A stretch of 64,000 bases of DNA, taken from Methanolinea sp. (GTDB lineage: Archaea > Halobacteriota > Methanomicrobia > Methanomicrobiales > Methanospirillaceae). Of the stretch, positions 1 through 64,000 are shown piece after piece. The notes beneath the pieces are model-generated. The model was not told where the DNA came from and did not search any database. It was given only the letters and a program-made list of their open reading frames with translations. Each line of letters opens with the position of its first letter. The first letter of the stretch is position 1. The position numbers were made by a program, and so were the translations under genes. The stretch spans positions 186,001 through 250,000 of the forward strand of contig JASFYI010000001.1 in NCBI GenBank assembly GCA_030055515.1, written 5' to 3'.

Positions 1-915
1 TGGAATTTCGGGTGGCGGAGCACTTTCCTCGCGGTAATCCCGGTATCGGTGGCGATCATCCTCCTCCTCCTGAAGAACGGCCACGAGTGGACCGAACCCT
101 TCCCGGAGAGGTTCGACCTCGCCGGGTCTATCCTGTACGGGTTCTCGCTCCTCTGCCTCATCTACGGGCTCTCTCTCCTCCCCGAGACACCGGGCTTTGC
201 CATCACCGCGTTGTGCATCCCCCTCGGTGCGGCGTTCGTCCTCTGGGAGAGGCGAACGGAGAGCCCGATCATCAGGATCGACCTTTTCCTGAGCAACCGT
301 GTCTTCTCGTTCTCGAGCATCGCGACCATGATCAATTACTCAGCCACCTTCGCGACCAGCTTCCTCCTCGCCCTCTACCTGCAGTACGTGAGGGGTCTGG
401 ACCCGCAGACCGCGGGGATCATCCTCGCGGCGCAGCCGGTCGTGCAGGCGGCATTCTCCCCCGCGGCCGGCCGGCTCTCAGACCGCGTGGAACCCGGCGT
501 GATCGCGTCCGCGGGGATGGGCGTGACCGTGGTTGGCCTCGCCCTGCTCTCCCTCCTTTCAGAAGAGACCCCCATCCCCTTCCTCGTGTCTGCCCTCGTC
601 GTCCTCGGTGTAGGGTTTGCACTCTTCTCTTCGCCCAACACCAACGCTGTCATGAGCTCCGTGGGACGGGAATTCCTCGGGATCGCGTCGGCGACCGTTG
701 CAACCGCCCGGCAGGTCGGGATGATGCTCTCCCTCGGCATCACCATGGTCATCTTCGCGGTGGTTATCGGCCGGGTACAGGTGACTCCCGACGTGCACGC
801 GCAGCTCCTCGCGAGCATCAAGGTCGCATTCACGCTGTTTGCGGTCCTCTGCGCGGCCGGGATCTACTTCTCCCTCTCCCGTGGGAATGTCCGGGAGGGG
901 GGCAAATCCGGGTGA
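1..915 (+). CDS. MFS multidrug transporter, C-terminal part
   Basis: The reading frame is open from base 1, so the gene is cut by the left edge and its start is not visible. The first residues (WNFGWRSTF) resemble the Gly-Trp-Arg motif after the middle of DHA2-type (14-helix) major facilitator proteins. About eight hydrophobic segments follow, with polar loops such as RRTESPI between them. The C-terminus is short and basic. Family knowledge suggests proton-driven efflux of drugs or other small molecules across the cytoplasmic membrane; the substrate cannot be read from the sequence. It converges on the MATE exporter gene, so two efflux systems sit side by side. Confidence 0.85.
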   Translation, partial: WNFGWRSTFLAVIPVSVAIILLLLKNGHEWTEPFPERFDLAGSILYGFSLLCLIYGLSLLPETPGFAITALCIPLGAAFVLWERRTESPIIRIDLFLSNRVFSFSSIATMINYSATFATSFLLALYLQYVRGLDPQTAGIILAAQPVVQAAFSPAAGRLSDRVEPGVIASAGMGVTVVGLALLSLLSEETPIPFLVSALVVLGVGFALFSSPNTNAVMSSVGREFLGIASATVATARQVGMMLSLGITMVIFAVVIGRVQVTPDVHAQLLASIKVAFTLFAVLCAAGIYFSLSRGNVREGGKSG

Positions 916-1059
916 CGGAAGCACGGAGGGGGCGTGACGCGGGGCCGGGCACCCGTGGGACCGGTGGGAACCGCGTGACCGTCCCGGGTATTGCCCGTCA
1001 GCAGCGTGACCACATTCTGGGGACTCGTCCTTGCAGCAGCCCGGGGACCGCGGTCTGCA

Positions 1060-2469
1060 TCATCCCGTCCGCACCAGCCGCCCGATGAATACCCCTGCCC
1101 AGAGGTACCCGACGAGCCCGCCGGTGATGTTCCCGGCGACGATCCCGAGGTAGACCCCGAGTTCACCGAGGCTGAGGACGAGCCCGAGCGTGTACGCGAA
1201 GAGGACGATGAAGGCAATCGTCCGCAGGAGGCTGATGACGAGGGAAGTGACGCCGTGCCCGGTCCCCTGGAATACGGCGGCAGAGAACATCCCCAGCGGG
1301 ATGAAGGGGTAAAAGAGGCACATCGTGTGGAAGAAGAGGATGAAATCCGGGGAGAGGTGTGCGCTCCCGGGCGAGTACGTGAAGAGCGCGGTGATCTGGG
1401 GGGCGAGCATGTAGGTGAGGAGGGCGGTCACGAGGCCGATTGCAATCCCGATGCGGATCGAGTACCTGTGCACGGTCCGGATCTTCTCAAACTCCCTTGC
1501 CCCGTATGCCGCCCCGGCAACGGCGATGACCGAGACCGCGATCCCTATCAGGGGGACGATCGCGAACATCACGATCCTCCACCCCGAGGTGTAGACGGCG
1601 ACCGCGTCGGTGCCCGCGATCGCGACGAGGATCCTGTTGATCGAGAGGGACATGAGCGAGAGGAGGAGGTACTCGATGCTCGCCGGGATTCCGACGCCGA
1701 GGATGGACCGGAATATCCGCACGTCCGGGGAGAAACCCCTGACCTTCAGGTTGACGAACGTGTCCCGCTTCACGAGGAACCAGTAGGCGAGCACGACGAG
1801 GACAGATGCGATGGAGATGACCGTCGCGATCGCGGCACCGGCGACGCCGAGCCCGGCCCAGTAGATGAGGACCGGGTCGAGGACGATGTTGAGGACGGAC
1901 GAGATGGCGATCGCGTGCATCGTCCTCTTCGTGTCCCCTTCAGCCCTGAGGACGGCGTAGGCCATCTGGACGACGAGGAAGAAAACCGTGCCTAAAAAGA
2001 CGATCTGCCCGTATTCCACCGAGATATCGGTCACGGGCCCTGCCCCGAGGAACACCACGATGGGGCGGAGGAAGAGGACGAATACGACCGTCAGTACGGC
2101 GGAGACGAGGAACGCCGTGAGGATTGCGTGGCTGGCCGCGTTGTCCGCCCCTTCCCTGTCGCGCGCCCCGATGCACCGCGCGACGACCGAGGTCGCCCCT
2201 GCACCGAGCCCGTTGGAGAGGCCCATCAGGATCATGAAGAGGGGGGTGACGAAACCGACGCCGGCGAGTGCATCGGAACCGAGGCCCGAGACCCAGACGG
2301 CGTCGGCGAGGTTGTAGACCGCGACGAGGAGCATGGCCACGATCATCGGCCCGGCGAGCTTCCTGACGGCGACCTCCGGGTCGCCGAGGAGGATGGTCAC
2401 CCCCCTCGTCACCTCCTCGTCGAAGGCGCGACGGGTCCCGTCCGCGGTCTCACCCGCCGTCGTGCCCAC
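1060..2469 (-). CDS. MATE family efflux transporter
   Basis: 469 residues, close to the usual MATE length, with about 12 hydrophobic segments arranged as two similar halves. The N-terminal region has the typical pattern of a first helix ending in NLADAVWVSGLG, then GFVTPLFMILMGLSNGLGAGATS, with a second-half equivalent around residues 245-290. MATE proteins export cationic drugs or metabolites in exchange for Na+ or H+. The start codon is an ATG with no strong Shine-Dalgarno; an internal start after the charged first 35 residues is possible. No neighbour is co-directional, so it is probably monocistronic. Substrate unknown. Confidence 0.9.
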   Translation of the reverse strand: MGTTAGETADGTRRAFDEEVTRGVTILLGDPEVAVRKLAGPMIVAMLLVAVYNLADAVWVSGLGSDALAGVGFVTPLFMILMGLSNGLGAGATSVVARCIGARDREGADNAASHAILTAFLVSAVLTVVFVLFLRPIVVFLGAGPVTDISVEYGQIVFLGTVFFLVVQMAYAVLRAEGDTKRTMHAIAISSVLNIVLDPVLIYWAGLGVAGAAIATVISIASVLVVLAYWFLVKRDTFVNLKVRGFSPDVRIFRSILGVGIPASIEYLLLSLMSLSINRILVAIAGTDAVAVYTSGWRIVMFAIVPLIGIAVSVIAVAGAAYGAREFEKIRTVHRYSIRIGIAIGLVTALLTYMLAPQITALFTYSPGSAHLSPDFILFFHTMCLFYPFIPLGMFSAAVFQGTGHGVTSLVISLLRTIAFIVLFAYTLGLVLSLGELGVYLGIVAGNITGGLVGYLWAGVFIGRLVRTG

Positions 2470-3063
2470 CCCCGCGCCCTTCTCCCCATGGGTGCATGCC
2501 CTGCCGCGCGGGGTAACCGCGGCGATTTACGGGGAAACCTCGCTCGCCCGCGGAAGGGACGGAAAAGGCGGTCCCCTCCCATTCTGCCTCGATACCGGGG
2601 ATCCCGGCGCCCATCTCCCTCCCCCTGTCCGCGGGGAAGAGATTCATTGCGCGGCATTTTCTCGGGGCGTTCCCCATGGATTTGAAACCATCTTGCTCCA
2701 ACCTCCGCATTCCCCGGCCCACCATTGCCCTGTCGGCGGGGAAGAACCGCGCGAGGGCAACCTGCACCGCACCCTCCTCCCGCGAGAAGAACATTAGGAA
2801 TGGGAATTGCAGGGCGCCAATCCTCCTTGGGGAAAAGTGCCGGTTCCGCGCGATATCGTGATTCCGGTGGATCGGGGATAAAATGGCGCCGTGGGGGAGA
2901 TCAAGGTGCATCCGGGATCGATAGGGGTACCGGTTCGCCCGGTCCTCATAAATAAGTTGCGCGCGCGACAACACCCGCAGTGGTGCAACCGTCCCCGAAA
3001 AGCCGTGATTCTCCGTGTTGCCGGGCTACGCCCCCTCCACCCCCCGTTCGCCGTATTTCTCGA
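2470..3063. other. Intergenic region without a supported gene
   Basis: About 590 bases between the divergent MATE and AOR genes. Open frames here lack convincing codon structure or recognisable products. The stretch is locally less GC-rich than its surroundings and contains AT patches such as CATAAATAAG near 2947 and GATAAAATGG near 2876 that could be promoter elements, but no product lies behind them. An untranslated RNA cannot be excluded. I see no repeat or clear terminator. Confidence 0.5.
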
Positions 3064-3074
3064 ATACATTTATG
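3064..3074 (+). promoter_or_regulatory. TATA box for the AOR operon
   Basis: ATACATTTATG centred about 39 bp before the ATG at 3109. Transcription would begin near 3095, leaving a short leader containing GGTGA (3100-3104), which fits a Shine-Dalgarno for that ATG. A similar element (ATATTTATGG) precedes the PUA-PAPS reductase gene at 35077. Confidence 0.6.
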
Positions 3075-3108
3075 GAACCGGTGCGTCTACAGGTAGCATG
3101 GTGAATCC

Positions 3109-4884
3109 ATGGACGCATACGCCGGACGGATCGCGGACGTCGACCTGGACAGGAAAAAGGTACAGGTCACGCCGACACCGGAAGAGTGGAAGAAGAAGTA
3201 CCTCGGCGGGAGGGGATTTGGCGCCCGGGTGGTGACCGACCGCGTGAACCCCCGCGATGACCCCCTCGGGGCGGGGAATGTCTTTGTCCTTGCCGCGGGT
3301 CCCACGACCGGGACGGGTATCCCGCTCGGCTCGCGGTACGAGATCAGCGCGAAGTCCCCCCTGACGGACACGCTCATGTCCTCGAACTCGGGGGGTGTCT
3401 TTGGGTGGAAGCTCAAGAAGGCAGGGTTCGATGCCGTTATCCTGAACGGGAAGGCGGACAAGCCGTGCTACATCTACCTCGACGAGGGCTCGGCGGAGAT
3501 CCGGGATGCGACCCCCTACTGGGGGAAGACGACGCACGAGACGACGGAAATGCTCCTCTCGGACCTCGGTGACACGAAGGCGAAGGTCGCCTGCATCGGC
3601 CCGGCGGGCGAAAACCACAGCCTGCTCGCCTGCGTGGTCAACGACATGGACAGGGCCGCCGGGAGGGGGGGCGGTGGCGCCGTGATGGGTGCGAAGAACG
3701 TGAAGGCGATCGTCGCGACCGGGGACCTCCCGATCGGGGTCGCCGACGAGGAACGCCTCAACGTCGTCAAGGAGAGGGCGAGGGAGAAGCTCGAGAAGAA
3801 CGGCATATGCCAGGCCCTGACGAAGTACGGGACCGCGGTCCTCGTGAACATCATCAACGAGGCGGGGATCCTACCGACGAGGAATTTCCAGTCGGGGCAC
3901 TTCCCGCACGCCGAGAGGGTCTCAGGGGAAGCCCTCGCCGAGAAGTACCTCAAGAAGAACAAGGGGTGCTACGCCTGCATCGTGCGGTGCAGCCGGGTCA
4001 CGGAGGTCGGGGGCGAGGTCCACGAGGGACCGGAATACGAACCGCTCTGGGCATTCACGGCCGACCTCGGCATCGACGACCTCGAGTTCGCGACGAAAGC
4101 GACGTGGCTCTGCAACAAGCTCGGCCTCGACGCGATCGGGACGCCGACTGCAATCGCGTGCGCCATGGAGATGAGGGAGAAGGGGTACCTGAACGAGGGA
4201 CCGCGGTTTGGGTCCACGGAGGGCCTGCTCGACCTGATATGCGAGATGGCGTACCGCAAGGGATTTGGCGCGGGACTCTCCGACGGGTCCTACCGCTTCG
4301 CCGCGAGGCACGGGCACCCGGAACTCTCGATGAGCGTGAAGAAGCAGGATCTCCCCGCGTACGATCCCCGCGGCCTCCAAGGACACGGCCTCGAGTACGC
4401 GACGTCTGTCCGGGGCGCAGACCACGTCTACGGCTACATGGTCTCCCCCGAGGTCCTCGGTGCGCCCGTGAAGCTCGACCCCTTCACGAACGAGGGGAAG
4501 GCCCAGTGGACAAAGACCTTCCAGGACCTCACCGCGGCGATCGACGCGTCCGGCATGTGCCTCTTCTCCTCCTTTGCACTCGACGCAGGCGATTACGCCG
4601 ACCTCGTCGCCGCGGCGACGGGGATGCCGCTCTCGGCGGAGGCGTTCGTCCAGATCGGGGAGAGGATCTGGAACCTCCAGCGGCTCTTCAACCTGAAGGC
4701 CGGCTACACGAAGGAAGACGACACGCTCCCCGCGCGGCTGCTGAACGAACCCCTCCGGGAGGGGGCACCGAAGGGGAGGGTGTGGCAGCGCCAGCCGCTG
4801 CTGGACGAGTACTACGCCCTCCGCGGCTGGGACAAGGACGGGGTTCCGACCCGGCAGAAACTGGAGGAGCTCGGGCTCGCGTGA
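3109..4884 (+). CDS. aor: Tungsten-type aldehyde:ferredoxin oxidoreductase (AOR)
   Basis: 591 residues, near the usual 600-620 for this family. The N-terminal domain carries the KYLGGRGFGA and GPTTGTGIPLGSRYEI signatures, followed by SNSGG and the RAAGRGGGGAVMG segment typical of the pterin-binding region. The [4Fe-4S] ligands are visible as CYACIVRC (C-x2-C-x3-C), with a distal Cys in ASGMCLFSSF. AOR enzymes oxidise aldehydes to acids with ferredoxin as acceptor, using a bis-pterin tungsten cofactor in the cytoplasm. The next two genes encode a MoeB-like enzyme and a MoaD-like sulfur carrier, which supports a pterin-cofactor enzyme. The aldehyde substrate is unknown; glyceraldehyde-phosphate or broad-specificity members are alternatives. 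Confidence 0.95.
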   Translation: MDAYAGRIADVDLDRKKVQVTPTPEEWKKKYLGGRGFGARVVTDRVNPRDDPLGAGNVFVLAAGPTTGTGIPLGSRYEISAKSPLTDTLMSSNSGGVFGWKLKKAGFDAVILNGKADKPCYIYLDEGSAEIRDATPYWGKTTHETTEMLLSDLGDTKAKVACIGPAGENHSLLACVVNDMDRAAGRGGGGAVMGAKNVKAIVATGDLPIGVADEERLNVVKERAREKLEKNGICQALTKYGTAVLVNIINEAGILPTRNFQSGHFPHAERVSGEALAEKYLKKNKGCYACIVRCSRVTEVGGEVHEGPEYEPLWAFTADLGIDDLEFATKATWLCNKLGLDAIGTPTAIACAMEMREKGYLNEGPRFGSTEGLLDLICEMAYRKGFGAGLSDGSYRFAARHGHPELSMSVKKQDLPAYDPRGLQGHGLEYATSVRGADHVYGYMVSPEVLGAPVKLDPFTNEGKAQWTKTFQDLTAAIDASGMCLFSSFALDAGDYADLVAAATGMPLSAEAFVQIGERIWNLQRLFNLKAGYTKEDDTLPARLLNEPLREGAPKGRVWQRQPLLDEYYALRGWDKDGVPTRQKLEELGLA

Positions 4885-4891
4885 CGCGGGG

Positions 4892-5701
4892 ATGACGAAA
4901 ACAGGCACGGGAGGGAACTTCCGGATGGACGGGGGGAAAAGCGGGAGAATGACGCACGCGGCACCCCTCTCCCTCGTCGAGAGGGAGAGGTACCTGCGGC
5001 AGATCCCGCTCATCGGGGAGGAGGGCCAGGAGAAGATCAGGGGCACCGCCGTGCTGATCGCGGGCGCGGGGGGACTCGGGACGGTGTGTGCCCTCATGTG
5101 TGCCTACGCGGGTTTCGGGAAGATCCGCCTCGTGGACAGCGACGTCGTGGAACGCCACAACCTCAACAGGCAGGTCCTCTACACCGCGGCTGACCGGGGC
5201 CTGCCGAAGGTGGAGGCTGCCGCACGCAGGCTGCGGGAGATCAGCCCGTTCGTCTCTGTCGAGCCGGTCAGGACGAGGGTCGAGGAGGGGACAGTAGGCT
5301 CCCTCGTGCGGGGGATCGACATCGTCGTCGACGCGATGGACAACTACGATGCCCGTTACATCCTCGACGATGCCGCGTTCGAAAACGGGATCCCCCTCGT
5401 CCACGGAGCGGTGAACGGTTTCTACGGGCAGGTCTCGTCCATCCTCCCGGGAACCTCCCCCTGCCTCCACTGCATCGTGCCCCACCCGCCCCCCCGCGAG
5501 GAGGTCCCGGTCATCGGTGTCACCGTCGGGGCGATCGGGAGCATCCAGGTGACCGAGGCGATAAAGATCGTGACCGGAATGGGGAGACCGCTGGCCGGGC
5601 GGATGCTGGTCTGGGACGGCCTCGCGGGAGAGGCAGAGGTGATTCCCGTCTCGGGGGACCCGCTCTGCCCGAGGTGCGCGAGGGGGGGATCGTGCGCGTG
5701 A
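4892..5701 (+). CDS. MoeB/ThiF family adenylyltransferase
   Basis: 269 residues from the first ATG, 7 bp after the AOR stop. An ATG at 4949 (MTHAAPLS...) would give a 250-residue protein closer to family starts. The Rossmann motif GAGGLGTVCALMCAYAG binds ATP, and DSDVVERHNLNRQ is the canonical E1-like segment with its Arg. Two Cys pairs (CLHC and CPRC) should bind zinc. The enzyme probably adenylates the C-terminus of the MoaD-like protein encoded next. The segment matching the CAxxGVLG motif of bacterial MoeB/ThiF reads VIGVTVG, so that Cys is absent. The role in tungstopterin sulfuration rather than thiamin or tRNA thiolation is inferred from the AOR neighbour. Confidence 0.85.
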   Translation: MTKTGTGGNFRMDGGKSGRMTHAAPLSLVERERYLRQIPLIGEEGQEKIRGTAVLIAGAGGLGTVCALMCAYAGFGKIRLVDSDVVERHNLNRQVLYTAADRGLPKVEAAARRLREISPFVSVEPVRTRVEEGTVGSLVRGIDIVVDAMDNYDARYILDDAAFENGIPLVHGAVNGFYGQVSSILPGTSPCLHCIVPHPPPREEVPVIGVTVGAIGSIQVTEAIKIVTGMGRPLAGRMLVWDGLAGEAEVIPVSGDPLCPRCARGGSCA

Positions 5702-5976
5702 GGGTCCGCGTGAAATCCTTTGCCGTCCTGCGGCAGTACGTCCCCGCGGAGACGGAGGTCGAACTCCGCGAGGGATCGACCGTCCGCGACCTCCTCGACC
5801 TGCTCGTGAAACGTGCCCCGGGACTCGCGGCCGAACTCTTCGACAGCAACGGGGACCTCAAGGAGTACGTGAACATCCTGCGGAACGGGAGGAACATCCA
5901 CTTCATCGGTGGCCTTACGACCCCCCTCGGGGAAGGGGACCTCGTCGCCCTGTTCCCGCCCGCGGGGGGAGGGTAA
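5698..5976 (+). CDS. MoaD/ThiS-like ubiquitin-fold sulfur carrier
   Basis: About 92 residues if translation starts at the GTG overlapping the MoeB-like stop (GTGA); in-frame GTG codons at 5674 and 5692 are alternatives. The beta-grasp pattern is visible: an N-terminal strand (VRVKSFAVLRQYV), a helix (VRDLLDLLVKRAPG), and the end GEGDLVALFPPAGGG with a C-terminal Gly-Gly. That tail is adenylated and thiocarboxylated in MoaD and SAMP proteins. As third gene of the AOR unit it is likely the sulfur donor subunit for the AOR pterin. A role as an archaeal protein modifier (SAMP) cannot be excluded. Confidence 0.85.
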   Translation: MRVRVKSFAVLRQYVPAETEVELREGSTVRDLLDLLVKRAPGLAAELFDSNGDLKEYVNILRNGRNIHFIGGLTTPLGEGDLVALFPPAGGG

Positions 5977-6076
5977 GCCCGGGGGACCCGCCCGCTGGCC
6001 GGGAGCGCGTGATTCTCGCGGTCGCCCTTGGGAAAGTGCTATAACTCCACGGAGGAAAGAGTTCCAAGGATTACCC

Positions 6077-6087
6077 GGTATATCCCC
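6077..6087 (+). promoter_or_regulatory. Possible TATA box for the thioredoxin-CcdA gene
   Basis: CCCGGTATATC lies about 35 bp before the GTG start at 6117, with GGAGAT between them as a Shine-Dalgarno candidate. A second AT-rich element (GCTATAACT) lies near 6038. Weak evidence, from spacing and composition only. Confidence 0.35.
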
Positions 6088-6116
6088 CGCGTCCGGGCAA
6101 ACAGGAGATACGCGGC

Positions 6117-7274
6117 GTGAAGCCAGACAGAAGCGACGGAAAGGCCATCCTCCTCTTCATCCTCCTCGCGTCCGTCCTCGTACAAGCGACATACGCCACC
6201 GAGGATCCCGCCATGGAGGGGGGCGGTGCAATCCCCCTCGGCCCGGACCACAGGTTCTCGGAGAACGGCCCGGTCGTCGTGATGTTCTACAACCCGCACT
6301 GCGGCGACTGCATGAGGACACTGCCCTTCGTCCAGGAATGGGCGGGCAGGCACCCTGAGCTCGAGATCCACCTCCTCGACATAAAGGAGAATTTCGAGTA
6401 CTGGAAGCTCTTCGCGGTCTACAAGGAGGCCTACGCGACGGGGTCGATCCCTGTCCCGGCGGTCTTCGTCGGTGACCGTTTCCTCGTCGGCTACGAGGAG
6501 ATCACCACGGGGCTCGAAGACGCAGTCCGGGAACAGGAGGGATCCTTCACATCCCCTCTCGCGCACCCCGTGGTGTCCTGGCCGGTGAACCTCTCGGCAG
6601 GTGAGCTGACGATCCCCGTTGTCATCGTCGCGGGCCTCGCCGACGGGATCAACCCTTGCGCGTTCTCTGTCCTCATCCTCCTCCTCGTCGGCCTCTCGTG
6701 CGCGGGATCGAGGAAGAGGATGGTCCTCGCGGGGATCTGCTTCATCGGGAGCGTCTTTGTCTTCTACTTCCTCTCGGGCCTCGGCCTCTTCTACGTCGTG
6801 CAGAGTGCCGGGATATCGAGGGCGATAGGGATCCTCGCGGCAGGGATCGCCTTCTTCATCGGTGCCGCATCCCTCTATGAAGGGCTCACGGGCGGGAGGG
6901 TGCCGGGCCTCGCGATCCCCGAGTCCCGGAAGGGCGTCATCGGGGAATACATCGGGAAGGCATCTGTCCCTGCCTCCCTCGTCCTCGGTATCCTCGTGGG
7001 GATGTTCGAGCTCCCCTGCACGGGCGGAATTTACCTCGCGATCCTCTCCCTCATCGCCGACAGGATGACAATCGCGGAGGGAATCCCCCTCCTCCTCGTC
7101 TACAACGCGTCATTCGTCCTCCCGCTCGTCCTGATCCTCGCTGGAGTTACCCTCGGCGTCCAGACAGAGACACTCGACCGGTGGAGGGTCGAACACAGGC
7201 GGGCGGTCCGCGTCGTCATGGGACTCGTCCTCGTCGGGCTCGGGGTCCTCCTCGCCCACTCGCTCCTCGCGTGA
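6117..7274 (+). CDS. Thioredoxin-like and CcdA-type membrane protein fusion
   Basis: 385 residues from a GTG preceded by GGAGAT. A hydrophobic N-terminus (residues about 10-28) looks like a signal or anchor. Next comes a thioredoxin-fold domain with CGDC in FYNPHCGDCMRTLPF and a cis-Pro region (IPVPAVFVG). From about residue 165 there are six hydrophobic segments with the CcdA/DsbD cysteines in NPCAFS and LPCTGG. Such proteins pass reducing equivalents through the membrane by thiol-disulfide exchange. The fusion suggests the outer thioredoxin is the direct partner. No cytochrome c synthesis gene is visible here, so the target may be an exported thiol protein. A homologous arrangement exists in bacterial DsbD, but with a different domain order. 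Confidence 0.85.
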   Translation: MKPDRSDGKAILLFILLASVLVQATYATEDPAMEGGGAIPLGPDHRFSENGPVVVMFYNPHCGDCMRTLPFVQEWAGRHPELEIHLLDIKENFEYWKLFAVYKEAYATGSIPVPAVFVGDRFLVGYEEITTGLEDAVREQEGSFTSPLAHPVVSWPVNLSAGELTIPVVIVAGLADGINPCAFSVLILLLVGLSCAGSRKRMVLAGICFIGSVFVFYFLSGLGLFYVVQSAGISRAIGILAAGIAFFIGAASLYEGLTGGRVPGLAIPESRKGVIGEYIGKASVPASLVLGILVGMFELPCTGGIYLAILSLIADRMTIAEGIPLLLVYNASFVLPLVLILAGVTLGVQTETLDRWRVEHRRAVRVVMGLVLVGLGVLLAHSLLA

Positions 7275-7398
7275 ATCGCCCTGTGGGGGCCGGATGGGAA
7301 CTGCGGCACGGACCGCCGCATTTGATGTGGGCGGAGTGCCAACCCATACCTGAATCGATGACACAACTCCGCAACGCACAGGGAGATGACCCCTCGAC

Positions 7399-9150
7399 AT
7401 GAGAGTCCGCACGGGAGTCCTCCTCGCCCTCGCGGTGGTCACGGTCGCATTCGTGCTCATCGCTGCCATTGCCACTCAGGCAGCACTCTCCCCGGCGGTG
7501 AGGGAGATCGAGGGGAGAGACGCGAAGAATGCGGCACTCCAGTTCACGAGGATACTGGAGAACGACCTTGCAGCTCTCCGCGGGACTTGCGAGGACTGGG
7601 GGAAATGGGACGACACCTACTCTTTCGTGAGGGGGGAGAACGAGGCCTACATCGAGGATAACCTTGCGAACGAGACGTTCACCGCCCTCCGTATCGACCT
7701 CATGCTCTTCTACGACGCAAACGGCACGCTCGTTTACGGGAAGGGGTACTCCACGTCTGAAGGATACCTGCTCCCCATCCCGCGGGAACTCGAGGAGCTT
7801 CCCGTGTATCCCGGTGGCAGCCCGGGGAGCCCTGCCGGCGACGTCCCCCCCGTCTCCGGGGTACTCGCGACGGGCGGCGACCCCCTTCTCGTCGCGGTAG
7901 GCCCGGTCCTCCCGAATGACCGCGCAGGGTACGCGGCAGGCTACATCCTCGCCGGGAGGTACCTCGACGCGAATGCCATCTCCCACTACGCGTCCCTCAT
8001 GACCGCGCAGGTCGCGATCAGGAGATACGGTCAGGACGAAGATGTATCCGCGCGCGAGGGAGCACCAGGGGGGGCGGTCCCCTTCTCTGTCCACTTCCCG
8101 GACCCCGGCGAGGTCATGGTCGTCGAGGTACCCCTCAGGGATGTCAAGGGGGACGTCGTGTACGTCGGGGAGATCACCCTCCAGAGGAGTGCGTACCAAG
8201 TCGCGAGAAACGGCATCGTCCTGTTCATGACCCTCGTCATCCTCACGGCGGGTGTCACGGGGCTTTCCGCCATCCTCTTCCTCGACCGCAACGTCCTCGC
8301 GAGGATCGTAAAGCTCGAGGGGAGGGTGAGGGATATCGCGGAGAACAGGGATTTCCGGGAGAGGACCGGTCTTTCGGGCGACGACGAGATCGCGTCGCTC
8401 TCCCGGAGTATCGACGGGATGCTGGAAGCCCTCGAAGAGCGCGCGGCAGCGGAGCACGCCGCGAGGGAGAACGAGAGGCTCGCGAATGCGAAGCTCACGC
8501 TCCTCGCAGGCATCACGCGGCACGACGTCCTCAACCAGGTCACCGTTGTACGGGGGTTTGCAGACCTCGCCGGGGAGTACATCCCGCCGGGTTCCCCCGG
8601 CCAGGAGTTCCTGGACAGGATAAGGGTCGCCGCGAAGACGATCGAGAACCAGCTAGGGTTCATGAGGGAGTACGAGCTCGAGGCATCGCCCGCGTCCATG
8701 GCGTGGATCGACGTGAGGGAGATGTTCCTCGACGTCGCGCGGGGGATGGGCCTCCCCGGCGTGAAGGCAGAGGTCCTCTTCGACGACCTCCTCCTCTACT
8801 CTGACCGGCTCCTCGGAAAGATATTCTCGACGCTGATAGACAATTCCCTCAGCCACGGGGAGAGGGTGAGCCGCATCACCCTCTCGTTCCACGAGACCGG
8901 CGAGGGGGGAGTCCTCGTGTACGAGGACGACGGGATAGGCATCCCCACCGACCAGAAGGAGATCATCTTCGAGCAGGGGGTAGGGAAGAACCTCGGACTC
9001 GGACTCTACCTTGCCCGCGGTATCCTCGCGGTCTATGGTATCCGTATACGGGAGACAGGAGAGTACGGGAAGGGCGCCCGGTTCGAGATCCTCATCCCCC
9101 GCCACCTCTACCGGAGGAAGGGGGAGGGGGACGGGGTCCCCCGCCCGTAG
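7399..9150 (+). CDS. CHASE4 membrane sensor histidine kinase
   Basis: 583 residues. Transmembrane helix 1 spans about residues 7-29. A CHASE4-type extracellular sensor (CEDWGKWDDTY, then ANETF) extends to about 265. Helix 2 spans about 273-296, and a HAMP segment follows. The phosphoacceptor region is LLAGITRHDVLNQ with His375. The ATPase domain shows LIDNSLSHGE (N box), YEDDGIGIP (G1) and GLGLYLARGIL (G2). It should sense an external ligand and autophosphorylate; no response regulator is adjacent. The RHD box and ATPase domain closely resemble the kinase at 16494, so both belong to one methanogen kinase group. Confidence 0.9.
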   Translation: MRVRTGVLLALAVVTVAFVLIAAIATQAALSPAVREIEGRDAKNAALQFTRILENDLAALRGTCEDWGKWDDTYSFVRGENEAYIEDNLANETFTALRIDLMLFYDANGTLVYGKGYSTSEGYLLPIPRELEELPVYPGGSPGSPAGDVPPVSGVLATGGDPLLVAVGPVLPNDRAGYAAGYILAGRYLDANAISHYASLMTAQVAIRRYGQDEDVSAREGAPGGAVPFSVHFPDPGEVMVVEVPLRDVKGDVVYVGEITLQRSAYQVARNGIVLFMTLVILTAGVTGLSAILFLDRNVLARIVKLEGRVRDIAENRDFRERTGLSGDDEIASLSRSIDGMLEALEERAAAEHAARENERLANAKLTLLAGITRHDVLNQVTVVRGFADLAGEYIPPGSPGQEFLDRIRVAAKTIENQLGFMREYELEASPASMAWIDVREMFLDVARGMGLPGVKAEVLFDDLLLYSDRLLGKIFSTLIDNSLSHGERVSRITLSFHETGEGGVLVYEDDGIGIPTDQKEIIFEQGVGKNLGLGLYLARGILAVYGIRIRETGEYGKGARFEILIPRHLYRRKGEGDGVPRP

Positions 9151-9181
9151 CAACCGCGTTTTCCCGGGAAGGGCCGCGGGG

Positions 9182-10513
9182 TCACGGCGAGGCTGCCTGG
9201 CCCGGCACGTACCAGTCGGGGAGGACGAAGTCGGTCTCCTTCATGTGGGCCGGCCAGACGATCCTCGGCCTGAGCGCGCCCGCCTTCTCGTCCCAGACGA
9301 GCTGCTCGAAGAATAGCTCGAATTTCGCCTCCCGCGCGTCCGGTGTGAACCGTATCACGCCGCCCTGCATCGCCTCGACGAGCTGGGGCATCTCGAGGCT
9401 CGAGAGCGCCCGCGTCACCGCGGCCTTGTCCCGCGTCCCCGCCTCTTCCACTGCCCGCGCAGCGATGTAGATCCCCTCGTACGTCGATGCTCCCATCATG
9501 CCGGGATACGACCCCCAGCGCTTGTGGAAGTTCTCGCGGAAGGCAACCATGTCGTCTGCCACGGGTCCCCTCGGGATCGCGTAGGGGCTGAACCGCGTCT
9601 CAATGACGGAATACTCCCCGTACTTCCCGAGCCCCGCGTAGTAGTCCGGGTCGTCGTTGCATTCCACCGCGAGGAAGATGGTGTCGAGCCCGACATCCCT
9701 CCTCGCCTGCGTCACCATCGGGATCTGCTCGTTGAGGAACGCGGCAGGGTACACGACGTCGGGACCGGCTGCCTTCACGGACGAGAGCGGCGTCCTGAAG
9801 TCGGTCTCGCCCATCTTGTAGGTCTCCTCGGCCACGATCTCGATGCGGAGTCCCCGCTTCTCGATCGTGTCCTTCACCGCCTTCTGGACGCCCTTCCCGT
9901 AGGGGCTGTCCTGGATGACGAGCGCCATGCGGAGCGGCCGGGAGTCAGGGAAACCGAACCGCTCGTTGATCGCCGGGCGGATGACATCGTACGCGAAGAG
10001 CGTCGTCTGTTCCCCGTAGTCGTCGGTGGTCGGGCAGTAGTGGAACATCGTGCGCGTGTCGATGTCCGTGCGGCGTGTGACCGCGGGGGTCGATGCACCC
10101 GTGATGATGTACGGGATGCCGTGCTCGGCGACGATTGCCTGGTGCGCGGAGACGACCGCACTCGAGAAACCGCCCACGAGGACGTGGACACCGTCCTGCG
10201 TGATCAGGCGGGACACGGCCTTCTGGCCCCCTTCCCGCGTCGACTCGTCGTCGCCGAGGACGAGCTCGATGGGGACGCGGGTCCCGAGATCCTTCACGTA
10301 GACGCCACCCTTCGCGTTGATCTCCTCGGCCGCGATGACCGCCGACTGCCAGATGTCCTTTCCCGTCGTGCTCGCCGGGCCCGTCATCGACGCGACGACA
10401 CCGATCTTGAGGGTCTCGTTCGTGCGCGTTCCCTGCTGTGCGCAGCCCGCTGCGAGCGAGAGGACGACGAGGAGGAGGACCGCGAGAGAGAGTTTCCATC
10501 TCAATTCCACCAT
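9182..10513 (-). CDS. Branched-chain amino acid type ABC substrate-binding lipoprotein 1
   Basis: About 443 residues. The signal peptide ends in a lipobox (SLAAGC), so the protein is probably lipid-anchored outside the membrane. The mature part begins with the Peripla_BP_6/LivK-type strand IGVVASMTGPASTTGK and keeps the family pattern throughout. It is a clear paralogue of the protein at 14067-15392, sharing many identical blocks such as TGKDIWQSA and LGDDESTREGG/PGDDESTREGG. It is divergent from livG across a palindrome at 10555. The start is ambiguous: ATG 10513 is given; TTG 10519 and GTG 10510 are in frame. The ligand could be branched-chain amino acids, urea, short amides or another small polar solute. 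Confidence 0.88.
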   Translation of the reverse strand: MVELRWKLSLAVLLLVVLSLAAGCAQQGTRTNETLKIGVVASMTGPASTTGKDIWQSAVIAAEEINAKGGVYVKDLGTRVPIELVLGDDESTREGGQKAVSRLITQDGVHVLVGGFSSAVVSAHQAIVAEHGIPYIITGASTPAVTRRTDIDTRTMFHYCPTTDDYGEQTTLFAYDVIRPAINERFGFPDSRPLRMALVIQDSPYGKGVQKAVKDTIEKRGLRIEIVAEETYKMGETDFRTPLSSVKAAGPDVVYPAAFLNEQIPMVTQARRDVGLDTIFLAVECNDDPDYYAGLGKYGEYSVIETRFSPYAIPRGPVADDMVAFRENFHKRWGSYPGMMGASTYEGIYIAARAVEEAGTRDKAAVTRALSSLEMPQLVEAMQGGVIRFTPDAREAKFELFFEQLVWDEKAGALRPRIVWPAHMKETDFVLPDWYVPGQAASP

Positions 10514-10554
10514 CTCCAAAGGTTATGTTTAATATGCTGTATGTTAACATATAT

Positions 10555-10573
10555 CATGCTATTTGATAGCAGG
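10555..10573. promoter_or_regulatory. Palindromic operator candidate between binding protein 1 and livG
   Basis: CATGCTAT-TTG-ATAGCAGG, two 8-bp arms with one mismatch around a 3-bp spacer. It matches the perfect palindrome at 15402-15420. It lies just before the livG ribosome site (AGGGTG, 10571-10576) and downstream of an AT-rich TATA-like stretch at 10526-10536, so it would overlap the livG transcription start. Its position near the promoters of two separated units of one transporter points to a shared regulator. Confidence 0.65.
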
Positions 10574-10582
10574 GTGCATGGG

Positions 10583-11311
10583 ATGCTGGTCGTCAATGGA
10601 GTGACCAAGTCTTTCGGGGGCCTCATCGCGGTCAAAAACGTGAGCCTCTCCATCGATGAGGGCGAGATCCTCGGACTCGTCGGCCCGAACGGCGCGGGCA
10701 AGACGACTCTCCTGAAGGTGATCTCGGGCATCTACCGGCCGGACGCCGGGGGGATCTCCTTCCGGGGGGAGGACATCACCCGACTGTCCCTCGACGCGGT
10801 CTGCAAGAGGGGTATCGCGAAGACTTTCCAGCACCCGCGTTCCTTCCCGGGGCTCACCGCGCGCGAGGGAGTGATGATCGCGGCCCTCTACGGGAACGGC
10901 CGGAGGATATCGGTCCGGCAGGCGTCAGAAGAGGCAGAGGAGTGCTTAAGGACCGTCGGGTTCCCCATGGAGAAGGTCGACAGCCCCATCAACAGCCTCA
11001 ATACCTTCGAGCTCCGCCGCACCCAGCTCGCCCGTGCTCTCGCATCCCACCCCCGCCTCCTCCTCCTCGACGAGCTGACGACAGGGCTCACGCCGCAGGA
11101 GGGGAAGGAAGCCATCGCCCTCATCCGGAAGCTGCGGGCCGGTGGCCTCACCATCCTGATGATAGAACACGTGATGCGGATCATCATGGGGGTCTCTGAC
11201 CGCATCGTCGTGCTCGACCACGGGGAGAAGATCGCGGAGGGGGCACCCGAGGAAGTCGTCGCGGACGAGAAGGTCATAGATTCTTATCTCGGGGAGCGCT
11301 ACCATTTCTGA
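10583..11311 (+). CDS. livG: ABC transporter ATP-binding protein, LivG type
   Basis: 242 residues from the ATG at 10583, supported by AGGGTG six bases upstream; an ATG at 10556 inside the palindrome is a less likely start. Walker A is GPNGAGKT. The Q-loop lies in FQHPRSF, and Walker B is RLLLLDELTTGL. The signature segment is degenerate (NSLNTFELRRTQLARAL rather than LSGGQ), as is common in LivG-like proteins. The switch His is in MIEHVM. It powers import together with LivF, LivH and LivM. It is unusual that livGF is on the opposite strand from livHM. Confidence 0.9.
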   Translation: MLVVNGVTKSFGGLIAVKNVSLSIDEGEILGLVGPNGAGKTTLLKVISGIYRPDAGGISFRGEDITRLSLDAVCKRGIAKTFQHPRSFPGLTAREGVMIAALYGNGRRISVRQASEEAEECLRTVGFPMEKVDSPINSLNTFELRRTQLARALASHPRLLLLDELTTGLTPQEGKEAIALIRKLRAGGLTILMIEHVMRIIMGVSDRIVVLDHGEKIAEGAPEEVVADEKVIDSYLGERYHF

Positions 11312-11342
11312 CACGACTGCTCCCCGGGAGTGGAAGAGGAAA

Positions 11343-12062
11343 ATGCCCCCGATACTCAAGGTAGAAGACCTCTCCGTCTCCTACTCCAGCCTCCAGGTCC
11401 TCTGGGACGTCTCCTTCCACGTCGACGAGGGCGAGATGGTCACCCTCATAGGCTCGAACGGCGCGGGGAAATCCACCCTCGTCTCTGCCATCTTCGGGCT
11501 CGTTCCCCCGTTGAAGGGGAGGATCGTCTTTGACGGGGAGGACATCACGGGTCTGCCGACCTACGAGATCGTGCGCAGGGGACTCTCCCTCGTCCCCGAG
11601 AGGAGGGAGCTCTTCCCCCGCATGACCGTGAGGGAGAACCTCGAGCTCGGTGCATTCGCCACGGGGAGGAAGGGAAGGGAGGGGATGAGGGACAAGGAGG
11701 AGCACGTCCTTGGACTATTCCCCCGCCTCGCCGAGCGGGAGAACCAGGAGGCCGGGACACTCTCCGGCGGGGAGCAGCAGATGCTCGCGATCGCGCGGTG
11801 CCTGATGTCGGATCCCCGGGCGATCGTCCTCGACGAACCGTCGCTCGGCCTCTCCCCTAAGCTCGTCCATGCCGTCCTCGAGGCGATCCGCCACCTCAAC
11901 GAGGAAGGGATCACCATCCTCCTCGTCGAGCAGAACGTGAGGAGGGCGCTCGAGATAACCCACAGGGCGTACGTGATGGAGGCGGGGAGGATCACGCGCG
12001 CGGGGAATTCCGCGGAACTCCTCCACGACGACCGGATCCGAGAGGCATACCTCGGCATCTGA
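11343..12062 (+). CDS. livF: ABC transporter ATP-binding protein, LivF type
   Basis: 239 residues, 31 bp after livG, with GGAAGAGG before the ATG. Walker A is GSNGAGKST, the signature is GTLSGGEQQML, Walker B is AIVLDEPSLGL, and the switch residue region is LLVEQNV. The PERRELFPRMTVRENLELG segment is typical of LivF. It should pair with LivG as the ATPase dimer of the branched-chain amino acid type transporter. The unit ends convergently with livM; a T-rich stretch at about 12137-12153 may terminate it. Confidence 0.92.
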   Translation: MPPILKVEDLSVSYSSLQVLWDVSFHVDEGEMVTLIGSNGAGKSTLVSAIFGLVPPLKGRIVFDGEDITGLPTYEIVRRGLSLVPERRELFPRMTVRENLELGAFATGRKGREGMRDKEEHVLGLFPRLAERENQEAGTLSGGEQQMLAIARCLMSDPRAIVLDEPSLGLSPKLVHAVLEAIRHLNEEGITILLVEQNVRRALEITHRAYVMEAGRITRAGNSAELLHDDRIREAYLGI

Positions 12063-12191
12063 ACCGGTCTCCCCCTCCCCGGGATATTCCCGCGCGCAAG
12101 TCCCCGGGTGGGGTCCCGGCGCTCGCCCCGCGATCCATTTTACCGTTTTTCCCTCCTTTCCGGCACGCGGCGGCCCGATCCCCGGAGCCGG

Positions 12192-13154
12192 TCACTTCCC
12201 CGTCCTCGCCCTTTTCCCGAGCGCGCTGGGGAGCGAGACGAGCCCCCTGGGGAGGAATATGATGGTGAGGACGAGGAGGATACCGATGATGACGAACCGC
12301 GCGTACGAGAGGCCGAACATGCCGAGCCCGTCCCAGAGGATGGTGACCACGATCGTCCCGACGACCGGCCCGGAGAGCGTCCCGAGTCCCCCGGTGATGG
12401 AGTAGATGACCGGCCAGAAGGAGAGCTCTATCCCGAAGATCTCCGGCGTGATGTACCCGAAGTGGAAGATCTCGAGCCCCCCGGCGATCCCGCTCACGAA
12501 TGCACTGAGGGCGAACGCGAAGAGCTTGAAGGGGACAGGGTCGATCCCTGCCGCGCGGGCCTCGACCTCGTTCTCCCTGATCGCTGCGAGCGCGAGGCCG
12601 ACGCGGGACCGCAGGATGAGTGCGAAGAGGACGAGCACGGCGACAGTGACCGAGAGGACGAAATAGTACTCGACGAGGAGACTGCCGGGGACCGTGGACG
12701 GCACGATCTTCGGGACCGCGTACCCGTCCCAGCCGCCCGTGAGGGGTGCAAGCTGGCTCACGACGAGTGTCTGGATGATCACCGCGAACCCAAACGTCAC
12801 CATCGCGAGGAACCACTCGCGGAGGCGCACGCACGTGAGCCCGATCAGCGTCCCCACGACCGCGGAGAACAACCCCCCGAGGAAGAGCGCGGGGAGCGGG
12901 GGGACCCCGAGCCGCACGACCGAAAGGGAAGCGGTGTACCCCCCTATCCCGAGGAACGCCGCGTGCCCGAGCGATCCCTGGCCAGAGAAAGTGAGGAAGT
13001 TCCAGGCCGAGGAGTAAATGATGAAGACGAGGAGCAGGACGAGGAGTGTGAGGAGGTAGTGATTCTGCCCGGAGAGGAGGGGGAGCGCGAGGGAGAGGGC
13101 GAGGAGCCCTGCCAGGAGGAGGTTCCGCCGGTCAAGTACCTGCCGTGGTATCAT
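12192..13154 (-). CDS. livM: ABC transporter permease, LivM type
   Basis: 320 residues with about nine hydrophobic segments. Family marks include SLGHAAFLGIGGYTAS and AIRENEVEARAAGIDP followed by KLFAFALSAFVSGIAGGL, the loop that contacts the ATPases. It overlaps the livH stop by four bases (ATGA), indicating translational coupling. It forms the membrane channel with LivH. The order from the promoter is binding protein 2, livH, livM. Confidence 0.93.
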   Translation of the reverse strand: MIPRQVLDRRNLLLAGLLALSLALPLLSGQNHYLLTLLVLLLVFIIYSSAWNFLTFSGQGSLGHAAFLGIGGYTASLSVVRLGVPPLPALFLGGLFSAVVGTLIGLTCVRLREWFLAMVTFGFAVIIQTLVVSQLAPLTGGWDGYAVPKIVPSTVPGSLLVEYYFVLSVTVAVLVLFALILRSRVGLALAAIRENEVEARAAGIDPVPFKLFAFALSAFVSGIAGGLEIFHFGYITPEIFGIELSFWPVIYSITGGLGTLSGPVVGTIVVTILWDGLGMFGLSYARFVIIGILLVLTIIFLPRGLVSLPSALGKRARTGK

Positions 13155-14032
13155 TCACTGCCCTCCCCGAAGAGTCCCGTGGGCCGGACGACGAGGACGA
13201 CGATGAGGAGGACGAAAGAAATCGCGTCCTTCCACGACCCGCCGAGGAAGTAGGCCGTGAAGTTCTCGACCATCCCGATCGCGAGTCCCCCCACGATAGC
13301 TCCCGGGATGCTCCCGAGGCCCCCCAGTATGATGATCGCGAACGCCTTGATGGCCGGCACGGACCCCATGTAGGGGTTGAAGACCTGCCCGCTCACGGCC
13401 CAGAGGGTCCCCGCGGCCCCCGCGAGGCCCGCACCTATCCCGAAGGTGAGCATGTCGAGCCTCTCCACGTTGATCCCCATCAGCATCGCTCCCCTCCGGT
13501 TCTGGCTGGACGCGCGGATGGCCTTCCCCGTGGCAGTCCTGTGGAGGAAGACGTGGAGGCAGGCGAGGATGAGCGCGGTCACCGCGATGATGATTGCGTA
13601 ATCGAGGGGGAGCGCGACCGGGCCGAGCCCTACCGCCTGGTCTGCGAACGGGCTCTTCATGGAACGCCACTCGTCCGTCCAGACAACCGCGACCGCGTTC
13701 TGGAAGACGTAGATGAGCCCGAGGCTGATGAATATCTCGTTCAGCTTCCCTGTCCCGAGTATCGGCCGGAAACAGAGGCGCTCCACGACGACCCCGACCA
13801 CGACGAGGAGGGGGACGGAGAGGAAGAGGAGGAGGTAGGGGTTGAACCCGCTCAGCACGAAGAAGAAGAACGTGAGGTACGTCCCGAGCATCAGGAACTC
13901 GCCGTGGGCGAAGTTGACGACCTTCATCACCCCGAAGATGAGGTTGAGGCCCGTCGCGAGCAGGATGTAGATGCACCCCGCGTAGAGCCCCCAGAAGGCA
14001 ACCTGTCCGAGAATCGCCGCGCCACCGTCCAT
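13151..14032 (-). CDS. livH: ABC transporter permease, LivH type
   Basis: 293 residues with about eight hydrophobic segments. Recognisable parts are VVNFAHGEFLMLGTYL near the N-terminus and the coupling loop RASSQNRRGAMLMGINVERL. It lies 34 bp downstream of the binding protein 2 gene and overlaps livM. In LivH proteins the AHGEF motif lines the second helix. The transported solute is not evident from the sequence. Confidence 0.93.
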   Translation of the reverse strand: MDGGAAILGQVAFWGLYAGCIYILLATGLNLIFGVMKVVNFAHGEFLMLGTYLTFFFFVLSGFNPYLLLFLSVPLLVVVGVVVERLCFRPILGTGKLNEIFISLGLIYVFQNAVAVVWTDEWRSMKSPFADQAVGLGPVALPLDYAIIIAVTALILACLHVFLHRTATGKAIRASSQNRRGAMLMGINVERLDMLTFGIGAGLAGAAGTLWAVSGQVFNPYMGSVPAIKAFAIIILGGLGSIPGAIVGGLAIGMVENFTAYFLGGSWKDAISFVLLIVVLVVRPTGLFGEGSE

Positions 14033-14066
14033 GCACTAATCCCTCTCCCTGCGGAAAAATAAAGAT

Positions 14067-15392
14067 TCAGGGAGATCCGGGGGAATACCAGTCAGGAACC
14101 TTGAACTCGCCGGCCTTGAGTGCGTCGGGCCAGACAATCGTCGGGCGGGGTTCCCCGCTCTCCTTGTCCATGGAGAGCTGGACCACGTAGAGCTCAAACT
14201 TGCTCTCGCGGTACTCGGGGGAGAACGAGATGACCCCGTCCTTCATGATCTCCATCATCTGGGGAATCTTCGCGGATGCGAGGGCGTCGCGAATCTTCGC
14301 CCTGTCGAGGCTGCCGGCCTGCTCGATGGCAGCCGCGGCGATGTACACTGCCTCGTACGTGGCTGCCCCCATCATCCCGGCAAACCCGCCGTACTTTTTG
14401 TCGAAATCCGCGAGGAATTTCCGGGTCGCAGCCTCGGTCGATCCCGCCGGGACGGCGTAGGGGGAGAACCTGCTCTCCATGACCATTCCGTCGCCGTACA
14501 CGCCGACACCGCTGTAGTAATCGGGGTCGTCGTTGTTCTCTATCGCCATGATGACCGTCGCGAGCCCTACATCCCTGCGCGCCTGTTGCGTGAGCGGGAC
14601 GAGCTCGTTGAGGAAGGTGACCGCGTAGATGACGTCAGGGTTCTTCGCCTTCACCGACGTGAGGACCGTCCTGAAATCGGATTCGCCCATCTTGAAGGGC
14701 TCCTCGGCGACGATCTCCACCGGGAGGCCCTTCTCCGCGACGAGTCCCTTCACGGCCTCGAGCTGGCCCTTGCCGAACGGGCTGTCCTGGTAGATCACGG
14801 CGAGGCGGAGCTTCCTCTCGTCCGGGAACCCGAACTTCGCGTTGATCGCAGGCCGGAACACCTCGGTGAGGAACTGTATGCTCGCCTCGGCCGAGTCGTC
14901 CGTATTCGGCCTGTGGAAGAACATGTAACTCGTGTCGAGGTCCGTCCTCCTCGAGACCGCGGTGCTCGACGCGCCCGAGATGATGTAGGGGACCTTGCTG
15001 TCCGCGACGATCGCCTGGTGCGCGGAGACAACGGCACTCGAGTAACCCCCCACGAGGACGTGGACCTGGTCCTGCGTGATGAGCTTCGTCACGGCCTTCA
15101 TCCCCCCTTCCCGGGTCGACTCGTCGTCCCCCGGGACGAGGCGGATGGGGAGCGATCGCCCGAGTTCCCGGACGGGGACGCCTCCCCGCGCGTTGATCTC
15201 TTCCGCGGCGAGCTCCGCGGACTGCCAGATGTCCTTCCCGGTCGTGCTCGCGGGTCCCGTGAGGGAAGCGACGACCCCGATCCGAATCTCTCCCGGAGCA
15301 GTGGACTGCGGTGACTGGGTGCACCCGGCCCCGAGTACAAGGGCGGCGAGGAGCGCTCCGAGAACCAGGAATGCAACACGGTTGGATCTCAT
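14067..15392 (-). CDS. Branched-chain amino acid type ABC substrate-binding lipoprotein 2
   Basis: 441 residues from the ATG at 15392, preceded by GGTGAG at good spacing; an upstream ATG at 15404 lies at the edge of the palindrome. A basic N-terminus and hydrophobic stretch end in the lipobox LGAGC. The mature domain begins IRIGVVASLTGPASTTG and is a paralogue of the 9182-10513 protein. It heads the minus-strand unit with livH and livM, so it is probably the primary receptor, with paralogue 1 giving altered specificity. The ligand is unknown. Confidence 0.9.
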   Translation of the reverse strand: MRSNRVAFLVLGALLAALVLGAGCTQSPQSTAPGEIRIGVVASLTGPASTTGKDIWQSAELAAEEINARGGVPVRELGRSLPIRLVPGDDESTREGGMKAVTKLITQDQVHVLVGGYSSAVVSAHQAIVADSKVPYIISGASSTAVSRRTDLDTSYMFFHRPNTDDSAEASIQFLTEVFRPAINAKFGFPDERKLRLAVIYQDSPFGKGQLEAVKGLVAEKGLPVEIVAEEPFKMGESDFRTVLTSVKAKNPDVIYAVTFLNELVPLTQQARRDVGLATVIMAIENNDDPDYYSGVGVYGDGMVMESRFSPYAVPAGSTEAATRKFLADFDKKYGGFAGMMGAATYEAVYIAAAAIEQAGSLDRAKIRDALASAKIPQMMEIMKDGVISFSPEYRESKFELYVVQLSMDKESGEPRPTIVWPDALKAGEFKVPDWYSPGSP

Positions 15393-15401
15393 TGAACTCA
15401 C

Positions 15402-15420
15402 CATGCTATGATATAGCATG
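15402..15420. promoter_or_regulatory. Perfect palindrome upstream of the binding protein 2-livHM unit
   Basis: CATGCTATGATATAGCATG: two perfect 8-bp arms (CATGCTAT/ATAGCATG) around a 3-bp spacer. It sits 10 bp before the ATG at 15392, next to the ribosome site. A possible minus-strand TATA-like element lies near 15450-15460, which would put the palindrome near the transcription start, where a repressor would act. A one-mismatch copy lies at 10555. Confidence 0.7.
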
Positions 15421-15549
15421 ACAATGGAGAAGAACTGCGACGGTCAAGGTTATAGGATTTTTGTTTCAGTTCTCGTTCCCCCGCGGGCGCAGGGATGGAA
15501 ATCAAGGGGGCGGCCCGGGTCGACCATTTTACTCCCCGCCAGTATTCCC

Positions 15550-15557
15550 AAAAAAAA
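15550..15557 (-). terminator. Poly-T terminator after the DUF2121 gene
   Basis: Eight A on the plus strand read as eight T on the minus strand, about 50 bp past the DUF2121 stop. Archaeal RNA polymerase commonly terminates at such U tracts. No strong hairpin is evident. Confidence 0.5.
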
Positions 15558-15604
15558 GCGTGCAGTCTCCCGCCCCCGCGGTAGCCGCAGGGGATGCGAG
15601 GGTG

Positions 15605-16168
15605 TCACCTGCGTGGCAGCGGCACGCTCTCGTCGGTCTGGACGAGGGAGAACGATTTCGAGACTGACGGGGTGCGTGCCGCCGCCTCCTCCATCGCGGC
15701 GAAGATCGCGCGGAGGGCATCCGCGGGCGTGCCCGCCCTCTCCCCGAAGCGAGACTGAATGCACCGCCGGGCGATATCCTGCGTCGTCCTGTTCCCGAGG
15801 ACGATGAACCTGCTCGCGCCTCCCCGCGCGATCTCCCTCTCTCCCCCGCCTCGTGATTCAAGCATGGCGTAGTGCCCGCAGGAGACGAACAGGGTCCGGT
15901 ACCGGAGCATGGTCCCGTCCCTCTCGCTCACCCTGCCGACGAGGACACCCCCTTCTTCCCAGACCTTGCACCTGTCGTCGCGGATGGAGATCCCGACGCC
16001 GCGCTCCCTTGCCCTCGCGCGGAGCTCCTCCTCGTTTTGGATACGCCCGGAGTAGATCTCGTCCTCGAGGAGTTGCACGGACCTCTCGTCCCCGCGGAAC
16101 CAGATCTCCCTCCTGTCGCCTGCCATGAAGGACCGGTCCCTCCCGCAGAAGGCGATCACGAGGCTCAC
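15605..16168 (-). CDS. DUF2121 family protein of methanogens
   Basis: 187 residues from a GTG preceded by GGGAGG; longer upstream starts are unlikely because family members begin near VSLVIAFCG. The N-terminal pattern SLVIAFCGRDRSFMAGDRREIWF, then LLEDEIYSGRI, is how I recognise the family. Members are known mainly from methanogens and have no established function; the beginning resembles N-terminal nucleophile hydrolases of proteasome type (AGD...R), but no catalytic role is proven. It stands alone, with a poly-T tract downstream and the large kinase divergent from it. Confidence 0.7.
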   Translation of the reverse strand: MSLVIAFCGRDRSFMAGDRREIWFRGDERSVQLLEDEIYSGRIQNEEELRARARERGVGISIRDDRCKVWEEGGVLVGRVSERDGTMLRYRTLFVSCGHYAMLESRGGGEREIARGGASRFIVLGNRTTQDIARRCIQSRFGERAGTPADALRAIFAAMEEAAARTPSVSKSFSLVQTDESVPLPRR

Positions 16169-16493
16169 GGGCAGGTTCCTCCCGCTGATAGGGATTTCCC
16201 CACGGTCTTTTCCGCTTTTGCCCCAGTCATGGTGCGTGATTTCCGTCCCCTTGGATCCTTCCCGGAATGAGTGGTATATTTTTGGCATCTTAAGGAATCG
16301 CATCAGGGACACGACCGTGGCCCTGTCCGCGGGCCGTCACCGCGCCCCGCGGAATTCCTTGCCCGGCTGCGCGAAAACCGGGTCCTCCACGCCAAGGTGA
16401 TTACAGGTCGTTCGCCAAGAATTGTCGTTCCATATCATTGATTCATAAAAAAATGTTTATTTCGCACGCGGTGTAACTCCCTCGACGGGGGAA
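16169..16493. other. Divergent intergenic region with the kinase promoter
   Basis: 325 bases between DUF2121 (minus) and the large kinase (plus). The plus-strand promoter is probably AAATGTTTATTTC at about 16451-16463, centred 37 bp before the ATG at 16494, followed by the GACGGGGG ribosome site. The rest contains no gene that I can support. Confidence 0.55.
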
Positions 16494-19400
16494 ATGCCGG
16501 GGGAGAAGTTCCGCGTCCTCTACGTCGACGACGAACCCGCGCTCCTCGAGGTGGGGAAGGCATTCCTCGAGAGGTCCGGGAGCATCTCGTGCGACACTGC
16601 CCTGTCCCCGAGGGAGGCAATCGGCAGGCTCAAAATCGAGCATTACGACGCAATCATCTCCGATTACCAGATGCCCGACGTCGACGGGATAGAATTCCTG
16701 AAGTTCGTCAGGAAGAGGTGCGGGGACATCCCCTTCATCATCTTCACGGGGAAGGGGCGCGAGGAGGTCGTCATCCAGGCACTGAACAACGGCGCGGACT
16801 TCTACCTGCAGAAGGGTGGCGACCCGCTCTCGCAATTCGCTGAGCTTGAGCACAAGGTGAAGCAGGCGGTCGGGCGCTTCAGGGCGGAGGAGAAACTCCG
16901 GCGAATCAACCGGTACAACGAGATTGTCATAGAGGTAAACACGGTGGCCTTCCGGTGCAGGGAGAAGGAACCCTTCCTCGCCGAGGTATGCCGCGTCCTC
17001 ACGAGAAATGGGGACTACGCGTCGGCGTGGGCAGGACTGTGCGACGTGTCCGGGAAACGGCTCGTTCCCGTTGCATCGTGCGATTCCCGCGGGGACCCTT
17101 CTTCAATTGGTGCGCGCAATCCGGTCGATATCGGTGCACTTGAAAGTCCCCCCTTGGAGAAGGTCTTCTCGGGGGAGACAGCTTACACTACCCTCGACTC
17201 GCTCCCCGGACTTTTCCGGTCCCACGGTGATGTACAGGGGCCTGCCGCCGGGACACCGGTTGCACTCGTCCCCCTCTTTGTCATGGGGAAGGTGAGGGGG
17301 GTCCTCTGCCTTTCGGCAGCGCGCGCGGACGCGTTCTCCGCGGAGGAGATGGCGTTCATCGGTACGCTGGGCTTTTCCGTGTCGACCGCGATCGAGCGGA
17401 TGGATGCCGACGAGGTGAGGAGGCGCGCCGAGGAAGCCCTCGCGGACTCCCTCCGGCAGATGCAGGACCTCATCGAGTTCCTCCCCGACCCCACGTTCGC
17501 CATCGATAATGCCGGGAGGGTGATCGCGTGGAACCGGGCGATGGAGGAGATGACCGGGGTAGGGAAGAGCGCCATCCTCGGGAGAGGCGACCACGAGTAC
17601 GCGAGGGCATTCTACGGGGAGAAGCGCCCGATGCTCGTCGACCTCGTCGCCGGCGGAGATCCCGGTGCAGCCCGGCTCTATCCCGGCGCAAGGAGGGTGG
17701 GAGAGACGGTGGAGGCCGAGGTGACCCGTCCATCGCCGGGAAACGGCGGGGTGGTGTTCCTCTGGGTAAGGGCAGCCCCGCTCTACAACAGGAATGGGGA
17801 GCGGGTCGGCGCCATCGAGACGGTCAGGGACATCACCCGCATCAAGGAGACCGAGAAGTCCCTCCTCCAGAAGAACGAGGAGCTCGCGGCATCACTCGAG
17901 GAGATCACGGCGATAGAAGAGGAGCTGCGGCAGCAGATGGAGGAGATCGCGCGGAACGAGCAGCTCCTGCGCGAGAGCGAGGAGAGGTATCGGACGATCT
18001 TCGAGAACACGGGGACCGCGACCGTCATCCTCGGCGAGGACGGCACCATCCTCCTCGCAAATGCCACTTTCGAGAGGCTCTCGGGGTACCGGAGGGACGA
18101 GATCGAGGGAAAGATGAAGTGGATGGAATTCGTGGTCCCGGAAGACCTCGGGTGGATGCTCGAGCAGCACAGGAAGAGGAGGGTCGATCCCCGGTCCGCG
18201 CCTACCCGGTACACTTTCCGGTTCGTGACCCGGTCAGGAGAGGTGAGGACGATCGACCTCGCGGTGGACATGATCCCCGGAACCACGACGAGCGTTGCGT
18301 CCCTGCGTGACGTCACCGAGGAGAAGAGACTGGAAGAGGAGCTGCGTTTGCTCACGGAAGAGTACCAGCACCTCCTCGACAGCATGGCCGACGTCTACTA
18401 CCGGGCCGACGCGGAGGGGAGGCTCGTGAAGGCGAGCAGGTCGTGGGCAACCCTCCTCGGATACGACAGCGTCTCGGAGTGCCTCGGGAAGGACATCGCG
18501 CGGGAGTTCTACTACAACCCGGAGGAGCGGCAGAAATTGCTCGAGGAGATCTCGAGGACCGGACGCGTGACAGATTACGAGGTCACCCTGAAGAGGAAGG
18601 ACGGGACGCCCGTCACGGTCGCAACGAGCAGCCACCTCGTCCGCGATGCCTCGGGCAGGATCACCGGCGTCGAGGGGATCTTCCGCGACATCTCCCAGAG
18701 GAAGCAGCTCGTCGAGGCACTCGCAGAGGCCGAGCAGAAGCTCTCCTCCATCATCCAGTTCCTCCCCGACGCGACGTTCGTCATCGACAGGAACGGGACC
18801 GTCGTCGCGTGGAACAGGGCAATAGAGGAGATGACGGGAATCCCGGCGAGCGAGATGGTAGGGAAGGGGAACTACGAGTACGCAATCCCGTTCTACGGGT
18901 ACCGCCGCCCGATTCTCGTCGACCTCGTCTTTTGCCCGGGAAGCGAGGTGGAGAAGATGTACTCGTACGTGCACGCCGAGGGGGAGACGCTCACTGCCGA
19001 GACCGTGAACGCGAGGCTGCGGGGGAGGGAGGTGGTCTTATGGGGCAAGGCCTCCCCGCTGTACAACAGCCGAGGGGAGAAAATCGGCGCGATCGAGTCG
19101 ATAAGGGACGTCACTGACCGAAGGCAGATGGAGCAATCGCTGCGCGAGTCACTCGAGACACTCAGGGCAGTGATGGACAGCGTCGACGCGGTGATTTACG
19201 TCGCGGACATGCAGACGCACGAGATCCTCTTCATCAACAAGCAGGTGAGGGAGGATCTCGGCGAGATCACGGGGAAGAAGTGCTGGCAGGCCATCCAGAA
19301 GGACCAGCCCGGCCCCTGCCCGTTCTGCACGAACCCTCTCCTCGTGGATAGCGAAGGGAAGCCCACGGGGACTCACGTCTGGGAGTTCCGGAACTCGGTG

Positions 19401-20186
19401 ACCAACCGCTGGTACGAGTGCCACGATACCGCGATACCCTGGACAGACGGGAGGCTCGTGCGCCTCGAGGTCGCAATCGACATCACCGGCCGGAAACAGA
19501 CCGAGGAGATGCTGCGGGAGAGCGAGGAGAAACTCCGGCTTGTGAACAGGAAGCTCTCGCTCCTCCACTCTGTCACGCGCCACGATATCAACAACCTGCT
19601 CACGGTGGCAGGGGGGTACCTTGACCTCCTCAAGAACGAGACGCAAGGAACGGCCGCGAGGGAGTACATCACCAAACTCGAGTCCGTCTGGGAGCGCATA
19701 AACGGGATAATTAGATTCACGCGTGAATACGAGGAGATCGGCGTGCACGCTCCCGGCTGGCATAATTGCCGGGAGATCATCGAGAGGGCAACGAAGGGGG
19801 TCCTCCCCGCACACGTCCGGATTCGAAACGAGATCCCGGATGACCTCGAGATATACGCCGATCCCCTCGTCGAGAAGGTCTGCTACAACCTCGTCGAGAA
19901 CGCGGTGACCCACGGGAGGAAGGTGACGACGATCAGGTTCTCGCTCGCGGAAAGCGGGGAGAATGCCGTCATCGCGGTCGAGGACGACGGCGTGGGGATA
20001 CCCCCGGAGGAGAAGGAGAGGATATTCGAGAGGGGGTACGGGAAAGGCACGGGGTTTGGACTCTTCCTCTCGCGCGAGATCCTCGGGATCACCGGGATGT
20101 CGATACGGGAGACGGGGACCTATGGGGAGGGCGCGCGGTTCGAGATCCTCGTCCCCTCAGGCTGCCTTCGGAAGAAGGGCCGGTGA
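16494..20186 (+). CDS. REC-GAF-five PAS hybrid histidine kinase
   Basis: 1230 residues. An N-terminal receiver has the acidic pair D12/D13 and phosphoacceptor D57 in ISDYQMPD. A GAF-like domain covers about 140-300. PAS domains lie at about 325-445, 495-615, 625-740, 750-870 and 885-1000, with a coiled coil at about 450-495. PAS1 and PAS4 are internal duplicates, both with FYG..RP.LVDLV. PAS5 has a Cys cluster (KKCWQAIQKD...PCPFC) that could bind metal or sense redox state. The phosphoacceptor is His1030 in SVTRHDINN; the ATPase boxes are NLVENAVTHG, VEDDGVGIP and GFGLFLSREI. No membrane segment is seen, so it is cytoplasmic. The receiver at the N-terminus may gate the kinase. Confidence 0.92.
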   Translation: MPGEKFRVLYVDDEPALLEVGKAFLERSGSISCDTALSPREAIGRLKIEHYDAIISDYQMPDVDGIEFLKFVRKRCGDIPFIIFTGKGREEVVIQALNNGADFYLQKGGDPLSQFAELEHKVKQAVGRFRAEEKLRRINRYNEIVIEVNTVAFRCREKEPFLAEVCRVLTRNGDYASAWAGLCDVSGKRLVPVASCDSRGDPSSIGARNPVDIGALESPPLEKVFSGETAYTTLDSLPGLFRSHGDVQGPAAGTPVALVPLFVMGKVRGVLCLSAARADAFSAEEMAFIGTLGFSVSTAIERMDADEVRRRAEEALADSLRQMQDLIEFLPDPTFAIDNAGRVIAWNRAMEEMTGVGKSAILGRGDHEYARAFYGEKRPMLVDLVAGGDPGAARLYPGARRVGETVEAEVTRPSPGNGGVVFLWVRAAPLYNRNGERVGAIETVRDITRIKETEKSLLQKNEELAASLEEITAIEEELRQQMEEIARNEQLLRESEERYRTIFENTGTATVILGEDGTILLANATFERLSGYRRDEIEGKMKWMEFVVPEDLGWMLEQHRKRRVDPRSAPTRYTFRFVTRSGEVRTIDLAVDMIPGTTTSVASLRDVTEEKRLEEELRLLTEEYQHLLDSMADVYYRADAEGRLVKASRSWATLLGYDSVSECLGKDIAREFYYNPEERQKLLEEISRTGRVTDYEVTLKRKDGTPVTVATSSHLVRDASGRITGVEGIFRDISQRKQLVEALAEAEQKLSSIIQFLPDATFVIDRNGTVVAWNRAIEEMTGIPASEMVGKGNYEYAIPFYGYRRPILVDLVFCPGSEVEKMYSYVHAEGETLTAETVNARLRGREVVLWGKASPLYNSRGEKIGAIESIRDVTDRRQMEQSLRESLETLRAVMDSVDAVIYVADMQTHEILFINKQVREDLGEITGKKCWQAIQKDQPGPCPFCTNPLLVDSEGKPTGTHVWEFRNSVTNRWYECHDTAIPWTDGRLVRLEVAIDITGRKQTEEMLRESEEKLRLVNRKLSLLHSVTRHDINNLLTVAGGYLDLLKNETQGTAAREYITKLESVWERINGIIRFTREYEEIGVHAPGWHNCREIIERATKGVLPAHVRIRNEIPDDLEIYADPLVEKVCYNLVENAVTHGRKVTTIRFSLAESGENAVIAVEDDGVGIPPEEKERIFERGYGKGTGFGLFLSREILGITGMSIRETGTYGEGARFEILVPSGCLRKKGR

Positions 20187-20209
20187 GGGGCGCGGGAACG
20201 GCGTGGCAG

Positions 20210-20926
20210 TCACCGCGCGACCATCCGCCGGTACGCGGCGTACGCGCCCGCGATGACGATGACCACGCACGCGGCGAGGATAAATCCCCCCGCGGGATCG
20301 GCGGCCGCGGCGTCCTTTACCACCTGGGATCCGACCGCGATCAGGCCGCACCCGAGGAACGCGCCTGCCGCGATGGCAAGGAGCGTGCGCACCGGCGAGA
20401 GGCCCACCATCCAGCCGAGGAGCGATCCCCCGATGCCACCGCTGCCCTGCAGGGGGAACATCACGAAGAGGACGACGCCTGCGAAGGAGAACCTCTCGAG
20501 CCACGGCCGGCGACGGACGAAGTCGTTCCCCTTCGCGAGGAACCGCGCGATCCAGCGGCCGAGGAGGGGAATCCTGCCGGAGACGTCGCAGTTGAGGGCC
20601 ATGAATATCCCGGCGAGCACGTCCATCAGCCCGATGGAGAACGCGACGAGCCACCACGGGAGCCCGAGGGCAATCCCGAGCGGGACGATGGACTCCTTCC
20701 CCGCGGGGGGAACGAGGTACGCGAGCATCAGGCCGCCGAGGAGGAGCGCGCTCTCGCGGGGCATGAGGAGGAAACAGAGGGAGATGTAGGAACCGCCGAT
20801 GGCAAACGGGATGGCGACGCGGACGAGCCGCCCGGGCAGGGGCACTCCCCACACGGGACAGACCTCGGGGATGGTGGATCTCAACGGGATGTCCATGGGG
20901 ATGGCGCCACCTGCGAAACGTCGCAT
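20210..20926 (-). CDS. Small multidrug export family membrane protein
   Basis: 238 residues from the ATG at 20926, directly after an in-frame GTG; another ATG lies at 20896. Six or seven hydrophobic segments are seen. Two blocks fit the COG2426/Sm_multidrug_ex pattern: ESIVPLGIALGLPWWLVAF and, in the second half, LERFSFAGVVLFVMFPLQGSG then GWMVGL. Members are named for putative export but have no firm function. It converges on the large kinase and is divergent from the phosphodiesterase gene. Confidence 0.7.
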   Translation of the reverse strand: MRRFAGGAIPMDIPLRSTIPEVCPVWGVPLPGRLVRVAIPFAIGGSYISLCFLLMPRESALLLGGLMLAYLVPPAGKESIVPLGIALGLPWWLVAFSIGLMDVLAGIFMALNCDVSGRIPLLGRWIARFLAKGNDFVRRRPWLERFSFAGVVLFVMFPLQGSGGIGGSLLGWMVGLSPVRTLLAIAAGAFLGCGLIAVGSQVVKDAAAADPAGGFILAACVVIVIAGAYAAYRRMVAR

Positions 20927-21029
20927 CACAATTCTCGCTCGCGCCGTTTAATCCTGTCCATTCCCGCCCCGTCTGACGGGCGCCGCGGGGGACCATTTTA
21001 TCGGGCGGGGAGAGAAAGGAGAGTCACCT

Positions 21030-21710
21030 ATGGAGATCATCGCGCACAGGGGGGCATCCGCGAGGGCCCCCGAGAACACCCTCGCGGCGGTACGCCTCGC
21101 CATAGGGTGTGCCGATTACGTGGAGGTGGACGTGCGCCTCTCGCGCGACCGCGTCCCCGTGGTCATGCACGATCCCACGGTCGATAGGACGACGAACGGG
21201 AAGGGCAGGGTCGGGGACTTCACCGCTGCCGAGCTGCGGGCCCTCGACGCCGGGCAGGGGGAGCACGTCCCGACCCTCGAGGAAGTCTGCGGTCTCGTCG
21301 CGGGGAGGACGGGCCTCTGCGTGGAGCTGAAGGAACCGGGCTCCGAGTACCACGTCTGCGACGTCCTCGAGCGCCATTCGCCGCGACCGCTCCTCGTCGT
21401 GTCCTTCCACGGAGCATCTCTCGCTGCGGTCCACGAGATCATGCCCGAAGTCCCCCTCGGCCTCGTAAGTTCCCGGCCGGGAATCCCAAGGCCCCGGCGG
21501 GACGAGGATGTCCCGCTCCACGCGTTCCTGCCGCGGTTCGACGTCCTCTCGAAAGAGATCGTCCGCGAGGCCCGCGCCCGGGGGATGCGCGTGATCCCGT
21601 GGACACTCGACGCCGAGGCAGAGTGGGAGGAGGCCTGCAGGCTCGGAGTGGACGGTTTCGCGACGGACGATCCCTGCAGGGCGAGGGAGTGGGCGGCCAG
21701 CCGAAAGTGA
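21030..21710 (+). CDS. Glycerophosphodiester phosphodiesterase
   Basis: 226 residues with a clear ribosome site (AAGGAGAG) and a TATA-like CATTTTATCGG at about 20993-21003. The fold is a TIM barrel with the family motif IAHRGASARAPENT, then YVEVDVRLSRD and VVMHDPTVDRTT, giving the metal-binding Glu/Asp and catalytic His pairs. The C-terminal WTLD and GVDGFATDDP segments also match. It hydrolyses glycerophosphodiesters to sn-glycerol phosphate and an alcohol; in archaea the substrates would come from lipid turnover or wall glycerophosphates. No signal peptide, so cytoplasmic. Confidence 0.92.
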   Translation: MEIIAHRGASARAPENTLAAVRLAIGCADYVEVDVRLSRDRVPVVMHDPTVDRTTNGKGRVGDFTAAELRALDAGQGEHVPTLEEVCGLVAGRTGLCVELKEPGSEYHVCDVLERHSPRPLLVVSFHGASLAAVHEIMPEVPLGLVSSRPGIPRPRRDEDVPLHAFLPRFDVLSKEIVREARARGMRVIPWTLDAEAEWEEACRLGVDGFATDDPCRAREWAASRK

Positions 21711-21831
21711 CGGTCACACCCCGCCCGCACCCCGCGCCGTCCCCGTCCCGCGGTCCGCGGGCGCCGGTCCAGGATGACGGCGGAGAATCTTATTTCCCCG
21801 CGCGTCTCCATAGATGCCATGCGGGAACCGG

Positions 21832-23610
21832 ATGGACACACAAGTGATCCTCGTCTCGGGGATCGTCGCGGGGGCGGTCTTCCTCCTCGCGAGCGAGACC
21901 CTGAGAGTCGACCTCGTCGCGGTCGTCGTCTGCCTCTCCCTCGCGTGGCTCGGTCTCGTCTCGCCGCTCGAGGCGATCTCGGGCTTTGCGTCGAACGCCG
22001 TGATCGCGATGGCGGCAGTCATGGTCCTCGGCGCGGGGCTCGAGAGATCAGGTGTCACCTCGCGGATTGCCACGTGGATCGTCCGGCACGCCGGGGACAC
22101 GAGGCGCCGCGTCGTCGCCGCGACCTCCCTCTCGGCCGGCCTCATCTCTTCCGTCATCCACAACGTCGGCGCGGCCGCCCTCTTCCTCCCCGTCGCGAGG
22201 AGGATCTCGGCGAGGTCGGCTATCCCCGTCTCCCGCCTCGCGATGCCGATCGGTTTTGCGGCGATCCTCGGCGGGACGGTCACGATGATAGGATCCGGCC
22301 CCCTGATCATCCTCAACGACCTGTTCCGGGAGGCAGGAGCTGATCCCCTCCCCCTCTTTGCCGTCACCCCCGTCGGGATATTCCTCCTCCTCGCAGGGGT
22401 GGCACTCTTTGCCCTCGCCGGCGAGTGGATATTTCCCCCCGGGAGGGACGAGACGGGGAACCGGTCCGTCGCGGAGACGTGGGGGATCGACGGCCCGGTG
22501 CTCACGTGCACGGTGAGGGAGGACTCCCCCCTCGCGGGCAAGACGCGCGAGGATATCCGGTTCGAGGACAGGTACGGCCTCGTCCTCCTCGCGACCCGGG
22601 AAGGGGACGATATCTCGGTGGCGCCGCCGCGCTCCACGAGGATCGGGGGAGGCCAGCAACTCGCGCTCCTCGGCAGGAGGGAAGATTTCGACCGTTTCTG
22701 CGCGGACTGGGGATGCGTCCCCGGCGGGGAGGCGGACTGGTTCGGGGAGATCCTCTCCGAGGGTGGTTTTTCGTTCGCGGAGGTCGTCGTCCGGCCACGC
22801 GCATCGATCAGGGGCAGGACACCGCGCGAGATCATGTTCCGGAGGCGATTTTCCATCGAACCCGTCCTCCTCGCGAGGTGCGGGGAAGAGATGCGCGCCG
22901 ACTTCTCGGACGTTCCCCTCTCCGCGGGGGATATCCTCGTCGTGTTCGGGTCGTGGGAGAACCTCCTCCGCCTCTCGGACAACCCCGACCTCCAGCTGAT
23001 CTCCAGGCCCGAGGGAGAGCCTGTCCGCCGCGGGAAGGGTGCCCTTGCCGTCGCGATCTTCGCGGGAGCCCTCGCCCTTTCCCAGGCCGGTGTCCCCCTC
23101 TCCCTCTCGCTCCTCTCCGGTGCAGCAGCGATGGTCCTCTCCGGGGTGATCGATCTCCCCGGCGCGTACAGGGCAATCGACTGGAAGGTCATCGTCCTGA
23201 TCGGGGGCATGCTCCCCCTCGGGACGGCCATCGAGAAGACGGGGGCAGCCGCGCAGCTCGCGGGATTCCTCGCGGGGTACCTCGAGGGTGCACACCCCCT
23301 CGTGGTGATGCTTGCCATCGCAGTCATCGCAACGGCGCTCTCGCTCGTCATCTCGAACGTCGCGGCAACCGTCCTGCTCGTCCCGATCGCGATGCTCGCG
23401 GGGGAGAGTCTCGGGATAGACCCGAAGTCCCTTGCCCTCCTCGCCGCGGTCTGCACCCAGAACAGCTTCGTTCTCCCCACGCACCAGGTCAATGCCCTCC
23501 TCATGGGACCCGGGGGATACCGGACGAGGGACTACCTGCGGGCGGGGAGCATCATGACCGCCATTTTCATTGCCGTCGCCGTTACCCTCATGTATCTCCT
23601 CGCTGCATAG
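21832..23610 (+). CDS. SLC13-type permease with two TrkA-C domains
   Basis: 592 residues from the ATG at 21832; an ATG 18 bases upstream is also possible. About ten hydrophobic segments are split by a central soluble region. The first half has HNVGAAALFLPVA and the motif ILGGTVTMIGSGPLIILND; the second has ISNVAATVLLVPIA, the repeated SNxAxT-type substrate site. Residues about 215-405 hold two TrkA-C/RCK-C modules (AGKTREDIRFEDRYG and IRGRTPREIMFRRRF). The family imports dicarboxylates, sulfate or related anions with Na+. The downstream MBL-rhodanese gene starts 6 bp later, hinting at a sulfur oxyanion. Confidence 0.85.
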   Translation: MDTQVILVSGIVAGAVFLLASETLRVDLVAVVVCLSLAWLGLVSPLEAISGFASNAVIAMAAVMVLGAGLERSGVTSRIATWIVRHAGDTRRRVVAATSLSAGLISSVIHNVGAAALFLPVARRISARSAIPVSRLAMPIGFAAILGGTVTMIGSGPLIILNDLFREAGADPLPLFAVTPVGIFLLLAGVALFALAGEWIFPPGRDETGNRSVAETWGIDGPVLTCTVREDSPLAGKTREDIRFEDRYGLVLLATREGDDISVAPPRSTRIGGGQQLALLGRREDFDRFCADWGCVPGGEADWFGEILSEGGFSFAEVVVRPRASIRGRTPREIMFRRRFSIEPVLLARCGEEMRADFSDVPLSAGDILVVFGSWENLLRLSDNPDLQLISRPEGEPVRRGKGALAVAIFAGALALSQAGVPLSLSLLSGAAAMVLSGVIDLPGAYRAIDWKVIVLIGGMLPLGTAIEKTGAAAQLAGFLAGYLEGAHPLVVMLAIAVIATALSLVISNVAATVLLVPIAMLAGESLGIDPKSLALLAAVCTQNSFVLPTHQVNALLMGPGGYRTRDYLRAGSIMTAIFIAVAVTLMYLLAA

Positions 23611-23616
23611 ACCGGT

Positions 23617-24984
23617 ATGATAATCCGGCAGTTCTTCGTCCCCGGGATCGCGCACAGCTCCTACCTCGTCGCAGTGGACAGGGAGTGCGCGGTCATCGAC
23701 CCGGCCCGCGACGTCGGGAGGTACGTGTTGGCAGCGCGAGAGATGGGCTGCACCGTCTCGTGCATCCTCCAGACGCACCTCCACGCGGACTTCGTCTCCG
23801 GGCACCTCGACCTCGCGGAGGAGACGGGCGCGCCAATCTACGCGCCGCGGGCGGGAAGGTGCGCGTTCCCCCACGAACCCGTGGCCGAGGGCGACGAGGT
23901 GCACCTCGGGAACGTCACGTTCCGGGTGATCGAGACGCCCGGCCACACCCCCGAGCACGTCTGCTACGTGGCGACCGACACGTCCCGCGGGTCCACGCCG
24001 GTCGCGCTCTTCTCGGGCGATACCCTCTTCGCAGGCGACGTGGGCCGGCCGGACCTCTTCCCCGGAAGGGCGGAGGAGCTCGCCTCGGCACTCTTCGAGA
24101 ACCTGCACGCAAAGGTCCTTTCGCTCCCCGACGAGTGCGAGGTCTATCCGGCCCACGGCATGGGATCGCTCTGCGGGAGGGCGATCTCGGCGAAGAGGAC
24201 GACTACCATAGGGTACGAGAAGAAGTACAACTACGCGCTGCGGATAAGGGACCGGGACGAGTTTGTGGAGGCCCTCACGTCCCGCATGCCCGCGGCCCCC
24301 GACCACTTCGCGCGGTGTTCCGAGATCAACCGCGCGGGTCCGGCCCTGATGCGCACGCTCCGGGGCCCCTCGCCGCTCCGGCCCGGGGAGTTCCACGCGC
24401 GGTCGCGCGAAGAGGGCGCGGTCATCCTCGACGTCCGGAGCTACCCCGCCTTCTCGGGTCTCCACGTCCCGGGTTCGTGGCACATCGACCTCTCGGGGAA
24501 CTTCGCGACACAGGCAGGATGGGTCCTCCCGCCGGACAGGGAGATCGCCCTCGTCGTGGACGACTGGAGACAGGCACGGGAGGCCGCCCTCCAGCTCCGG
24601 CGCGTCGGCCTCGACCGCGTCGGGTGGTACCTCGACGGCGGGATGCTCGACTGGGCGGCTTTAGGTCTCCCCGTCGACAGGGTGCCCCTCGTTTCCGCGG
24701 CAAGAGCACACGCGCTCGTCTCCGGCAGGCGCGCGGTCCTCGTGGACGTCCGGTCGAGGGAGGAACACGAGTCCGCCCCCGTGCCCGGCGCCGTGCACAT
24801 CCCGTGGCACGACCTCCGGACCCGCTCCACGGAGCTCGATCCGCGGGCGCCGACGATCGTCATGTGCAGGGGCGGGCAGCGTGCGAGCATCGCGGCGAGC
24901 ATCCTGAAGATGAAGGGGTTTGCATCCGTGTGCAACCTCGCGGGAGGGTACGCCGCGTACAGGAAGGGGGGATTTGCCCCCTGA
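23617..24984 (+). CDS. Metallo-beta-lactamase protein with two rhodanese domains
   Basis: 455 residues. The MBL domain spans about 1-235 with THLHADFVSGH (metal ligands), ETPGHTPEHV, FSGDTLFAGDVGRPDL and PAHGMGS, the persulfide dioxygenase/glyoxalase II-like subfamily. The first rhodanese domain (about 260-350) has VVDDWRQ where the catalytic Cys loop should be, so it is likely inactive. The second (about 360-455) has Cys417 in the loop MCRGGQRAS. Such fusions oxidise or transfer sulfane sulfur. It is tightly linked to the SLC13 gene and followed by YeeE/YedE genes, which supports a sulfur role. In an anaerobe true dioxygenase activity is doubtful. Confidence 0.88.
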   Translation: MIIRQFFVPGIAHSSYLVAVDRECAVIDPARDVGRYVLAAREMGCTVSCILQTHLHADFVSGHLDLAEETGAPIYAPRAGRCAFPHEPVAEGDEVHLGNVTFRVIETPGHTPEHVCYVATDTSRGSTPVALFSGDTLFAGDVGRPDLFPGRAEELASALFENLHAKVLSLPDECEVYPAHGMGSLCGRAISAKRTTTIGYEKKYNYALRIRDRDEFVEALTSRMPAAPDHFARCSEINRAGPALMRTLRGPSPLRPGEFHARSREEGAVILDVRSYPAFSGLHVPGSWHIDLSGNFATQAGWVLPPDREIALVVDDWRQAREAALQLRRVGLDRVGWYLDGGMLDWAALGLPVDRVPLVSAARAHALVSGRRAVLVDVRSREEHESAPVPGAVHIPWHDLRTRSTELDPRAPTIVMCRGGQRASIAASILKMKGFASVCNLAGGYAAYRKGGFAP

Positions 24985-25049
24985 ATTCGCATCCCGCGGG
25001 GAAGGGATTATCAGGCTGGAGTGCCCGTCATTGAGATCGTGGTATCCGG

Positions 25050-25574
25050 ATGATCGAGTGGTTCTCTGGTGCGACGTGGTCGCCGTACATCGCGGGCGCG
25101 GGGATTGGAATCCTCGTATGCCTGTCGTTTCTCCTCTCCGACCGGCCCCTCGGGGTCTCGACGGCGTACGCGAAGACGGCGGGGATGGTGGAGAAGTACC
25201 TCTTCCGCGGGGACGTGACATCGATGCCCTACTACAGGCAGGTGGTCCCCGCCGTCGACTGGCAGTGGACGATCCTCGTCGGCGTGGTCGCGGGGGGTTT
25301 CCTCGCGGCGTACAGTGCGGGGACGCTCTCCCTCTCCGCGGTCCCGCCGCTCTTTGCCAGTGCTTTCGGCGGGGGAACGGTCTTTCGGCTCGCGGTCGCG
25401 GTCGCGGGCGGGATCCTCATGGGCCTTGGTGCCCGCTGGGCCGGCGGGTGCACCTCGGGCCACGGGATCTCGGGCACCCTGCAGCTCTCGCTCTCGAGCT
25501 GGGTCGCGGTCGCCTGCTTCTTCGCCGGCGGCATCCTGACGGCAGGGATCCTCTATGGCTTCCGCTTCGGGTGA
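25050..25574 (+). CDS. YeeE/YedE family sulfur transporter, first half
   Basis: 174 residues with about five hydrophobic segments. The diagnostic sequence is ARWAGGCTSGHGISG, containing the conserved Cys that relays thiosulfate or sulfane sulfur in TsuA-like transporters. The gene lies 65 bp after the MBL-rhodanese gene and 10 bp before a second YeeE/YedE gene. In many prokaryotes the two halves form one transporter. Import of a sulfur compound for sulfur assimilation is inferred from the family. Confidence 0.85.
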   Translation: MIEWFSGATWSPYIAGAGIGILVCLSFLLSDRPLGVSTAYAKTAGMVEKYLFRGDVTSMPYYRQVVPAVDWQWTILVGVVAGGFLAAYSAGTLSLSAVPPLFASAFGGGTVFRLAVAVAGGILMGLGARWAGGCTSGHGISGTLQLSLSSWVAVACFFAGGILTAGILYGFRFG

Positions 25575-25584
25575 GGGGAGAACC

Positions 25585-26145
25585 ATGGTGCGACTCGAGA
25601 GGCTGTGGCAGGAGAAAACACTCCAGTCGATCCTCGGGCTTGCCATCGGCACCGCGTTTGGGTTCCTGCTCCAGAAGGGGGGTGTGACCCGGTACGACGT
25701 CATCCTCGGCCAGCTCCTCCTCTCTGACTTCACCGTGCTGAAGGTGATGTTCTCGGCGGTCCTCGTCGGGATGGTCGGTGTGCATGCCATGAGGGCCGCG
25801 GGCCTCGTGCGGCTCCACGTGAGGGAGGGTTCCCTCGGCGCGACGGTCGCGGGGGGGCTGATCTTCGGCGCCGGGTTTGCCCTCCTCGGCTACTGCCCCG
25901 GCACTGCCGCCGCGGCCTCCGGGTCGGGAGCACTCGATGCCGCGGTCGGGATGGCGGGAATCGTCGTCGGCGCGGGGATATTCGCGAGGATCTACCCATT
26001 CCTCGAGGGGAAAGTCCTCGGGTTCGGGAGGTTCCCCGCGGCCACGATCCCGGAACTCCTCGGGGTCCCGCCCGGTCGCGTCGCGGCGGTCTTCTCCGTC
26101 CTGATCGCGGCATTCCTCGCAGTGCTCGCGGCATCCGGGATATGA
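25585..26145 (+). CDS. YeeE/YedE family (DUF6691-like) transporter, second half
   Basis: 186 residues from the ATG at 25585, preceded by GAGGGGAG; upstream in-frame starts overlap the previous gene. Four or five hydrophobic segments are present. It carries LLGYCPGTAAAASGSGALDA, the conserved Cys motif of the C-terminal half of split YeeE/YedE pairs. Presumably it heteromerises with the preceding product. It overlaps the maturation protease gene by ATGA, so the two are translated together. Confidence 0.83.
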   Translation: MVRLERLWQEKTLQSILGLAIGTAFGFLLQKGGVTRYDVILGQLLLSDFTVLKVMFSAVLVGMVGVHAMRAAGLVRLHVREGSLGATVAGGLIFGAGFALLGYCPGTAAAASGSGALDAAVGMAGIVVGAGIFARIYPFLEGKVLGFGRFPAATIPELLGVPPGRVAAVFSVLIAAFLAVLAASGI

Positions 26146-26636
26146 GTGCGGGACGGGCCACGTGGACCGCGGGGGACCTGCCACCCGGCGGGGAAAAGAA
26201 TGTCCTCATGGGGGTCGGCAACCCCCTCCGCCGCGACGACGGCGCCGGGAACTACGTCGCGCGGACGTTCCGGCACCCCGGGTGGCTCGTCCTTGACTGC
26301 GGGACCGTCCCGGAGAACTTCACGGGGATCGTGAGGAAGGTCCGCCCGCCCCTCCTCGTGATAGTGGACGCCGCGGAGATGGGCCTCCCCGCCGGCGCGT
26401 GCAGGATCATCCCCCGGGAAAAGATACGCGACGTCTCGTTCGGGACCCACCAGCTCCCGCTCCACGTGGTCGCAAGCTACCTCGGGGGCCTCCCGGGGGA
26501 GACGGTCATCGTCGGGATCCAGCCGCTCGCCGTGGATTTCGGGGAGGGACTCACCGGGCCGGTGCGGCGGGCGGCAGACGGGCTCGTTGCCCTCCTCGCG
26601 GGGGGGAGGCTCCGGGAGATCCCGGTTCTCGCGTGA
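26142..26636 (+). CDS. hycI: Hydrogenase maturation protease, HycI type
   Basis: 164 residues. The family motif GVGNPLRRDDGAG near residue 23 carries the metal-binding Asp; later acidic and His positions are VIVDAAEMG and GTHQLPLHV. These proteases remove the C-terminal tail of [NiFe]-hydrogenase large subunits after metal insertion. It converges on the mbh operon, whose large subunit (28075-29304) keeps a 30-residue tail after DPCLSCTDR, so it is the likely enzyme for that cleavage. It is odd that the gene is coupled by ATGA to a sulfur transporter rather than to the hydrogenase. Confidence 0.87.
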   Translation: MSAGRATWTAGDLPPGGEKNVLMGVGNPLRRDDGAGNYVARTFRHPGWLVLDCGTVPENFTGIVRKVRPPLLVIVDAAEMGLPAGACRIIPREKIRDVSFGTHQLPLHVVASYLGGLPGETVIVGIQPLAVDFGEGLTGPVRRAADGLVALLAGGRLREIPVLA

Positions 26637-26657
26637 CGCGGTTGCCCCCTTCCCCAC

Positions 26658-27062
26658 TCACTCCACGATCAGGTTCTCCGCGTACCGGTCCTCCCCCGCG
26701 AGGAGGAACTCTTCGGTCATCGAGAGGCAGTTCTTCGGGCAGATGCTCGTGCACTGGGAGCAGAAGATGCACTGCCCGACCCAGATGCGGACCTTCTTCG
26801 TCACCGGGATGAAGTCGATCGCGTGTGCCGGGCACACCTTCACGCAGAGCGTGCACCCGATGCAGCTCTCCCGGTCGTACGCGATCTTCCCCCTGTACTG
26901 CGGCGGCGTGGGAACCGGGGGGTGAATCCGGGCCCTGCCCTCCCCCGCGTCGCGCAGGAACCGCCTCACGGACCGCGGGAGGTACTTCGCGGGGAAGAGG
27001 TTCGTCGCGGGCCTCCTGAAGAGCTGGCGCAGGAGCTCCGGGACGAGGGGCAGCCCCCTCAC
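26658..27062 (-). CDS. mbhN: Mbh hydrogenase ferredoxin-like subunit N
   Basis: 134 residues, last gene of the hydrogenase operon, with a GTG overlapping the mbhM stop (GTGA). Two [4Fe-4S] motifs are complete: CIGCTLCVKVCP and CIFCSQCTSICP. It is homologous to NuoI and carries electrons between soluble ferredoxin and the NuoB-like subunit at the cytoplasmic face. The N-terminal part (RPATNLFPAKYLP) resembles the membrane-surface helix of NuoI-like proteins. Confidence 0.92.
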   Translation of the reverse strand: MRGLPLVPELLRQLFRRPATNLFPAKYLPRSVRRFLRDAGEGRARIHPPVPTPPQYRGKIAYDRESCIGCTLCVKVCPAHAIDFIPVTKKVRIWVGQCIFCSQCTSICPKNCLSMTEEFLLAGEDRYAENLIVE

Positions 27063-28078
27063 GGGATCACCCCCAGCAGGTGTGCCGCCGCGACGTCGGC
27101 CATCAGGAGGACGAGGCCGAGGAATGCCGCGACCGGGAGGTACACCCAGTAGAACCTGACGAGGTCGTTGATGCGGAACCGCGCCATCGCGACGCGGACG
27201 AGCGTGACCGCGAGGAAAGAGACCGCGAAGGTCTTGCCGAGGAAGAAGAGGAGGTCCGCGGCCGCGGCGAGTGCCGGCGGCACGGCAAGGAGGGAGGAGA
27301 TGTTCCACGGGAGGAAGATTGCCACCGCGACGGCGGAGAAGACGAGTGTCTTTACGGCCTGCGAGAGCGAAAACATCGCGAGATTCCTCCCCGAGTACTC
27401 GACGAGCAGGCCCCCCGCGAGTTCCGTCTCTGCTTCCGGCGTGTCGCACGGGATGCGGGAGAGCTCGGCGGGGGTGACCGCGGCGAGCACGAGGAGGAGG
27501 ACGAGTGCCCCGAGTGCGCCGAGGGGCCCGGTGACCGACCACACGGGGGTCTGCGCGATGGACTGGAGCGCGAACGGGTGGGAGATCCCCGCCGCGCCGA
27601 GTCTCCACGCGACCCCTATGACGACGACCGCGAGCGGGAACTCGTACGCGATCATCGTCACCATCTCGCGCTGGGCTCCGACCGTCGCGTACGGCGATCC
27701 CGACGCGAATCCACCGGCGACGAGCGCGAGCGCGGGGAGGGTGAGGAGGTACATCACGAGGACGAGGTCGCCGTCCGCGCCGAGAACCGGCGGGAAGCTC
27801 CCGACCGGGACGTAGAAGAGGACGAGGATGCTGGACGCGAGCGCGATGACCGGTGCCGCGTTGAAGAGCCACGGGACCGCGTGCGCGGGAACAACGCTCT
27901 CCTTCTGGAGGAGTTTGAGGGTGTCGAGGAACGGCTGCCACACGGGCGGGCCCACGCGCGCCTGCATGCGGGCGGCAAGTTTCCTGTCGATGCCGGAGAG
28001 GAGGAGCCCCGCGGCGAGGGCAAAGAGGGAGAGGGCGGTGCACGACGCGGCGAGCACCGCGACGTCGGTCGGTGTCAT
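27059..28078 (-). CDS. mbhM: Mbh hydrogenase membrane subunit M (NuoH-like)
   Basis: 339 residues with about eight hydrophobic segments. Family marks are GIDRKLAARMQARVGPPVWQP and LQKESVVP near the N-terminus, and YATVGAQREMVTMIAYEFPL, which contact the quinone-like cavity loop in complex I relatives. It couples the hydrogenase arm to the ion-translocating membrane arm. It overlaps mbhL by ATGA and mbhN by GTGA. Confidence 0.95.
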   Translation of the reverse strand: MTPTDVAVLAASCTALSLFALAAGLLLSGIDRKLAARMQARVGPPVWQPFLDTLKLLQKESVVPAHAVPWLFNAAPVIALASSILVLFYVPVGSFPPVLGADGDLVLVMYLLTLPALALVAGGFASGSPYATVGAQREMVTMIAYEFPLAVVVIGVAWRLGAAGISHPFALQSIAQTPVWSVTGPLGALGALVLLLVLAAVTPAELSRIPCDTPEAETELAGGLLVEYSGRNLAMFSLSQAVKTLVFSAVAVAIFLPWNISSLLAVPPALAAAADLLFFLGKTFAVSFLAVTLVRVAMARFRINDLVRFYWVYLPVAAFLGLVLLMADVAAAHLLGVIP

Positions 28079-29304
28079 CCCTGCAGCCTCCTCGTCTTCT
28101 CCACGGAGAGGCGGTGGAGATCATCCTTCGTGAGGATCTCCCTCCTCCCGTCGCGCACGATGGCCACCCTGTCAGTGCAGGAGAGGCAGGGGTCGATGGA
28201 CGCGACGATGATGGGGATGTCGGCAACCTGAGCCCCCCGGAGCATGGGTATCCACGACATCAGGTTGGAATACGAGGACGCCTTGACCTTCCACGCCGCG
28301 GGGGAGTCCTTCCCTTCCATCCTCACGTAGTGGAGGCATTCCCCGCGGGGGGCCTCGACCCTCCCTATCCCCTCGCCGACGGCCTTCTTGCACGTGGCGA
28401 GAAGCTTGGGGAGTTTCTCCTCGGCCGTGACGGGGCCGGCGGGCATCTCGGAGAGGCACTGCCTGATGATTTGGCACGACTGGCCTATCTCGAGGAGCCT
28501 CACGACGATCCTGTCGTAGACATCGCCGTGGGTTTTCCCGAGGTACTGCCCGGGGAGGACCGCCCGGACATCGAGGTCCCCGTACGCGGCGTACGGGTAG
28601 TCCTGCCGGAGGTCGACGTTCACCCCCGAGGCCCTCGCCGTGGGTCCGACGGTGCAGAGGCCGATCGCGTTCTCCCGGGAGAGGACCCCGACGTCCCTGC
28701 ACCGCGCGCGTATCGTCGCGTCGTCGAGGAAGAACGAGAGGAGGGTCCCAAGGAGACTCTCGTACCGGTCGAGGCACCTCTCTATCACCGGGTGCTGTTC
28801 CGGCAGGATGTCCCTGCGCACCCCGCCGACCTGCACGATCCCGTAATTGACGCGGTTTCCCGTCAGGTTCTCGATGACGTCCATTGCGTCCTCCCTCACC
28901 CTCCACGTGAGGTGGAGGAGGGAGTCGAAGCCGAGTTCGTGCGCCGCGACGCCGGCCCAGAGGAGGTGTGACTGGATCCTCTCGAGCTCGTGCACGATGG
29001 TCCTGATGTAGTCCGCGCGCTCCGGGACCTCGATCCCCGCCACGTCCTCGACGGCCATGGAGAAGGAGAGGGAGTGGACCACGCCGCAGATCCCGCATAT
29101 CCTGTCCGTGAGGTGGACGATCTGGACCGGGTTCCTCCGCATCCCCATCCACTCGATTCCGCGGTGCGTCTGCCCGGGCGCGAAGTCCACGTCCCTGACG
29201 ACCTCGCCCTCCACCTCGAACGTGAACATCACGGGCTCCTTGAGGGCAGGGTGGTTAGGACCTATGGGGACCCTGTAGGGGGCCTTCTTCGTCTCCTCCT
29301 TCAT
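28075..29304 (-). CDS. mbhL: Mbh [NiFe]-hydrogenase large subunit L
   Basis: 409 residues from the ATG at 29304, in place of a longer open frame. Both nickel-binding motifs are intact: RICGICG with Cys70 and Cys73, and DPCLSC with Cys373 and Cys376. The protein is therefore a true hydrogenase rather than a NuoD-like relative. After CTDR about 30 residues remain, consistent with a tail removed by the HycI-type protease. It reduces protons or oxidises H2 in the cytoplasm-facing arm. It overlaps mbhK and mbhM by four bases. Confidence 0.96.
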   Translation of the reverse strand: MKEETKKAPYRVPIGPNHPALKEPVMFTFEVEGEVVRDVDFAPGQTHRGIEWMGMRRNPVQIVHLTDRICGICGVVHSLSFSMAVEDVAGIEVPERADYIRTIVHELERIQSHLLWAGVAAHELGFDSLLHLTWRVREDAMDVIENLTGNRVNYGIVQVGGVRRDILPEQHPVIERCLDRYESLLGTLLSFFLDDATIRARCRDVGVLSRENAIGLCTVGPTARASGVNVDLRQDYPYAAYGDLDVRAVLPGQYLGKTHGDVYDRIVVRLLEIGQSCQIIRQCLSEMPAGPVTAEEKLPKLLATCKKAVGEGIGRVEAPRGECLHYVRMEGKDSPAAWKVKASSYSNLMSWIPMLRGAQVADIPIIVASIDPCLSCTDRVAIVRDGRREILTKDDLHRLSVEKTRRLQG

Positions 29305-29912
29305 CCCGACCCCTCCGCGCGGGAATCGCCGTTTTCTCCCGGCCCGCGGCCCGCGGGGGGTGCCGGCCTGCCCTCGGGCCTCCGCAACCTCCATAGTTCC
29401 CTCACCATCCCCGCAGGAACCCCGGTCTCGTCCTTCCTCCACGGGTAAATGCCCTCGGGGAAGTCCTCGGGGAGGAAGAGGCGCCTCCCGTCCGGGATGC
29501 CGACCACCCTCACGCCGAGGAACTCCTGTTTCTCCCTCTCCGAGAAGACCGCTCCCGGGACGAGGTCGGAGATCGTCGGGACGGTGAGGTCCGTTTTCGG
29601 GAGGTCCACCGCGAACGTGACCATGCACTCGCCCTTCGGGTGGCCGTACTGGACAGAGAAGATGTAGCAGAGCCTCACCGCGTCCCCGGTGTCCGCACCC
29701 GCGATCACCGAGAGGTGGGGGAACTGGATCTCCCTGAGGGCCTCCACCGCGGGCTTCAGGCTCTCCCTGCCGATGTCGATCCAGATCGTGGCGTGGGGGA
29801 CCTTCTTCTTCCCCTGCACCCTCCTCCGGATCGACACGGACCTGATGGCCGCGCCGAGCCGCGAGCGGAGGTGTTCGACCAGCTCCTCCGGCGCGAGGGT
29901 CCTCTCGCTCAC
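29301..29912 (-). CDS. mbhK: Mbh hydrogenase subunit K (NuoC-like)
   Basis: 203 residues from a GTG overlapping the mbhJ stop. The C-terminal region has EREKQEFLGVRVVGIPDGRRLFLPEDFPEG, the conserved NuoC (30 kDa) pattern; the first 90 residues are variable, as usual. It is a structural part of the peripheral arm that packs against the large subunit. The Pro/Gly-rich tail after residue 180 looks disordered and species-specific. Confidence 0.92.
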   Translation of the reverse strand: MSERTLAPEELVEHLRSRLGAAIRSVSIRRRVQGKKKVPHATIWIDIGRESLKPAVEALREIQFPHLSVIAGADTGDAVRLCYIFSVQYGHPKGECMVTFAVDLPKTDLTVPTISDLVPGAVFSEREKQEFLGVRVVGIPDGRRLFLPEDFPEGIYPWRKDETGVPAGMVRELWRLRRPEGRPAPPAGRGPGENGDSRAEGSG

Positions 29913-30343
29913 GTCCCCACCCCCTCCAGCCTCTCGAGTTTCTCGAGGGCCTTCACCACGCCGTGGACGATCGCCTCGGGCCTCGGCGGGCAGCCGGGGA
30001 CGTACACGTCGACCGGGATGACCTCGTCCACGGGGCCGTCGAGGTTGTACGAGTCGTAGAAGACGCCGCCCGAGATCCCGCACGTCCCGATGCACATCAC
30101 GAGCTTCGGGTCGGGGATCTGCGCGTAGACGCGGAGGAGCCGGTCCCTCATCCTGTGGACGACGGGGCCCGTCACGAGCATCACGTCGGCGTGGCGCGGG
30201 CTCCCCACGAGTTTTATCCCGAACCGTTCCGGGTCGTACCGCGGGGTGAGCGTGGCCACGATCTCGATCTCACACCCGTTGCACGAGCCCGTGTTGAAAT
30301 GGTAGACCCACAGCGACCTGTTGAAGGAGGGATTGAGTTTCAT
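29909..30343 (-). CDS. mbhJ: Mbh hydrogenase small subunit J (NuoB-like)
   Basis: 144 residues from the ATG at 30343. It binds the proximal [4Fe-4S] cluster: Cys21 and Cys24 (SCNGCEIE), Cys88 (CIGTCG) and Cys118 (VPGCPPRPE). It is the immediate electron partner of the large subunit. The short length without a C-terminal extra domain is typical of group 4 hydrogenases. It overlaps mbhI and mbhK by four bases each. Confidence 0.95.
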   Translation of the reverse strand: MKLNPSFNRSLWVYHFNTGSCNGCEIEIVATLTPRYDPERFGIKLVGSPRHADVMLVTGPVVHRMRDRLLRVYAQIPDPKLVMCIGTCGISGGVFYDSYNLDGPVDEVIPVDVYVPGCPPRPEAIVHGVVKALEKLERLEGVGT

Positions 30344-30690
30344 CGGAAGACCACCACCGCGACGAGGAAGAGGGCCGAGATCCCCATGTACCACAGGACG
30401 TAGTCGTGGAGGTCGCCCGTGTGGAGGGAGACGAGCCTCTCGTAGTAGCCGCCCATCGCGTCGAGGAAACCCCAGTAGAGATTGCCGGCGCGGACGTGGA
30501 GGAGACCTCCCCCGGGCTCCGGGTTCCCCGAGAGGAACGGCTCTTCCTGGGGAGTCCCCTCCTTGTACCCCCTCTCGCCGAGGGCGTAGAGGAGCAGGGC
30601 GATTGCCCCTGCGACGGCGGCGCCGAGGATCCACGCGACGGGGTTCCAGAATCCGGTGCCCGTGTCGAGCACGAGGAGGATGTCTGCCAC
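30340..30690 (-). CDS. mbhI: Mbh hydrogenase membrane subunit I
   Basis: 116 residues from a GTG just after the mbhH stop. It has one hydrophobic helix near residues 13-32, a central soluble loop of about 50 residues, and a second helix at the C-terminus (LWYMGISALFLVAVVVF). The sequence alone is not diagnostic; the call rests on its place between the MnhD-like mbhH and the NuoB-like mbhJ, as in the Pyrococcus mbh operon, and on size. In that complex MbhI helps tether the membrane arm halves. Confidence 0.8.
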   Translation of the reverse strand: MADILLVLDTGTGFWNPVAWILGAAVAGAIALLLYALGERGYKEGTPQEEPFLSGNPEPGGGLLHVRAGNLYWGFLDAMGGYYERLVSLHTGDLHDYVLWYMGISALFLVAVVVFR

Positions 30691-30691
30691 G

Positions 30692-32269
30692 TCACGCTCC
30701 CCCCGAGAGGACTGCCGCGATGTACATCCCCCTGTCCGCGAGCGCGTGCGCCGCGGGGGCAACCAGCGTATCCACCACGAGCGAGGGGAAGAGGCCAAAG
30801 AACACGACGACGAGCGCGAGTATCCCCATCCCGGCGAGCATCGGGAGAGGCACTTCCTCGACGTCGCGGTACTCGGGCAGGACGGGGCCCATGAAGATCG
30901 AGTGGAATACCTTCACGAACGAGGCGAGCGTCAGGATACTCACCACCATGGCGATGACAGAGAGGGCAGGGTTGAAGGCGAAGACGGACTCGTAGATCAT
31001 GAGCTTCGATGCGAACCCGTTGAAGGGCGGGATCCCCGCGATCGCGAGCGCGCCGATGATGAAGAAGACCATCGTCCACTTCATCGAGTGGCCCAGCCCC
31101 CCCATCCTGTTCAGGTCGTACGTCCCCACCCGGTAGAAGATCGCCCCCGCGGTGAGGAAGAGGAGTCCCTTGTACATCGCGTGGTTGATGATGTGGAATA
31201 GCCCCCCCTCCATCGCCATGTACCCGAATGCCTCGAGGAACGGCCTGTTCCCGAGGACGGCGAGCCCGACGCCCACGCCGAGGAGCATGTACCCCGTCTG
31301 CGAGATCGCGTGGTACGCCATCAGGCGCTTCACGTTCTTCTGGGGAATCGCCATCGTCACGCCGACGACCATCGAGAGCACGCCGAGGACGATGACGAAC
31401 CAGCCGACGCACGCCGCGTTCAGGACAACCCCGTAGAGGGAGAAGACCACCCTGAAGAGCCCGTAGAGGCTCGCCTGGCTCGCGACGACGAGGAGGGCGG
31501 TCACGGAGGAGGGGGCCATCGAGTACGCGTCGGGCGTCCAGAAGTGCATGGGAACGGCCCCGCACTTCATCGCGAGGGCGGCGACGAAGAGGGCGAGCGC
31601 GACCTTGTCGAGGAGGGTGAACTGCATCCTCTGGGCGATCAGGGCCATGTTCAGGGCGTTGTACTCCCCGTAGTAGATCCCGATCGCGATGAGGATCGCA
31701 AACGCGCCGAGGGTGCTCAGGACGAAGTACTTGATCGCGGCCTCCACGGCGGGTCCCCCGTCGATGCGGAACGCGACGAGGCCCGCGGACGCGATCGAGA
31801 GGATCTCGAGGAAGACGAAGAAGTTGAAGACGTCACCCGTGGAGACCATCCCGAGGATGCCGGTGACCATCAGGAGGAAAAGGGTGTAGAAATTCCCCAG
31901 GCCAGAGTGTCCCCTCTCGCTCGCGAGCGAGTAGACGATGACCGAGAGCGAGGAGACGGCAGCGATCACCAGCATGAGCGCGCCCATCTGGTCGACGGCA
32001 AAGACGATCCGCACCGGGATCCCCCCCGAGTCCGGCGGGACCGCGAGCGCGGCGGACCCTGCACCGAAGACGTAGATGCGCGTGCCGTGCGCGTACACGT
32101 CGGATGCGAGGACGAGGGCGAGGAGGGACGTGATTCCCATTGCGCCGCCCACGAGGACGGCCCTCGCCGCGTGGCTCACCTTCCCCGAGAAGGGCGCGAC
32201 GAATGCGGCGAGGAGCGGGACCACGACCATGAGGGCGGGCGAATGCTCGACGACGAACTGCGGGATCAT
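30692..32269 (-). CDS. mbhH: Mbh antiporter-like subunit H (MnhD/NuoN-like)
   Basis: 525 residues from the ATG at 32269 that overlaps the mbhG stop (ATGA). About 14 hydrophobic segments are present. The proton/sodium antiporter core is visible: FLEILSIASAGLVAF with its key Glu, PDAYSMAPSSVTALL, and FHIINHAMYKGLLFLTAG with a conserved Lys. In Mbh this subunit is thought to pump protons while hydrogen is formed. It is the largest membrane subunit and a paralogue of Mrp antiporter MnhD. Confidence 0.95.
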   Translation of the reverse strand: MIPQFVVEHSPALMVVVPLLAAFVAPFSGKVSHAARAVLVGGAMGITSLLALVLASDVYAHGTRIYVFGAGSAALAVPPDSGGIPVRIVFAVDQMGALMLVIAAVSSLSVIVYSLASERGHSGLGNFYTLFLLMVTGILGMVSTGDVFNFFVFLEILSIASAGLVAFRIDGGPAVEAAIKYFVLSTLGAFAILIAIGIYYGEYNALNMALIAQRMQFTLLDKVALALFVAALAMKCGAVPMHFWTPDAYSMAPSSVTALLVVASQASLYGLFRVVFSLYGVVLNAACVGWFVIVLGVLSMVVGVTMAIPQKNVKRLMAYHAISQTGYMLLGVGVGLAVLGNRPFLEAFGYMAMEGGLFHIINHAMYKGLLFLTAGAIFYRVGTYDLNRMGGLGHSMKWTMVFFIIGALAIAGIPPFNGFASKLMIYESVFAFNPALSVIAMVVSILTLASFVKVFHSIFMGPVLPEYRDVEEVPLPMLAGMGILALVVVFFGLFPSLVVDTLVAPAAHALADRGMYIAAVLSGGA

Positions 32270-32610
32270 CCCCGGAGCCTCCTCATGAAGCCGGTCTCGA
32301 TGCTCCCGTACTTCCTCCACACGATGACGGCAAAGGAGAGCAGGAGCGCGGTCGTCGCCACCCCTATCACGATGGAGGTGAGCGTCAGTGCCTGCGGCGT
32401 GGGCAGTACCATCGTCCCCTCCGGCGCGTTCGTGTAGATGGGCGCGATCCCCCCCTCGCGGTACCCGAGCGAGACGAGGAACAGGTTGACGGCGGACTCC
32501 ACGATGACGAGCCCGAGGAATACCTTGATGAGGTTCTGCTTGAGCACGATCGTCGCGAGGCCGATGAGCAGGAGGGCCACGATCGCCACGTACGGGAGGC
32601 TCCCTATCAT
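32266..32610 (-). CDS. mbhG: Mbh subunit G (MnhC/NuoK-like)
   Basis: 114 residues from the ATG at 32610 that overlaps mbhF. Three hydrophobic helices are seen, with the family pattern LKQNLIKVFLGLVIVESAVNLFLV and a Glu in helix 2, and LTLTSIVIGVATTALLLSF in helix 3. NuoK/MnhC subunits form part of the ion path. The polar loop before helix 3 (EGTMVLPTPQAL) is also typical. Confidence 0.93.
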   Translation of the reverse strand: MIGSLPYVAIVALLLIGLATIVLKQNLIKVFLGLVIVESAVNLFLVSLGYREGGIAPIYTNAPEGTMVLPTPQALTLTSIVIGVATTALLLSFAVIVWRKYGSIETGFMRRLRG

Positions 32611-33074
32611 CTTTCCCCTCCCGCGGCGGGAACCCTCGAGAGCATGTAGAGGAGGACGAGCGCGAGTCCTCCCCACACCTCCACCCCGACCGCGATGTTC
32701 ATGACCGGGATGACCCCCGCGGTGTTCATGTCCCCCGGGTTTGGGCCCGAGGGAACGGGCGTCCCGAAGAGGAGCCCGCTGTTCGCGAGCACGTTCGCAA
32801 AAAAGGGCATCCCGGCGAGGAGCCCGAGGATGCCTGCCCCGGCGAAGAGGAGGAGGCCGATGGATTCCTGCGCGGAGAAGGTGGATTTCTTGAGCATCCC
32901 CCCGAACTCTTCGCGGCCGAACGCGACGAGGACGAGGGCCGCGGCCGTCGCGACGACCGCCCCACCCTGGAACCCGCCGCCCGGCGTCAGGTGCCCGTGG
33001 ACGATCACGTAGAACCCGAAGACGACGATGAAGGGCGAAAGGATCGACGCCCCGGTCCGGACGACCTTACTCAT
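32607..33074 (-). CDS. mbhF: Mbh subunit F (MnhB-like)
   Basis: 155 residues from the ATG at 33074; a GTG six bases earlier is an alternative. It has the MnhB signature GHLTPGGGFQGGAVVA after the first helix, and four hydrophobic segments in all. It belongs to the Mrp-like sodium/proton antiporter module. It starts just before or at the mbhE stop, so translation is coupled. Confidence 0.93.
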   Translation of the reverse strand: MSKVVRTGASILSPFIVVFGFYVIVHGHLTPGGGFQGGAVVATAAALVLVAFGREEFGGMLKKSTFSAQESIGLLLFAGAGILGLLAGMPFFANVLANSGLLFGTPVPSGPNPGDMNTAGVIPVMNIAVGVEVWGGLALVLLYMLSRVPAAGGER

Positions 33075-33351
33075 CGCCACGTTCCTCGCCCTCCCTCATC
33101 TCCCTGAGTACGAGCCCCACGCCGGTGACCGCGCAGAAGAGGACGACGGATTCCCCGAGCGTGTCGAAGCCCCGGAAATCGAACACGATAGAGGTCACGA
33201 TGTTGTTTGCAGCCGCCTGGGCCTGGCCGTTCTCGATGAAGTACGTGTCCATGTCCGATGCCGCAGGGTGGCCGAAGGAGAGGAACGCGGGTATCGTGGC
33301 AAGGCCGGCCGCCCAGACGAGGAATATGGAGAAAACGAGCCACCTCCTCAC
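33067..33351 (-). CDS. mbhE: Mbh subunit E
   Basis: 94 residues from a GTG overlapping the mbhD stop. One hydrophobic helix near residues 5-22, a polar segment with NNIVTSIVFDFRGFDTLGE, and a second helix (SVVLFCAVTGVGLVL). The FDFRGFDTLGE motif is found in the C-terminal part of MnhA-type proteins and in MbhE. It pairs with MbhD to form a module related to the NuoJ/MrpA end. Confidence 0.9.
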   Translation of the reverse strand: MRRWLVFSIFLVWAAGLATIPAFLSFGHPAASDMDTYFIENGQAQAAANNIVTSIVFDFRGFDTLGESVVLFCAVTGVGLVLREMREGEERGDE

Positions 33352-33602
33352 GACGCTCCCCCCTCGTAGCGCGTCGTGCACCGGATGGCGACGACGAAGA
33401 TCGCGGTCGTCAGCCCCGCGCCGATCGCTGCCTGGGAGATGGCGACGTCGGGGGCCTGGAGGATGTAGAACTCGAGGGAGACGAGGAACGAGAAGAACCC
33501 CGCGGTGAGCGCGGCAGCGAGGAGGTCCCTGAACGAGAAGACGAGGAGGGCCGAGACGACGAGCCCCGCGAGGACCGCCACGTGGAGGACCGGTTCTATC
33601 AC
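33348..33602 (-). CDS. mbhD: Mbh subunit D
   Basis: 84 residues from a GTG overlapping the mbhC stop. Three hydrophobic segments carry FSFRDLLAAALTAGFFSF and YILQAPDVAISQAAIGAGL, the conserved DUF4040/MbhD pattern, with a conserved Asp. It belongs to the MrpA C-terminal-like unit of the antiporter arm. Both neighbours overlap by four bases. Confidence 0.92.
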   Translation of the reverse strand: MIEPVLHVAVLAGLVVSALLVFSFRDLLAAALTAGFFSFLVSLEFYILQAPDVAISQAAIGAGLTTAIFVVAIRCTTRYEGGAS

Positions 33603-33955
33603 GGGTTCACCTCCGCGAGGCGGTCGACGACCGCGAGCGCGGGTTTTATCCCTGCCCGGTGCGCTCCCCGCGCGATGGCGTGGGACCCGATGGCATTCGT
33701 CACCGCGAGCGCGATCGCCGCGACGAGTGTGTGGAGGAAGAGGGCGATGTACTGGGGGTCCCCCGTCCCGATGAAAAGGGCAGCACCGTACACGATGACC
33801 GAGAGCGCGGTGAATACCGAGCCAAAGGTCGTCATCTTCGTCGTCGCGTGCATCCTCGTGTACACGTCGGGGAACCGGAGCAGCCCGAGGATCCCGAGGG
33901 CGTTGAACACCGTCCCCACGGCGAGGCAGGCGAGCACGATTACCTCCGCCGTCAC
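33599..33955 (-). CDS. mbhC: Mbh subunit C (MnhG-like)
   Basis: 118 residues from a GTG overlapping mbhB. The family segment LGILGLLRFPDVYTRMHATTK after helix 1 identifies MnhG/PhaG. Three hydrophobic segments are seen. It is a small membrane subunit of the sodium/proton antiporter module. The basic C-terminal part (residues about 95-118) is longer than in minimal MnhG. Confidence 0.94.
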   Translation of the reverse strand: MTAEVIVLACLAVGTVFNALGILGLLRFPDVYTRMHATTKMTTFGSVFTALSVIVYGAALFIGTGDPQYIALFLHTLVAAIALAVTNAIGSHAIARGAHRAGIKPALAVVDRLAEVNP

Positions 33956-34209
33956 AGGTCACCCCCGATGTACTTCGCGACGTAGAGCGTGCTCACGAAG
34001 GAGAGGAGGGCGTAGACGATCGCGACGTCAATGAAGATCACCTGGCCGTACACCACGCCGAGCAGGATGAGCACTGCCACCATGAGCGTGTTGACGGTGT
34101 CGACGGCGACGGCGCGGTCCGCGATCGTCGGCCCGAGGACGAGCCTAAGAAGCGCGATGCAGATGAGCACGACGAGGACGAGGGCCGCGAGATCGAAAGG
34201 CGCGTTCAT
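33952..34209 (-). CDS. mbhB: Mbh subunit B (MnhF-like)
   Basis: 85 residues from the ATG at 34209 overlapping the mbhA stop. It contains LRLVLGPTIADRAVAVDTVNTL, the MnhF signature with the Asp-Arg pair, and three hydrophobic helices. It is part of the Mrp-like antiporter module and, like its neighbours, is translationally coupled. Confidence 0.94.
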   Translation of the reverse strand: MNAPFDLAALVLVVLICIALLRLVLGPTIADRAVAVDTVNTLMVAVLILLGVVYGQVIFIDVAIVYALLSFVSTLYVAKYIGGDL

Positions 34210-34733
34210 TCCGCGATCCTCCGTATCCACGAGGGGATATTCGCGAGGGAGAACAGTTCACGCGCGTCCACCGAGGGGAGGGATTCCCAGCCTGCAGGCA
34301 CGTTGATGTTGTGGACGAAGAGCTCGTTCGTCTCCTCGTCGACGTCCACCGTGATCGTCCCGGGCGTCAGGGTGATCGAGTTCGCGAGGAGGAAAACGCC
34401 GAAGTCAGTCTTCATCCCCGACGGGACCCTGATGATGCCGGGCCTGACCTTCCCCGTGATGACGCGGTACGCGACGTCGAGGTTCGCGCGTGTCACCTCG
34501 AGGAAGAAGGGGCCGAGGAGGTAGACGGGGAGGAGGAGCAGGCGGACGGGATTTGCCATCCTGAAATCGTCCCGCCGGCAGAGGACACGCGCGGTCACGA
34601 CGGCAGCGAGGACTCCTACGAGGATCGCGGCGACGATCTCCGGCGCGGACCACAAAAGGAGTGTCCCGCTCCCGGCGGAAAAGAGGAGGTAGACGAGGAG
34701 GGCCATTCCGAAAGTCGCGAGGTACGCCTTCAT
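34206..34733 (-). CDS. mbhA: Mbh subunit A (MnhE-like)
   Basis: 175 residues from the ATG at 34733, the first gene of the 14-gene operon. Helices fill about the first 90 residues; then come ANLDVAYRVITGK and LLANSITLTPGTITVDVDEETNELFVHNINVP, the conserved soluble domain of MnhE. The ribosome site is weak. A minus-strand promoter would lie in the AT-rich stretch about 34855-34885, giving a leader of some 100 bases; no single TATA element stands out. Confidence 0.94.
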   Translation of the reverse strand: MKAYLATFGMALLVYLLFSAGSGTLLLWSAPEIVAAILVGVLAAVVTARVLCRRDDFRMANPVRLLLLPVYLLGPFFLEVTRANLDVAYRVITGKVRPGIIRVPSGMKTDFGVFLLANSITLTPGTITVDVDEETNELFVHNINVPAGWESLPSVDARELFSLANIPSWIRRIAE

Positions 34734-35038
34734 TCCGGCCCCCCGCGCCGATGGTACATATGCCCAGCAATTCCGTTCGCAGTCATGGGAATCACGGTTG
34801 GAAACTTGGAAGCCCGCGTGCCCGTGCTCGGCGGGCGGGGCATTTCGCACATCGCGGGAACAATACATCACGATTGATAATGAAGATACCGGAATCGCGG
34901 AGATCCGGGTGCGGGGATTCCCCGTCGGGGGCTGGACGGGCGGCAGTCCCACGGCCGGGCCCCCCTCTCTGGCCGGACACCGTGATACCCGGCAGGGCCG
35001 TTCCCCGCGCGCATTCCGTGGGATGGGGCAGGCGCGTG

Positions 35039-35049
35039 GATATTTATGG
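35039..35049 (+). promoter_or_regulatory. TATA box for the PUA-PAPS reductase gene
   Basis: GATATTTATGG centred about 33 bp before the ATG at 35077, leaving a leader of a few bases and no Shine-Dalgarno. The position favours this ATG over the longer upstream frame. Confidence 0.6.
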
Positions 35050-35076
35050 AGGGGTATTTCCAATAAGTACGGTACA

Positions 35077-36486
35077 ATGCGGTCGCCCCTCTCCTCACGC
35101 GGGCAGCTCTCGTGGTGCGATGCCTGCCACACCCCCGTCCTCTCGCGCGCGTGCTCGCGCTGCGGCAGACCGACGCGGAAGGTCACTCTCACGCCGCCGG
35201 GGGATGCCCGCCCCGCGTTCCCGGCCGACATCGCGCTCGTCAACAGGATCTACGCGGATCATTTCGGTTCCCCCCTCGTCCCCGAGGGGAACCTCGCCCT
35301 GCTCAACAAGGTCCCCGACACGGACCGCATGGAGGAGGTGATCGTGGGGGGCGGCGTCGCAGGCGCGATCCGCTACCTTCCCGCGGAGCACCGGTGGGAG
35401 GCGATCCCGCGCGTCGAGGCCTACGGGCTCCTGAAATCCCCAAGGAAATGGGTCGTCGTCGACGGCGGGGCCGCCGCCGCGATCCGCGTGAAGTCGGCGA
35501 GCGTGCTTGCCCCCGGCCTCGTGGAGATCGAGCCGTCGGTCAGGGCGGGCGACGAGGTCTTTGTCCTCGACGAAGGAGGCGAGTGCATCGCGGTCGGCAG
35601 GGCACGGGTGGATGCACCGGTCGCCGCGTCGATGGAGAGGGGACTCGTGGTGAGGACCCGCAGGACGTTTTCGTCGCTCTGCGTCCCGGGGAGGGCGACG
35701 TGGGATGACGCGGTCGCCGCGAACGCGGCGGTGCTCGGGGAGAGGGAAGGGGAAGCGGTGGAATTCGTGAGGAACGTCGCGAGGAGCCACGCGCTCCCGG
35801 TAAACGTCTCGTACTCGGGGGGAAAGGACAGCCTCGCGACGCTCATCCTCGTCAGGAAGGCGCTCGGGGACGTCCCGATCCTCTTCGCGGACACGGGCCT
35901 CGAGTTCCCCGAGACGTACGGGAACGTCGACGACGTCGCGGAGACGTACGGCCTTCCCGTCGAGAGGACGTCGGGGAGAGACGCATTCTGGGATGCCTTT
36001 TCGGTGCACGGCCCCCCGTCGCGCGACTTCCGGTGGTGCTGCCGCGCGGCGAAGCTCGGTCCCGTGGAGCGGCTGATCAGGGAGAAATGGGGGGAGTGCC
36101 TCTCCTTCATCGGGCAGCGGAAGTACGAGTCGGCGCGGAGGATGGCGAGCCACCGCGTGTGGAGGAACCCCCACGTCCCCGCGCAGGTCTCCGCAGCCCC
36201 CATCCACCACTGGACGGCGCTCCACGTCTGGCTCTACCTCTTCCGGGAGAAGGCTCCCTACAATCCCCTCTACGAGGAGGGAATCGACAGGATCGGGTGT
36301 TTCATGTGCCCTTCGAGCGATGTTGCAGTGATCAGGAACGTCATCTCCCGTTACCCTGACCTCTGGGAGGGGTGGGCAGGGAGGCTTCGCGAGTGGCAGC
36401 ACGCGCGGGGACTCCCGGACTCGTGGGTGGAGGACGCCGCGTGGCGCGTGAGGGAAGTGTCCGGTGAAGACGATTGCAATTGTTGA
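35077..36486 (+). CDS. Zinc ribbon-PUA-PAPS reductase family protein
   Basis: 469 residues. A zinc ribbon (WCDACHTP... CSRCGRP) lies at about 14-32. A PUA domain follows (about 85-205; SPRKWVVVDGGAAAAIRVKSASVLAPG, then VGRARVD). The PP-loop SYSGGKDSL lies at about 245. Further cysteines are RWCCRAAK, GCFMCPSS and the final DDCNC, which could hold an iron-sulfur cluster. PAPS reductase-like archaeal proteins reduce or activate sulfate, or thiolate/modify RNA; the PUA domain suggests an RNA substrate. Overlaps hisH by 23 bases. The start is chosen from the promoter; the open frame extends upstream without family similarity. Confidence 0.85.
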   Translation: MRSPLSSRGQLSWCDACHTPVLSRACSRCGRPTRKVTLTPPGDARPAFPADIALVNRIYADHFGSPLVPEGNLALLNKVPDTDRMEEVIVGGGVAGAIRYLPAEHRWEAIPRVEAYGLLKSPRKWVVVDGGAAAAIRVKSASVLAPGLVEIEPSVRAGDEVFVLDEGGECIAVGRARVDAPVAASMERGLVVRTRRTFSSLCVPGRATWDDAVAANAAVLGEREGEAVEFVRNVARSHALPVNVSYSGGKDSLATLILVRKALGDVPILFADTGLEFPETYGNVDDVAETYGLPVERTSGRDAFWDAFSVHGPPSRDFRWCCRAAKLGPVERLIREKWGECLSFIGQRKYESARRMASHRVWRNPHVPAQVSAAPIHHWTALHVWLYLFREKAPYNPLYEEGIDRIGCFMCPSSDVAVIRNVISRYPDLWEGWAGRLREWQHARGLPDSWVEDAAWRVREVSGEDDCNC

Positions 36487-37072
36487 CTACGGCCTAGGGA
36501 ACCTGAGATCGGTATTCCGGGGGCTCGAGAAGGCGGGTGCACGCGCCGTCATCACGACGAATCCCGACATGGTAGTTTCCGCGGACGGGATAGTCCTCCC
36601 CGGGGTCGGGGCATTCCGCGATGGCATGGACCAGCTAGGGGAACTCCAGGGGACGATCCTCGGTGCATCCCGGTCAGTCCCGGTCCTCGGGATCTGCCTC
36701 GGGATGCAGATGATGCTCGAGTGGAGCGAGGAGCACGGGCTGCACAGGGGGCTTGGCCTCGTTCCCGGAACCGTGCGCCGGTTCCCGAGGGTCGCAGGGT
36801 TCAAGGTACCGCACATGGGGTGGAACTCGCTCTCGGAAGTAAAGGCGGAAAACCCACTTTTCCACGGGATCCACCCGGGGGACCACATGTATTTCGTCCA
36901 CTCCTACTACGCGGATACCGATTTCGCCCACACCCTCGCGAGGACGGAGTACATCATCCCGTTCGCGTCGGCGGTGTGGGACGGGAGGAATGTCTTTGGG
37001 GTCCAGTTCCACCCCGAGAAGAGTGGCACACGCGGTCTTCTCCTCCTGAGGAATTTCCTTGATCTCCTGTGA
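36464..37072 (+). CDS. hisH: Imidazole glycerol phosphate synthase, glutaminase subunit HisH
   Basis: 202 residues from a GTG inside the end of the preceding gene. The start IAIVDYGLGNLRSV is diagnostic. The catalytic triad is visible: Cys in GICLGMQMM, His and Glu in VQFHPEKSG. It supplies ammonia to HisF in histidine synthesis. No other his gene is nearby, as is common for dispersed archaeal his genes. A T6 tract at 37164-37169 may end the transcript. Confidence 0.96.
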   Translation: MKTIAIVDYGLGNLRSVFRGLEKAGARAVITTNPDMVVSADGIVLPGVGAFRDGMDQLGELQGTILGASRSVPVLGICLGMQMMLEWSEEHGLHRGLGLVPGTVRRFPRVAGFKVPHMGWNSLSEVKAENPLFHGIHPGDHMYFVHSYYADTDFAHTLARTEYIIPFASAVWDGRNVFGVQFHPEKSGTRGLLLLRNFLDLL

Positions 37073-37163
37073 TAAAATTCGGGGAAATGGCAACCCTTCG
37101 GGTGACTTCGCGGAACACTCCCGGTGCGAGTCCTCCAACCGATCTCCCCCACGGGATGAAGGA

Positions 37164-37169
37164 TTTTTT
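37164..37169 (+). terminator. T tract after hisH
   Basis: TTTTTTGTTT about 90 bp past the hisH stop, in the 162-bp gap before the next plus-strand gene. Only composition supports it. Confidence 0.3.
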
Positions 37170-37234
37170 GTTTCGCCGTACTACTGCCCGTTCCAAAGGC
37201 AAACCATATCAGGGAGAGCAGCTCACCTGTCACC

Positions 37235-37789
37235 ATGTTCCCCCGGCTGCGTTCCCACGTGAGCGCTCTGGCGGACCTTTCGCGTGCGATCCTGTTCCTT
37301 TTCACCTTCGCACTGGCAGTCCCCCTCCTCACCGGTGCAATCCTTGGAATCCCGGAGAGCAGGATCCTTCCCCTGATTGCGTCCGCATTCGTCCTGCAGG
37401 GCGCAGCCCCGCCCCTCGGACACCCCCTCGGGCTTTCTGACCCCGTCATCATATTCCTGATGGCATCATTTGCAGTCGGCGTGGTGACCTGCATCCTCGA
37501 GATCTGCGATGCACTCTCCGTGACATCGGAACGGCTCGCGCGATGGATCAGGAAAGTCGGGGAGATCATGGAGAAACATCCATCGATTCGCTCCTACGGC
37601 GCCATCTCGTGCATCTTCATCGCATGGATACCCGGCATCGGGCTCTACGGCACTCCCGTGATTGCCTGGATCCTCGGCTGGCCGAAGGCCCCCACCATCA
37701 TCTTCACGACGGCAGGTTTCGTGATCGCATCCGGACTGGTGCTCACGGTAACAGTGTTCGCCGAGAATATCCACCGCGCCCTCTCCTAA
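37235..37789 (+). CDS. Integral membrane protein, possible small multidrug export relative
   Basis: 184 residues with five hydrophobic segments and short loops. The stretch SYGAISCIFIAWIPGIGLYGTPVIAWILGW resembles the second half of Sm_multidrug_ex proteins such as the one at 20210, but the match is loose. No ribosome site stands out before the ATG. A nine-T run follows at 37853. Function unknown. Confidence 0.55.
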   Translation: MFPRLRSHVSALADLSRAILFLFTFALAVPLLTGAILGIPESRILPLIASAFVLQGAAPPLGHPLGLSDPVIIFLMASFAVGVVTCILEICDALSVTSERLARWIRKVGEIMEKHPSIRSYGAISCIFIAWIPGIGLYGTPVIAWILGWPKAPTIIFTTAGFVIASGLVLTVTVFAENIHRALS

Positions 37790-37852
37790 AGAACCTTGGG
37801 CACCCAATCGGTAGATGTGCGAATGATGGGGAGGTGACGTTGCACAATTCAC

Positions 37853-37861
37853 TTTTTTTTT
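37853..37861 (+). terminator. Poly-T terminator
   Basis: Nine consecutive T, 63 bp after the stop of the 37235 gene and just before the end of the convergent minus-strand operon. A clear U-tract terminator for plus-strand transcripts. Confidence 0.65.
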
Positions 37862-37896
37862 GCGGAAAGTCGCAACCAGAAATTAAAAAGGATTTT

Positions 37897-38208
37897 TCAC
37901 TCACCCGGATTTTCCGCGGTGAGGTGGAGGGTGATAATCCCGTTGCAGGCCTTGCACGCGTAGAATTTTTCCGTCCAGCAGGAAGCACAGGCCCACCTCC
38001 CGCAGAGGGCACATTGCCTCAAGTCTTTCCTCGGGAACGTCGTGTTGCAGAGGTCGCACGAATAGCGGGAGAAACTGGCAGGATCCTTTTCGGGGGGATC
38101 CCCCTGCCTCCTCACCCTCTCGATGTCCTTCCTGATGCGGGTGATGAGGTCTTCCCCTCTCTCTTTTTCCAGGCGATTACCTTGGGACCTGCTTTTCCAG
38201 AGCCTCAA
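37897..38208 (-). CDS. Small cytoplasmic protein with four CxxC zinc motifs
   Basis: 103 residues if it begins at a TTG preceded by GGAGAGGA inside the end of the previous gene; no ATG or GTG fits downstream, so the start is uncertain. The charged N-terminal half looks helical. The C-terminal half has four CxxC pairs (CDLC, CALC, CASC, CKAC) with spacing that fits two zinc ions, as in FYVE, RING or B-box-like cross-brace folds. It is last in the six-gene operon with the EWGL coiled-coil proteins. No function is known; protein binding is the likely use of such a domain. Confidence 0.6.
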   Translation of the reverse strand: MRLWKSRSQGNRLEKERGEDLITRIRKDIERVRRQGDPPEKDPASFSRYSCDLCNTTFPRKDLRQCALCGRWACASCWTEKFYACKACNGIITLHLTAENPGE

Positions 38209-38515
38209 TCCTCTCCTCCAGACTTGCGAGTTCCTCACCGAATTCTCTCTCGAATTTCCGGAGTGCTGCCATCCTCTCCTCTTCTCTCGCGATGAGGGGG
38301 AGATTCTCGTCCCTAAAACGCTCGGCGACGGGACGCCCGACGAGGCCCCATTCCTCGACGAGGCGGTCGAACTTCCTGTCGAGGTACTCGTCGATACGGC
38401 TCTCGATCGGGCGGGCAATGTCAATTCTCCCCGAACTCCCCCGGAGGAAGTAGTAGAGCGCGAACGCGATGAGGGCGATGAGGATGAGCAGGAGGAGGAC
38501 TTCTGCGAGTGTCAT
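38177..38515 (-). CDS. Membrane-anchored coiled-coil protein with EWGL motif (third copy)
   Basis: 112 residues from an ATG overlapping the previous stop by ATGA. One transmembrane helix near residues 3-24 at the N-terminus, a short linker, then EYLDRKFDRLVEEWGLVG and a charged coiled coil to the end (EFGEELASLEERIEALEKQ). The motif is shared with the two genes upstream. The helix would place the coiled coil in the cytoplasm if N-out. I recognise no named family. Confidence 0.7.
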   Translation of the reverse strand: MTLAEVLLLLILIALIAFALYYFLRGSSGRIDIARPIESRIDEYLDRKFDRLVEEWGLVGRPVAERFRDENLPLIAREEERMAALRKFEREFGEELASLEERIEALEKQVPR

Positions 38516-38733
38516 GTCCGCTGCCTCCTCACGCGGTCGAGCCTTTCCTCGAGTTCCGTGAGTTTCGCGGATGCGGCGGCCTCGAATCCCGCGCACTTCC
38601 GCGCCTCCTCCTCAAGGGCAGAGAGGCGGGCGGGGAGGTCGCCGAGGTCGCGGCGCGTCGCGAGGCCCCACTCCCTGATGAGGTCTTCCATGCGGCGGTC
38701 GAGGTACGATCCCAGGTAGTCCGGCACTCTCAT
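38512..38733 (-). CDS. Small coiled-coil protein with EWGL motif (second copy)
   Basis: 73 residues with overlaps of four bases at both ends. It starts with SYLDRRMEDLIREWGLAT, the same motif as its neighbours, and continues as a charged coiled coil (LSALEEEARK... LTELEERLDRV). No membrane helix and one Cys. Its short length and preserved motif suggest a subunit that assembles with the two paralogues. Unknown family. Confidence 0.7.
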   Translation of the reverse strand: MRVPDYLGSYLDRRMEDLIREWGLATRRDLGDLPARLSALEEEARKCAGFEAAASAKLTELEERLDRVRRQRT

Positions 38734-39047
38734 TGTCCCTCGAGCCTCCTTATCTCCCTCTCGAGGGCAGAAGCCCTCTCTTCAAGTCTCTCCCTGTTTT
38801 TCTCAAGGAAGTCGATCTGCCTGTGGACCCGCTCTATTCGCCGCTCTATCTCCCTCAAGTGCATCGTGGAGACGAGCCCCCACTCGCCCACGATCGCGGG
38901 GAAATTGCGATCGAAGTACTCGTCGAGGTCCTTTTCCATCGTCGGGAGGATCCCCCCGATTGCCGTGGGGATCTCCCGGAGGGATTCGAGCGGGAAGTAC
39001 GATTCTCCCGTATGTTTCCGCGTCACGTAGTCGGTCACCGGTATCAC
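38730..39047 (-). CDS. Coiled-coil protein with EWGL motif (first copy)
   Basis: 105 residues from an ATG overlapping the previous stop. About 45 unconserved residues, then DEYFDRNFPAIVGEWGLVS and a long coiled coil (ERRIERVHRQIDFLEKNRERLEERASALEREIRRLE). Soluble and rich in Arg/Glu. It is the most N-terminally extended of the three copies. Function unknown. Confidence 0.7.
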   Translation of the reverse strand: MIPVTDYVTRKHTGESYFPLESLREIPTAIGGILPTMEKDLDEYFDRNFPAIVGEWGLVSTMHLREIERRIERVHRQIDFLEKNRERLEERASALEREIRRLEGQ

Positions 39048-39427
39048 CCGAGCCTCTCCTCTTCGCGGGCGATCTTCGCGAGCATCTTCTCGAGTCTCGC
39101 GAGCACTACCCTGTCCTCGAGGCGTTTCAACCTCTTCTCCACGATGCTGTGCCGCGCGAGGATGTCGCTCTCAAGACCCCTCGTCTCCTCGTCGAGTCTC
39201 CTCAGTTCCTCCATGTCCTGCCGGGAGATCCGGTAAAACGGCCTCCCCCTCTGTTCCATGTCGGCCTTCAGGAGCTCGATCTTCGCCCTCTCGAGCTCGA
39301 GCTGGGCGAGCCGAGGCCCGGAATACATCAGGCGGAACTCCCTCACGATGAAGTAGAGGATGACGAGGCCGAGAAAGAACAGGAGGACCGGGATGTAGGC
39401 CTCGAATGTGATCCACACGTCAGCCAT
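39044..39427 (-). CDS. Single-helix membrane protein with coiled coil
   Basis: 127 residues from the ATG at 39427. One hydrophobic helix (residues about 9-28, AYIPVLLFFLGLVILYFIV), then a charged, mainly helical cytoplasmic part with two coiled-coil stretches. It lacks the EWGL motif. Second gene of the operon, overlapping the next by ATGA. It could provide a membrane anchor for the complex. Confidence 0.68.
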   Translation of the reverse strand: MADVWITFEAYIPVLLFFLGLVILYFIVREFRLMYSGPRLAQLELERAKIELLKADMEQRGRPFYRISRQDMEELRRLDEETRGLESDILARHSIVEKRLKRLEDRVVLARLEKMLAKIAREEERLG

Positions 39428-39449
39428 CTCTCGCCTCACCCGTGGTGCA

Positions 39450-39812
39450 TCAGAGGTCCTTCTCCCCGAGCTTTTTCTTCACTGATTCGATGCCCTTACC
39501 GATGGACTCCTCCACCTTGCCCACTGCCTGCGCAGCACGCTCCTTCATGGGGGGCACCCTCGTCACCACCACCTCGCCGCCGGGGACCGCCCCCGCCTCG
39601 GCGATGTCCTCGGGGCTCAACCGGATGAGCCCTTCCTCCACCAGCGTGTCCGCGTAGACAGTGACAACGACGGGTTTCGTGCCAGTCCCTGCGGAGATCT
39701 CCACTTCATCACCCTCATTGATTCCGAGGGCCTTGAGGTGCACTTCGTTGATCCTGGCCCGCCCGCGACTCGGAAAGACCCTCTCCATGACCTTTAGTTT
39801 CAGGCTACCCAT
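39450..39812 (-). CDS. Cdc48-N-like double-psi beta-barrel protein with C-terminal helix
   Basis: 120 residues from the ATG at 39812. The pattern RARINEVHLKALGINEGDEVEI, then VVVTVYADTLVEEGLIRLSPEDIAEAGAVPGGEVVV, resembles the double-psi barrel found at the N-terminus of Cdc48/VAT ATPases and related small proteins. The last 35 residues form a charged helix (QAVGKVEESIGKGIESVKKKL). No AAA ATPase is nearby, so it may be an adaptor or a free-standing barrel. It heads the operon behind a TATA box at leaderless spacing. Confidence 0.7.
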   Translation of the reverse strand: MGSLKLKVMERVFPSRGRARINEVHLKALGINEGDEVEISAGTGTKPVVVTVYADTLVEEGLIRLSPEDIAEAGAVPGGEVVVTRVPPMKERAAQAVGKVEESIGKGIESVKKKLGEKDL

Positions 39813-39835
39813 ACGTGAAGGAAGGGCAGCAATGG

Positions 39836-39843
39836 TATATAAT
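39836..39843 (-). promoter_or_regulatory. TATA box of the EWGL operon
   Basis: ATTATATA on the minus strand, centred 28 bp before the ATG at 39812. With an archaeal start site about 25 bp downstream this gives a leaderless mRNA, consistent with the absence of a Shine-Dalgarno before that ATG. Confidence 0.7.
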
Positions 39844-39942
39844 GTCACCCCCGCCCCCGCGTGACCTCCCGCGCCGCGTTTCCGCGTGATATCCAGAAAC
39901 CATGGCAGAAACTAATTATCGTCAGGCTCCAGAGACGATCAC

Positions 39943-40743
39943 ATGCGGCCGGTGATCGTCGCCCTCCTCCTCGCCCTCCTCCTCGCGGAGGGTGCACTCG
40001 CGTACGAGCTCGTGATCAGCGCGCCCGCCGAGGTCCGCCTCGGCCTGCCGATCGAGGTGACGGGAACCACGAATTTCCCCGAGGGCACCGAGTTCGACAT
40101 CGTGCTCTACAGGATCCAGACGACTTTGCCCGAGCCCGTCGCGGAGAAAACGATCGTCGTCTCGGGTTCGAGGTCGTTCGAAGTGACTTTCGGGACGATC
40201 GGGCTTTCGCCGGGGGACTACAAGGTCGAGGTCAGGTTCCGCACCGACCCGGGCTCGAAGCTCAGCTCCGGCTCGGTCACGACCCGCCTCGTGAAGGTCA
40301 CGGACCGGTCGGGGGAGATCGTGATTACCTCCCCGCTGGACCAGGTGCTCGGCGAGGCACTCAGGATCGAGGGGTACGTCCCCAAGGCAGGGGTCGTCAC
40401 GCTGACGATGAGGGTGACGGGCCCGGACGGGGCCGTCGGTCCGCCGGTGGACATCAGGACGACGACAGTCCTCGGCAAGGACGACGGGTTCTTCGCGAGG
40501 ACGGTCCCCGTCGGGGAGAAGGGGAACTACTACGTGGATTTCTCGGACGCGAGGGGACTCATCACGACGGTGAAGTTCACCGTCGGGGAACCGCCCGGTG
40601 CAGTGACTCCCGCGGAGACGCAGTCCCTGGGGACGGCCAGTGACACCGTGCCGCCGGCCGCATCCCCCTTCCCCGCCGCGGCATGCGCGGCCATCCTCCC
40701 CGTCCTCGCGTGGCTGTTCTCGTCGCGGAACCGGCGGGGGTGA
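39943..40743 (+). CDS. Secreted surface protein with C-terminal anchor
   Basis: 266 residues. A signal peptide ends near ALAYE (residue about 20). The body consists of beta-rich Ig-like stretches, for example around residues 25-110 and 120-210, each starting with a Pro-rich strand. A Pro/Thr/Ser linker (about 220-240) leads to one hydrophobic helix and RNRRG at the end, so the protein is anchored outward. No family is recognised. It is likely an envelope protein of the methanogen. Confidence 0.75.
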   Translation: MRPVIVALLLALLLAEGALAYELVISAPAEVRLGLPIEVTGTTNFPEGTEFDIVLYRIQTTLPEPVAEKTIVVSGSRSFEVTFGTIGLSPGDYKVEVRFRTDPGSKLSSGSVTTRLVKVTDRSGEIVITSPLDQVLGEALRIEGYVPKAGVVTLTMRVTGPDGAVGPPVDIRTTTVLGKDDGFFARTVPVGEKGNYYVDFSDARGLITTVKFTVGEPPGAVTPAETQSLGTASDTVPPAASPFPAAACAAILPVLAWLFSSRNRRG

Positions 40744-40783
40744 TCGCGGGGAGGTTCCACGCCGGCCCTGCCCCGCGTGGTGG

Positions 40784-41443
40784 TCACGCGCGCGTCCGCG
40801 ATGCCCATGCCTCGTAGACGAGGAGAACGAGGATGACGAGGACGCCCCCGCAGAAGAACGCGAGGGCAAGCTCGGAGGGGAGCGCGCCGGGAACCCCGCC
40901 TGCCGGTCCCGGCGGGACCGAAAGGATCCCCCTCGCCGGCTCTAGGTGCGGGGACAGGGTGTCGGCCCGGAGGACATTTTCACCGGCAGGGCGCGGGAGC
41001 GAGAGCACGGCGTACGCGGCGAGCGTCGAGAGGACGACGATCCCAAAGAGGGCCGCGTACCGCAGGAGGACCGAGCGGATGTCGTGTGCCCGCGGGGCCA
41101 TGATCAGGAGCTGGTTGCGCAGCCCGTAGACCTTGACCTGCCGCCCTTTCACGCTGTACTTCGTGTGCCGGACCTCGATCAGCCCCGCGTCGAGGAGGTT
41201 CTCGATGTGGTACTTGACGGTTCCAAGCGGCATCCCGAGGGAGGAGGAGAGGTCCCCCGCGGTGGCGGGACCCTTTTCGAGGGCATGGAGGATATCGCCC
41301 GCGGCCGGGCTCGCGAGTGCCTTCCCGATCTTCTTTGACCGCTCGTCGCCCGGCGTGAGGATGACCACCTCCCCGCCGTGCGGACCGGCCTCCCCCCCGG
41401 CAGCCGCGGGTGGTGGAACGGTATCCTCTCGCTCCCCGTCCAT
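40784..41443 (-). CDS. Membrane-bound winged-helix (ArsR-like) regulator
   Basis: 219 residues. After a Pro/Gly-rich N-terminus (about 1-30) a winged helix covers about 35-115, with KALASPAAGDILHALEKGPATAGDLSSSLGMPLGTVKYHIENLLDAGLIEV split in typical HTH fashion. Two hydrophobic helices follow (about 125-148 and 190-212) around an external loop. Such membrane-tethered HTH proteins occur in methanogens and may couple envelope state to transcription. The gene lies 15 bp downstream of alaS; no target operator can be assigned. Confidence 0.8.
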   Translation of the reverse strand: MDGEREDTVPPPAAAGGEAGPHGGEVVILTPGDERSKKIGKALASPAAGDILHALEKGPATAGDLSSSLGMPLGTVKYHIENLLDAGLIEVRHTKYSVKGRQVKVYGLRNQLLIMAPRAHDIRSVLLRYAALFGIVVLSTLAAYAVLSLPRPAGENVLRADTLSPHLEPARGILSVPPGPAGGVPGALPSELALAFFCGGVLVILVLLVYEAWASRTRA

Positions 41444-41458
41444 CGCCTCTCCCGCACC

Positions 41459-44203
41459 CTACGCCCCGAGGGCAGCGAGGATCCTCTCCCTGCCGGCAGC
41501 GAGCGCCTCCTCGATCTTCTCCACCGCGGGTCCCCCTCCCCGCGCGAGCGTCGGGGACCCGCCCCCCTTCCCCCCGAGGATCGCGCAGACGTGGCCGATG
41601 ATCTCGCCCGCGTTCACCTTCTCGGAACCGGAGACGAGGAGGACCGTTGCCTGGTCGGTGCCGCTCGCGAGGAGCGCGACCCCCCCGCGGGAAGCGATCT
41701 CCTCGCCTATCCCGGCGAGTTCCTTCCCCGAGAGGTCTATCCTCCTCACGAGGACCGGCGTCGTGCCGACGATCTCGGCGGACAGCGACTTCTTCTCGAG
41801 CTCCGCGACGTGCTGGCGGAGTCGCTCTATCTCCTTCTTCTGGGCCTTCCACTCGGAGAAGAACCTCTTTGCCGTGGCGGGCAGGAATTCCGGCTGGACC
41901 GAGAAAACCTGCGCGGACTCGGAGAGGATCTTCTCGATCCTGTGGACGTACTCGACCGCAGCGAGGCCCGCCGAGAACTCGAGGCGCTCGATGCCGTCCT
42001 GGATGTGCTCGACGCGGATGACCTTGATGAAACCGACGTCACCCGTGCTCCTGCAGTGGGTCCCCGCGCACGCCTCGACGTCCGCTCCCACGCGGACGAC
42101 CCGGATCTCCCTGCCCGGCGGGACACCCCCCTGGTAGAGGGAGAACCCGTACATCTGCTCGGCCTTCGTCCTGTCGATGTACTTCACCTCGACGGGGAGA
42201 TCGGCCATGACCATCCTGTTCGCCGCGATCTCTATCCGGCGGAGCTCGTCGGGCGTGATGTGCTTGTAGTGACGGATGTCCAGCCTCGAGCTCTCGGGGC
42301 CCTTCTGGGCGCCGGCCTGGTGGACGTGGGCGCCGAGGACTTCCTTTGCGGCGTGGAGGAGGATGTGCGTTGCGGTGTGGTGGCGCATCAGGGACCACCG
42401 GCGTTCCTCATCGACGATGCCCTTCACGCGGTCGCCGCGGCGCAGGGTGCCGCCGGTGACGTGGTGGAGGATCACGTCGCCCACCCTCGCCACGTCGTCG
42501 ACACGGACGATGTTCTCCGCGGAGATCAGCATCCCGGTATCCGACGGTTGGCCGCCACCCTCCGGGTAGAAGAGGGTCTGGTCCATGACGGCGTACCCGT
42601 CGAAGAAGTCGATCACCATGGCGTCGAACTCCATGTCCGACGGCTGCTCGTAGAAGAGCTTCCTCGTCGCCGGCAGCCCCGAGATCCTGTCGCGGTACCT
42701 CGCGAAGGGATCTTCCTCCTCCTCCGCGCGTTCCGACTCGGAGTGCATCTCGGCGATGAGGGAGTAGAAGTTGTCCGGGAGCTCGACGACCGCCCCCTCC
42801 GCGGTCGCGACCTCCCTTATGATCTCGGGGGGTATCCCGTGGGAGTCGTAGAGGGTTATCACCTCCTTGAGCGGGACGCGCTCCCTCTTGTTCTTGTAGG
42901 CCCGGGCCACCCTCTGGACGATCTTCGTGCCCCGTTCCAGCGTCGCGTTCCCCTTCTCCACCTCGCGCTCGATGATCTCGCGGACAATGCAGATGTCCTG
43001 CTCGAAGTTGCCCGTCCCGACGATCTTCATCTGCTGCTCGACGAAGTCCGCGAGCGACTCCTTTATCCCGAGCTCCTTCATCATCCGGAGCGTGCGCCGG
43101 AGGACGAGGCGGGCGAGGTAGCCCTCCCGCACGTTGGAGGGGACGATGCAGTCCCCGAGCATGTAGGCGAGGCACCTCGTGTGGTCCACGATGGCGTACA
43201 CCTTCTCCACGGGCGCGATCATCCTGTCCAGCCGCTCCATGGGGACATTGATCGCGCTCGCGACCTTCTTGCGGAGCTGCCAGAGGTTCGTGCCCGAGAT
43301 GTCCATCACCCCCGCGAACCTCGCGTTCAGGGAGAGGATCTTCGTGTACTCCTTGTCCTCGAGGGCATGGGTGAGCCCCGCTGCCTCCATCACCCTGCTC
43401 ACCATCTCGGGGAAGACGGCATCGTAGATCGTGGGGGATCCCCGCGACGCCCAGACGAACCTCTCGAGTCCGTAGCCCGTGTCCACGATGTAGTTCTCCA
43501 TCGGGTAGTACATCTCTCCCTTGAGCTCGATCCCGGGCTTCCCCGTCTTCGCCCGGCCGAGGTTCATGAAGACGAGCGTCGCGACCTCGAGCCCGCCGAT
43601 GAGGACCTCGAGGCTCGGCCCCGCGTTCCCCCCGCCCACCCACGGGTGCTCCTTGTAGGTCACGAGGGAGAGGTCCGCTCCGATCGACGCGAGGAACTTC
43701 TCGCAGAGTTCGACCGTCCTCTCCTTCCAGTATACCTCTTCCCCCTCGCGGTTGAACGCGTGGTGGGCCATCATCTCGAAGAGGGTGAGGTGCCGGCCCG
43801 ACCGGCCGACCGAGTCAAGGTCGTTGAGCCGGATGCACGGCTGCGAGATGGCGAGGGGGTTTGCGGGCGGCGGTACTATCCCCCCGGTGACCCACGGCTG
43901 GAAATCGGCGATGGAGGCGATCGTGAGGTAGATATCGTCCCTCCACCTCGCGACGACGGGGTACCGCGAGATCCGCGTGTGCCCGTTCTGCTCGAAGAAG
44001 GAGAGGAAAGCCTCGCGCATCTCGTCGACGGTGTGGCTCCTGAATACCGGGGCTCCGATGAACTTGTAGGTCTCGCAGGGTGCATCGCCGCACGTCTGAG
44101 TATCTGGGTTCCTCGTCCAGAACGCCGCGCCGCACTTCTGGCAAATCCTGCGGGTGAGCCCGTGTTCCCTGAAGTACTCGAGCTGGTATTCCTCTTCGAG
44201 CAT
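41459..44203 (-). CDS. alaS: Alanyl-tRNA synthetase
   Basis: 914 residues from the ATG at 44203; a GTG at 44212 is also in frame. The archaeal-type N-terminal zinc ribbon is present (ICQKCGAAFW ... CGDAPC). Class II motifs follow (RLNDLDSVGRSGRHLTLFEMMAHHAF). The editing domain shows HHTATHILLHAA with the zinc ligands completed by CRSTGDVG. The C-terminal C-Ala/DHHA1 end has GKGGGSPTLARGGG. It attaches alanine to tRNA-Ala and clears Ser/Gly mischarging. A TATA-like AATTTTTATC lies near 44235. Confidence 0.97.
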   Translation of the reverse strand: MLEEEYQLEYFREHGLTRRICQKCGAAFWTRNPDTQTCGDAPCETYKFIGAPVFRSHTVDEMREAFLSFFEQNGHTRISRYPVVARWRDDIYLTIASIADFQPWVTGGIVPPPANPLAISQPCIRLNDLDSVGRSGRHLTLFEMMAHHAFNREGEEVYWKERTVELCEKFLASIGADLSLVTYKEHPWVGGGNAGPSLEVLIGGLEVATLVFMNLGRAKTGKPGIELKGEMYYPMENYIVDTGYGLERFVWASRGSPTIYDAVFPEMVSRVMEAAGLTHALEDKEYTKILSLNARFAGVMDISGTNLWQLRKKVASAINVPMERLDRMIAPVEKVYAIVDHTRCLAYMLGDCIVPSNVREGYLARLVLRRTLRMMKELGIKESLADFVEQQMKIVGTGNFEQDICIVREIIEREVEKGNATLERGTKIVQRVARAYKNKRERVPLKEVITLYDSHGIPPEIIREVATAEGAVVELPDNFYSLIAEMHSESERAEEEEDPFARYRDRISGLPATRKLFYEQPSDMEFDAMVIDFFDGYAVMDQTLFYPEGGGQPSDTGMLISAENIVRVDDVARVGDVILHHVTGGTLRRGDRVKGIVDEERRWSLMRHHTATHILLHAAKEVLGAHVHQAGAQKGPESSRLDIRHYKHITPDELRRIEIAANRMVMADLPVEVKYIDRTKAEQMYGFSLYQGGVPPGREIRVVRVGADVEACAGTHCRSTGDVGFIKVIRVEHIQDGIERLEFSAGLAAVEYVHRIEKILSESAQVFSVQPEFLPATAKRFFSEWKAQKKEIERLRQHVAELEKKSLSAEIVGTTPVLVRRIDLSGKELAGIGEEIASRGGVALLASGTDQATVLLVSGSEKVNAGEIIGHVCAILGGKGGGSPTLARGGGPAVEKIEEALAAGRERILAALGA

Positions 44204-44260
44204 AAAAATCACGTGTTCTGATAGAATTCGGCTTGGAACGATAAAAATTGTTGGATTTCC

Positions 44261-44590
44261 TCACGGTTTCCCGGTCCAGGCCTCGTGGTACCACTCGTCG
44301 ACCTCGCGGAAGGTGCCCGTCGCGGCGGCGATCCGCACCGCGAGGATGTGCCAGCACGTCACTTTCCTGTAGAGGTAGTCGTGGCAGGTGCAGAAATCCT
44401 CCTCGACGACGTAAGTCCCGGAACTGCCGCGGACCACGTCGAAGTCCCTGTACCGCATCACCCTCCCCGAGTCGAGTGCCTCGAGCGCCTTCCTGCCCTT
44501 CTCTCCAAAGAGCCTGACGATCTCGTCCCGGAGCGGGGGGGTGAGTGCTCCTTCCCTCTTCAGCCTCTCGAAGAGCGCGCTGGGCTCCAT
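44261..44590 (-). CDS. SWIM zinc finger protein
   Basis: 109 residues from the ATG at 44590, which lies inside the end of the Nif3-like gene (31-base overlap). The SWIM motif is intact: FCTCHDYLYRKVTCWH gives C-x-C-x8-C-x-H. The N-terminal 50 residues are helical and charged. SWIM domains bind DNA or proteins; archaeal members are small and often occur near recombination or repair genes, which is not the case here. Function not established. Confidence 0.85.
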   Translation of the reverse strand: MEPSALFERLKREGALTPPLRDEIVRLFGEKGRKALEALDSGRVMRYRDFDVVRGSSGTYVVEEDFCTCHDYLYRKVTCWHILAVRIAAATGTFREVDEWYHEAWTGKP

Positions 44591-45288
44591 GTCCTGACTG
44601 CGGGGGGGTCGTCGATGTACGTCCATCCCATCCGGCGGGCGAGTGCCCTCATGCCGGGGGACTCGAGGGCGTAGTGCGTCGCCTCGAGGAGCGGGAGCGG
44701 GGAGGCGCGGGCAACGGCGTGCTTCAGGTCGGCCGAGAGGAATGCCCGCGCACCCGCGGCAGCCGCCTCGGCGATGAGCTCGGGGGTGAACGCCGAGCCC
44801 CCCGCGAGGCCGAGCGGACCGGGCAGGCAGGGGTCGCCCCACGCGGTGACCGGGCAGCCGAGCCGCCGGGCGATCCCGGGAACGGAGAGCGGGCAGTCAC
44901 CGACCACTCCGAGGGAGAGTCCCCGGCAGTTCGCAAGGCCGAGGAGCCCGGCGAGCGCGTCGTTGATGCCGCCGGGGGCGCGGTCGAAGTTGGTGTGGAG
45001 GACGTAGACGTGCATGCCCGACGAGAGGACGCCCCTCATGAGGGTCGCGAGCGGTCCCCTCACCGCAGTGACGGGTGTCCAGAGGGGCGTGTGGTGCACG
45101 ACGAGCGCGTCTGCACCCGACGCGATCGCCCTGCCGACGACCGCGGGAGTCGCGTCGACGGCACAGCAGACGTGCCCGATATCCCGGTTCCCCTCGACGA
45201 CGAGGCCGATCTTGTCCCGGTCCCACTCCTCCGCGAGGCCTGCCGGCGCGATCCCCTCCATGAGGGAGAGGAATTCCGCGAGGTCCAT
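44560..45288 (-). CDS. Nif3-like dinuclear metal centre protein
   Basis: 242 residues from the ATG at 45288. Metal-binding residues are seen in ALVVHHTPLW (two His) and HTNFDRAPGG, and toward the C-terminus in ADLKHAVAR and EATHYALES. EEWDRDKIGLVVEG near residue 20 is also typical. Nif3/YbgI proteins form hexameric toroids; some are GTP cyclohydrolase-like or act in metal handling, but the reaction is not known. It is divergent from the homocysteine gene and shares the GTAAT repeats. Confidence 0.88.
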   Translation of the reverse strand: MDLAEFLSLMEGIAPAGLAEEWDRDKIGLVVEGNRDIGHVCCAVDATPAVVGRAIASGADALVVHHTPLWTPVTAVRGPLATLMRGVLSSGMHVYVLHTNFDRAPGGINDALAGLLGLANCRGLSLGVVGDCPLSVPGIARRLGCPVTAWGDPCLPGPLGLAGGSAFTPELIAEAAAAGARAFLSADLKHAVARASPLPLLEATHYALESPGMRALARRMGWTYIDDPPAVRTWSPARSSRG

Positions 45289-45309
45289 CAATTGTACCTG
45301 CGCGCGGGA

Positions 45310-45339
45310 GGTAATCAAAGGTTTATTACCTCGAGTAAT
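45310..45339. promoter_or_regulatory. GTAAT half-site cluster between Nif3-like and homocysteine genes
   Basis: Three half sites: GTAAT at 45311-45315, ATTAC at 45325-45329, GTAAT at 45335-45339. The first two form GGTAAT-n9-ATTACC, the last two ATTAC-n5-GTAAT. They lie just upstream of the TATA box at 45350 and over the probable minus-strand promoter, so a regulator here could act on both genes. The regulator is unknown. Confidence 0.5.
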
Positions 45340-45349
45340 ACGAAACTTC

Positions 45350-45357
45350 TTTAAATA
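45350..45357 (+). promoter_or_regulatory. TATA box of the homocysteine operon
   Basis: TTTAAATA, preceded by a purine-rich BRE-like CGAAAC, 22 bp before the ATG at 45379. The spacing predicts a leaderless or nearly leaderless mRNA. Confidence 0.75.
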
Positions 45358-45378
45358 TTCATTTTTACACATTATCCC

Positions 45379-46887
45379 ATGCGCAAGACCATCCAGGAGA
45401 TTAACGAGAGGATAAGAGAGGGCAATGCACGGGTGGTCACCGCCGAGGAGATGCCGCGGATCGTCGAGGAACTCGGCGAGGAGGGGGCCCTCGCAGAGGT
45501 GGACGTCGTCACGACCGGCACGTTCGGGGCGATGTGCTCCTCAGGGTGTTTTTTCAACTTTGGCCACGCCGATCCCCCGATCCGGATGGAGAAGGTCTGG
45601 CTCAACGACGTGGAAGCGTACGCCGGGATCGCGGCCGTCGACGCGTACCTCGGCGCGACCGAGAAGTCCACGACGCGGGAGGAGAACTACGGGGGTGCCC
45701 ACGTCATGGAAGACCTCGTCTCGGGGAGATCGGTCGAGCTGCGGGCGATCTCGAGGGGGACCGACTGTTACCCGCGCAGGACGCTCACGACCGAGATCCT
45801 CCTCGAGAGCTGCAACCAGGCCATCATGGTCAACCCGCGGAACGGGTACCAGAAGTACAACGCCGCGGCAAACTCCGGGGACAGGGTCCTCTACACCTAC
45901 ATGGGGATGCTCCTCCCGTCCATCGGGAACGTCACGTACTCGGGCGCGGGGGTCCTCAACCCGCTCGCAAACGACCCGAAGCTGAGGCTCATCGGGCCGG
46001 GTGTCCCCTGTTTCCTCGGCGGGGCGGAGGGGATGGTCATCGGCGAGGGAACGCAGGCGTCCCCGGCGACCGGGTTCGGGACGCTCATGGTGACCGGGAA
46101 CCTCAAGGAGATGAATACCGAGTTCCTCCGCGCGGCGACGATGACAGGGTACGGCGTGACGCTCTACGTGGGACTCGGCGTGCCGATACCCGTCCTCGAC
46201 ATCGAGACGGTCCGGTGCACCGCGGTGCGCGACGAGGACATATGGGTCGACGTCATCGACTACAGCGTCCCCTCGCGTTCGCGCCCCTCGCTCGCGCGCG
46301 TGAACTACGCGATGCTCCGGTCGGGGAAGGTGGAGATAGGGGGCGAGGAAGTCCGCACGTCCTCGCTCTCGAGCTTTTCGCGCGCGCGCATGGTCGCGGC
46401 CGAGCTGAAGAAGTGGGTCGAGGGGGGGAGGCTCGTCCTCACGCTCCCCACGCGGCGGCTCGACCCCACCCGGAGGGCAGAGCCGATGAGGGAGACGGTC
46501 CAGGGCCCGCGCGTCGTCCAGATCATGCAGCACCGCGTGCCGACGATCGGGGAGGACGAGCACATCAGGGAGGCTGCCGCGCGGCTCCTGAAGGGTGAGA
46601 CCAACCACCTCCCGGTCGTGAACGAGGAGGGGGTCCTCGTGGGCATCGTGACCACGTACGACATCTCCAAGGCCGTCGTCAACCCGGGGAAGGGGAACTA
46701 CGTGAGGGACATCATGAAGCGGAGGGTGATCACCACGACCCCCGACGAGCCCGTCGACGTCGCCGTCCGGAAGCTCGAGAAGTACAATATCAGCGCGCTC
46801 CCCGTGGTGGACAGGGAGATGCACGTCATCGGGATACTCACCGCGATGGACCTCGGCAAGCTCTTCGGGGGGAGGTGGCTCAAGTGA
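45379..46887 (+). CDS. Homocysteine biosynthesis protein (DUF39 plus CBS domains)
   Basis: 502 residues. The DUF39 domain covers about 1-370, with TTGTFGAMCSSGCFFNFGH and the Cys in GTDCYPRR and VRCTAVRD. Two CBS domains follow (about 385-500; VVQIMQHRVPTIGEDE and VRDIMKRRVITTTPDE). This is the MA1821-type protein, which together with the NIL-ferredoxin (next gene) is required in methanogens to make homocysteine from aspartate semialdehyde and sulfide. The CBS pair may bind a nucleotide or S-adenosyl compound for control. A GTGA overlap couples it to the partner gene. Confidence 0.93.
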   Translation: MRKTIQEINERIREGNARVVTAEEMPRIVEELGEEGALAEVDVVTTGTFGAMCSSGCFFNFGHADPPIRMEKVWLNDVEAYAGIAAVDAYLGATEKSTTREENYGGAHVMEDLVSGRSVELRAISRGTDCYPRRTLTTEILLESCNQAIMVNPRNGYQKYNAAANSGDRVLYTYMGMLLPSIGNVTYSGAGVLNPLANDPKLRLIGPGVPCFLGGAEGMVIGEGTQASPATGFGTLMVTGNLKEMNTEFLRAATMTGYGVTLYVGLGVPIPVLDIETVRCTAVRDEDIWVDVIDYSVPSRSRPSLARVNYAMLRSGKVEIGGEEVRTSSLSSFSRARMVAAELKKWVEGGRLVLTLPTRRLDPTRRAEPMRETVQGPRVVQIMQHRVPTIGEDEHIREAAARLLKGETNHLPVVNEEGVLVGIVTTYDISKAVVNPGKGNYVRDIMKRRVITTTPDEPVDVAVRKLEKYNISALPVVDREMHVIGILTAMDLGKLFGGRWLK

Positions 46888-47276
46888 AGCTCCTCGTCAC
46901 GTTCTCCCGCAAGGAGGGCAAAAAGCCCATCATCGCGCAGGTGGTCCGCGACACCGGCGTCCTCGTGAACGTGGAGCGCGCCATCATCGACTCGCACGAG
47001 GGCGAGGCCCTCATCGACATCCCGGACGAGTCGTGCCGCGTCGTGAAGGAGAGGCTCACGGATCTCGGGGCCGCGGTCCGGATCCTCGAGGACGAGATCG
47101 TCCGCGACGAGTCCGAGTGCATCGACTGCGGGGCGTGCATCGGGATATGCCCGCAGGAGGTTTTCTCGTTCGACGAGGATTTCCGGATCAGGATGGACGC
47201 GCGCAAGTGCATCCTCTGCGGGAGGTGCATCGAGGTATGCCCCCACCGTGCCCTCTCGCGGAGGGGAGCGATCTGA
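46884..47276 (+). CDS. NIL domain-ferredoxin protein for homocysteine synthesis
   Basis: 130 residues from a GTG that overlaps the previous stop and follows GGAGGTG. The NIL domain covers about 1-70. Two [4Fe-4S] motifs follow: CIDCGACIGICP and CILCGRCIEVCP. It corresponds to the MA1822-type partner, thought to feed electrons for sulfur insertion during homocysteine formation. Cytoplasmic. Confidence 0.93.
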   Translation: MKLLVTFSRKEGKKPIIAQVVRDTGVLVNVERAIIDSHEGEALIDIPDESCRVVKERLTDLGAAVRILEDEIVRDESECIDCGACIGICPQEVFSFDEDFRIRMDARKCILCGRCIEVCPHRALSRRGAI

Positions 47277-47296
47277 ACCGGCCGCGGGGAGGAATT

Positions 47297-48013
47297 TCAC
47301 CGTCCCCGCGACTCCCCGTTCCCGTTTTTCCCGGCCAGACGGCCCTTCCTGCGGGTGGCCCGCGCGCGGAATATCCCGCTCCTGTCCACCCACTCCCGCA
47401 GGGAGAAGTCGTACGCCCTCCAGAGGGTGCCCCTCCTGATCACGGCGACCGCGTGGGCGAGGGGCGGTCTCCCCCGGAGGAGCCGCTGCGCCTCGCTGGC
47501 CAGTGCCCCGCGGGGACCGCGGAGGAGAGAATAGACGCGTTCCCCCTTCCCGCGGCGGAGGTTGACGGCGACCGAGACGTGGAGGATGCGGCCCCCGGTG
47601 GTGTCGACGGTGTTGCACCTCGTGCAGGAGGGGACGAGCGCGGATGCGACCGCGCGGGCGCACGCGGCGAGCGGGGGGTCCTCGCGGAGGACGAGAGAGA
47701 CGGCGATACCCTTCCTCCCCCGGAACATTTCGAGGTGGAGGGGGTGGAGTCTCCCGGGAGGGGAGAGGTCGCGGAGGGCACGGTCGAGGAGCGGGAGGAT
47801 GTCTGCCCCGCGCCGGAGGGTGAGGGGGCCGCAGAGCGTCACGTGGGGGAAGAAACGCTCGTCGCGCGAGAGCCCCACAATTCTCTCGACGAGGCCCTGG
47901 AGAGTCTCCAATTCCGGCCAGTTGACGCAGAGGACGACGATGTAGGCGGGCGCCCGTGGACGCGTGGCGCGGAACCTGCGGTGCCCCTCCCCTGCTATCC
48001 CCCGTGCGGTCAC
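47297..48013 (-). CDS. 2H phosphoesterase/2'-5' RNA ligase-like protein
   Basis: 238 residues from a GTG; a later start near residue 20 is possible. The two catalytic His motifs are FFPHVTLCG (about residue 55) and ILHVSVAV (about residue 145), giving the HxT/HxS pair of the 2H superfamily. The C-terminal 40 residues are basic. Members hydrolyse or form 2'-5' and cyclic phosphate bonds in RNA or nucleotides; the exact substrate is not evident. Converges with the NIL-ferredoxin gene, divergent from UPF0280. Confidence 0.78.
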   Translation of the reverse strand: MTARGIAGEGHRRFRATRPRAPAYIVVLCVNWPELETLQGLVERIVGLSRDERFFPHVTLCGPLTLRRGADILPLLDRALRDLSPPGRLHPLHLEMFRGRKGIAVSLVLREDPPLAACARAVASALVPSCTRCNTVDTTGGRILHVSVAVNLRRGKGERVYSLLRGPRGALASEAQRLLRGRPPLAHAVAVIRRGTLWRAYDFSLREWVDRSGIFRARATRRKGRLAGKNGNGESRGR

Positions 48014-48105
48014 CCATGAGAGTTCTCGGTGCAGGGAGAGAAAAAACTGCCCGGGAAACCGTCGCCGACAGACGCGTTTTTCGCCTGCGGGGACAATACC
48101 AGAGT

Positions 48106-48816
48106 GTGATACGCCGGCGGTTCCACTTCAGGGAGACGATCGCGACGATCCTCGCGGAGAGGGAGGAGCACGTCGAGGCCGCGCGGAGGGGGATTATCCG
48201 CGCACGCCAGGAGCTCGAGCGCTACATCGCCGGCGACCCCTACTTCTCCGCGACGCTGGAACCGTACCCCGTGCACACCGGGATCCCGGTCGTCGACAGG
48301 ATGTCGGCCGCGGGGGTCTCGGCGGGGGTGGGGCCGATGGCGGCAGTCGCCGGCGCGATTGCCCTTGCCGGCGTCGAGGAGATGGTCAGGGAGGGGGCGG
48401 GCCTCGCGGTTGTCGACAACGGCGGGGACATCGCCATGGTCACGGACAGGCCGATATCCGTCGGCATCCACGCGGGAGAGTCGGTCCACAGCGACCGCCT
48501 CGCGTTCAGGATACCCCCGCAGGAGGAGATCCTCGGCATCTGCACCTCGTCGGCGACCGTCGGACCGTCCCTCTCCTTCGGGACGGCGGACGCTGTCTGC
48601 GTCATCGCGCGCGATCCCTGCCTCGCAGACGCGTGGGCGACTGCTCTTTGCAACACCCTCTCGCCGCGCAGGCAGGAGGTGATGGCCCGCGTCCCGTGGG
48701 ACCGCGTCACGGGCGTGCTCGCGATCGAGGGCGAGTGGATCTTCCGTGCGGGAAATCTCCCCCCCCTCGTCAGTGCACGCGTCGACAGGGATCTCGTGAC
48801 GGGAGGGCCGTGGTAG
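48106..48816 (+). CDS. UPF0280 family protein
   Basis: 236 residues if started at the GTG that begins VIRRRFHFRETIATILAE, the usual family start; an ATG at 48016 in the same frame would add 30 unconserved residues. The middle shows GPMAAVAGAIALAGVEEMVREG and VVDNGGDIAM, the ApbE-like flavin transferase fold signature, with TSSATVGPSLSFGTADAVCV later. UPF0280 proteins are common in methanogens; no reaction is established. A Cys in SSATVG/ADAVCV regions could be functional, but this is not shown. Confidence 0.85.
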   Translation: MIRRRFHFRETIATILAEREEHVEAARRGIIRARQELERYIAGDPYFSATLEPYPVHTGIPVVDRMSAAGVSAGVGPMAAVAGAIALAGVEEMVREGAGLAVVDNGGDIAMVTDRPISVGIHAGESVHSDRLAFRIPPQEEILGICTSSATVGPSLSFGTADAVCVIARDPCLADAWATALCNTLSPRRQEVMARVPWDRVTGVLAIEGEWIFRAGNLPPLVSARVDRDLVTGGPW

Positions 48817-48830
48817 GTGGCAGGATCCGG

Positions 48831-49430
48831 ATGGCGCCGATCATCCTCGTCGTGGACGACAACCCCGGGATAATCAGCATCCTCCGGGCGATCCTCGAGA
48901 TGGAGGGGTACATCGTCCACGCCGCGGGGAGTGGCGAAGAGTGCCTCGCCCTCGTCTCGAGGGAGAAGCCCGACCTCGTCCTGCTCGACATCGTGATGCC
49001 CCGCATGGACGGCTGGACGGTCCTCGAACGCATCCGGAGCGACCGGGAAAACGACCCCGTCCGTGTCCTGATGGTGACGGCAAAGCCCCCCACGCGGGAG
49101 GAGGCCGAGAGGTACGCCCCGCTCATCGACGGGTACGTGATGAAACCGTTCGACCTGCGGGCCCTCAAGAAGACCGTGGCCGACCTCCTCGCGGAGAAGG
49201 AGAAGATGAGGACCGTGAGGGAAAGGGTTGCCGGAAAGGCCGGGTGGCGGCAGTTCCTCGAGGAGTACTGCAGGCTCTCGCGCATTGTCAGGGCCCAGGA
49301 AGCGTTCTCGGCCCTCCTCGAGAGAAAGGGGAAGGGGGAGGATCGGCCACCTACCCCGGAAGCAGTCCGCCTCGAGAGACTGAAGGAGATAATCCGGCGG
49401 GCATCGGAGGTGAGCGACGCGGGGGGATGA
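48831..49430 (+). CDS. Response regulator receiver protein with helical tail
   Basis: 199 residues. The receiver domain is complete: ILVVDDNPG (acidic pair), LLDIVMPRMDG (phosphoacceptor Asp), VTAKPP (Thr) and YVMKPFD (Lys). Residues about 125-199 are a charged helical extension without a DNA-binding fold. It lies 14 bp after UPF0280 and may share its mRNA. A phosphorelay partner is not adjacent; the kinases at 7399 and 16494 are candidates by presence only. Confidence 0.87.
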   Translation: MAPIILVVDDNPGIISILRAILEMEGYIVHAAGSGEECLALVSREKPDLVLLDIVMPRMDGWTVLERIRSDRENDPVRVLMVTAKPPTREEAERYAPLIDGYVMKPFDLRALKKTVADLLAEKEKMRTVRERVAGKAGWRQFLEEYCRLSRIVRAQEAFSALLERKGKGEDRPPTPEAVRLERLKEIIRRASEVSDAGG

Positions 49431-49508
49431 AGGGGGGAACCGGGCAGGAGGGCTGGAAGGAGGGAGACCTGCCCGCATCTCTCCTGCCCTCCCCGCACCG
49501 GGCAATCG

Positions 49509-49919
49509 CTACACGGACTCGTCGACGAACCGCAACGCTCTCTCGTGGGCGTCCTTTCCCCTGAAGTTCGCGAGCACGCGCTCCCCGTCGCTCACGCTCA
49601 TGACGGGCTCTCCCCCCTCGACCCGGAATATGACCTCGAAGAGGTCGCGCTCGTCGATGAGAACGCCGTTCCCGAGCGCGGACGCGGGCTGGAGGAGGAG
49701 CCGGTCCCGTTCGAGCTCTCCCGGCTCTCTCCTGTAGAAGTAGTAGTAGACCTGGTAAGCGTTCAGGAAATCGGACGAGAGGAGTCGTTCCCTCACCGGC
49801 GGGGCGAGCCGATCGAGTTCCCGCGCGAGTGCATCCTCGTCGTCCCCCGCGCGCTCGAGGATGGAATCTGCGATCCCCGCGAGGTCATCATCGGAGAGCC
49901 GACCTTCACCCTCCTGCAT
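49509..49919 (-). CDS. Hypothetical protein, 136 residues
   Basis: Starts at an ATG with GGGAGTACC just before it and a TATA box at 49947-49958. The N-terminal half is acidic and helical (DDDLAGIADSILERAGDDEDAL). The second half looks beta-rich (NGVLIDERDLFEVIFRVEGGEPVMSVSDGERVLANF). Soluble, no Cys, no known motif that I recognise. Good promoter and ribosome site make it a real gene. Confidence 0.7.
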   Translation of the reverse strand: MQEGEGRLSDDDLAGIADSILERAGDDEDALARELDRLAPPVRERLLSSDFLNAYQVYYYFYRREPGELERDRLLLQPASALGNGVLIDERDLFEVIFRVEGGEPVMSVSDGERVLANFRGKDAHERALRFVDESV

Positions 49920-49946
49920 GGTACTCCCGTTCTTGGTTCTCCGCGT

Positions 49947-49958
49947 GCTTATACATAG
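49947..49958 (-). promoter_or_regulatory. TATA box of the 136-residue protein gene
   Basis: CTATGTATAAGC on the minus strand, centred 33 bp before the ATG at 49919. Confidence 0.6.
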
Positions 49959-50045
49959 TGGAACGCGGTTTTCCACCACGGGGGGACGAGGGGTGTACCA
50001 CGAGGATTATCGTTTCCCGTGCACTACATGAATCACCGGGAGGAC

Positions 50046-50336
50046 ATGAAGGAGGAAGACCTGGACTGGGCCGTCTACCACTACATCGCGGCGGATCCCA
50101 CGCGCGACCCGGAGTCACTCGCGGAATGCCTCCGGTGCCCCGTGGACGATATCCAGTCGTCGCTCGAGAGGCTCGAGAGAGCGTTCCTCATCGAGAGGGA
50201 AAAAGAGGGGAAGATCCGCGTCCTCTCCGTCCACGAGATGCTCATCCGCTGCCAGGCCAAGTACAGGAAGGATTTTCCCTTCGTCGTCGAGGGAGGGGTC
50301 ATCAAGGTGAAGGGTGACCCGGGGCCTGAACAATGA
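50046..50336 (+). CDS. Small winged-helix-like protein
   Basis: 96 residues from the ATG at 50046, close behind GGGAGG; an ATG at 50028 is possible. The sequence has a helix-turn-helix-like block ([28 protein letters not shown]) and a C-terminal beta stretch ([14 protein letters not shown]). Two Cys do not form a metal motif. Coupled by ATGA to trm56; conserved position next to tRNA and transcription genes suggests a regulator or RNA-binding role. No named family recognised. Confidence 0.65.
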
Positions 50337-50857
50337 CCGACGTCTGGGTCCTCCGCCTTGGTCACCGTCCCGGGAGGGACCAGCGGGTGACGACGCACGT
50401 GGGGCTCGCGGCCCGCGCCCTCGGTGCGAGGGGCATGTACCTCGCCTCGCGCGACCCCGGGATCGTCGAGGGGATAAGGGACGTTGTGAGGCGATTCGGC
50501 GGGGACTTCTCCGTCGAGGACGGGGTCTCTTGGAAGAAGATCGTCAGGGAGTGGAAGGAATCGGGCGGCACGGTCGTACACCTGACCATGTACGGCGAGC
50601 CCGTCCAGCAACTCGAGCCGATGCTGAGGGAACTCGAGCGTATCCTCGTCGTCGTCGGGGCAGAGAAGGTGCCCGCGGAGGTATTCTCGCTCGCCGACTA
50701 CAACGTGGCCATCACGAACCAGCCCCACTCGGAGGTTGCGGGGCTCGCCGTCTTCCTCGACAGGCTGTTTATGGGCGAGGAACTCGGCAGGGAGTTCCCG
50801 GGTGGCCGCGTGAGGATAATCCCCTCCCCGAGGGGGAAGCGCTGCGAGGAGGTATGA
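50333..50857 (+). CDS. trm56: tRNA (cytidine(56)-2'-O)-methyltransferase
   Basis: 174 residues. The start [26 protein letters not shown] is diagnostic for archaeal aTrm56. The SPOUT knot is seen in [24 protein letters not shown] and [20 protein letters not shown]. It uses S-adenosylmethionine to methylate the ribose of C56 in the T-loop of tRNAs. Both neighbours overlap by ATGA. Confidence 0.95.
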
Positions 50858-51936
50858 CCGGGTCAGTCCTCGTCGCGGGTTTCTCGACGAGGCACGTCGC
50901 GAAGTCGGCGCACGCGGCAGGCTACACCGTCTACGCCGTCGACCACTTCTGCGACCAGGACCTCTCGTGGTACACCCATGACATGATCCGGTTCGAGGAC
51001 CTCGACGACCTCCCGGCGGCCGTCTCGGAGATGTGCGGGAGGCACCGGATCGACTGGGCGATCCCCACGTCAGGCGCGGAGGCGCTCCTCCGGGACCTGC
51101 CCGTCCTCGGGACGCCCCCCGGCGTGGCTGCAAGGTTCCTCGACAAGCTCGCGACGCAGGAGTTCTTCGAGTCGCTGGGTGTCCCGGTCCCGCGGTTGCG
51201 CGGGGACAATCAGTACCCCGCGATGGTCAAGCCGCGGTGGGGATCCGGGGGGTGGCGCAACAGGGTCGTCTCCTCTGCCCGGGAACTCGCGTCGTGGCGG
51301 GAGGAGTTCGGGGCTATTGAAGCGATCGTGCAGGAGGTCGTGGAGGGGATCCCGGCATCCGTCTCGTGCCTTGCGGACGGGAGGGGACACGCGAGGGCCG
51401 TCGCGGCGAACATGCAGATCCTCCGCGGGGCAGGGGATTCCGCGTACGGGTTTTGCGGGTCGCTGACCCCCCTTGACCACCCCCTCGCCCAAAGGATGGC
51501 CGCGTGCGCGGAGAGGATCGCTGCCTCCTCCGGGTGCAGGGGGTGCATCGGCATCGATTTCGTCCTCGGCGAACGCGACTTCTTCGCGATCGAGGTGAAC
51601 CCGCGGTTCCAGGCGACCCTCGATACCGTCGAGATGTCCCTTGGGATAAACCTCTTCTCCGCGCACGTGCAGGCGTGCCACGGGACGCTCCCGTCGCCAG
51701 ACACTCTCCACCCCGCCCGCGTCGCGGTCCGCAGGATACTCTTCGCGGAGAGGGACTGCACCGTTGAAGGAGATCTCTCCCCCCTCTTCCCGGCCGTCTC
51801 GGACATCCCGTGGCCCGGCGCGTCCTTCGAGGAGGGCCAGGCGATCGTGAGCGTGTACGGCTGGGGTGAGACGGCGGAGGAAGCGTGGGGTCTCCTGGAT
51901 ACACATATCAGGAGAGTCCGACAATACGTACGGTGA
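50854..51936 (+). CDS. ATP-grasp family ligase (COG2232-like)
   Basis: 360 residues. The N-terminal Rossmann part starts [20 protein letters not shown]. The ATP-grasp core shows [15 protein letters not shown] (ATP-binding Lys and Gly loop), [14 protein letters not shown] and [14 protein letters not shown] (metal-binding Glu/Asn). These enzymes form an acyl-phosphate and then an amide or ester bond. The substrate is unknown; methanogen relatives include ligases for methanofuran and tetrahydrosarcinapterin side chains, so a cofactor role is possible. Confidence 0.83.
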
Positions 51937-51943
51937 AGGTCGT

Positions 51944-52456
51944 ATGGAGGAGATACTCGCGAATCCAGCGATCCGCACTTACCTGAACCGGCTGGTCGGG
52001 GAGGAGGGGATCGCGCTCATCGAGAGTTTCCCGGAGGAAGGGGAGTTCTCCGATGAGGAACTCGCCGAGAAGACAGGCATCAATCTCAATTCCGTTCGGC
52101 ACACCCTCTATACCCTCTACGAGAAGAGACTCGCGGAGTACCGCCGGATCAAGAATACTGAGACGGGGTGGCTCACCTACCTCTGGCAGCTCCGGATGGA
52201 CAGGATATACGAGGTCATCGCCGAGGACATGGCCCAGGTACTCGAGAAGCTCGAGGCACGGGAGAGATTCGAGGAGGAGAACGATTTTTACATATGCAAG
52301 TCCTGCGGCGAGATCTGCACGTTCGACAGGGCGATGGACACGGAATTCCAGTGCCCCTCGTGCGACAACCCCCTCGAGCACTTCGACAACGAGATACTCC
52401 TGCGGGCTCTGCAGCGGAGGATCAGGGCAATCAGGGAATCTCTCGGGCATGCGTGA
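51944..52456 (+). CDS. tfe: Transcription factor E alpha (TFE)
   Basis: 170 residues from the ATG 7 bp after the ATP-grasp stop. N-terminal winged helix (about 1-90, with [24 protein letters not shown]) followed by a coiled linker and a C-terminal zinc ribbon ([11 protein letters not shown] ... [15 protein letters not shown]). TFE helps open promoters with TBP, TFB and RNA polymerase. Length is typical. Confidence 0.96.
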
Positions 52457-52967
52457 GGACGGGCGCGGCGCGTGGAGGCAGATCCTCGAGGAGGCCGGCT
52501 GCAGCGCGGGGGTGATCCGGCACTGCGAGGCGGTCCGCGACCTCGCCTTGGAGTTCTACATCCCCGGGATCATGGACCGCGAGATCCTCCTCGCCGGTGC
52601 GATGCTCCACGACATCGGGAGGAGCAGGACGCACGACCTCTCCCACGCGCAGGCCGGGGCCGAGTACTGCAGGGAGATCGGGCTTGGGGAGGAGATTGCG
52701 AGGATCGTCGAGTGTCACCTCGGCGCTGGCCTGACCGCCGACGAGTGCACACTCCTCCGCCTCCGGCCCGTGGACTGCATCCCGGGGACCGCCGAGGAGA
52801 GGGCTGTCGCGAATGCCGATAACCTCGTCTCGGGATCGCGCGTCGTCGGGATAGAAGAGCGGATGATGCGGGCCATGTACCTCCCCCGGAAAGTGCGCAG
52901 GCGGATCTTCCGCCTGTGGCTCGAGATGGAGACCTTCAGGGGACTCGCGGAGTCCGCGAGGGGGTGA
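52449..52967 (+). CDS. HD domain phosphohydrolase
   Basis: 172 residues from an ATG 8 bases before the tfe stop. Metal-binding residues are in [11 protein letters not shown] (with His before), [17 protein letters not shown] and [14 protein letters not shown] near the end supplies the last Asp. It fits the archaeal TIGR00295-like HD family. The substrate (a phosphate ester or nucleotide) is unknown. Tight coupling to tfe suggests a link to RNA or nucleotide metabolism, by inference. Confidence 0.85.
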
Positions 52968-53008
52968 GGAACCCCGGGGACGACGGGACTCTTCTCCCCT
53001 TTCCCGCG

Positions 53009-53509
53009 TCAGAGCACGATCTTTCGCACCTGGGGGAGGCGGCGGACACCCTCTATCACGGCCGGGGGGAAGTCCCCGTCGATGATGACAACGAGCCGGG
53101 GGTCCTCGGAGAGGAGGGGATCGGTCACGTATATCTGGCGGATGGAGAGCCCCGCCTCTGATATGACCCGGACGGCACCGCTCACTATCCCTTTCTCGGT
53201 CGCGTCGACGGGATAGATTGTCATCACGGAGAGGCCCAGGTGACCTGCGACCTGGGAGAGGTCAGGAGTCACCCTCATGTGGGAGAAGACGGTGCGGTGG
53301 AGGGGGAGGGAGAGGATCCTCCGGGCCGTCGCGTCGACGACCCTCCGGTCCGTCCCGGTCGCCCTCGCGACCTGCGTGGACGGCACCTCGAGGCCGTTGC
53401 ACGCAATCCGCCCCCTCTCGTTCACGGAAAAGCCGTTCTCGAGGAGGAATTTCACGACTTTTGCCTGGGAAGGGGAATCGGAAAATTCCCTGATGATCTC
53501 CGACCACAT
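53009..53509 (-). CDS. HTH-ACT regulator of amino acid metabolism
   Basis: 166 residues. N-terminal winged helix (about 1-75) with SPSQAKVVKFLLENGFSVNERGRI, then an ACT-like domain (about 90-166) with GIVSGAVRVISEAGLSIRQIYVTDP. This matches the archaeal COG2150 predicted regulators. ACT domains bind amino acids, so it probably senses one and controls a biosynthetic gene. It lies behind a TATA box at leaderless spacing. Confidence 0.87.
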   Translation of the reverse strand: MWSEIIREFSDSPSQAKVVKFLLENGFSVNERGRIACNGLEVPSTQVARATGTDRRVVDATARRILSLPLHRTVFSHMRVTPDLSQVAGHLGLSVMTIYPVDATEKGIVSGAVRVISEAGLSIRQIYVTDPLLSEDPRLVVIIDGDFPPAVIEGVRRLPQVRKIVL

Positions 53510-53530
53510 AGTGATGAATTTCGCGCCTGC

Positions 53531-53540
53531 ATATAAATAT
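53531..53540 (-). promoter_or_regulatory. TATA box of the HTH-ACT gene
   Basis: ATATTTATAT centred about 26 bp before the ATG at 53509, predicting a leaderless mRNA. The flanks make it self-complementary (GCATATAAATATGC), so it could also bind a dimeric protein. Confidence 0.7.
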
Positions 53541-53718
53541 GCACCAGCGAGCGGGAAGGGGCATCGGTGCCTGCAAGGTTGCCCCGGGGGAGCAGGCGTG
53601 GAGCACGGTGGGCGGTCGCCCCCTCCCGGGACACGGGCCTGTTTCCCAGGGGAGTTACGCAGGAGAACGAAGAAGGGATAATCTTATTTCAGGGACGCAT
53701 CCATCTATATAGGCACGC

Positions 53719-53803
53719 GCGAGGGTTGCCGAGCCAGGTCAAAGGCGCCAGCTTGAGGGGCTGGTCCCGCAGGGGTTCTTGGGTTCAAATCCCATCCCTC
53801 GCA
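53719..53803 (+). tRNA. tRNA-Leu (anticodon GAG)
   Basis: 85 bases with acceptor stem GCGAGGG/CCCTCGC plus discriminator A. The D-arm has GCCGAGCCAGG. The anticodon stem CCAGC/GCTGG encloses TTGAGGG, giving anticodon GAG for CUC. A long variable arm (TCCCGCAGGGGTTC region) marks class II. The T-arm has GTTCAAAT. CCA is not encoded. There is a TATA-like TCTATATAGG close upstream and another AT patch near 53678. Confidence 0.95.
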
Positions 53804-53868
53804 TCTCTCATCCTTTTTTCACCACGCGGTGAATGCGCACCATCCGGGAGAATCGGAGCGGTATCCCC

Positions 53869-54732
53869 CTACACGAGGGGGCGTGGCTCGTCGCCGAGCG
53901 TGAAGGGGAGACGCGCGCTCTTCACGAGAACCTGCGAGGGTGACCGGCGCACCTTCTCGAGCACGAGATCCTTTCCCGCCGGGGTCACCGCAAATACCGG
54001 GATCGAGACGCCTGCCTGGAGGAGCGCGACCGGGCCGGCGAGCTCTCTCACGTGGCGGGACGCGCAGGCCGTCACGATGTCGGCGTTCCGGACGAGGACG
54101 CGCGCGTCCTCCTCGGACACGCCCGTCGTGTGGACAGCGATCACGAGGGCGCCGGGGAAATCGCGGCGGATCGACAGGGCATCGGTTGCGGAAGTGACGG
54201 TCACCCCAATCCTCTCGTGGCCTGCCGCCCGGGCCACCCGGACCGCTCCCGGCTGGTCTACCGATGCGCGCGCGGGGTCGTACACGATACCTCCCTTCTC
54301 CCTTATCCTTTGGATGACTTCCGCGATCGGCGAGGTCTTCACGAGACCCGACATCCTCCCCCCAATTCCCTGGACGAGGGATGGGGACGACACGATGACG
54401 CTGCCCGCGCCGTCGCACGCGATGACCGCACACGAGAGGAGCCCGGACTCAAGGCCGCAGGCGAGGAGCTCGGATGCACCGAAATCCACGTAATCGCCCC
54501 TCGCCTCGACGATCCTATCCGGCGTGCACATCCCGAATGCCCGGATCCGGTACTCCATGTTCTCCCTGATCGCCTCGGGGGTGATGGGGTGCACGGGCTT
54601 GCCGAACCTCCGCGCGAGCGGGCATTCCCAAATCAAGGGTTCTCCCACCGAGACGACCTTCCCGCCGCGGATGACGACCCGTGCCCGCCCTATTGCCTCC
54701 ACGACGTGTTCGTCCTCGCCGTCGCCTGCCAT
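53869..54732 (-). CDS. Methanogenesis marker protein 8 (DUF2099)
   Basis: 287 residues. Recognised from EAIGRARVVIRGGKVVSVGEPL, ENMEYRIRAFGMCTPDR, and VDFGASELLACGL then AVIACDGAGSVI. The family occurs in methanogens and has no proven role. Cys in FGMCTPDR and VIACDGAG are conserved in position in my recollection of the family. The gene is downstream of tRNA-Leu on the opposite strand and appears monocistronic. Confidence 0.88.
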   Translation of the reverse strand: MAGDGEDEHVVEAIGRARVVIRGGKVVSVGEPLIWECPLARRFGKPVHPITPEAIRENMEYRIRAFGMCTPDRIVEARGDYVDFGASELLACGLESGLLSCAVIACDGAGSVIVSSPSLVQGIGGRMSGLVKTSPIAEVIQRIREKGGIVYDPARASVDQPGAVRVARAAGHERIGVTVTSATDALSIRRDFPGALVIAVHTTGVSEEDARVLVRNADIVTACASRHVRELAGPVALLQAGVSIPVFAVTPAGKDLVLEKVRRSPSQVLVKSARLPFTLGDEPRPLV

Positions 54733-54791
54733 ACCCTTGCCCTCGCGTCCCTCTCAAGCGTCCCCGGGCGGTGCACGGGGAGTTTCCGGTC

Positions 54792-55718
54792 TCACGCCCT
54801 CCGCCCCGCCACCGCGCGTGCTGCGAGGCCCGCCGCGGCGAGTGCGACGAGGGGGAGCATCGCGGGGAGTGCCGTTGCCGTCGCCGTGGCGGTCGCTGTC
54901 GTGGTCGGCAGGGTCGTTGGGGGAACGGTCGTGGGGCTGGTCACCCCTGTCGTGGGGGTAGACGTCAGACTTGGCGTCGGGCTTTGCGTCGGCGTGACCG
55001 CCGCGAGGATTTCGAGCCTCACGTTGTCGATGTAGCCCTCGGTGAATGGCCCGGAGAAATAATCCCCCTTTGTCGTGATCGCGATCCTGTTCATGTAGAG
55101 GAGCTCGCGGGCGACGGGGACAAAGTAGCCGAATACCACCTCCCCCGTGTCTTTCCTGACGATCTTGATGTCCGCGTTCCGCAGGTCCCTGTTGTACCTC
55201 ACGGTGACGTGGTACGTGGTGTTCTCCTTGAATTCGACCGTGTTGCACCCGGCCATGTCCCCGCAGTACGAGGCATAGTAACTGGATACCTCGCGCATCT
55301 GGTTGTTCTGGTCGATGACGCGGAGGGAAAAGAGCCTGCCGAATTTCCCGTTCTCGAATGCGGAGAGGACCGTCGTTCCACGCGTGAAGTCCATCTCCAT
55401 GCTCGTGAGCCCGAAGCGGAACGCGCTGTTGGGCTGGGAGACGAGGATGACAACGTCGTAGTCGAGGGTGAACGACTGCCCGTCGTACTGGACGGGAACG
55501 TATGCATACGCGTTCGTCCCCCCCTCGGTCTTGAAGTGGTACATCCCCCGAGACCCGTCCCAGTAGTACCGCGAGGGACTGTTCGTGATCCACCCCGGAT
55601 TCTCGGAGAAGTCTGTCTCGTAGATGACCACGTTCTGCAGGTCTGCCGAGGCAAAAGAGATTACCAGCACGAGGCACATCGCGGGAAAGACTACCCTTGA
55701 TATCGTGGACGCGCCCAT
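54792..55718 (-). CDS. Secreted surface protein with beta-sandwich domain and Thr stalk
   Basis: 308 residues from the ATG at 55718. A signal peptide runs to about residue 25 (VISFASAD). The body (about 28-235) looks like a concanavalin-type beta-sandwich: YETDFSENPGW start, DYDVVI, YHVTVRYN, and IDNVRLEIL at the end. A Thr/Pro/Ser stalk (about 238-280) and a final hydrophobic helix with RRA anchor it outward. Ligand unknown; a carbohydrate is possible. Confidence 0.78.
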   Translation of the reverse strand: MGASTISRVVFPAMCLVLVISFASADLQNVVIYETDFSENPGWITNSPSRYYWDGSRGMYHFKTEGGTNAYAYVPVQYDGQSFTLDYDVVILVSQPNSAFRFGLTSMEMDFTRGTTVLSAFENGKFGRLFSLRVIDQNNQMREVSSYYASYCGDMAGCNTVEFKENTTYHVTVRYNRDLRNADIKIVRKDTGEVVFGYFVPVARELLYMNRIAITTKGDYFSGPFTEGYIDNVRLEILAAVTPTQSPTPSLTSTPTTGVTSPTTVPPTTLPTTTATATATATALPAMLPLVALAAAGLAARAVAGRRA

Positions 55719-56023
55719 TTTTCTCGCTCCTCCCTTCCGAACGCCGGTCCGCGGTTCCCAAGACACCTCCCTTGCCGGGAAAAAGGCACCCTGCAGGTCC
55801 TCGTTCCGGGGCGGGGGAAGTGTCCTGCCGGATTTCGGTGAGATTTGTAAGCGATGGACCTTGATATTTTTTGCGAATCTCCCGGGGAGAGAACGGTATC
55901 CCACGAGGGGGTTTTTCCGCGCGGGAAGCGGGAATACCATTAATATTGTGACGGATACATCCAGTACGAGGGGTTGGCGATTCACCTACCGACGCGCGTT
56001 CTCCACCCGGGTGGTCTCTGCTG
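55719..56023. other. Divergent intergenic region with a plus-strand promoter
   Basis: 305 bases between the surface protein and the TPR gene. CCATTAATATTG at about 55938-55949 is a likely TATA box for the TPR gene, leaving a leader of about 50 bases. No further feature is seen. Confidence 0.5.
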
Positions 56024-59000
56024 ATGGACGGCGAGATATACTACAACCGTGGCATCGCGTTCCACAAGAAGGGGCTATTTGACGAGGCGATCGCAGATTA
56101 CACCCGGGCCATCGAGATCAATCCGGAGGACGCCGAGGCGTACCACAACAGGGGTGTCGCAAAGGCAGGGAAACACGATTATGCGGGTGCGATCGAGGAT
56201 TACACCCACGCGATCAGGCTGAACCCGAATTTCCCGGAGGCTTACTACAACCGGGGAATTGCCCACTCGCTCCAGAACAGGCCGGAGAACGCGATCGCAG
56301 ACTTTTCAAGCGCGATCTCCCTCGACCCGGACTTCACCGAGGCATACTACAACAGGGGCCTCGAGTATGCCCGGCTGGGCGAGGACGACCTCGCCATCGC
56401 GGACTTCACCGAGGTGGTGTCGAGGGACCCGAAACACGCCGCGGCGTACAACAACCGGGGTGTCATCTACGCGAGGAGGGGGATGCACGAGAAGGCCATC
56501 GAGGACTACACGAGGGCATTCGAACTGGACCCGACCTTTTCCGAGGCGCTCTTCAACAGGGGCATCGAATTCTCCCGCCTCGGGCACCTCGACGATGCGA
56601 TCGCGGACTACACGAGGGCTCTCGAACTCTCCCCAGACAACGCCGACATCCTCTACAATAGGGGCCTCGCGTACGGGAAGAAGGGCCAGCCCGAGGCAGC
56701 GATCGCGGATTACCTCCAGTGCCTCGAGAAGAATCCCGCCTACGCGGAGGCCCACAACAACCTCGGCGTCGAGTACAGCCGTCTGGGGCTCGTGGAGACC
56801 GCGCTCGACCACTACGCGAAGGCGATAGAGATAAACCCGTGCTTCGTCGAGGCCTACAACAACAGGGGGGTACTCTTCAACAGGCTCGGGAAGTACGACG
56901 AGGCGATCGCAGAATTTTCTAAGGCCCTCGAGGTCTTCTCCCGGATCACAACCGGCGAGGCGGCGACGGGGGAGGCGGAGGCGGCCGAGGGAGAAGTGCC
57001 CGCCCCCGCGGGGGAGACCCCTGCTCCCGGGGAGGGAGAGGCACAGGCAGTCCCGCCGGAGCCCGGGCCCGTCGAGGACCCCGTGATACGCGAGATATCG
57101 GAGGAGATCGACCGTGCGCCCGACAACCCCGAGCTCTACAACAGGAGGGGGATGGAGTACTCGCGGCTCGGCCAGCCGGAGAAGGCGATAGAGGACTTCA
57201 CGCGCGCCATCGAGATCGACCCCGGCTACATCGAGGCGTACTTCAACAGGGGAAACGAGTTCGACAGGCTCGGGAGACTCGAGGACGCGATATGCGACTA
57301 CACGCGCGCACTCAAGATTAACCCGAAGTTCGCGGAGGCGTGCTTTGCCCGGGGCATCGAGTACCAGAAGGCGAACCTCTCGGACAGGGCCATCTCCGAG
57401 TTCACGAAGGCGCTCGAGATCCGCCCCGCGTACCCCGAGGCACTCTACCACAGGGCATGCGAGTTCGCGCGCATCGGACTGTGCGACATGGCGATCCGGG
57501 ACTTTTCGCGCGCGATAGAGATGCGCCCCCACTACGCCGAGGCGTTCGCGGCCCGTGCCGCCCAGTACTCGCGGAAGGGATTTTCCGAGCGAGCCATCGA
57601 CGATCTCTCCGCGGCAATGGTACTCGATCCCAACAACGCGGTCCTCTACATCCAGAGGGGCCTCGAAGAGTCCCGCATCGGGAGGGACGAGGATGCACTC
57701 GCGGACTTCTCGAGGGCGGTCGAACTTGAACCCGCGAACCCCGACGCGCACTCCCAGAGGGCACGCGCACTCTCCAAGCTCGGACGGATCGACGAGGCGA
57801 TCGCGGAAATCTCTCGGGCACTCGAGATCCGGCCCGCGGATGCCCAGGCGTATCTCCTCCGTGGCCGCCTGCACTCCGAGAGGGGAGAATCCCGGGAGGC
57901 AATAGCGGATTTCACGCGCGCCCTCGAGGTCGATCCCCGGATGTACGAGGCATACATGTGCAGGGGACAGGAGAGGAGCAAGTGCGGGGATACGGCGAAG
58001 GCAATCGAGGACTTCTCGAACGCGATCCGACTCAACTCCCGCTCCGTGGAGGCTTATTCCGCGAGGGCGAGGGAATACACCAAGGAAAGGCGCTACGAGG
58101 AGGCCATCGCGGACCTCACCCGCGCCCTCGAGAACTCCCCCACCGACGCGGACCTCCTCATCGCGCGGGGGCTCATCTTCGAGAGCCTCGGAATGGGGGA
58201 GGAGGCCATGGCCGACTACACGAAGGCGACCGAGGTCGACCCGAAGAACGCGAGGGCGTGGGTGAACCGGGGGAACGTCCACGCCTCCAAGGGGCGGTCG
58301 CGGGAGGCCATCGCGGACTTCTCGAGGGCGATCGAGCTAGACCCCGGTAACCCGGTCGCGTACTACAACCGGGGGATCGAGTACGGGGAGGCGGGGATGC
58401 TCGACGACGCGATAAGGGACTTCGGGAAGGCGGTGGCCCTCAGGCCCGACCTCGCCGAGGCATACTACAACAGGGGTGTCGCCTACCACAAGAAGGGGAT
58501 GCTCGAGGAGGCGATTGCCGATTACACGCGCACGCTCGAACTCTCCCCCGACAACGAGAAGGCCTACAACAACCGCGGGAACGCCCACTCGGCGCTCGGG
58601 ATGTACGACGAGGCGATCGCCGACTTCTCGCGCGCGATAGAGATCAATCCCGGGAACCCGACGGCGTACTACAACCGAGGGATAGAGTACGGGAGGAAGG
58701 GCCTGATAGAACAGGCGATGGCGGATTTCTCCCGGGCGATCGAGATGAAGCCGGACCTCGCCGAGGCATACTACAACAGGGGTGTCGCCTACCAGCGCAT
58801 CGAGAAGTTCGAGGAGGCCATCGCCGATTACACGAGGGCGATCGAGCTCTCCCCGGCAAACGACAAGGCCTACAACAACCGCGGGAATGCCCGGGCCGCG
58901 CTCGGCATGTCGGGCGAGGCCCTCGCGGACTTTTCACGGGCAATCGAGCTGAATCCCGAAAACCCGACGGCATACTACAACAGGGGCATCGAGTACGGCA

Positions 59001-59329
59001 AGAGGGGACTCTACGAGGAGGCCATCGCCGATTTCTCGAAGGCAGTGTCACTCCGCCCGGACCTCGCAGAGGCATACTTCAACATGGGGAGCATCTACTA
59101 CAACCGCAACATGTGCAGGGAGGCGATCGAGGAGTTCGACAGGGCGCTGCGGGTGAAACCGGGGTACGCCCGGGCATTCCTGAACAAGGCCCTCGCGTGC
59201 GAGAAGCTCTCCAAGACGGCAGACGCGATCGCGGCGTACGAGGGATTCCTGAAGAACGCGCGGAACGAGTCGAGGGAACTCGTCGAGTTCGTCTCGCAGA
59301 GGCTGCGCGACCTCTCCCAGCAGGTGTGA
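56024..59329 (+). CDS. Giant tetratricopeptide repeat protein
   Basis: 1101 residues, almost wholly made of about 30 TPR units of 34 residues with the consensus A-Y-x-N-R-G and D-E-A-I-A-D-(F/Y)-(T/S)-R-A-I-E. A Pro/Ala/Glu-rich linker at about 306-360 divides it into an N-terminal block of about nine repeats and a longer C-terminal block. No signal or membrane segment, so it is cytoplasmic. TPR proteins form superhelical scaffolds for protein binding; partners are not known. The final third shows near-identical three-TPR modules spaced 306 bases apart. Neighbours on both sides encode surface proteins. Confidence 0.93.
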   Translation: MDGEIYYNRGIAFHKKGLFDEAIADYTRAIEINPEDAEAYHNRGVAKAGKHDYAGAIEDYTHAIRLNPNFPEAYYNRGIAHSLQNRPENAIADFSSAISLDPDFTEAYYNRGLEYARLGEDDLAIADFTEVVSRDPKHAAAYNNRGVIYARRGMHEKAIEDYTRAFELDPTFSEALFNRGIEFSRLGHLDDAIADYTRALELSPDNADILYNRGLAYGKKGQPEAAIADYLQCLEKNPAYAEAHNNLGVEYSRLGLVETALDHYAKAIEINPCFVEAYNNRGVLFNRLGKYDEAIAEFSKALEVFSRITTGEAATGEAEAAEGEVPAPAGETPAPGEGEAQAVPPEPGPVEDPVIREISEEIDRAPDNPELYNRRGMEYSRLGQPEKAIEDFTRAIEIDPGYIEAYFNRGNEFDRLGRLEDAICDYTRALKINPKFAEACFARGIEYQKANLSDRAISEFTKALEIRPAYPEALYHRACEFARIGLCDMAIRDFSRAIEMRPHYAEAFAARAAQYSRKGFSERAIDDLSAAMVLDPNNAVLYIQRGLEESRIGRDEDALADFSRAVELEPANPDAHSQRARALSKLGRIDEAIAEISRALEIRPADAQAYLLRGRLHSERGESREAIADFTRALEVDPRMYEAYMCRGQERSKCGDTAKAIEDFSNAIRLNSRSVEAYSARAREYTKERRYEEAIADLTRALENSPTDADLLIARGLIFESLGMGEEAMADYTKATEVDPKNARAWVNRGNVHASKGRSREAIADFSRAIELDPGNPVAYYNRGIEYGEAGMLDDAIRDFGKAVALRPDLAEAYYNRGVAYHKKGMLEEAIADYTRTLELSPDNEKAYNNRGNAHSALGMYDEAIADFSRAIEINPGNPTAYYNRGIEYGRKGLIEQAMADFSRAIEMKPDLAEAYYNRGVAYQRIEKFEEAIADYTRAIELSPANDKAYNNRGNARAALGMSGEALADFSRAIELNPENPTAYYNRGIEYGKRGLYEEAIADFSKAVSLRPDLAEAYFNMGSIYYNRNMCREAIEEFDRALRVKPGYARAFLNKALACEKLSKTADAIAAYEGFLKNARNESRELVEFVSQRLRDLSQQV
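58349..59164 (+). repeat. 306-bp higher-order repeat inside the TPR gene
   Basis: The segment beginning NP(V/T)AYYNRGIEYG recurs at 58349, 58655 and 58961, exactly 306 bases apart. Each module has three TPRs in the order NPxAYYNRGIEYG, DLAEAYYNRGVAY and KAYNNRGNA; the third copy is partial. It reflects recent tandem duplication of a three-TPR module. Confidence 0.85.
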
Positions 59330-59482
59330 GGGAGCGTACAACGGAACCGCGGGGAGCACGCAGGTTTCACCGTTTTTCCCATCCCGTGGAAGGGCCGCCG
59401 GGAATCCAACGGCGCGGGCCTCCGATCCGTTCCCGCGGGATGGCCCGGCCAATGATTCACGCGGGGCTAAAAATTTTTCCCG

Positions 59483-61021
59483 TCACTTCACCGGCGTCAC
59501 GCTGAACGACCTTGCCCCGCCGCGGTAGTTGAGGGACCCCCGGACGAACTCGAGGTTCATCTGCCCCGCGGAGTTCTCGCAGAGGTTCCCGATGACTATC
59601 TTCCTGTCGGGTGCCGGAATTACCTTCCCCTCGTTCACGAAGAGGACCATCGTCTGGTCATCGGGCGGGATCTCGATCGTGAACGTCGTGAAGAAGCCGG
59701 AGAAGGAGGGGACGTTGACGTCCGAGACGATTCCACTCTGGGCGTGGTTCCCGTTCACGTACAGCCTCGCGGAATCGAACTTCAGTCCCGTGAAGCCGTG
59801 GGCATTCACGTCGACGTGGCCGGAATCGGTCCTGTCCACGAATACCTGGACGAGGTCACCGGGGGAGAACGCGTGGGTGTAGCCCCCGATCTTCATCCAC
59901 CCTCCATTCCCGCCGACAGAGAACTGGATGTACCCCGTCGAGAGGGATCCCTTCCTGCTCCCGCGAAGCGAGATGTCCACCTTCTTTGCGGCAGCGACCT
60001 TCACCGCGCCGCTCTGGATCCGCGTGTCGGACCCGAACTGGTTGCTCACCGTGAGGCTCACCGTGTACTCGCCCTCGCGCGTGTAGGTGTGGACCGGGTT
60101 CTTCGCACGGGATCCGGACCCGTCGCCGAAGTCCCACGAGTAATCGGTGGGCAGACCCCTCGAGAGGTCGTTGAACTGGACGGTGAGCGGGGCCTCTCCC
60201 TCGGAGGGGATGGCCGCGAACTGGGCGGTGGGAACGGTCCCCGCCTTCACGAGGTCCCTCTCGACCTTCTGGCCGGTCCCGTACGCGTTGCGGACCGTGA
60301 GAGCGACGGTGTAGACGCCGGGGCTCCTGTACTCGTGCACGGGATTCTGCTCCGTCGAGGATTCGCCGTCGCCGAAGTTCCACAGCCACGACGTGGGGAT
60401 TCCGCTGCTATGGTCCGTGAACCGGACGACGAGCGGCACGCGGCCGGCGGTGGGCTCGGCGGTGAATTCAGCCCTCGGCGGCTCGGCTTGCGGGGTCCCC
60501 GTGGGGGTGAAAGTCACGACCGGGATGAGGGTCGCCGGGACAGGGGTTCCCGCGGGAGAGGGCGCGGGGGAAGCTGCGGGCGGCGTTGTCTCCACCGTCG
60601 ACACGGGGACGGGGGGAGTAGGCCCGGCCGGGGCCCGGGACTCGAAGATGACTGCCTCGCCTTTCTGGCCCGAGTACACGACCTCGACGAGGTCGGGCGT
60701 GCCGGGCCCGTCGTACTGGACGCGGAGGGTCTTTCCCGGCGTCCACGGCCAGTCCTGGGAGTAGAGGAACGAGAGGGAAGAATCGGGCATCACCTGGCCG
60801 TTGACGCGGACAAGTGTCTTTCCGCGCGGGAGGGGATCGCCCCCGTCGTGGTAGATGTAGACGACATTTCCGGATCTCTCGACTGTTGCCGAGAAGCTGG
60901 GCACGACGTCGGGCTGCAACGGGAAAAAGATGAAGACCACGACGATGACGACGAAGATGATCGCGACTGCTGCGACGAGCGCGAGGAGTATGTTCTTCGA
61001 TATTGCCGATTCCCTGTCCAT
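59483..61021 (-). CDS. Surface protein with pilin-N-like region and two PKD domains
   Basis: 512 residues. One transmembrane helix near residues 10-34 with a short cytoplasmic N-terminus. Next is a domain like archaeal pilin-N (DUF1628-type), with YIYHDGGDPLPRGKTLVRVNG. A Pro/Thr stalk (about 130-180) leads to two PKD domains (about 185-265 and 275-355) with LWNFGDGES and SWDFGDGSG. The C-terminal 150 residues form a beta-rich domain shared with the two proteins upstream. It projects outside the cell and may mediate adhesion. Confidence 0.83.
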   Translation of the reverse strand: MDRESAISKNILLALVAAVAIIFVVIVVVFIFFPLQPDVVPSFSATVERSGNVVYIYHDGGDPLPRGKTLVRVNGQVMPDSSLSFLYSQDWPWTPGKTLRVQYDGPGTPDLVEVVYSGQKGEAVIFESRAPAGPTPPVPVSTVETTPPAASPAPSPAGTPVPATLIPVVTFTPTGTPQAEPPRAEFTAEPTAGRVPLVVRFTDHSSGIPTSWLWNFGDGESSTEQNPVHEYRSPGVYTVALTVRNAYGTGQKVERDLVKAGTVPTAQFAAIPSEGEAPLTVQFNDLSRGLPTDYSWDFGDGSGSRAKNPVHTYTREGEYTVSLTVSNQFGSDTRIQSGAVKVAAAKKVDISLRGSRKGSLSTGYIQFSVGGNGGWMKIGGYTHAFSPGDLVQVFVDRTDSGHVDVNAHGFTGLKFDSARLYVNGNHAQSGIVSDVNVPSFSGFFTTFTIEIPPDDQTMVLFVNEGKVIPAPDRKIVIGNLCENSAGQMNLEFVRGSLNYRGGARSFSVTPVK

Positions 61022-61095
61022 TCTCTTCCACCCTGAAATCTCCCGCGAGACGTCTTTCTCCCGTGGATCTGACGCGGCGCGGGATTTTTCTCCCG

Positions 61096-61107
61096 GTATT
61101 TAAATGT
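61096..61107 (-). promoter_or_regulatory. TATA box for the two-PKD surface protein gene
   Basis: CATTTAAATACC on the minus strand, about 80 bp before the ATG at 61021, giving a leader of some 50 bases; the ribosome site is AGGGTGG. Apart from this element, the 295-bp gap up to 61316 holds nothing that I can support. Confidence 0.6.
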
Positions 61108-61316
61108 AGTCTTTCCTGACCCTATATCAATCTATCCATGAAAAGGGCACGATCCCCACTTCCCGCGGACTGCTCCGGGAAGGGCAGGGCGGGAGGGGAC
61201 TTGCGAACCGATTGCACAGGGCCGCGCCCCTCTACCGGGGTACTTGCACCCGGCGCGGTGCGGGGATATGGAGGGGAGAATGCGCGTTCACGTCCTCCCG
61301 CGGTGCACCTCCCCTT

Positions 61317-62567
61317 TCAGGCCTCCCCGAGGGTGTAGCCGGAGACCGCTCCCCAAAAGAGGATCTTTCCGGGGCGGGAACAGTCGAGCGCGAGGTTGCC
61401 ACGGGAGTCGGGCCGTACGGAGGCGAGTGTGACCGGCGATCCACCAACGCCCTTTGCCTCTCCCGAGACGATGAACCGGGGCTCGTCCTCGCCGCCGTCC
61501 ACGGAGAGGACGATGCCCGAGAGCAGGTCGCCGTAGCCCTGCACGGATATATCCGTGATCTCACCCTGCCCTCGCCGTTCCCCGTCGATGGAGAGGACCG
61601 TATCCCCGAACGAGAACGCGGTTATCTTCCCGCCACTCGCCGACACCTTCCCCTTCCCGCCGGACGGGAGGGCGAGGCGGACCCGCGAACCGGCGGGGAG
61701 TGCGACGGTGGATCCCCCTATCTTCACCCTCGATCCCGCTTCCGTGACGACGAACTCCACGAATCCCCCATGGACGACGTGCCCGTCCCGCGCCGCCTCG
61801 AGGTACACGTCCCGGTACTCCGCGGGTGTCACCGTGATGAATCCCTGGCTGATCCTCGTGTGCCCCCCGAAGGAATTCCTGACGGTGAGCCCCACCTGGT
61901 ACGTCCCCACCCGCGTGTAGGTGTGCACGGGGTTCTGCTCCGTCGAGGTCTCCCCGTCGCCGAACGTCCACAGCCACTCGTCGGGCAACCCCCGGGAGAG
62001 GTCGATGAACCTGACGGTCAGGGGAACCGGGCCGGAACGGGGCACCGCGTCGAACGATGCCACGGGGGGCCCGAGCGTGTCGACGGGGATGAAGGTCGGG
62101 GGCGTGCGCGGGACCGTCGTCCGGACGGGGGGTGATTCGGGCGTTGCGGGCGCGGGTGTGGGGGTAACGGGCACCTCTTCTGCCGCGGTCACCGCGGGGC
62201 GGATCTCGGCGGAGAAGAGTTCGCGCGTCCCCCCTGCCGAGCGGTAGCCTATCGCGAGGGATAGGGGAGATCCCGTCCGGGGCAGGACGAGGGAGATCGT
62301 CTCGCCTATCGACCACGGGCAGGCGATCCCGCCGGGGAACGGAACCTCGCTCCCGCCGACCGAGAGGACAATGCCGTCGCACGGGAGGGCGTCGCCGCCC
62401 TCGTGCGTGATGGAGGCGACGTTTCCCGTTACCGTGAGGTTGAACTGGGCCGACACCGCGGGGCGGGGGGCAAGGAACGTCGTGTAAACGACGGTCCCGA
62501 TGATGAGGATCCAGAGCGCGACGATGGCGTAGATCATCAGTCTCGTTTTTCTCTGGATCCTTTCCAT
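61317..62567 (-). CDS. Surface protein with pilin-N-like region and one PKD domain
   Basis: 416 residues. Transmembrane helix at about 10-32, then a pilin-N-like domain with SITHEGGDALPCDGIVLSVGG. A Pro/Thr stalk (about 135-165) and one PKD domain (about 168-250; LWTFGDGETS) follow. The C-terminal region (VYLEAARDGHVVHGGFVEFVV ...) matches that of its neighbours. Two Cys in the first domain could form a disulfide. It lies 21 bp after the partial gene, so both are probably co-transcribed. Confidence 0.83.
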   Translation of the reverse strand: MERIQRKTRLMIYAIVALWILIIGTVVYTTFLAPRPAVSAQFNLTVTGNVASITHEGGDALPCDGIVLSVGGSEVPFPGGIACPWSIGETISLVLPRTGSPLSLAIGYRSAGGTRELFSAEIRPAVTAAEEVPVTPTPAPATPESPPVRTTVPRTPPTFIPVDTLGPPVASFDAVPRSGPVPLTVRFIDLSRGLPDEWLWTFGDGETSTEQNPVHTYTRVGTYQVGLTVRNSFGGHTRISQGFITVTPAEYRDVYLEAARDGHVVHGGFVEFVVTEAGSRVKIGGSTVALPAGSRVRLALPSGGKGKVSASGGKITAFSFGDTVLSIDGERRGQGEITDISVQGYGDLLSGIVLSVDGGEDEPRFIVSGEAKGVGGSPVTLASVRPDSRGNLALDCSRPGKILFWGAVSGYTLGEA

Positions 62568-62588
62568 CGGTCCGCTCCAGGTACCCGG

Positions 62589-64000
62589 TCAGGTGAGCCG
62601 GTAGAATACGGCTGCACCGTCGTAGTAGACTTTGCCCTTCTCCGCGTCGAGGCGCATGAACCCGTCACTGGCCCGCGGGTAGAGCTCGTACAGTTCTATC
62701 TGCCTGCCGTCATTTCCGTCGATGATTGTAGTCCCGCCGAACACGAAGCGGGTCCAGACTGCCTTGGAAGACGCGGGGACGGTGAGGGCAAGCGAGGATT
62801 TCATTTCGGTATATCCGCTTATCCAGATATCGGTTATCGCCCCGCGGCCGAGCAGGTTGCCATTCCTGTAGACCAACACGTCGGGGAAAGCGAATCTGGA
62901 GATCCTGTTTCCGTTCATGTCGATCTCGACATCGGTACTGTCCTCATGGACTGTGAGGGAGACGACATCCTTCTCCTTGAGTTCGTGTTTTGTTGTTCCG
63001 ATCTTGATATAGGAGTACTGACCGGTCACGGTGAACTGCAGCTTGCCGCCGTTCGTCACGTATCCGCCTCTCTTCGTGTTGAGCAGCGCGTCAACTACAC
63101 TTCCATCCATCTTCCAGTTCCCGAAGTCAACGCCTTTCTCATAGCAATGTGGCGGTTCCAGATGGATATCGTCGTAGTAGATGCTCCGGGGTTCTGTCTG
63201 GTGCCAGCCGGCCTTGGAAACCTCCTTCACGGCGTACTGCTGTGCCGGGTCGTACTGGAGTCCTGACGCGGTGTATTCCCCTCCGGGCCCCGTGACGGCG
63301 GTCGCCACCCGTACCAAGTCGTTCCCATCCTTCCTGTAAACCTCGATCGTCCACCCTTCCAGGCCGGGCTCCCCCGCGTCCCGCTTCCCGTTCCCGTTGA
63401 GGTCGTTATACTTTGTCCCGGAGATGGTCCCGCACGAGGGTGTGGGGGTGGGAGTGGGAGAAGTAGTCGGGACAGTTGTTGGTATTGTAGTCGTTGGCGG
63501 AGTCGTCAGCGTGGTTGTGGGCGTTGGGGATGCGGTTGGTGGTGTGGTCACCGTGGGAGTCGGTGTCGTGGTGGGAATCGTCGTCTGCGTAGTCGTTGGC
63601 AGAGTCGTCAGCGTGGTTGTGGGCGTTGGGGATGTGGTTGGCGATGTGGTCACCGTGGGAGTCGGTGTCGTGGTGGGAATCGTCGTCTGCGTAGTCGTTA
63701 AAGAGGGGAGTATGGCCGGTGTCGTCCCGGGGACAAAGGATGCCTGCAGGACGATGGACTGCACCGACGGCCCCCGGTAAATCACCGTGACGCTCTCGGG
63801 TACCGCCGGGGAATCGATGACGAGGGTCCTGCCGACGGACCACGGTGTCCTCGTCTCCGACCAGGGGTGCTCCTCGAGCGTGCCGTCTTCCCGCCGCAGG
63901 AAGATAGTCCCGTGGTCCACGGGGTTGCCGTTGAGGAGGACAGTCGTCATCTCCTCCCTGAGCTCGTCTCCCCCGTTGTGGGAGACCATGACCCTGTCCG
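62589..64000 (-). CDS. Surface protein with SdrD_B-like domain, N-terminus cut by window edge
   Basis: The frame is open to the right edge, so the start and membrane helix lie outside. The visible part begins in the pilin-N-like domain (DRVMVSHNGGDELREE), equivalent to the HxGGD motif of the two paralogues. A long Thr/Pro stalk follows, built partly from a 34-residue repeat. Then comes an SdrD_B-like domain (TISGTKYNDLNGNGKRDAGEPGLEGW) of the sort found in bacterial adhesins, and the shared C-terminal beta-rich domain. No PKD domain is present, so the three tandem genes differ mainly in the central module. Confidence 0.8.
   Translation of the reverse strand, partial: DRVMVSHNGGDELREEMTTVLLNGNPVDHGTIFLRREDGTLEEHPWSETRTPWSVGRTLVIDSPAVPESVTVIYRGPSVQSIVLQASFVPGTTPAILPSLTTTQTTIPTTTPTPTVTTSPTTSPTPTTTLTTLPTTTQTTIPTTTPTPTVTTPPTASPTPTTTLTTPPTTTIPTTVPTTSPTPTPTPSCGTISGTKYNDLNGNGKRDAGEPGLEGWTIEVYRKDGNDLVRVATAVTGPGGEYTASGLQYDPAQQYAVKEVSKAGWHQTEPRSIYYDDIHLEPPHCYEKGVDFGNWKMDGSVVDALLNTKRGGYVTNGGKLQFTVTGQYSYIKIGTTKHELKEKDVVSLTVHEDSTDVEIDMNGNRISRFAFPDVLVYRNGNLLGRGAITDIWISGYTEMKSSLALTVPASSKAVWTRFVFGGTTIIDGNDGRQIELYELYPRASDGFMRLDAEKGKVYYDGAAVFYRLT
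63491..63694. repeat. 102-bp tandem repeat, two copies, in a Thr/Pro stalk
   Basis: Two direct copies start at 63491 and 63593, with the beginning of a third at 63695; each unit is 102 bp and encodes 34 residues of the form TTQTTIPTTTPTPTVTT. Copies differ at only a few bases. The in-frame unit allows stalk length to change without breaking the gene. Confidence 0.85.

Follow-up and report, generated by a model that had tools for sequence, protein, structure and literature searches.

A conserved six-gene operon of small proteins in Methanomicrobiales that may encode a membrane-associated scaffold

The stretch of Methanolinea sp. DNA that we analyzed (64,000 nucleotides, here called the window) carries on the minus strand, at positions 37897–39812, six small genes in the order A-B-C-D-E-F (Table 1). 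We propose that the products of this operon build a single scaffold attached to the membrane at its cytoplasmic face, in which they would form a complex and A would bind lipid, and we give this reading a probability of roughly 55%. The first-pass annotation of the window, made from the letters alone, had proposed a six-gene operon at this place and had recognized in it no named system; all six open reading frames are present there on the minus strand, and we likewise found no named system of this composition. Four of the six proteins, B to E, match no named family, and A matches named families only through its domains. Each known system that we tested as an explanation of the whole operon failed a defining feature, although the six proteins may still turn out to represent some version of a membrane machine already known.

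Table 1. Promoter and genes of the operon, with positions in the window and predicted features of the products.
Feature	Position	Strand	Predicted features	Remark
Promoter TATA box	39836..39842	-	TTATATA	-30 to -24 from A's ATG
Gene A	39450..39812	-	Cdc48-N-type double-psi beta-barrel and Lys/Glu/Ala amphipathic helix tail	
Gene B	39044..39427	-	One N-terminal membrane helix and cytoplasmic coiled-coil	
Gene C	38730..39047	-	Soluble paralogue 1; YFDR..EWGL helix, turn, coiled-coil	GTG start uncertain
Gene D	38512..38733	-	Soluble paralogue 2; minimal 73-residue unit	In every complete locus
Gene E	38177..38515	-	Paralogue 3 with N-terminal membrane helix	
Gene F	37897..38208	-	Prok-RING_2, eight-cysteine binuclear zinc finger	TTG start within E

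Comparison of the window with its nearest relatives gave dN/dS values of 0.04–0.39 in each case that allowed computation, and all six are therefore real genes under purifying selection. Gene A starts at a conserved ATG (39812), and 39843 is the upstream boundary of the TATA box. Across 64 relatives, A+T content peaks at 0.91–0.98 at −31 to −26 before this ATG, and a ribosome-binding site precedes only 5 of 64 A genes, against most of the internal ones. The A+T peak and the scarcity of ribosome-binding sites at A are the pattern expected of a leaderless transcript in archaea. The single leaderless promoter of the first reading is thus upheld by a TATA box 26–31 bases before the ATG of A and by the rarity of a ribosome-binding site there.

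Short or overlapping junctions had also been described, and they are typical of the operon at large. In the window, A and B are separated by 22 bp, the B–C junction is tight, C–D and D–E overlap by 4 bp and E–F overlaps by 32 bp; in ~60 relatives, the median gaps from A to F are +19, +5, −4, −4 and −32. Overlaps are found at 55 of 61 C–D, 46 of 63 D–E and 66 of 67 E–F junctions, an arrangement that fits balanced synthesis of partner proteins. Gene C has candidate GTG starts at 39047, 39038 and 39026, of which 39038 fits the relatives best. The start codon of F is TTG in 37 of 70 loci, and this weak start, located ~32 bases before E ends, is kept across genera; it may set F at a low level coupled to that of E.

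To define the distribution of the operon, we searched for F in a collection that covers 84,980 species and obtained 71 loci, all in records named Methanomicrobiales or subgroups of this order, or only Euryarchaeota. The exact order A-B-C-D-E-F is present in 62 of these loci and, with additional matches, in two more, and the remaining seven are cut off by a contig end near F. Every locus from a named genome that has sufficient upstream DNA (64/64) carries all six genes in order, and the arrangement is not unique to the genome of the window. The expectation that the cluster would be co-conserved in many methanogens holds for many Methanomicrobiales, including the cultivated Methanogenium marinum and Methanogenium cariaci, but the cluster is limited to part of this one order.

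Within this range, the genes behave as a unit. PF14445, the family of F, is present in 33 of 61 genomes, and in 32 oriented loci (fetched, or that of the window), A and B are found in 30 and the paralogues in 31. Among 393 genomes sampled across the phylum, E is present in 31, and these are also the 31 with strong F matches; weaker PF14445 matches in the rest of the phylum are to zinc fingers and only partial. In the 10 genomes tested for them, A and B proved single-copy and all-or-none. The whole set is missing from some close relatives, among them G015 and also G033, though a tested congener of the latter carries the operon. The flanks are not conserved, the commonest neighbor family recurring in just 16 of 71 loci. 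Sporadic presence of the whole set between changing flanks thus delimits a six-gene unit to which no outside gene consistently belongs. The operon appears to be gained or lost as one whole, and its patchy distribution shows that close relatives can do without the module. Comparison of G022 with G033 revealed no precise empty site, synteny ending upstream of the operon. A quick concatenated tree, rooted at its midpoint, nests Methanogenium loci (Methanomicrobiaceae; L085, L094, L097 and L136) beside loci from genomes named Methanolinea, a hint of lateral transfer between families. Rod or filament morphology was rejected as a correlate of the operon, given its presence in Methanogenium, whose cells are irregular cocci.

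Several local features were recorded in the course of this survey. The M. cariaci locus (L136) has extra matches for B and F, and the first CxxC region of its F (5932–6258) is apparently frame-shifted, with the frame resuming later; these anomalies look like either a decaying operon or a sequencing error. One genome (G027) contains a D–E-bearing region twice, on contigs C181 and C343, through duplication or mixed assembly. Short open reading frames (~60–90 amino acids) in G367, G171 and other f8/g65 genomes score just above the Prok-RING_2 cut-off over part of the profile, and they are probably unrelated zinc fingers from another family of the phylum. Just upstream of the operon in the window, and divergent from it, lies a gene for a secreted-looking protein with a weak match to the BGTF surface domain (39943–40743, plus strand); similar proteins lie near the operon in ~14 of 71 loci, a higher frequency than that of most neighbors.

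The products of C, D and E had been described as three adjacent paralogues, and profile–profile comparison relates them pairwise with probabilities of 98.1–98.5% (E values of 1e-13 to 3e-15; 98.4% for D versus E). Each is monophyletic, forming a separate clade (supports of 0.98 for the C proteins, 0.89 and 0.71), so that the triplication is ancient; all three copies are retained in every complete locus. The motif said to unite them stood only in part. Its core, Y-x-D-R...I-x-[ED]-W-x-L, is conserved, but it is only in the genome of the window that all three copies read EWGL: in ~60 relatives, the sequence is EWGL or EWDL in C, mostly EWDL or EWNL in D, and mostly EWSL or EWQL in E. Judged from these sequences, the triple EWGL is partly coincidence. 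The motif belongs to no characterized family, and the matches of C and E in PDB profile searches are coiled-coils only, many of them designed. An AlphaFold2 model of E (pLDDT of 79) places helices at residues 3–26 (membrane), 37–56 (motif) and 61–109 (coil), but its pTM is only 0.33 and the packing of the helices is thus not fixed by the model. C and D have the motif and coil of E without the anchor, and the paralogues accordingly differ in their membrane helix, which only E possesses.

Helices and coils of this kind also occur in proteins that coat storage granules, and among 16 C proteins, nine match the Phasin profile (PF05597; best 1.9e-5). Together with the amphipathic tail of A, this could be taken to mean that C, D and A cover a storage inclusion as phasins do. 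However, the match of D in the window involves only the end of the profile (18 bits against a cut-off of 28.8), B and E are membrane-anchored, and a search for PHA synthase, in which the control worked, found none in the window's own genome and none in 60 of the 61 genomes covered; the one genome with a PHA synthase lacks the operon. A granule coat is thus extremely unlikely, and, with PHA synthase missing, we read the phasin resemblance of C as probably a common pattern of hairpin and coiled-coil.

The membrane association of B and E is consistent across homologs. A hydrophobic helix is present in 63 of 63 B homologs, one per protein and N-terminal, as expected of the membrane coiled-coil protein that B had been taken for, and an N-terminal membrane helix is present in 69 of 69 E homologs. 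The K+R count in B is 0.03 before the helix and 4.0 after it, and both proteins have practically zero K/R ahead of the helix and 3–4 behind it. From this strong positive-inside bias, the long C-terminal parts of B and E are predicted to be cytoplasmic. No Pfam family matched B, and the possibility that it is a fourth paralogue was rejected (33% probability in profile comparison).

Small anchored proteins next to a peripheral one recall the PspABC system, and the operon might accordingly act in envelope stress or membrane repair, A binding the membrane peripherally and B and E supplying the anchors. The anatomy is similar, a peripheral amphipathic protein accompanied by small one-helix coiled-coil proteins, and 2 of 43 E proteins weakly match PspB. 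There is, however, no homology, and PspA does not track the operon: it is found in 7 of 61 relatives, four with F and three without, and PspA/IM30 is absent from the window's own genome. We consider a Psp-like system improbable.

The Cdc48-N-like barrel of the first-pass annotation is borne out by CDC48_N matches in 27 of 28 A homologs (best 3.5e-9), although the A of the window by itself is under the Pfam cut-off. The same set of homologs matches Molydop_binding (24/28), Apolipoprotein (12/28) and TrkA_C (5/28, best 2.6e-9), and PDB profile matches of A comprise apolipoprotein A-IV (4e-10), double-psi beta-barrel designs, Cdc48-derived barrels and, weakly, alpha-synuclein. The amphipathic periodicity of A is 94–98 degrees in relatives, and the shorter tail in the window peaks at 100; 11-residue lipid-binding helices have a periodicity of ~98 degrees. 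A has 120 residues in the window and up to 275 elsewhere.

Two alternative functions derive from these domains. In eukaryotes, free-standing barrels of the Cdc48-N superfamily are Cdc48 adaptors, and A might, in the manner of Ufd1, bring membrane substrates held by B to F to Cdc48/VAT or the proteasome. The barrel of A is indeed of Cdc48-N type, yet A proteins contain no AAA match, the six-gene unit has no ATPase or protease gene, and such barrels also occur in unrelated enzymes, as the Molydop_binding matches illustrate. A role as a proteostasis adaptor is therefore unlikely, if somewhat less so than a Psp-like one. The second alternative is that the operon regulates transport or ion homeostasis in a ligand-gated manner, TrkA_C being the sensor. 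This domain lies C-terminal to an amphipathic linker in the A proteins of L037, L038, L046, L051 and L062, long-type A proteins are found in 8 of 64 loci, and in the tree, the long proteins are placed in the region of Methanospirillum and its relatives. TrkA_C is missing from most other A proteins, including that of the window, and the unit has no transporter gene, which makes such a regulator quite improbable. We tentatively suggest that TrkA_C may be ancestral in A and has since been lost.

The annotation of F as a protein with four CxxC pairs is correct as to its eight cysteines, but it had omitted that the family already exists in Pfam as PF14445 (Prok-RING_2), which F matches with 88.8 bits against a cut-off of 22.4. 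In an alignment of 45 sequences, seven cysteines are invariant and one is conserved in at least 90%, and the spacing CX2C-11-CX2C-4-CX2C-7-CX2C is found in 69 of 70 homologs. In two loci (L112:5938–6231 and L051:5982–6275), aspartate replaces the fifth zinc cysteine (CGRWADDNCW). The model of F has a pLDDT of 85, with a core at 95–98, and its seven top-ranking PDB folds are FYVE or FYVE-related (Z of 5.1–6.1), with Foldseek E values above 0.2 and hence not significant. Spacing and model appear to suit FYVE/PHD-type fingers better than RING E3s. The best PDB sequence match of F, TFIIE alpha (5e-4), was rejected, as the alignment omits the last CxxC and breaks the second.

The Prok-RING_2 match invites the reading that F is a RING E3 in a ubiquitin-like conjugation system. 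The FYVE/PHD-like spacing and nearest FYVE folds argue against it, as does the conserved unit, which contains no E1, E2, Ubl or JAB gene; in searches run without a positive control, UQ_con matched 0 of 61 genomes and Prok-E2_B 0 of 41. Conjugation is very improbable, and these results suggest that the family name should not count as evidence of ubiquitin-type chemistry. No experimentally tested function for Prok-RING_2 was found in the papers searched, of which the two that name 'Prok-RING' are eukaryotic surveys. A 2011 study is said to have defined the Prok-RING families and may have noted this neighborhood.

Taken together, membrane anchors, coiled-coils, a putatively lipid-binding A, a zinc finger and a triplicated subunit are most simply accounted for by a membrane scaffold. 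In this arrangement, B and E would each be held by one N-terminal helix with their coiled-coils inside the cell, and the soluble C and D would join E through motif helix and coiled-coil. As three old copies always kept together, C, D and E would be non-redundant subunits of a heteromer with a fixed place for each paralogue. A would be peripheral, its amphipathic tail binding lipid in the manner of synuclein or apolipoprotein and its barrel offering a docking surface, and the zinc finger of F would dock a partner or bridge subunits. The assembly would probably organize, tether or maintain a membrane patch. We infer the complex from co-inheritance and the role, in turn, from the complex. Against the scaffold stand the short tail of A in the window genome, the patchy distribution of the operon, and matches to coiled-coils and amphipathic helices that are partly compositional and arise easily; the genes of an operon may also contribute to a single process although their products do not assemble with one another.

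A more far-reaching version of the scaffold is a doubtful possibility: an archaeal membrane-organizing machine without bacterial or eukaryotic homolog, built on a heteromeric coiled-coil platform, in which the FYVE-like finger and A, synuclein-like in binding lipid and equipped with the Cdc48-N barrel, mark or remodel membrane patches. Such a machine would work like eukaryotic tethers and effectors through parts that are unrelated or only distantly related. Strict co-inheritance and tight packing in archaea that include cultivated methanogens point to a so far unstudied machine of the archaeal membrane. One operon joins a FYVE-like finger, a Cdc48-N barrel and synuclein-like repeats, and prokaryotic membrane-tethering parts thereby become testable. 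Known anti-phage defense and a phage origin were rejected for the operon: none of the six proteins has a PADLOC match, no phage record encodes E, and the sole PHROG match is a weak coiled-coil.

Comparison with known systems reveals likeness in parts. Phasins of the PhaF/PhaI type resemble the operon products in joining an amphipathic helix to a coiled-coil, PhaF having an amphipathic helix and a short oligomerizing coiled-coil and forming a tetramer (PMC3574117), but here PHA synthase is missing, the matches are weak and partial, and two of the proteins carry membrane anchors. PspABC is alike in its small anchored and peripheral coiled-coil proteins, but no component is homologous and PspA does not co-occur. 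The N-domain barrel of Cdc48/VAT matches A by profile, whereas A lacks the ATPase and carries in its place an amphipathic tail, joined in some cases by TrkA_C. F clearly belongs to Prok-RING_2, a name that implies RING, yet its spacing and model come closer to FYVE/PHD-type fingers. It shares with RING E3s eight zinc ligands in four pairs, but canonical RINGs have 2–3 residues between ligands 4 and 5, and the four residues found in F (69/70) lie outside this spacing. FYVE fingers bind phosphoinositides through (R/K)(R/K)HHCR; this motif is absent from F, which has L-[RK]-Q-C at the position in nearly all homologs. With the FYVE and FYVE-related fingers of endofin, Vps27, EEA1 and melanophilin, F shares the cross-brace cysteine spacing, and they are its best structural matches (Z of 5.7–6.1, rmsd of 2.1–3.2), which at Foldseek E values above 0.2 does not imply common ancestry. 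The FYVE-related finger of melanophilin aligns in sequence with all four CxxC pairs of F and has the same four-residue gap between the second and third pairs.
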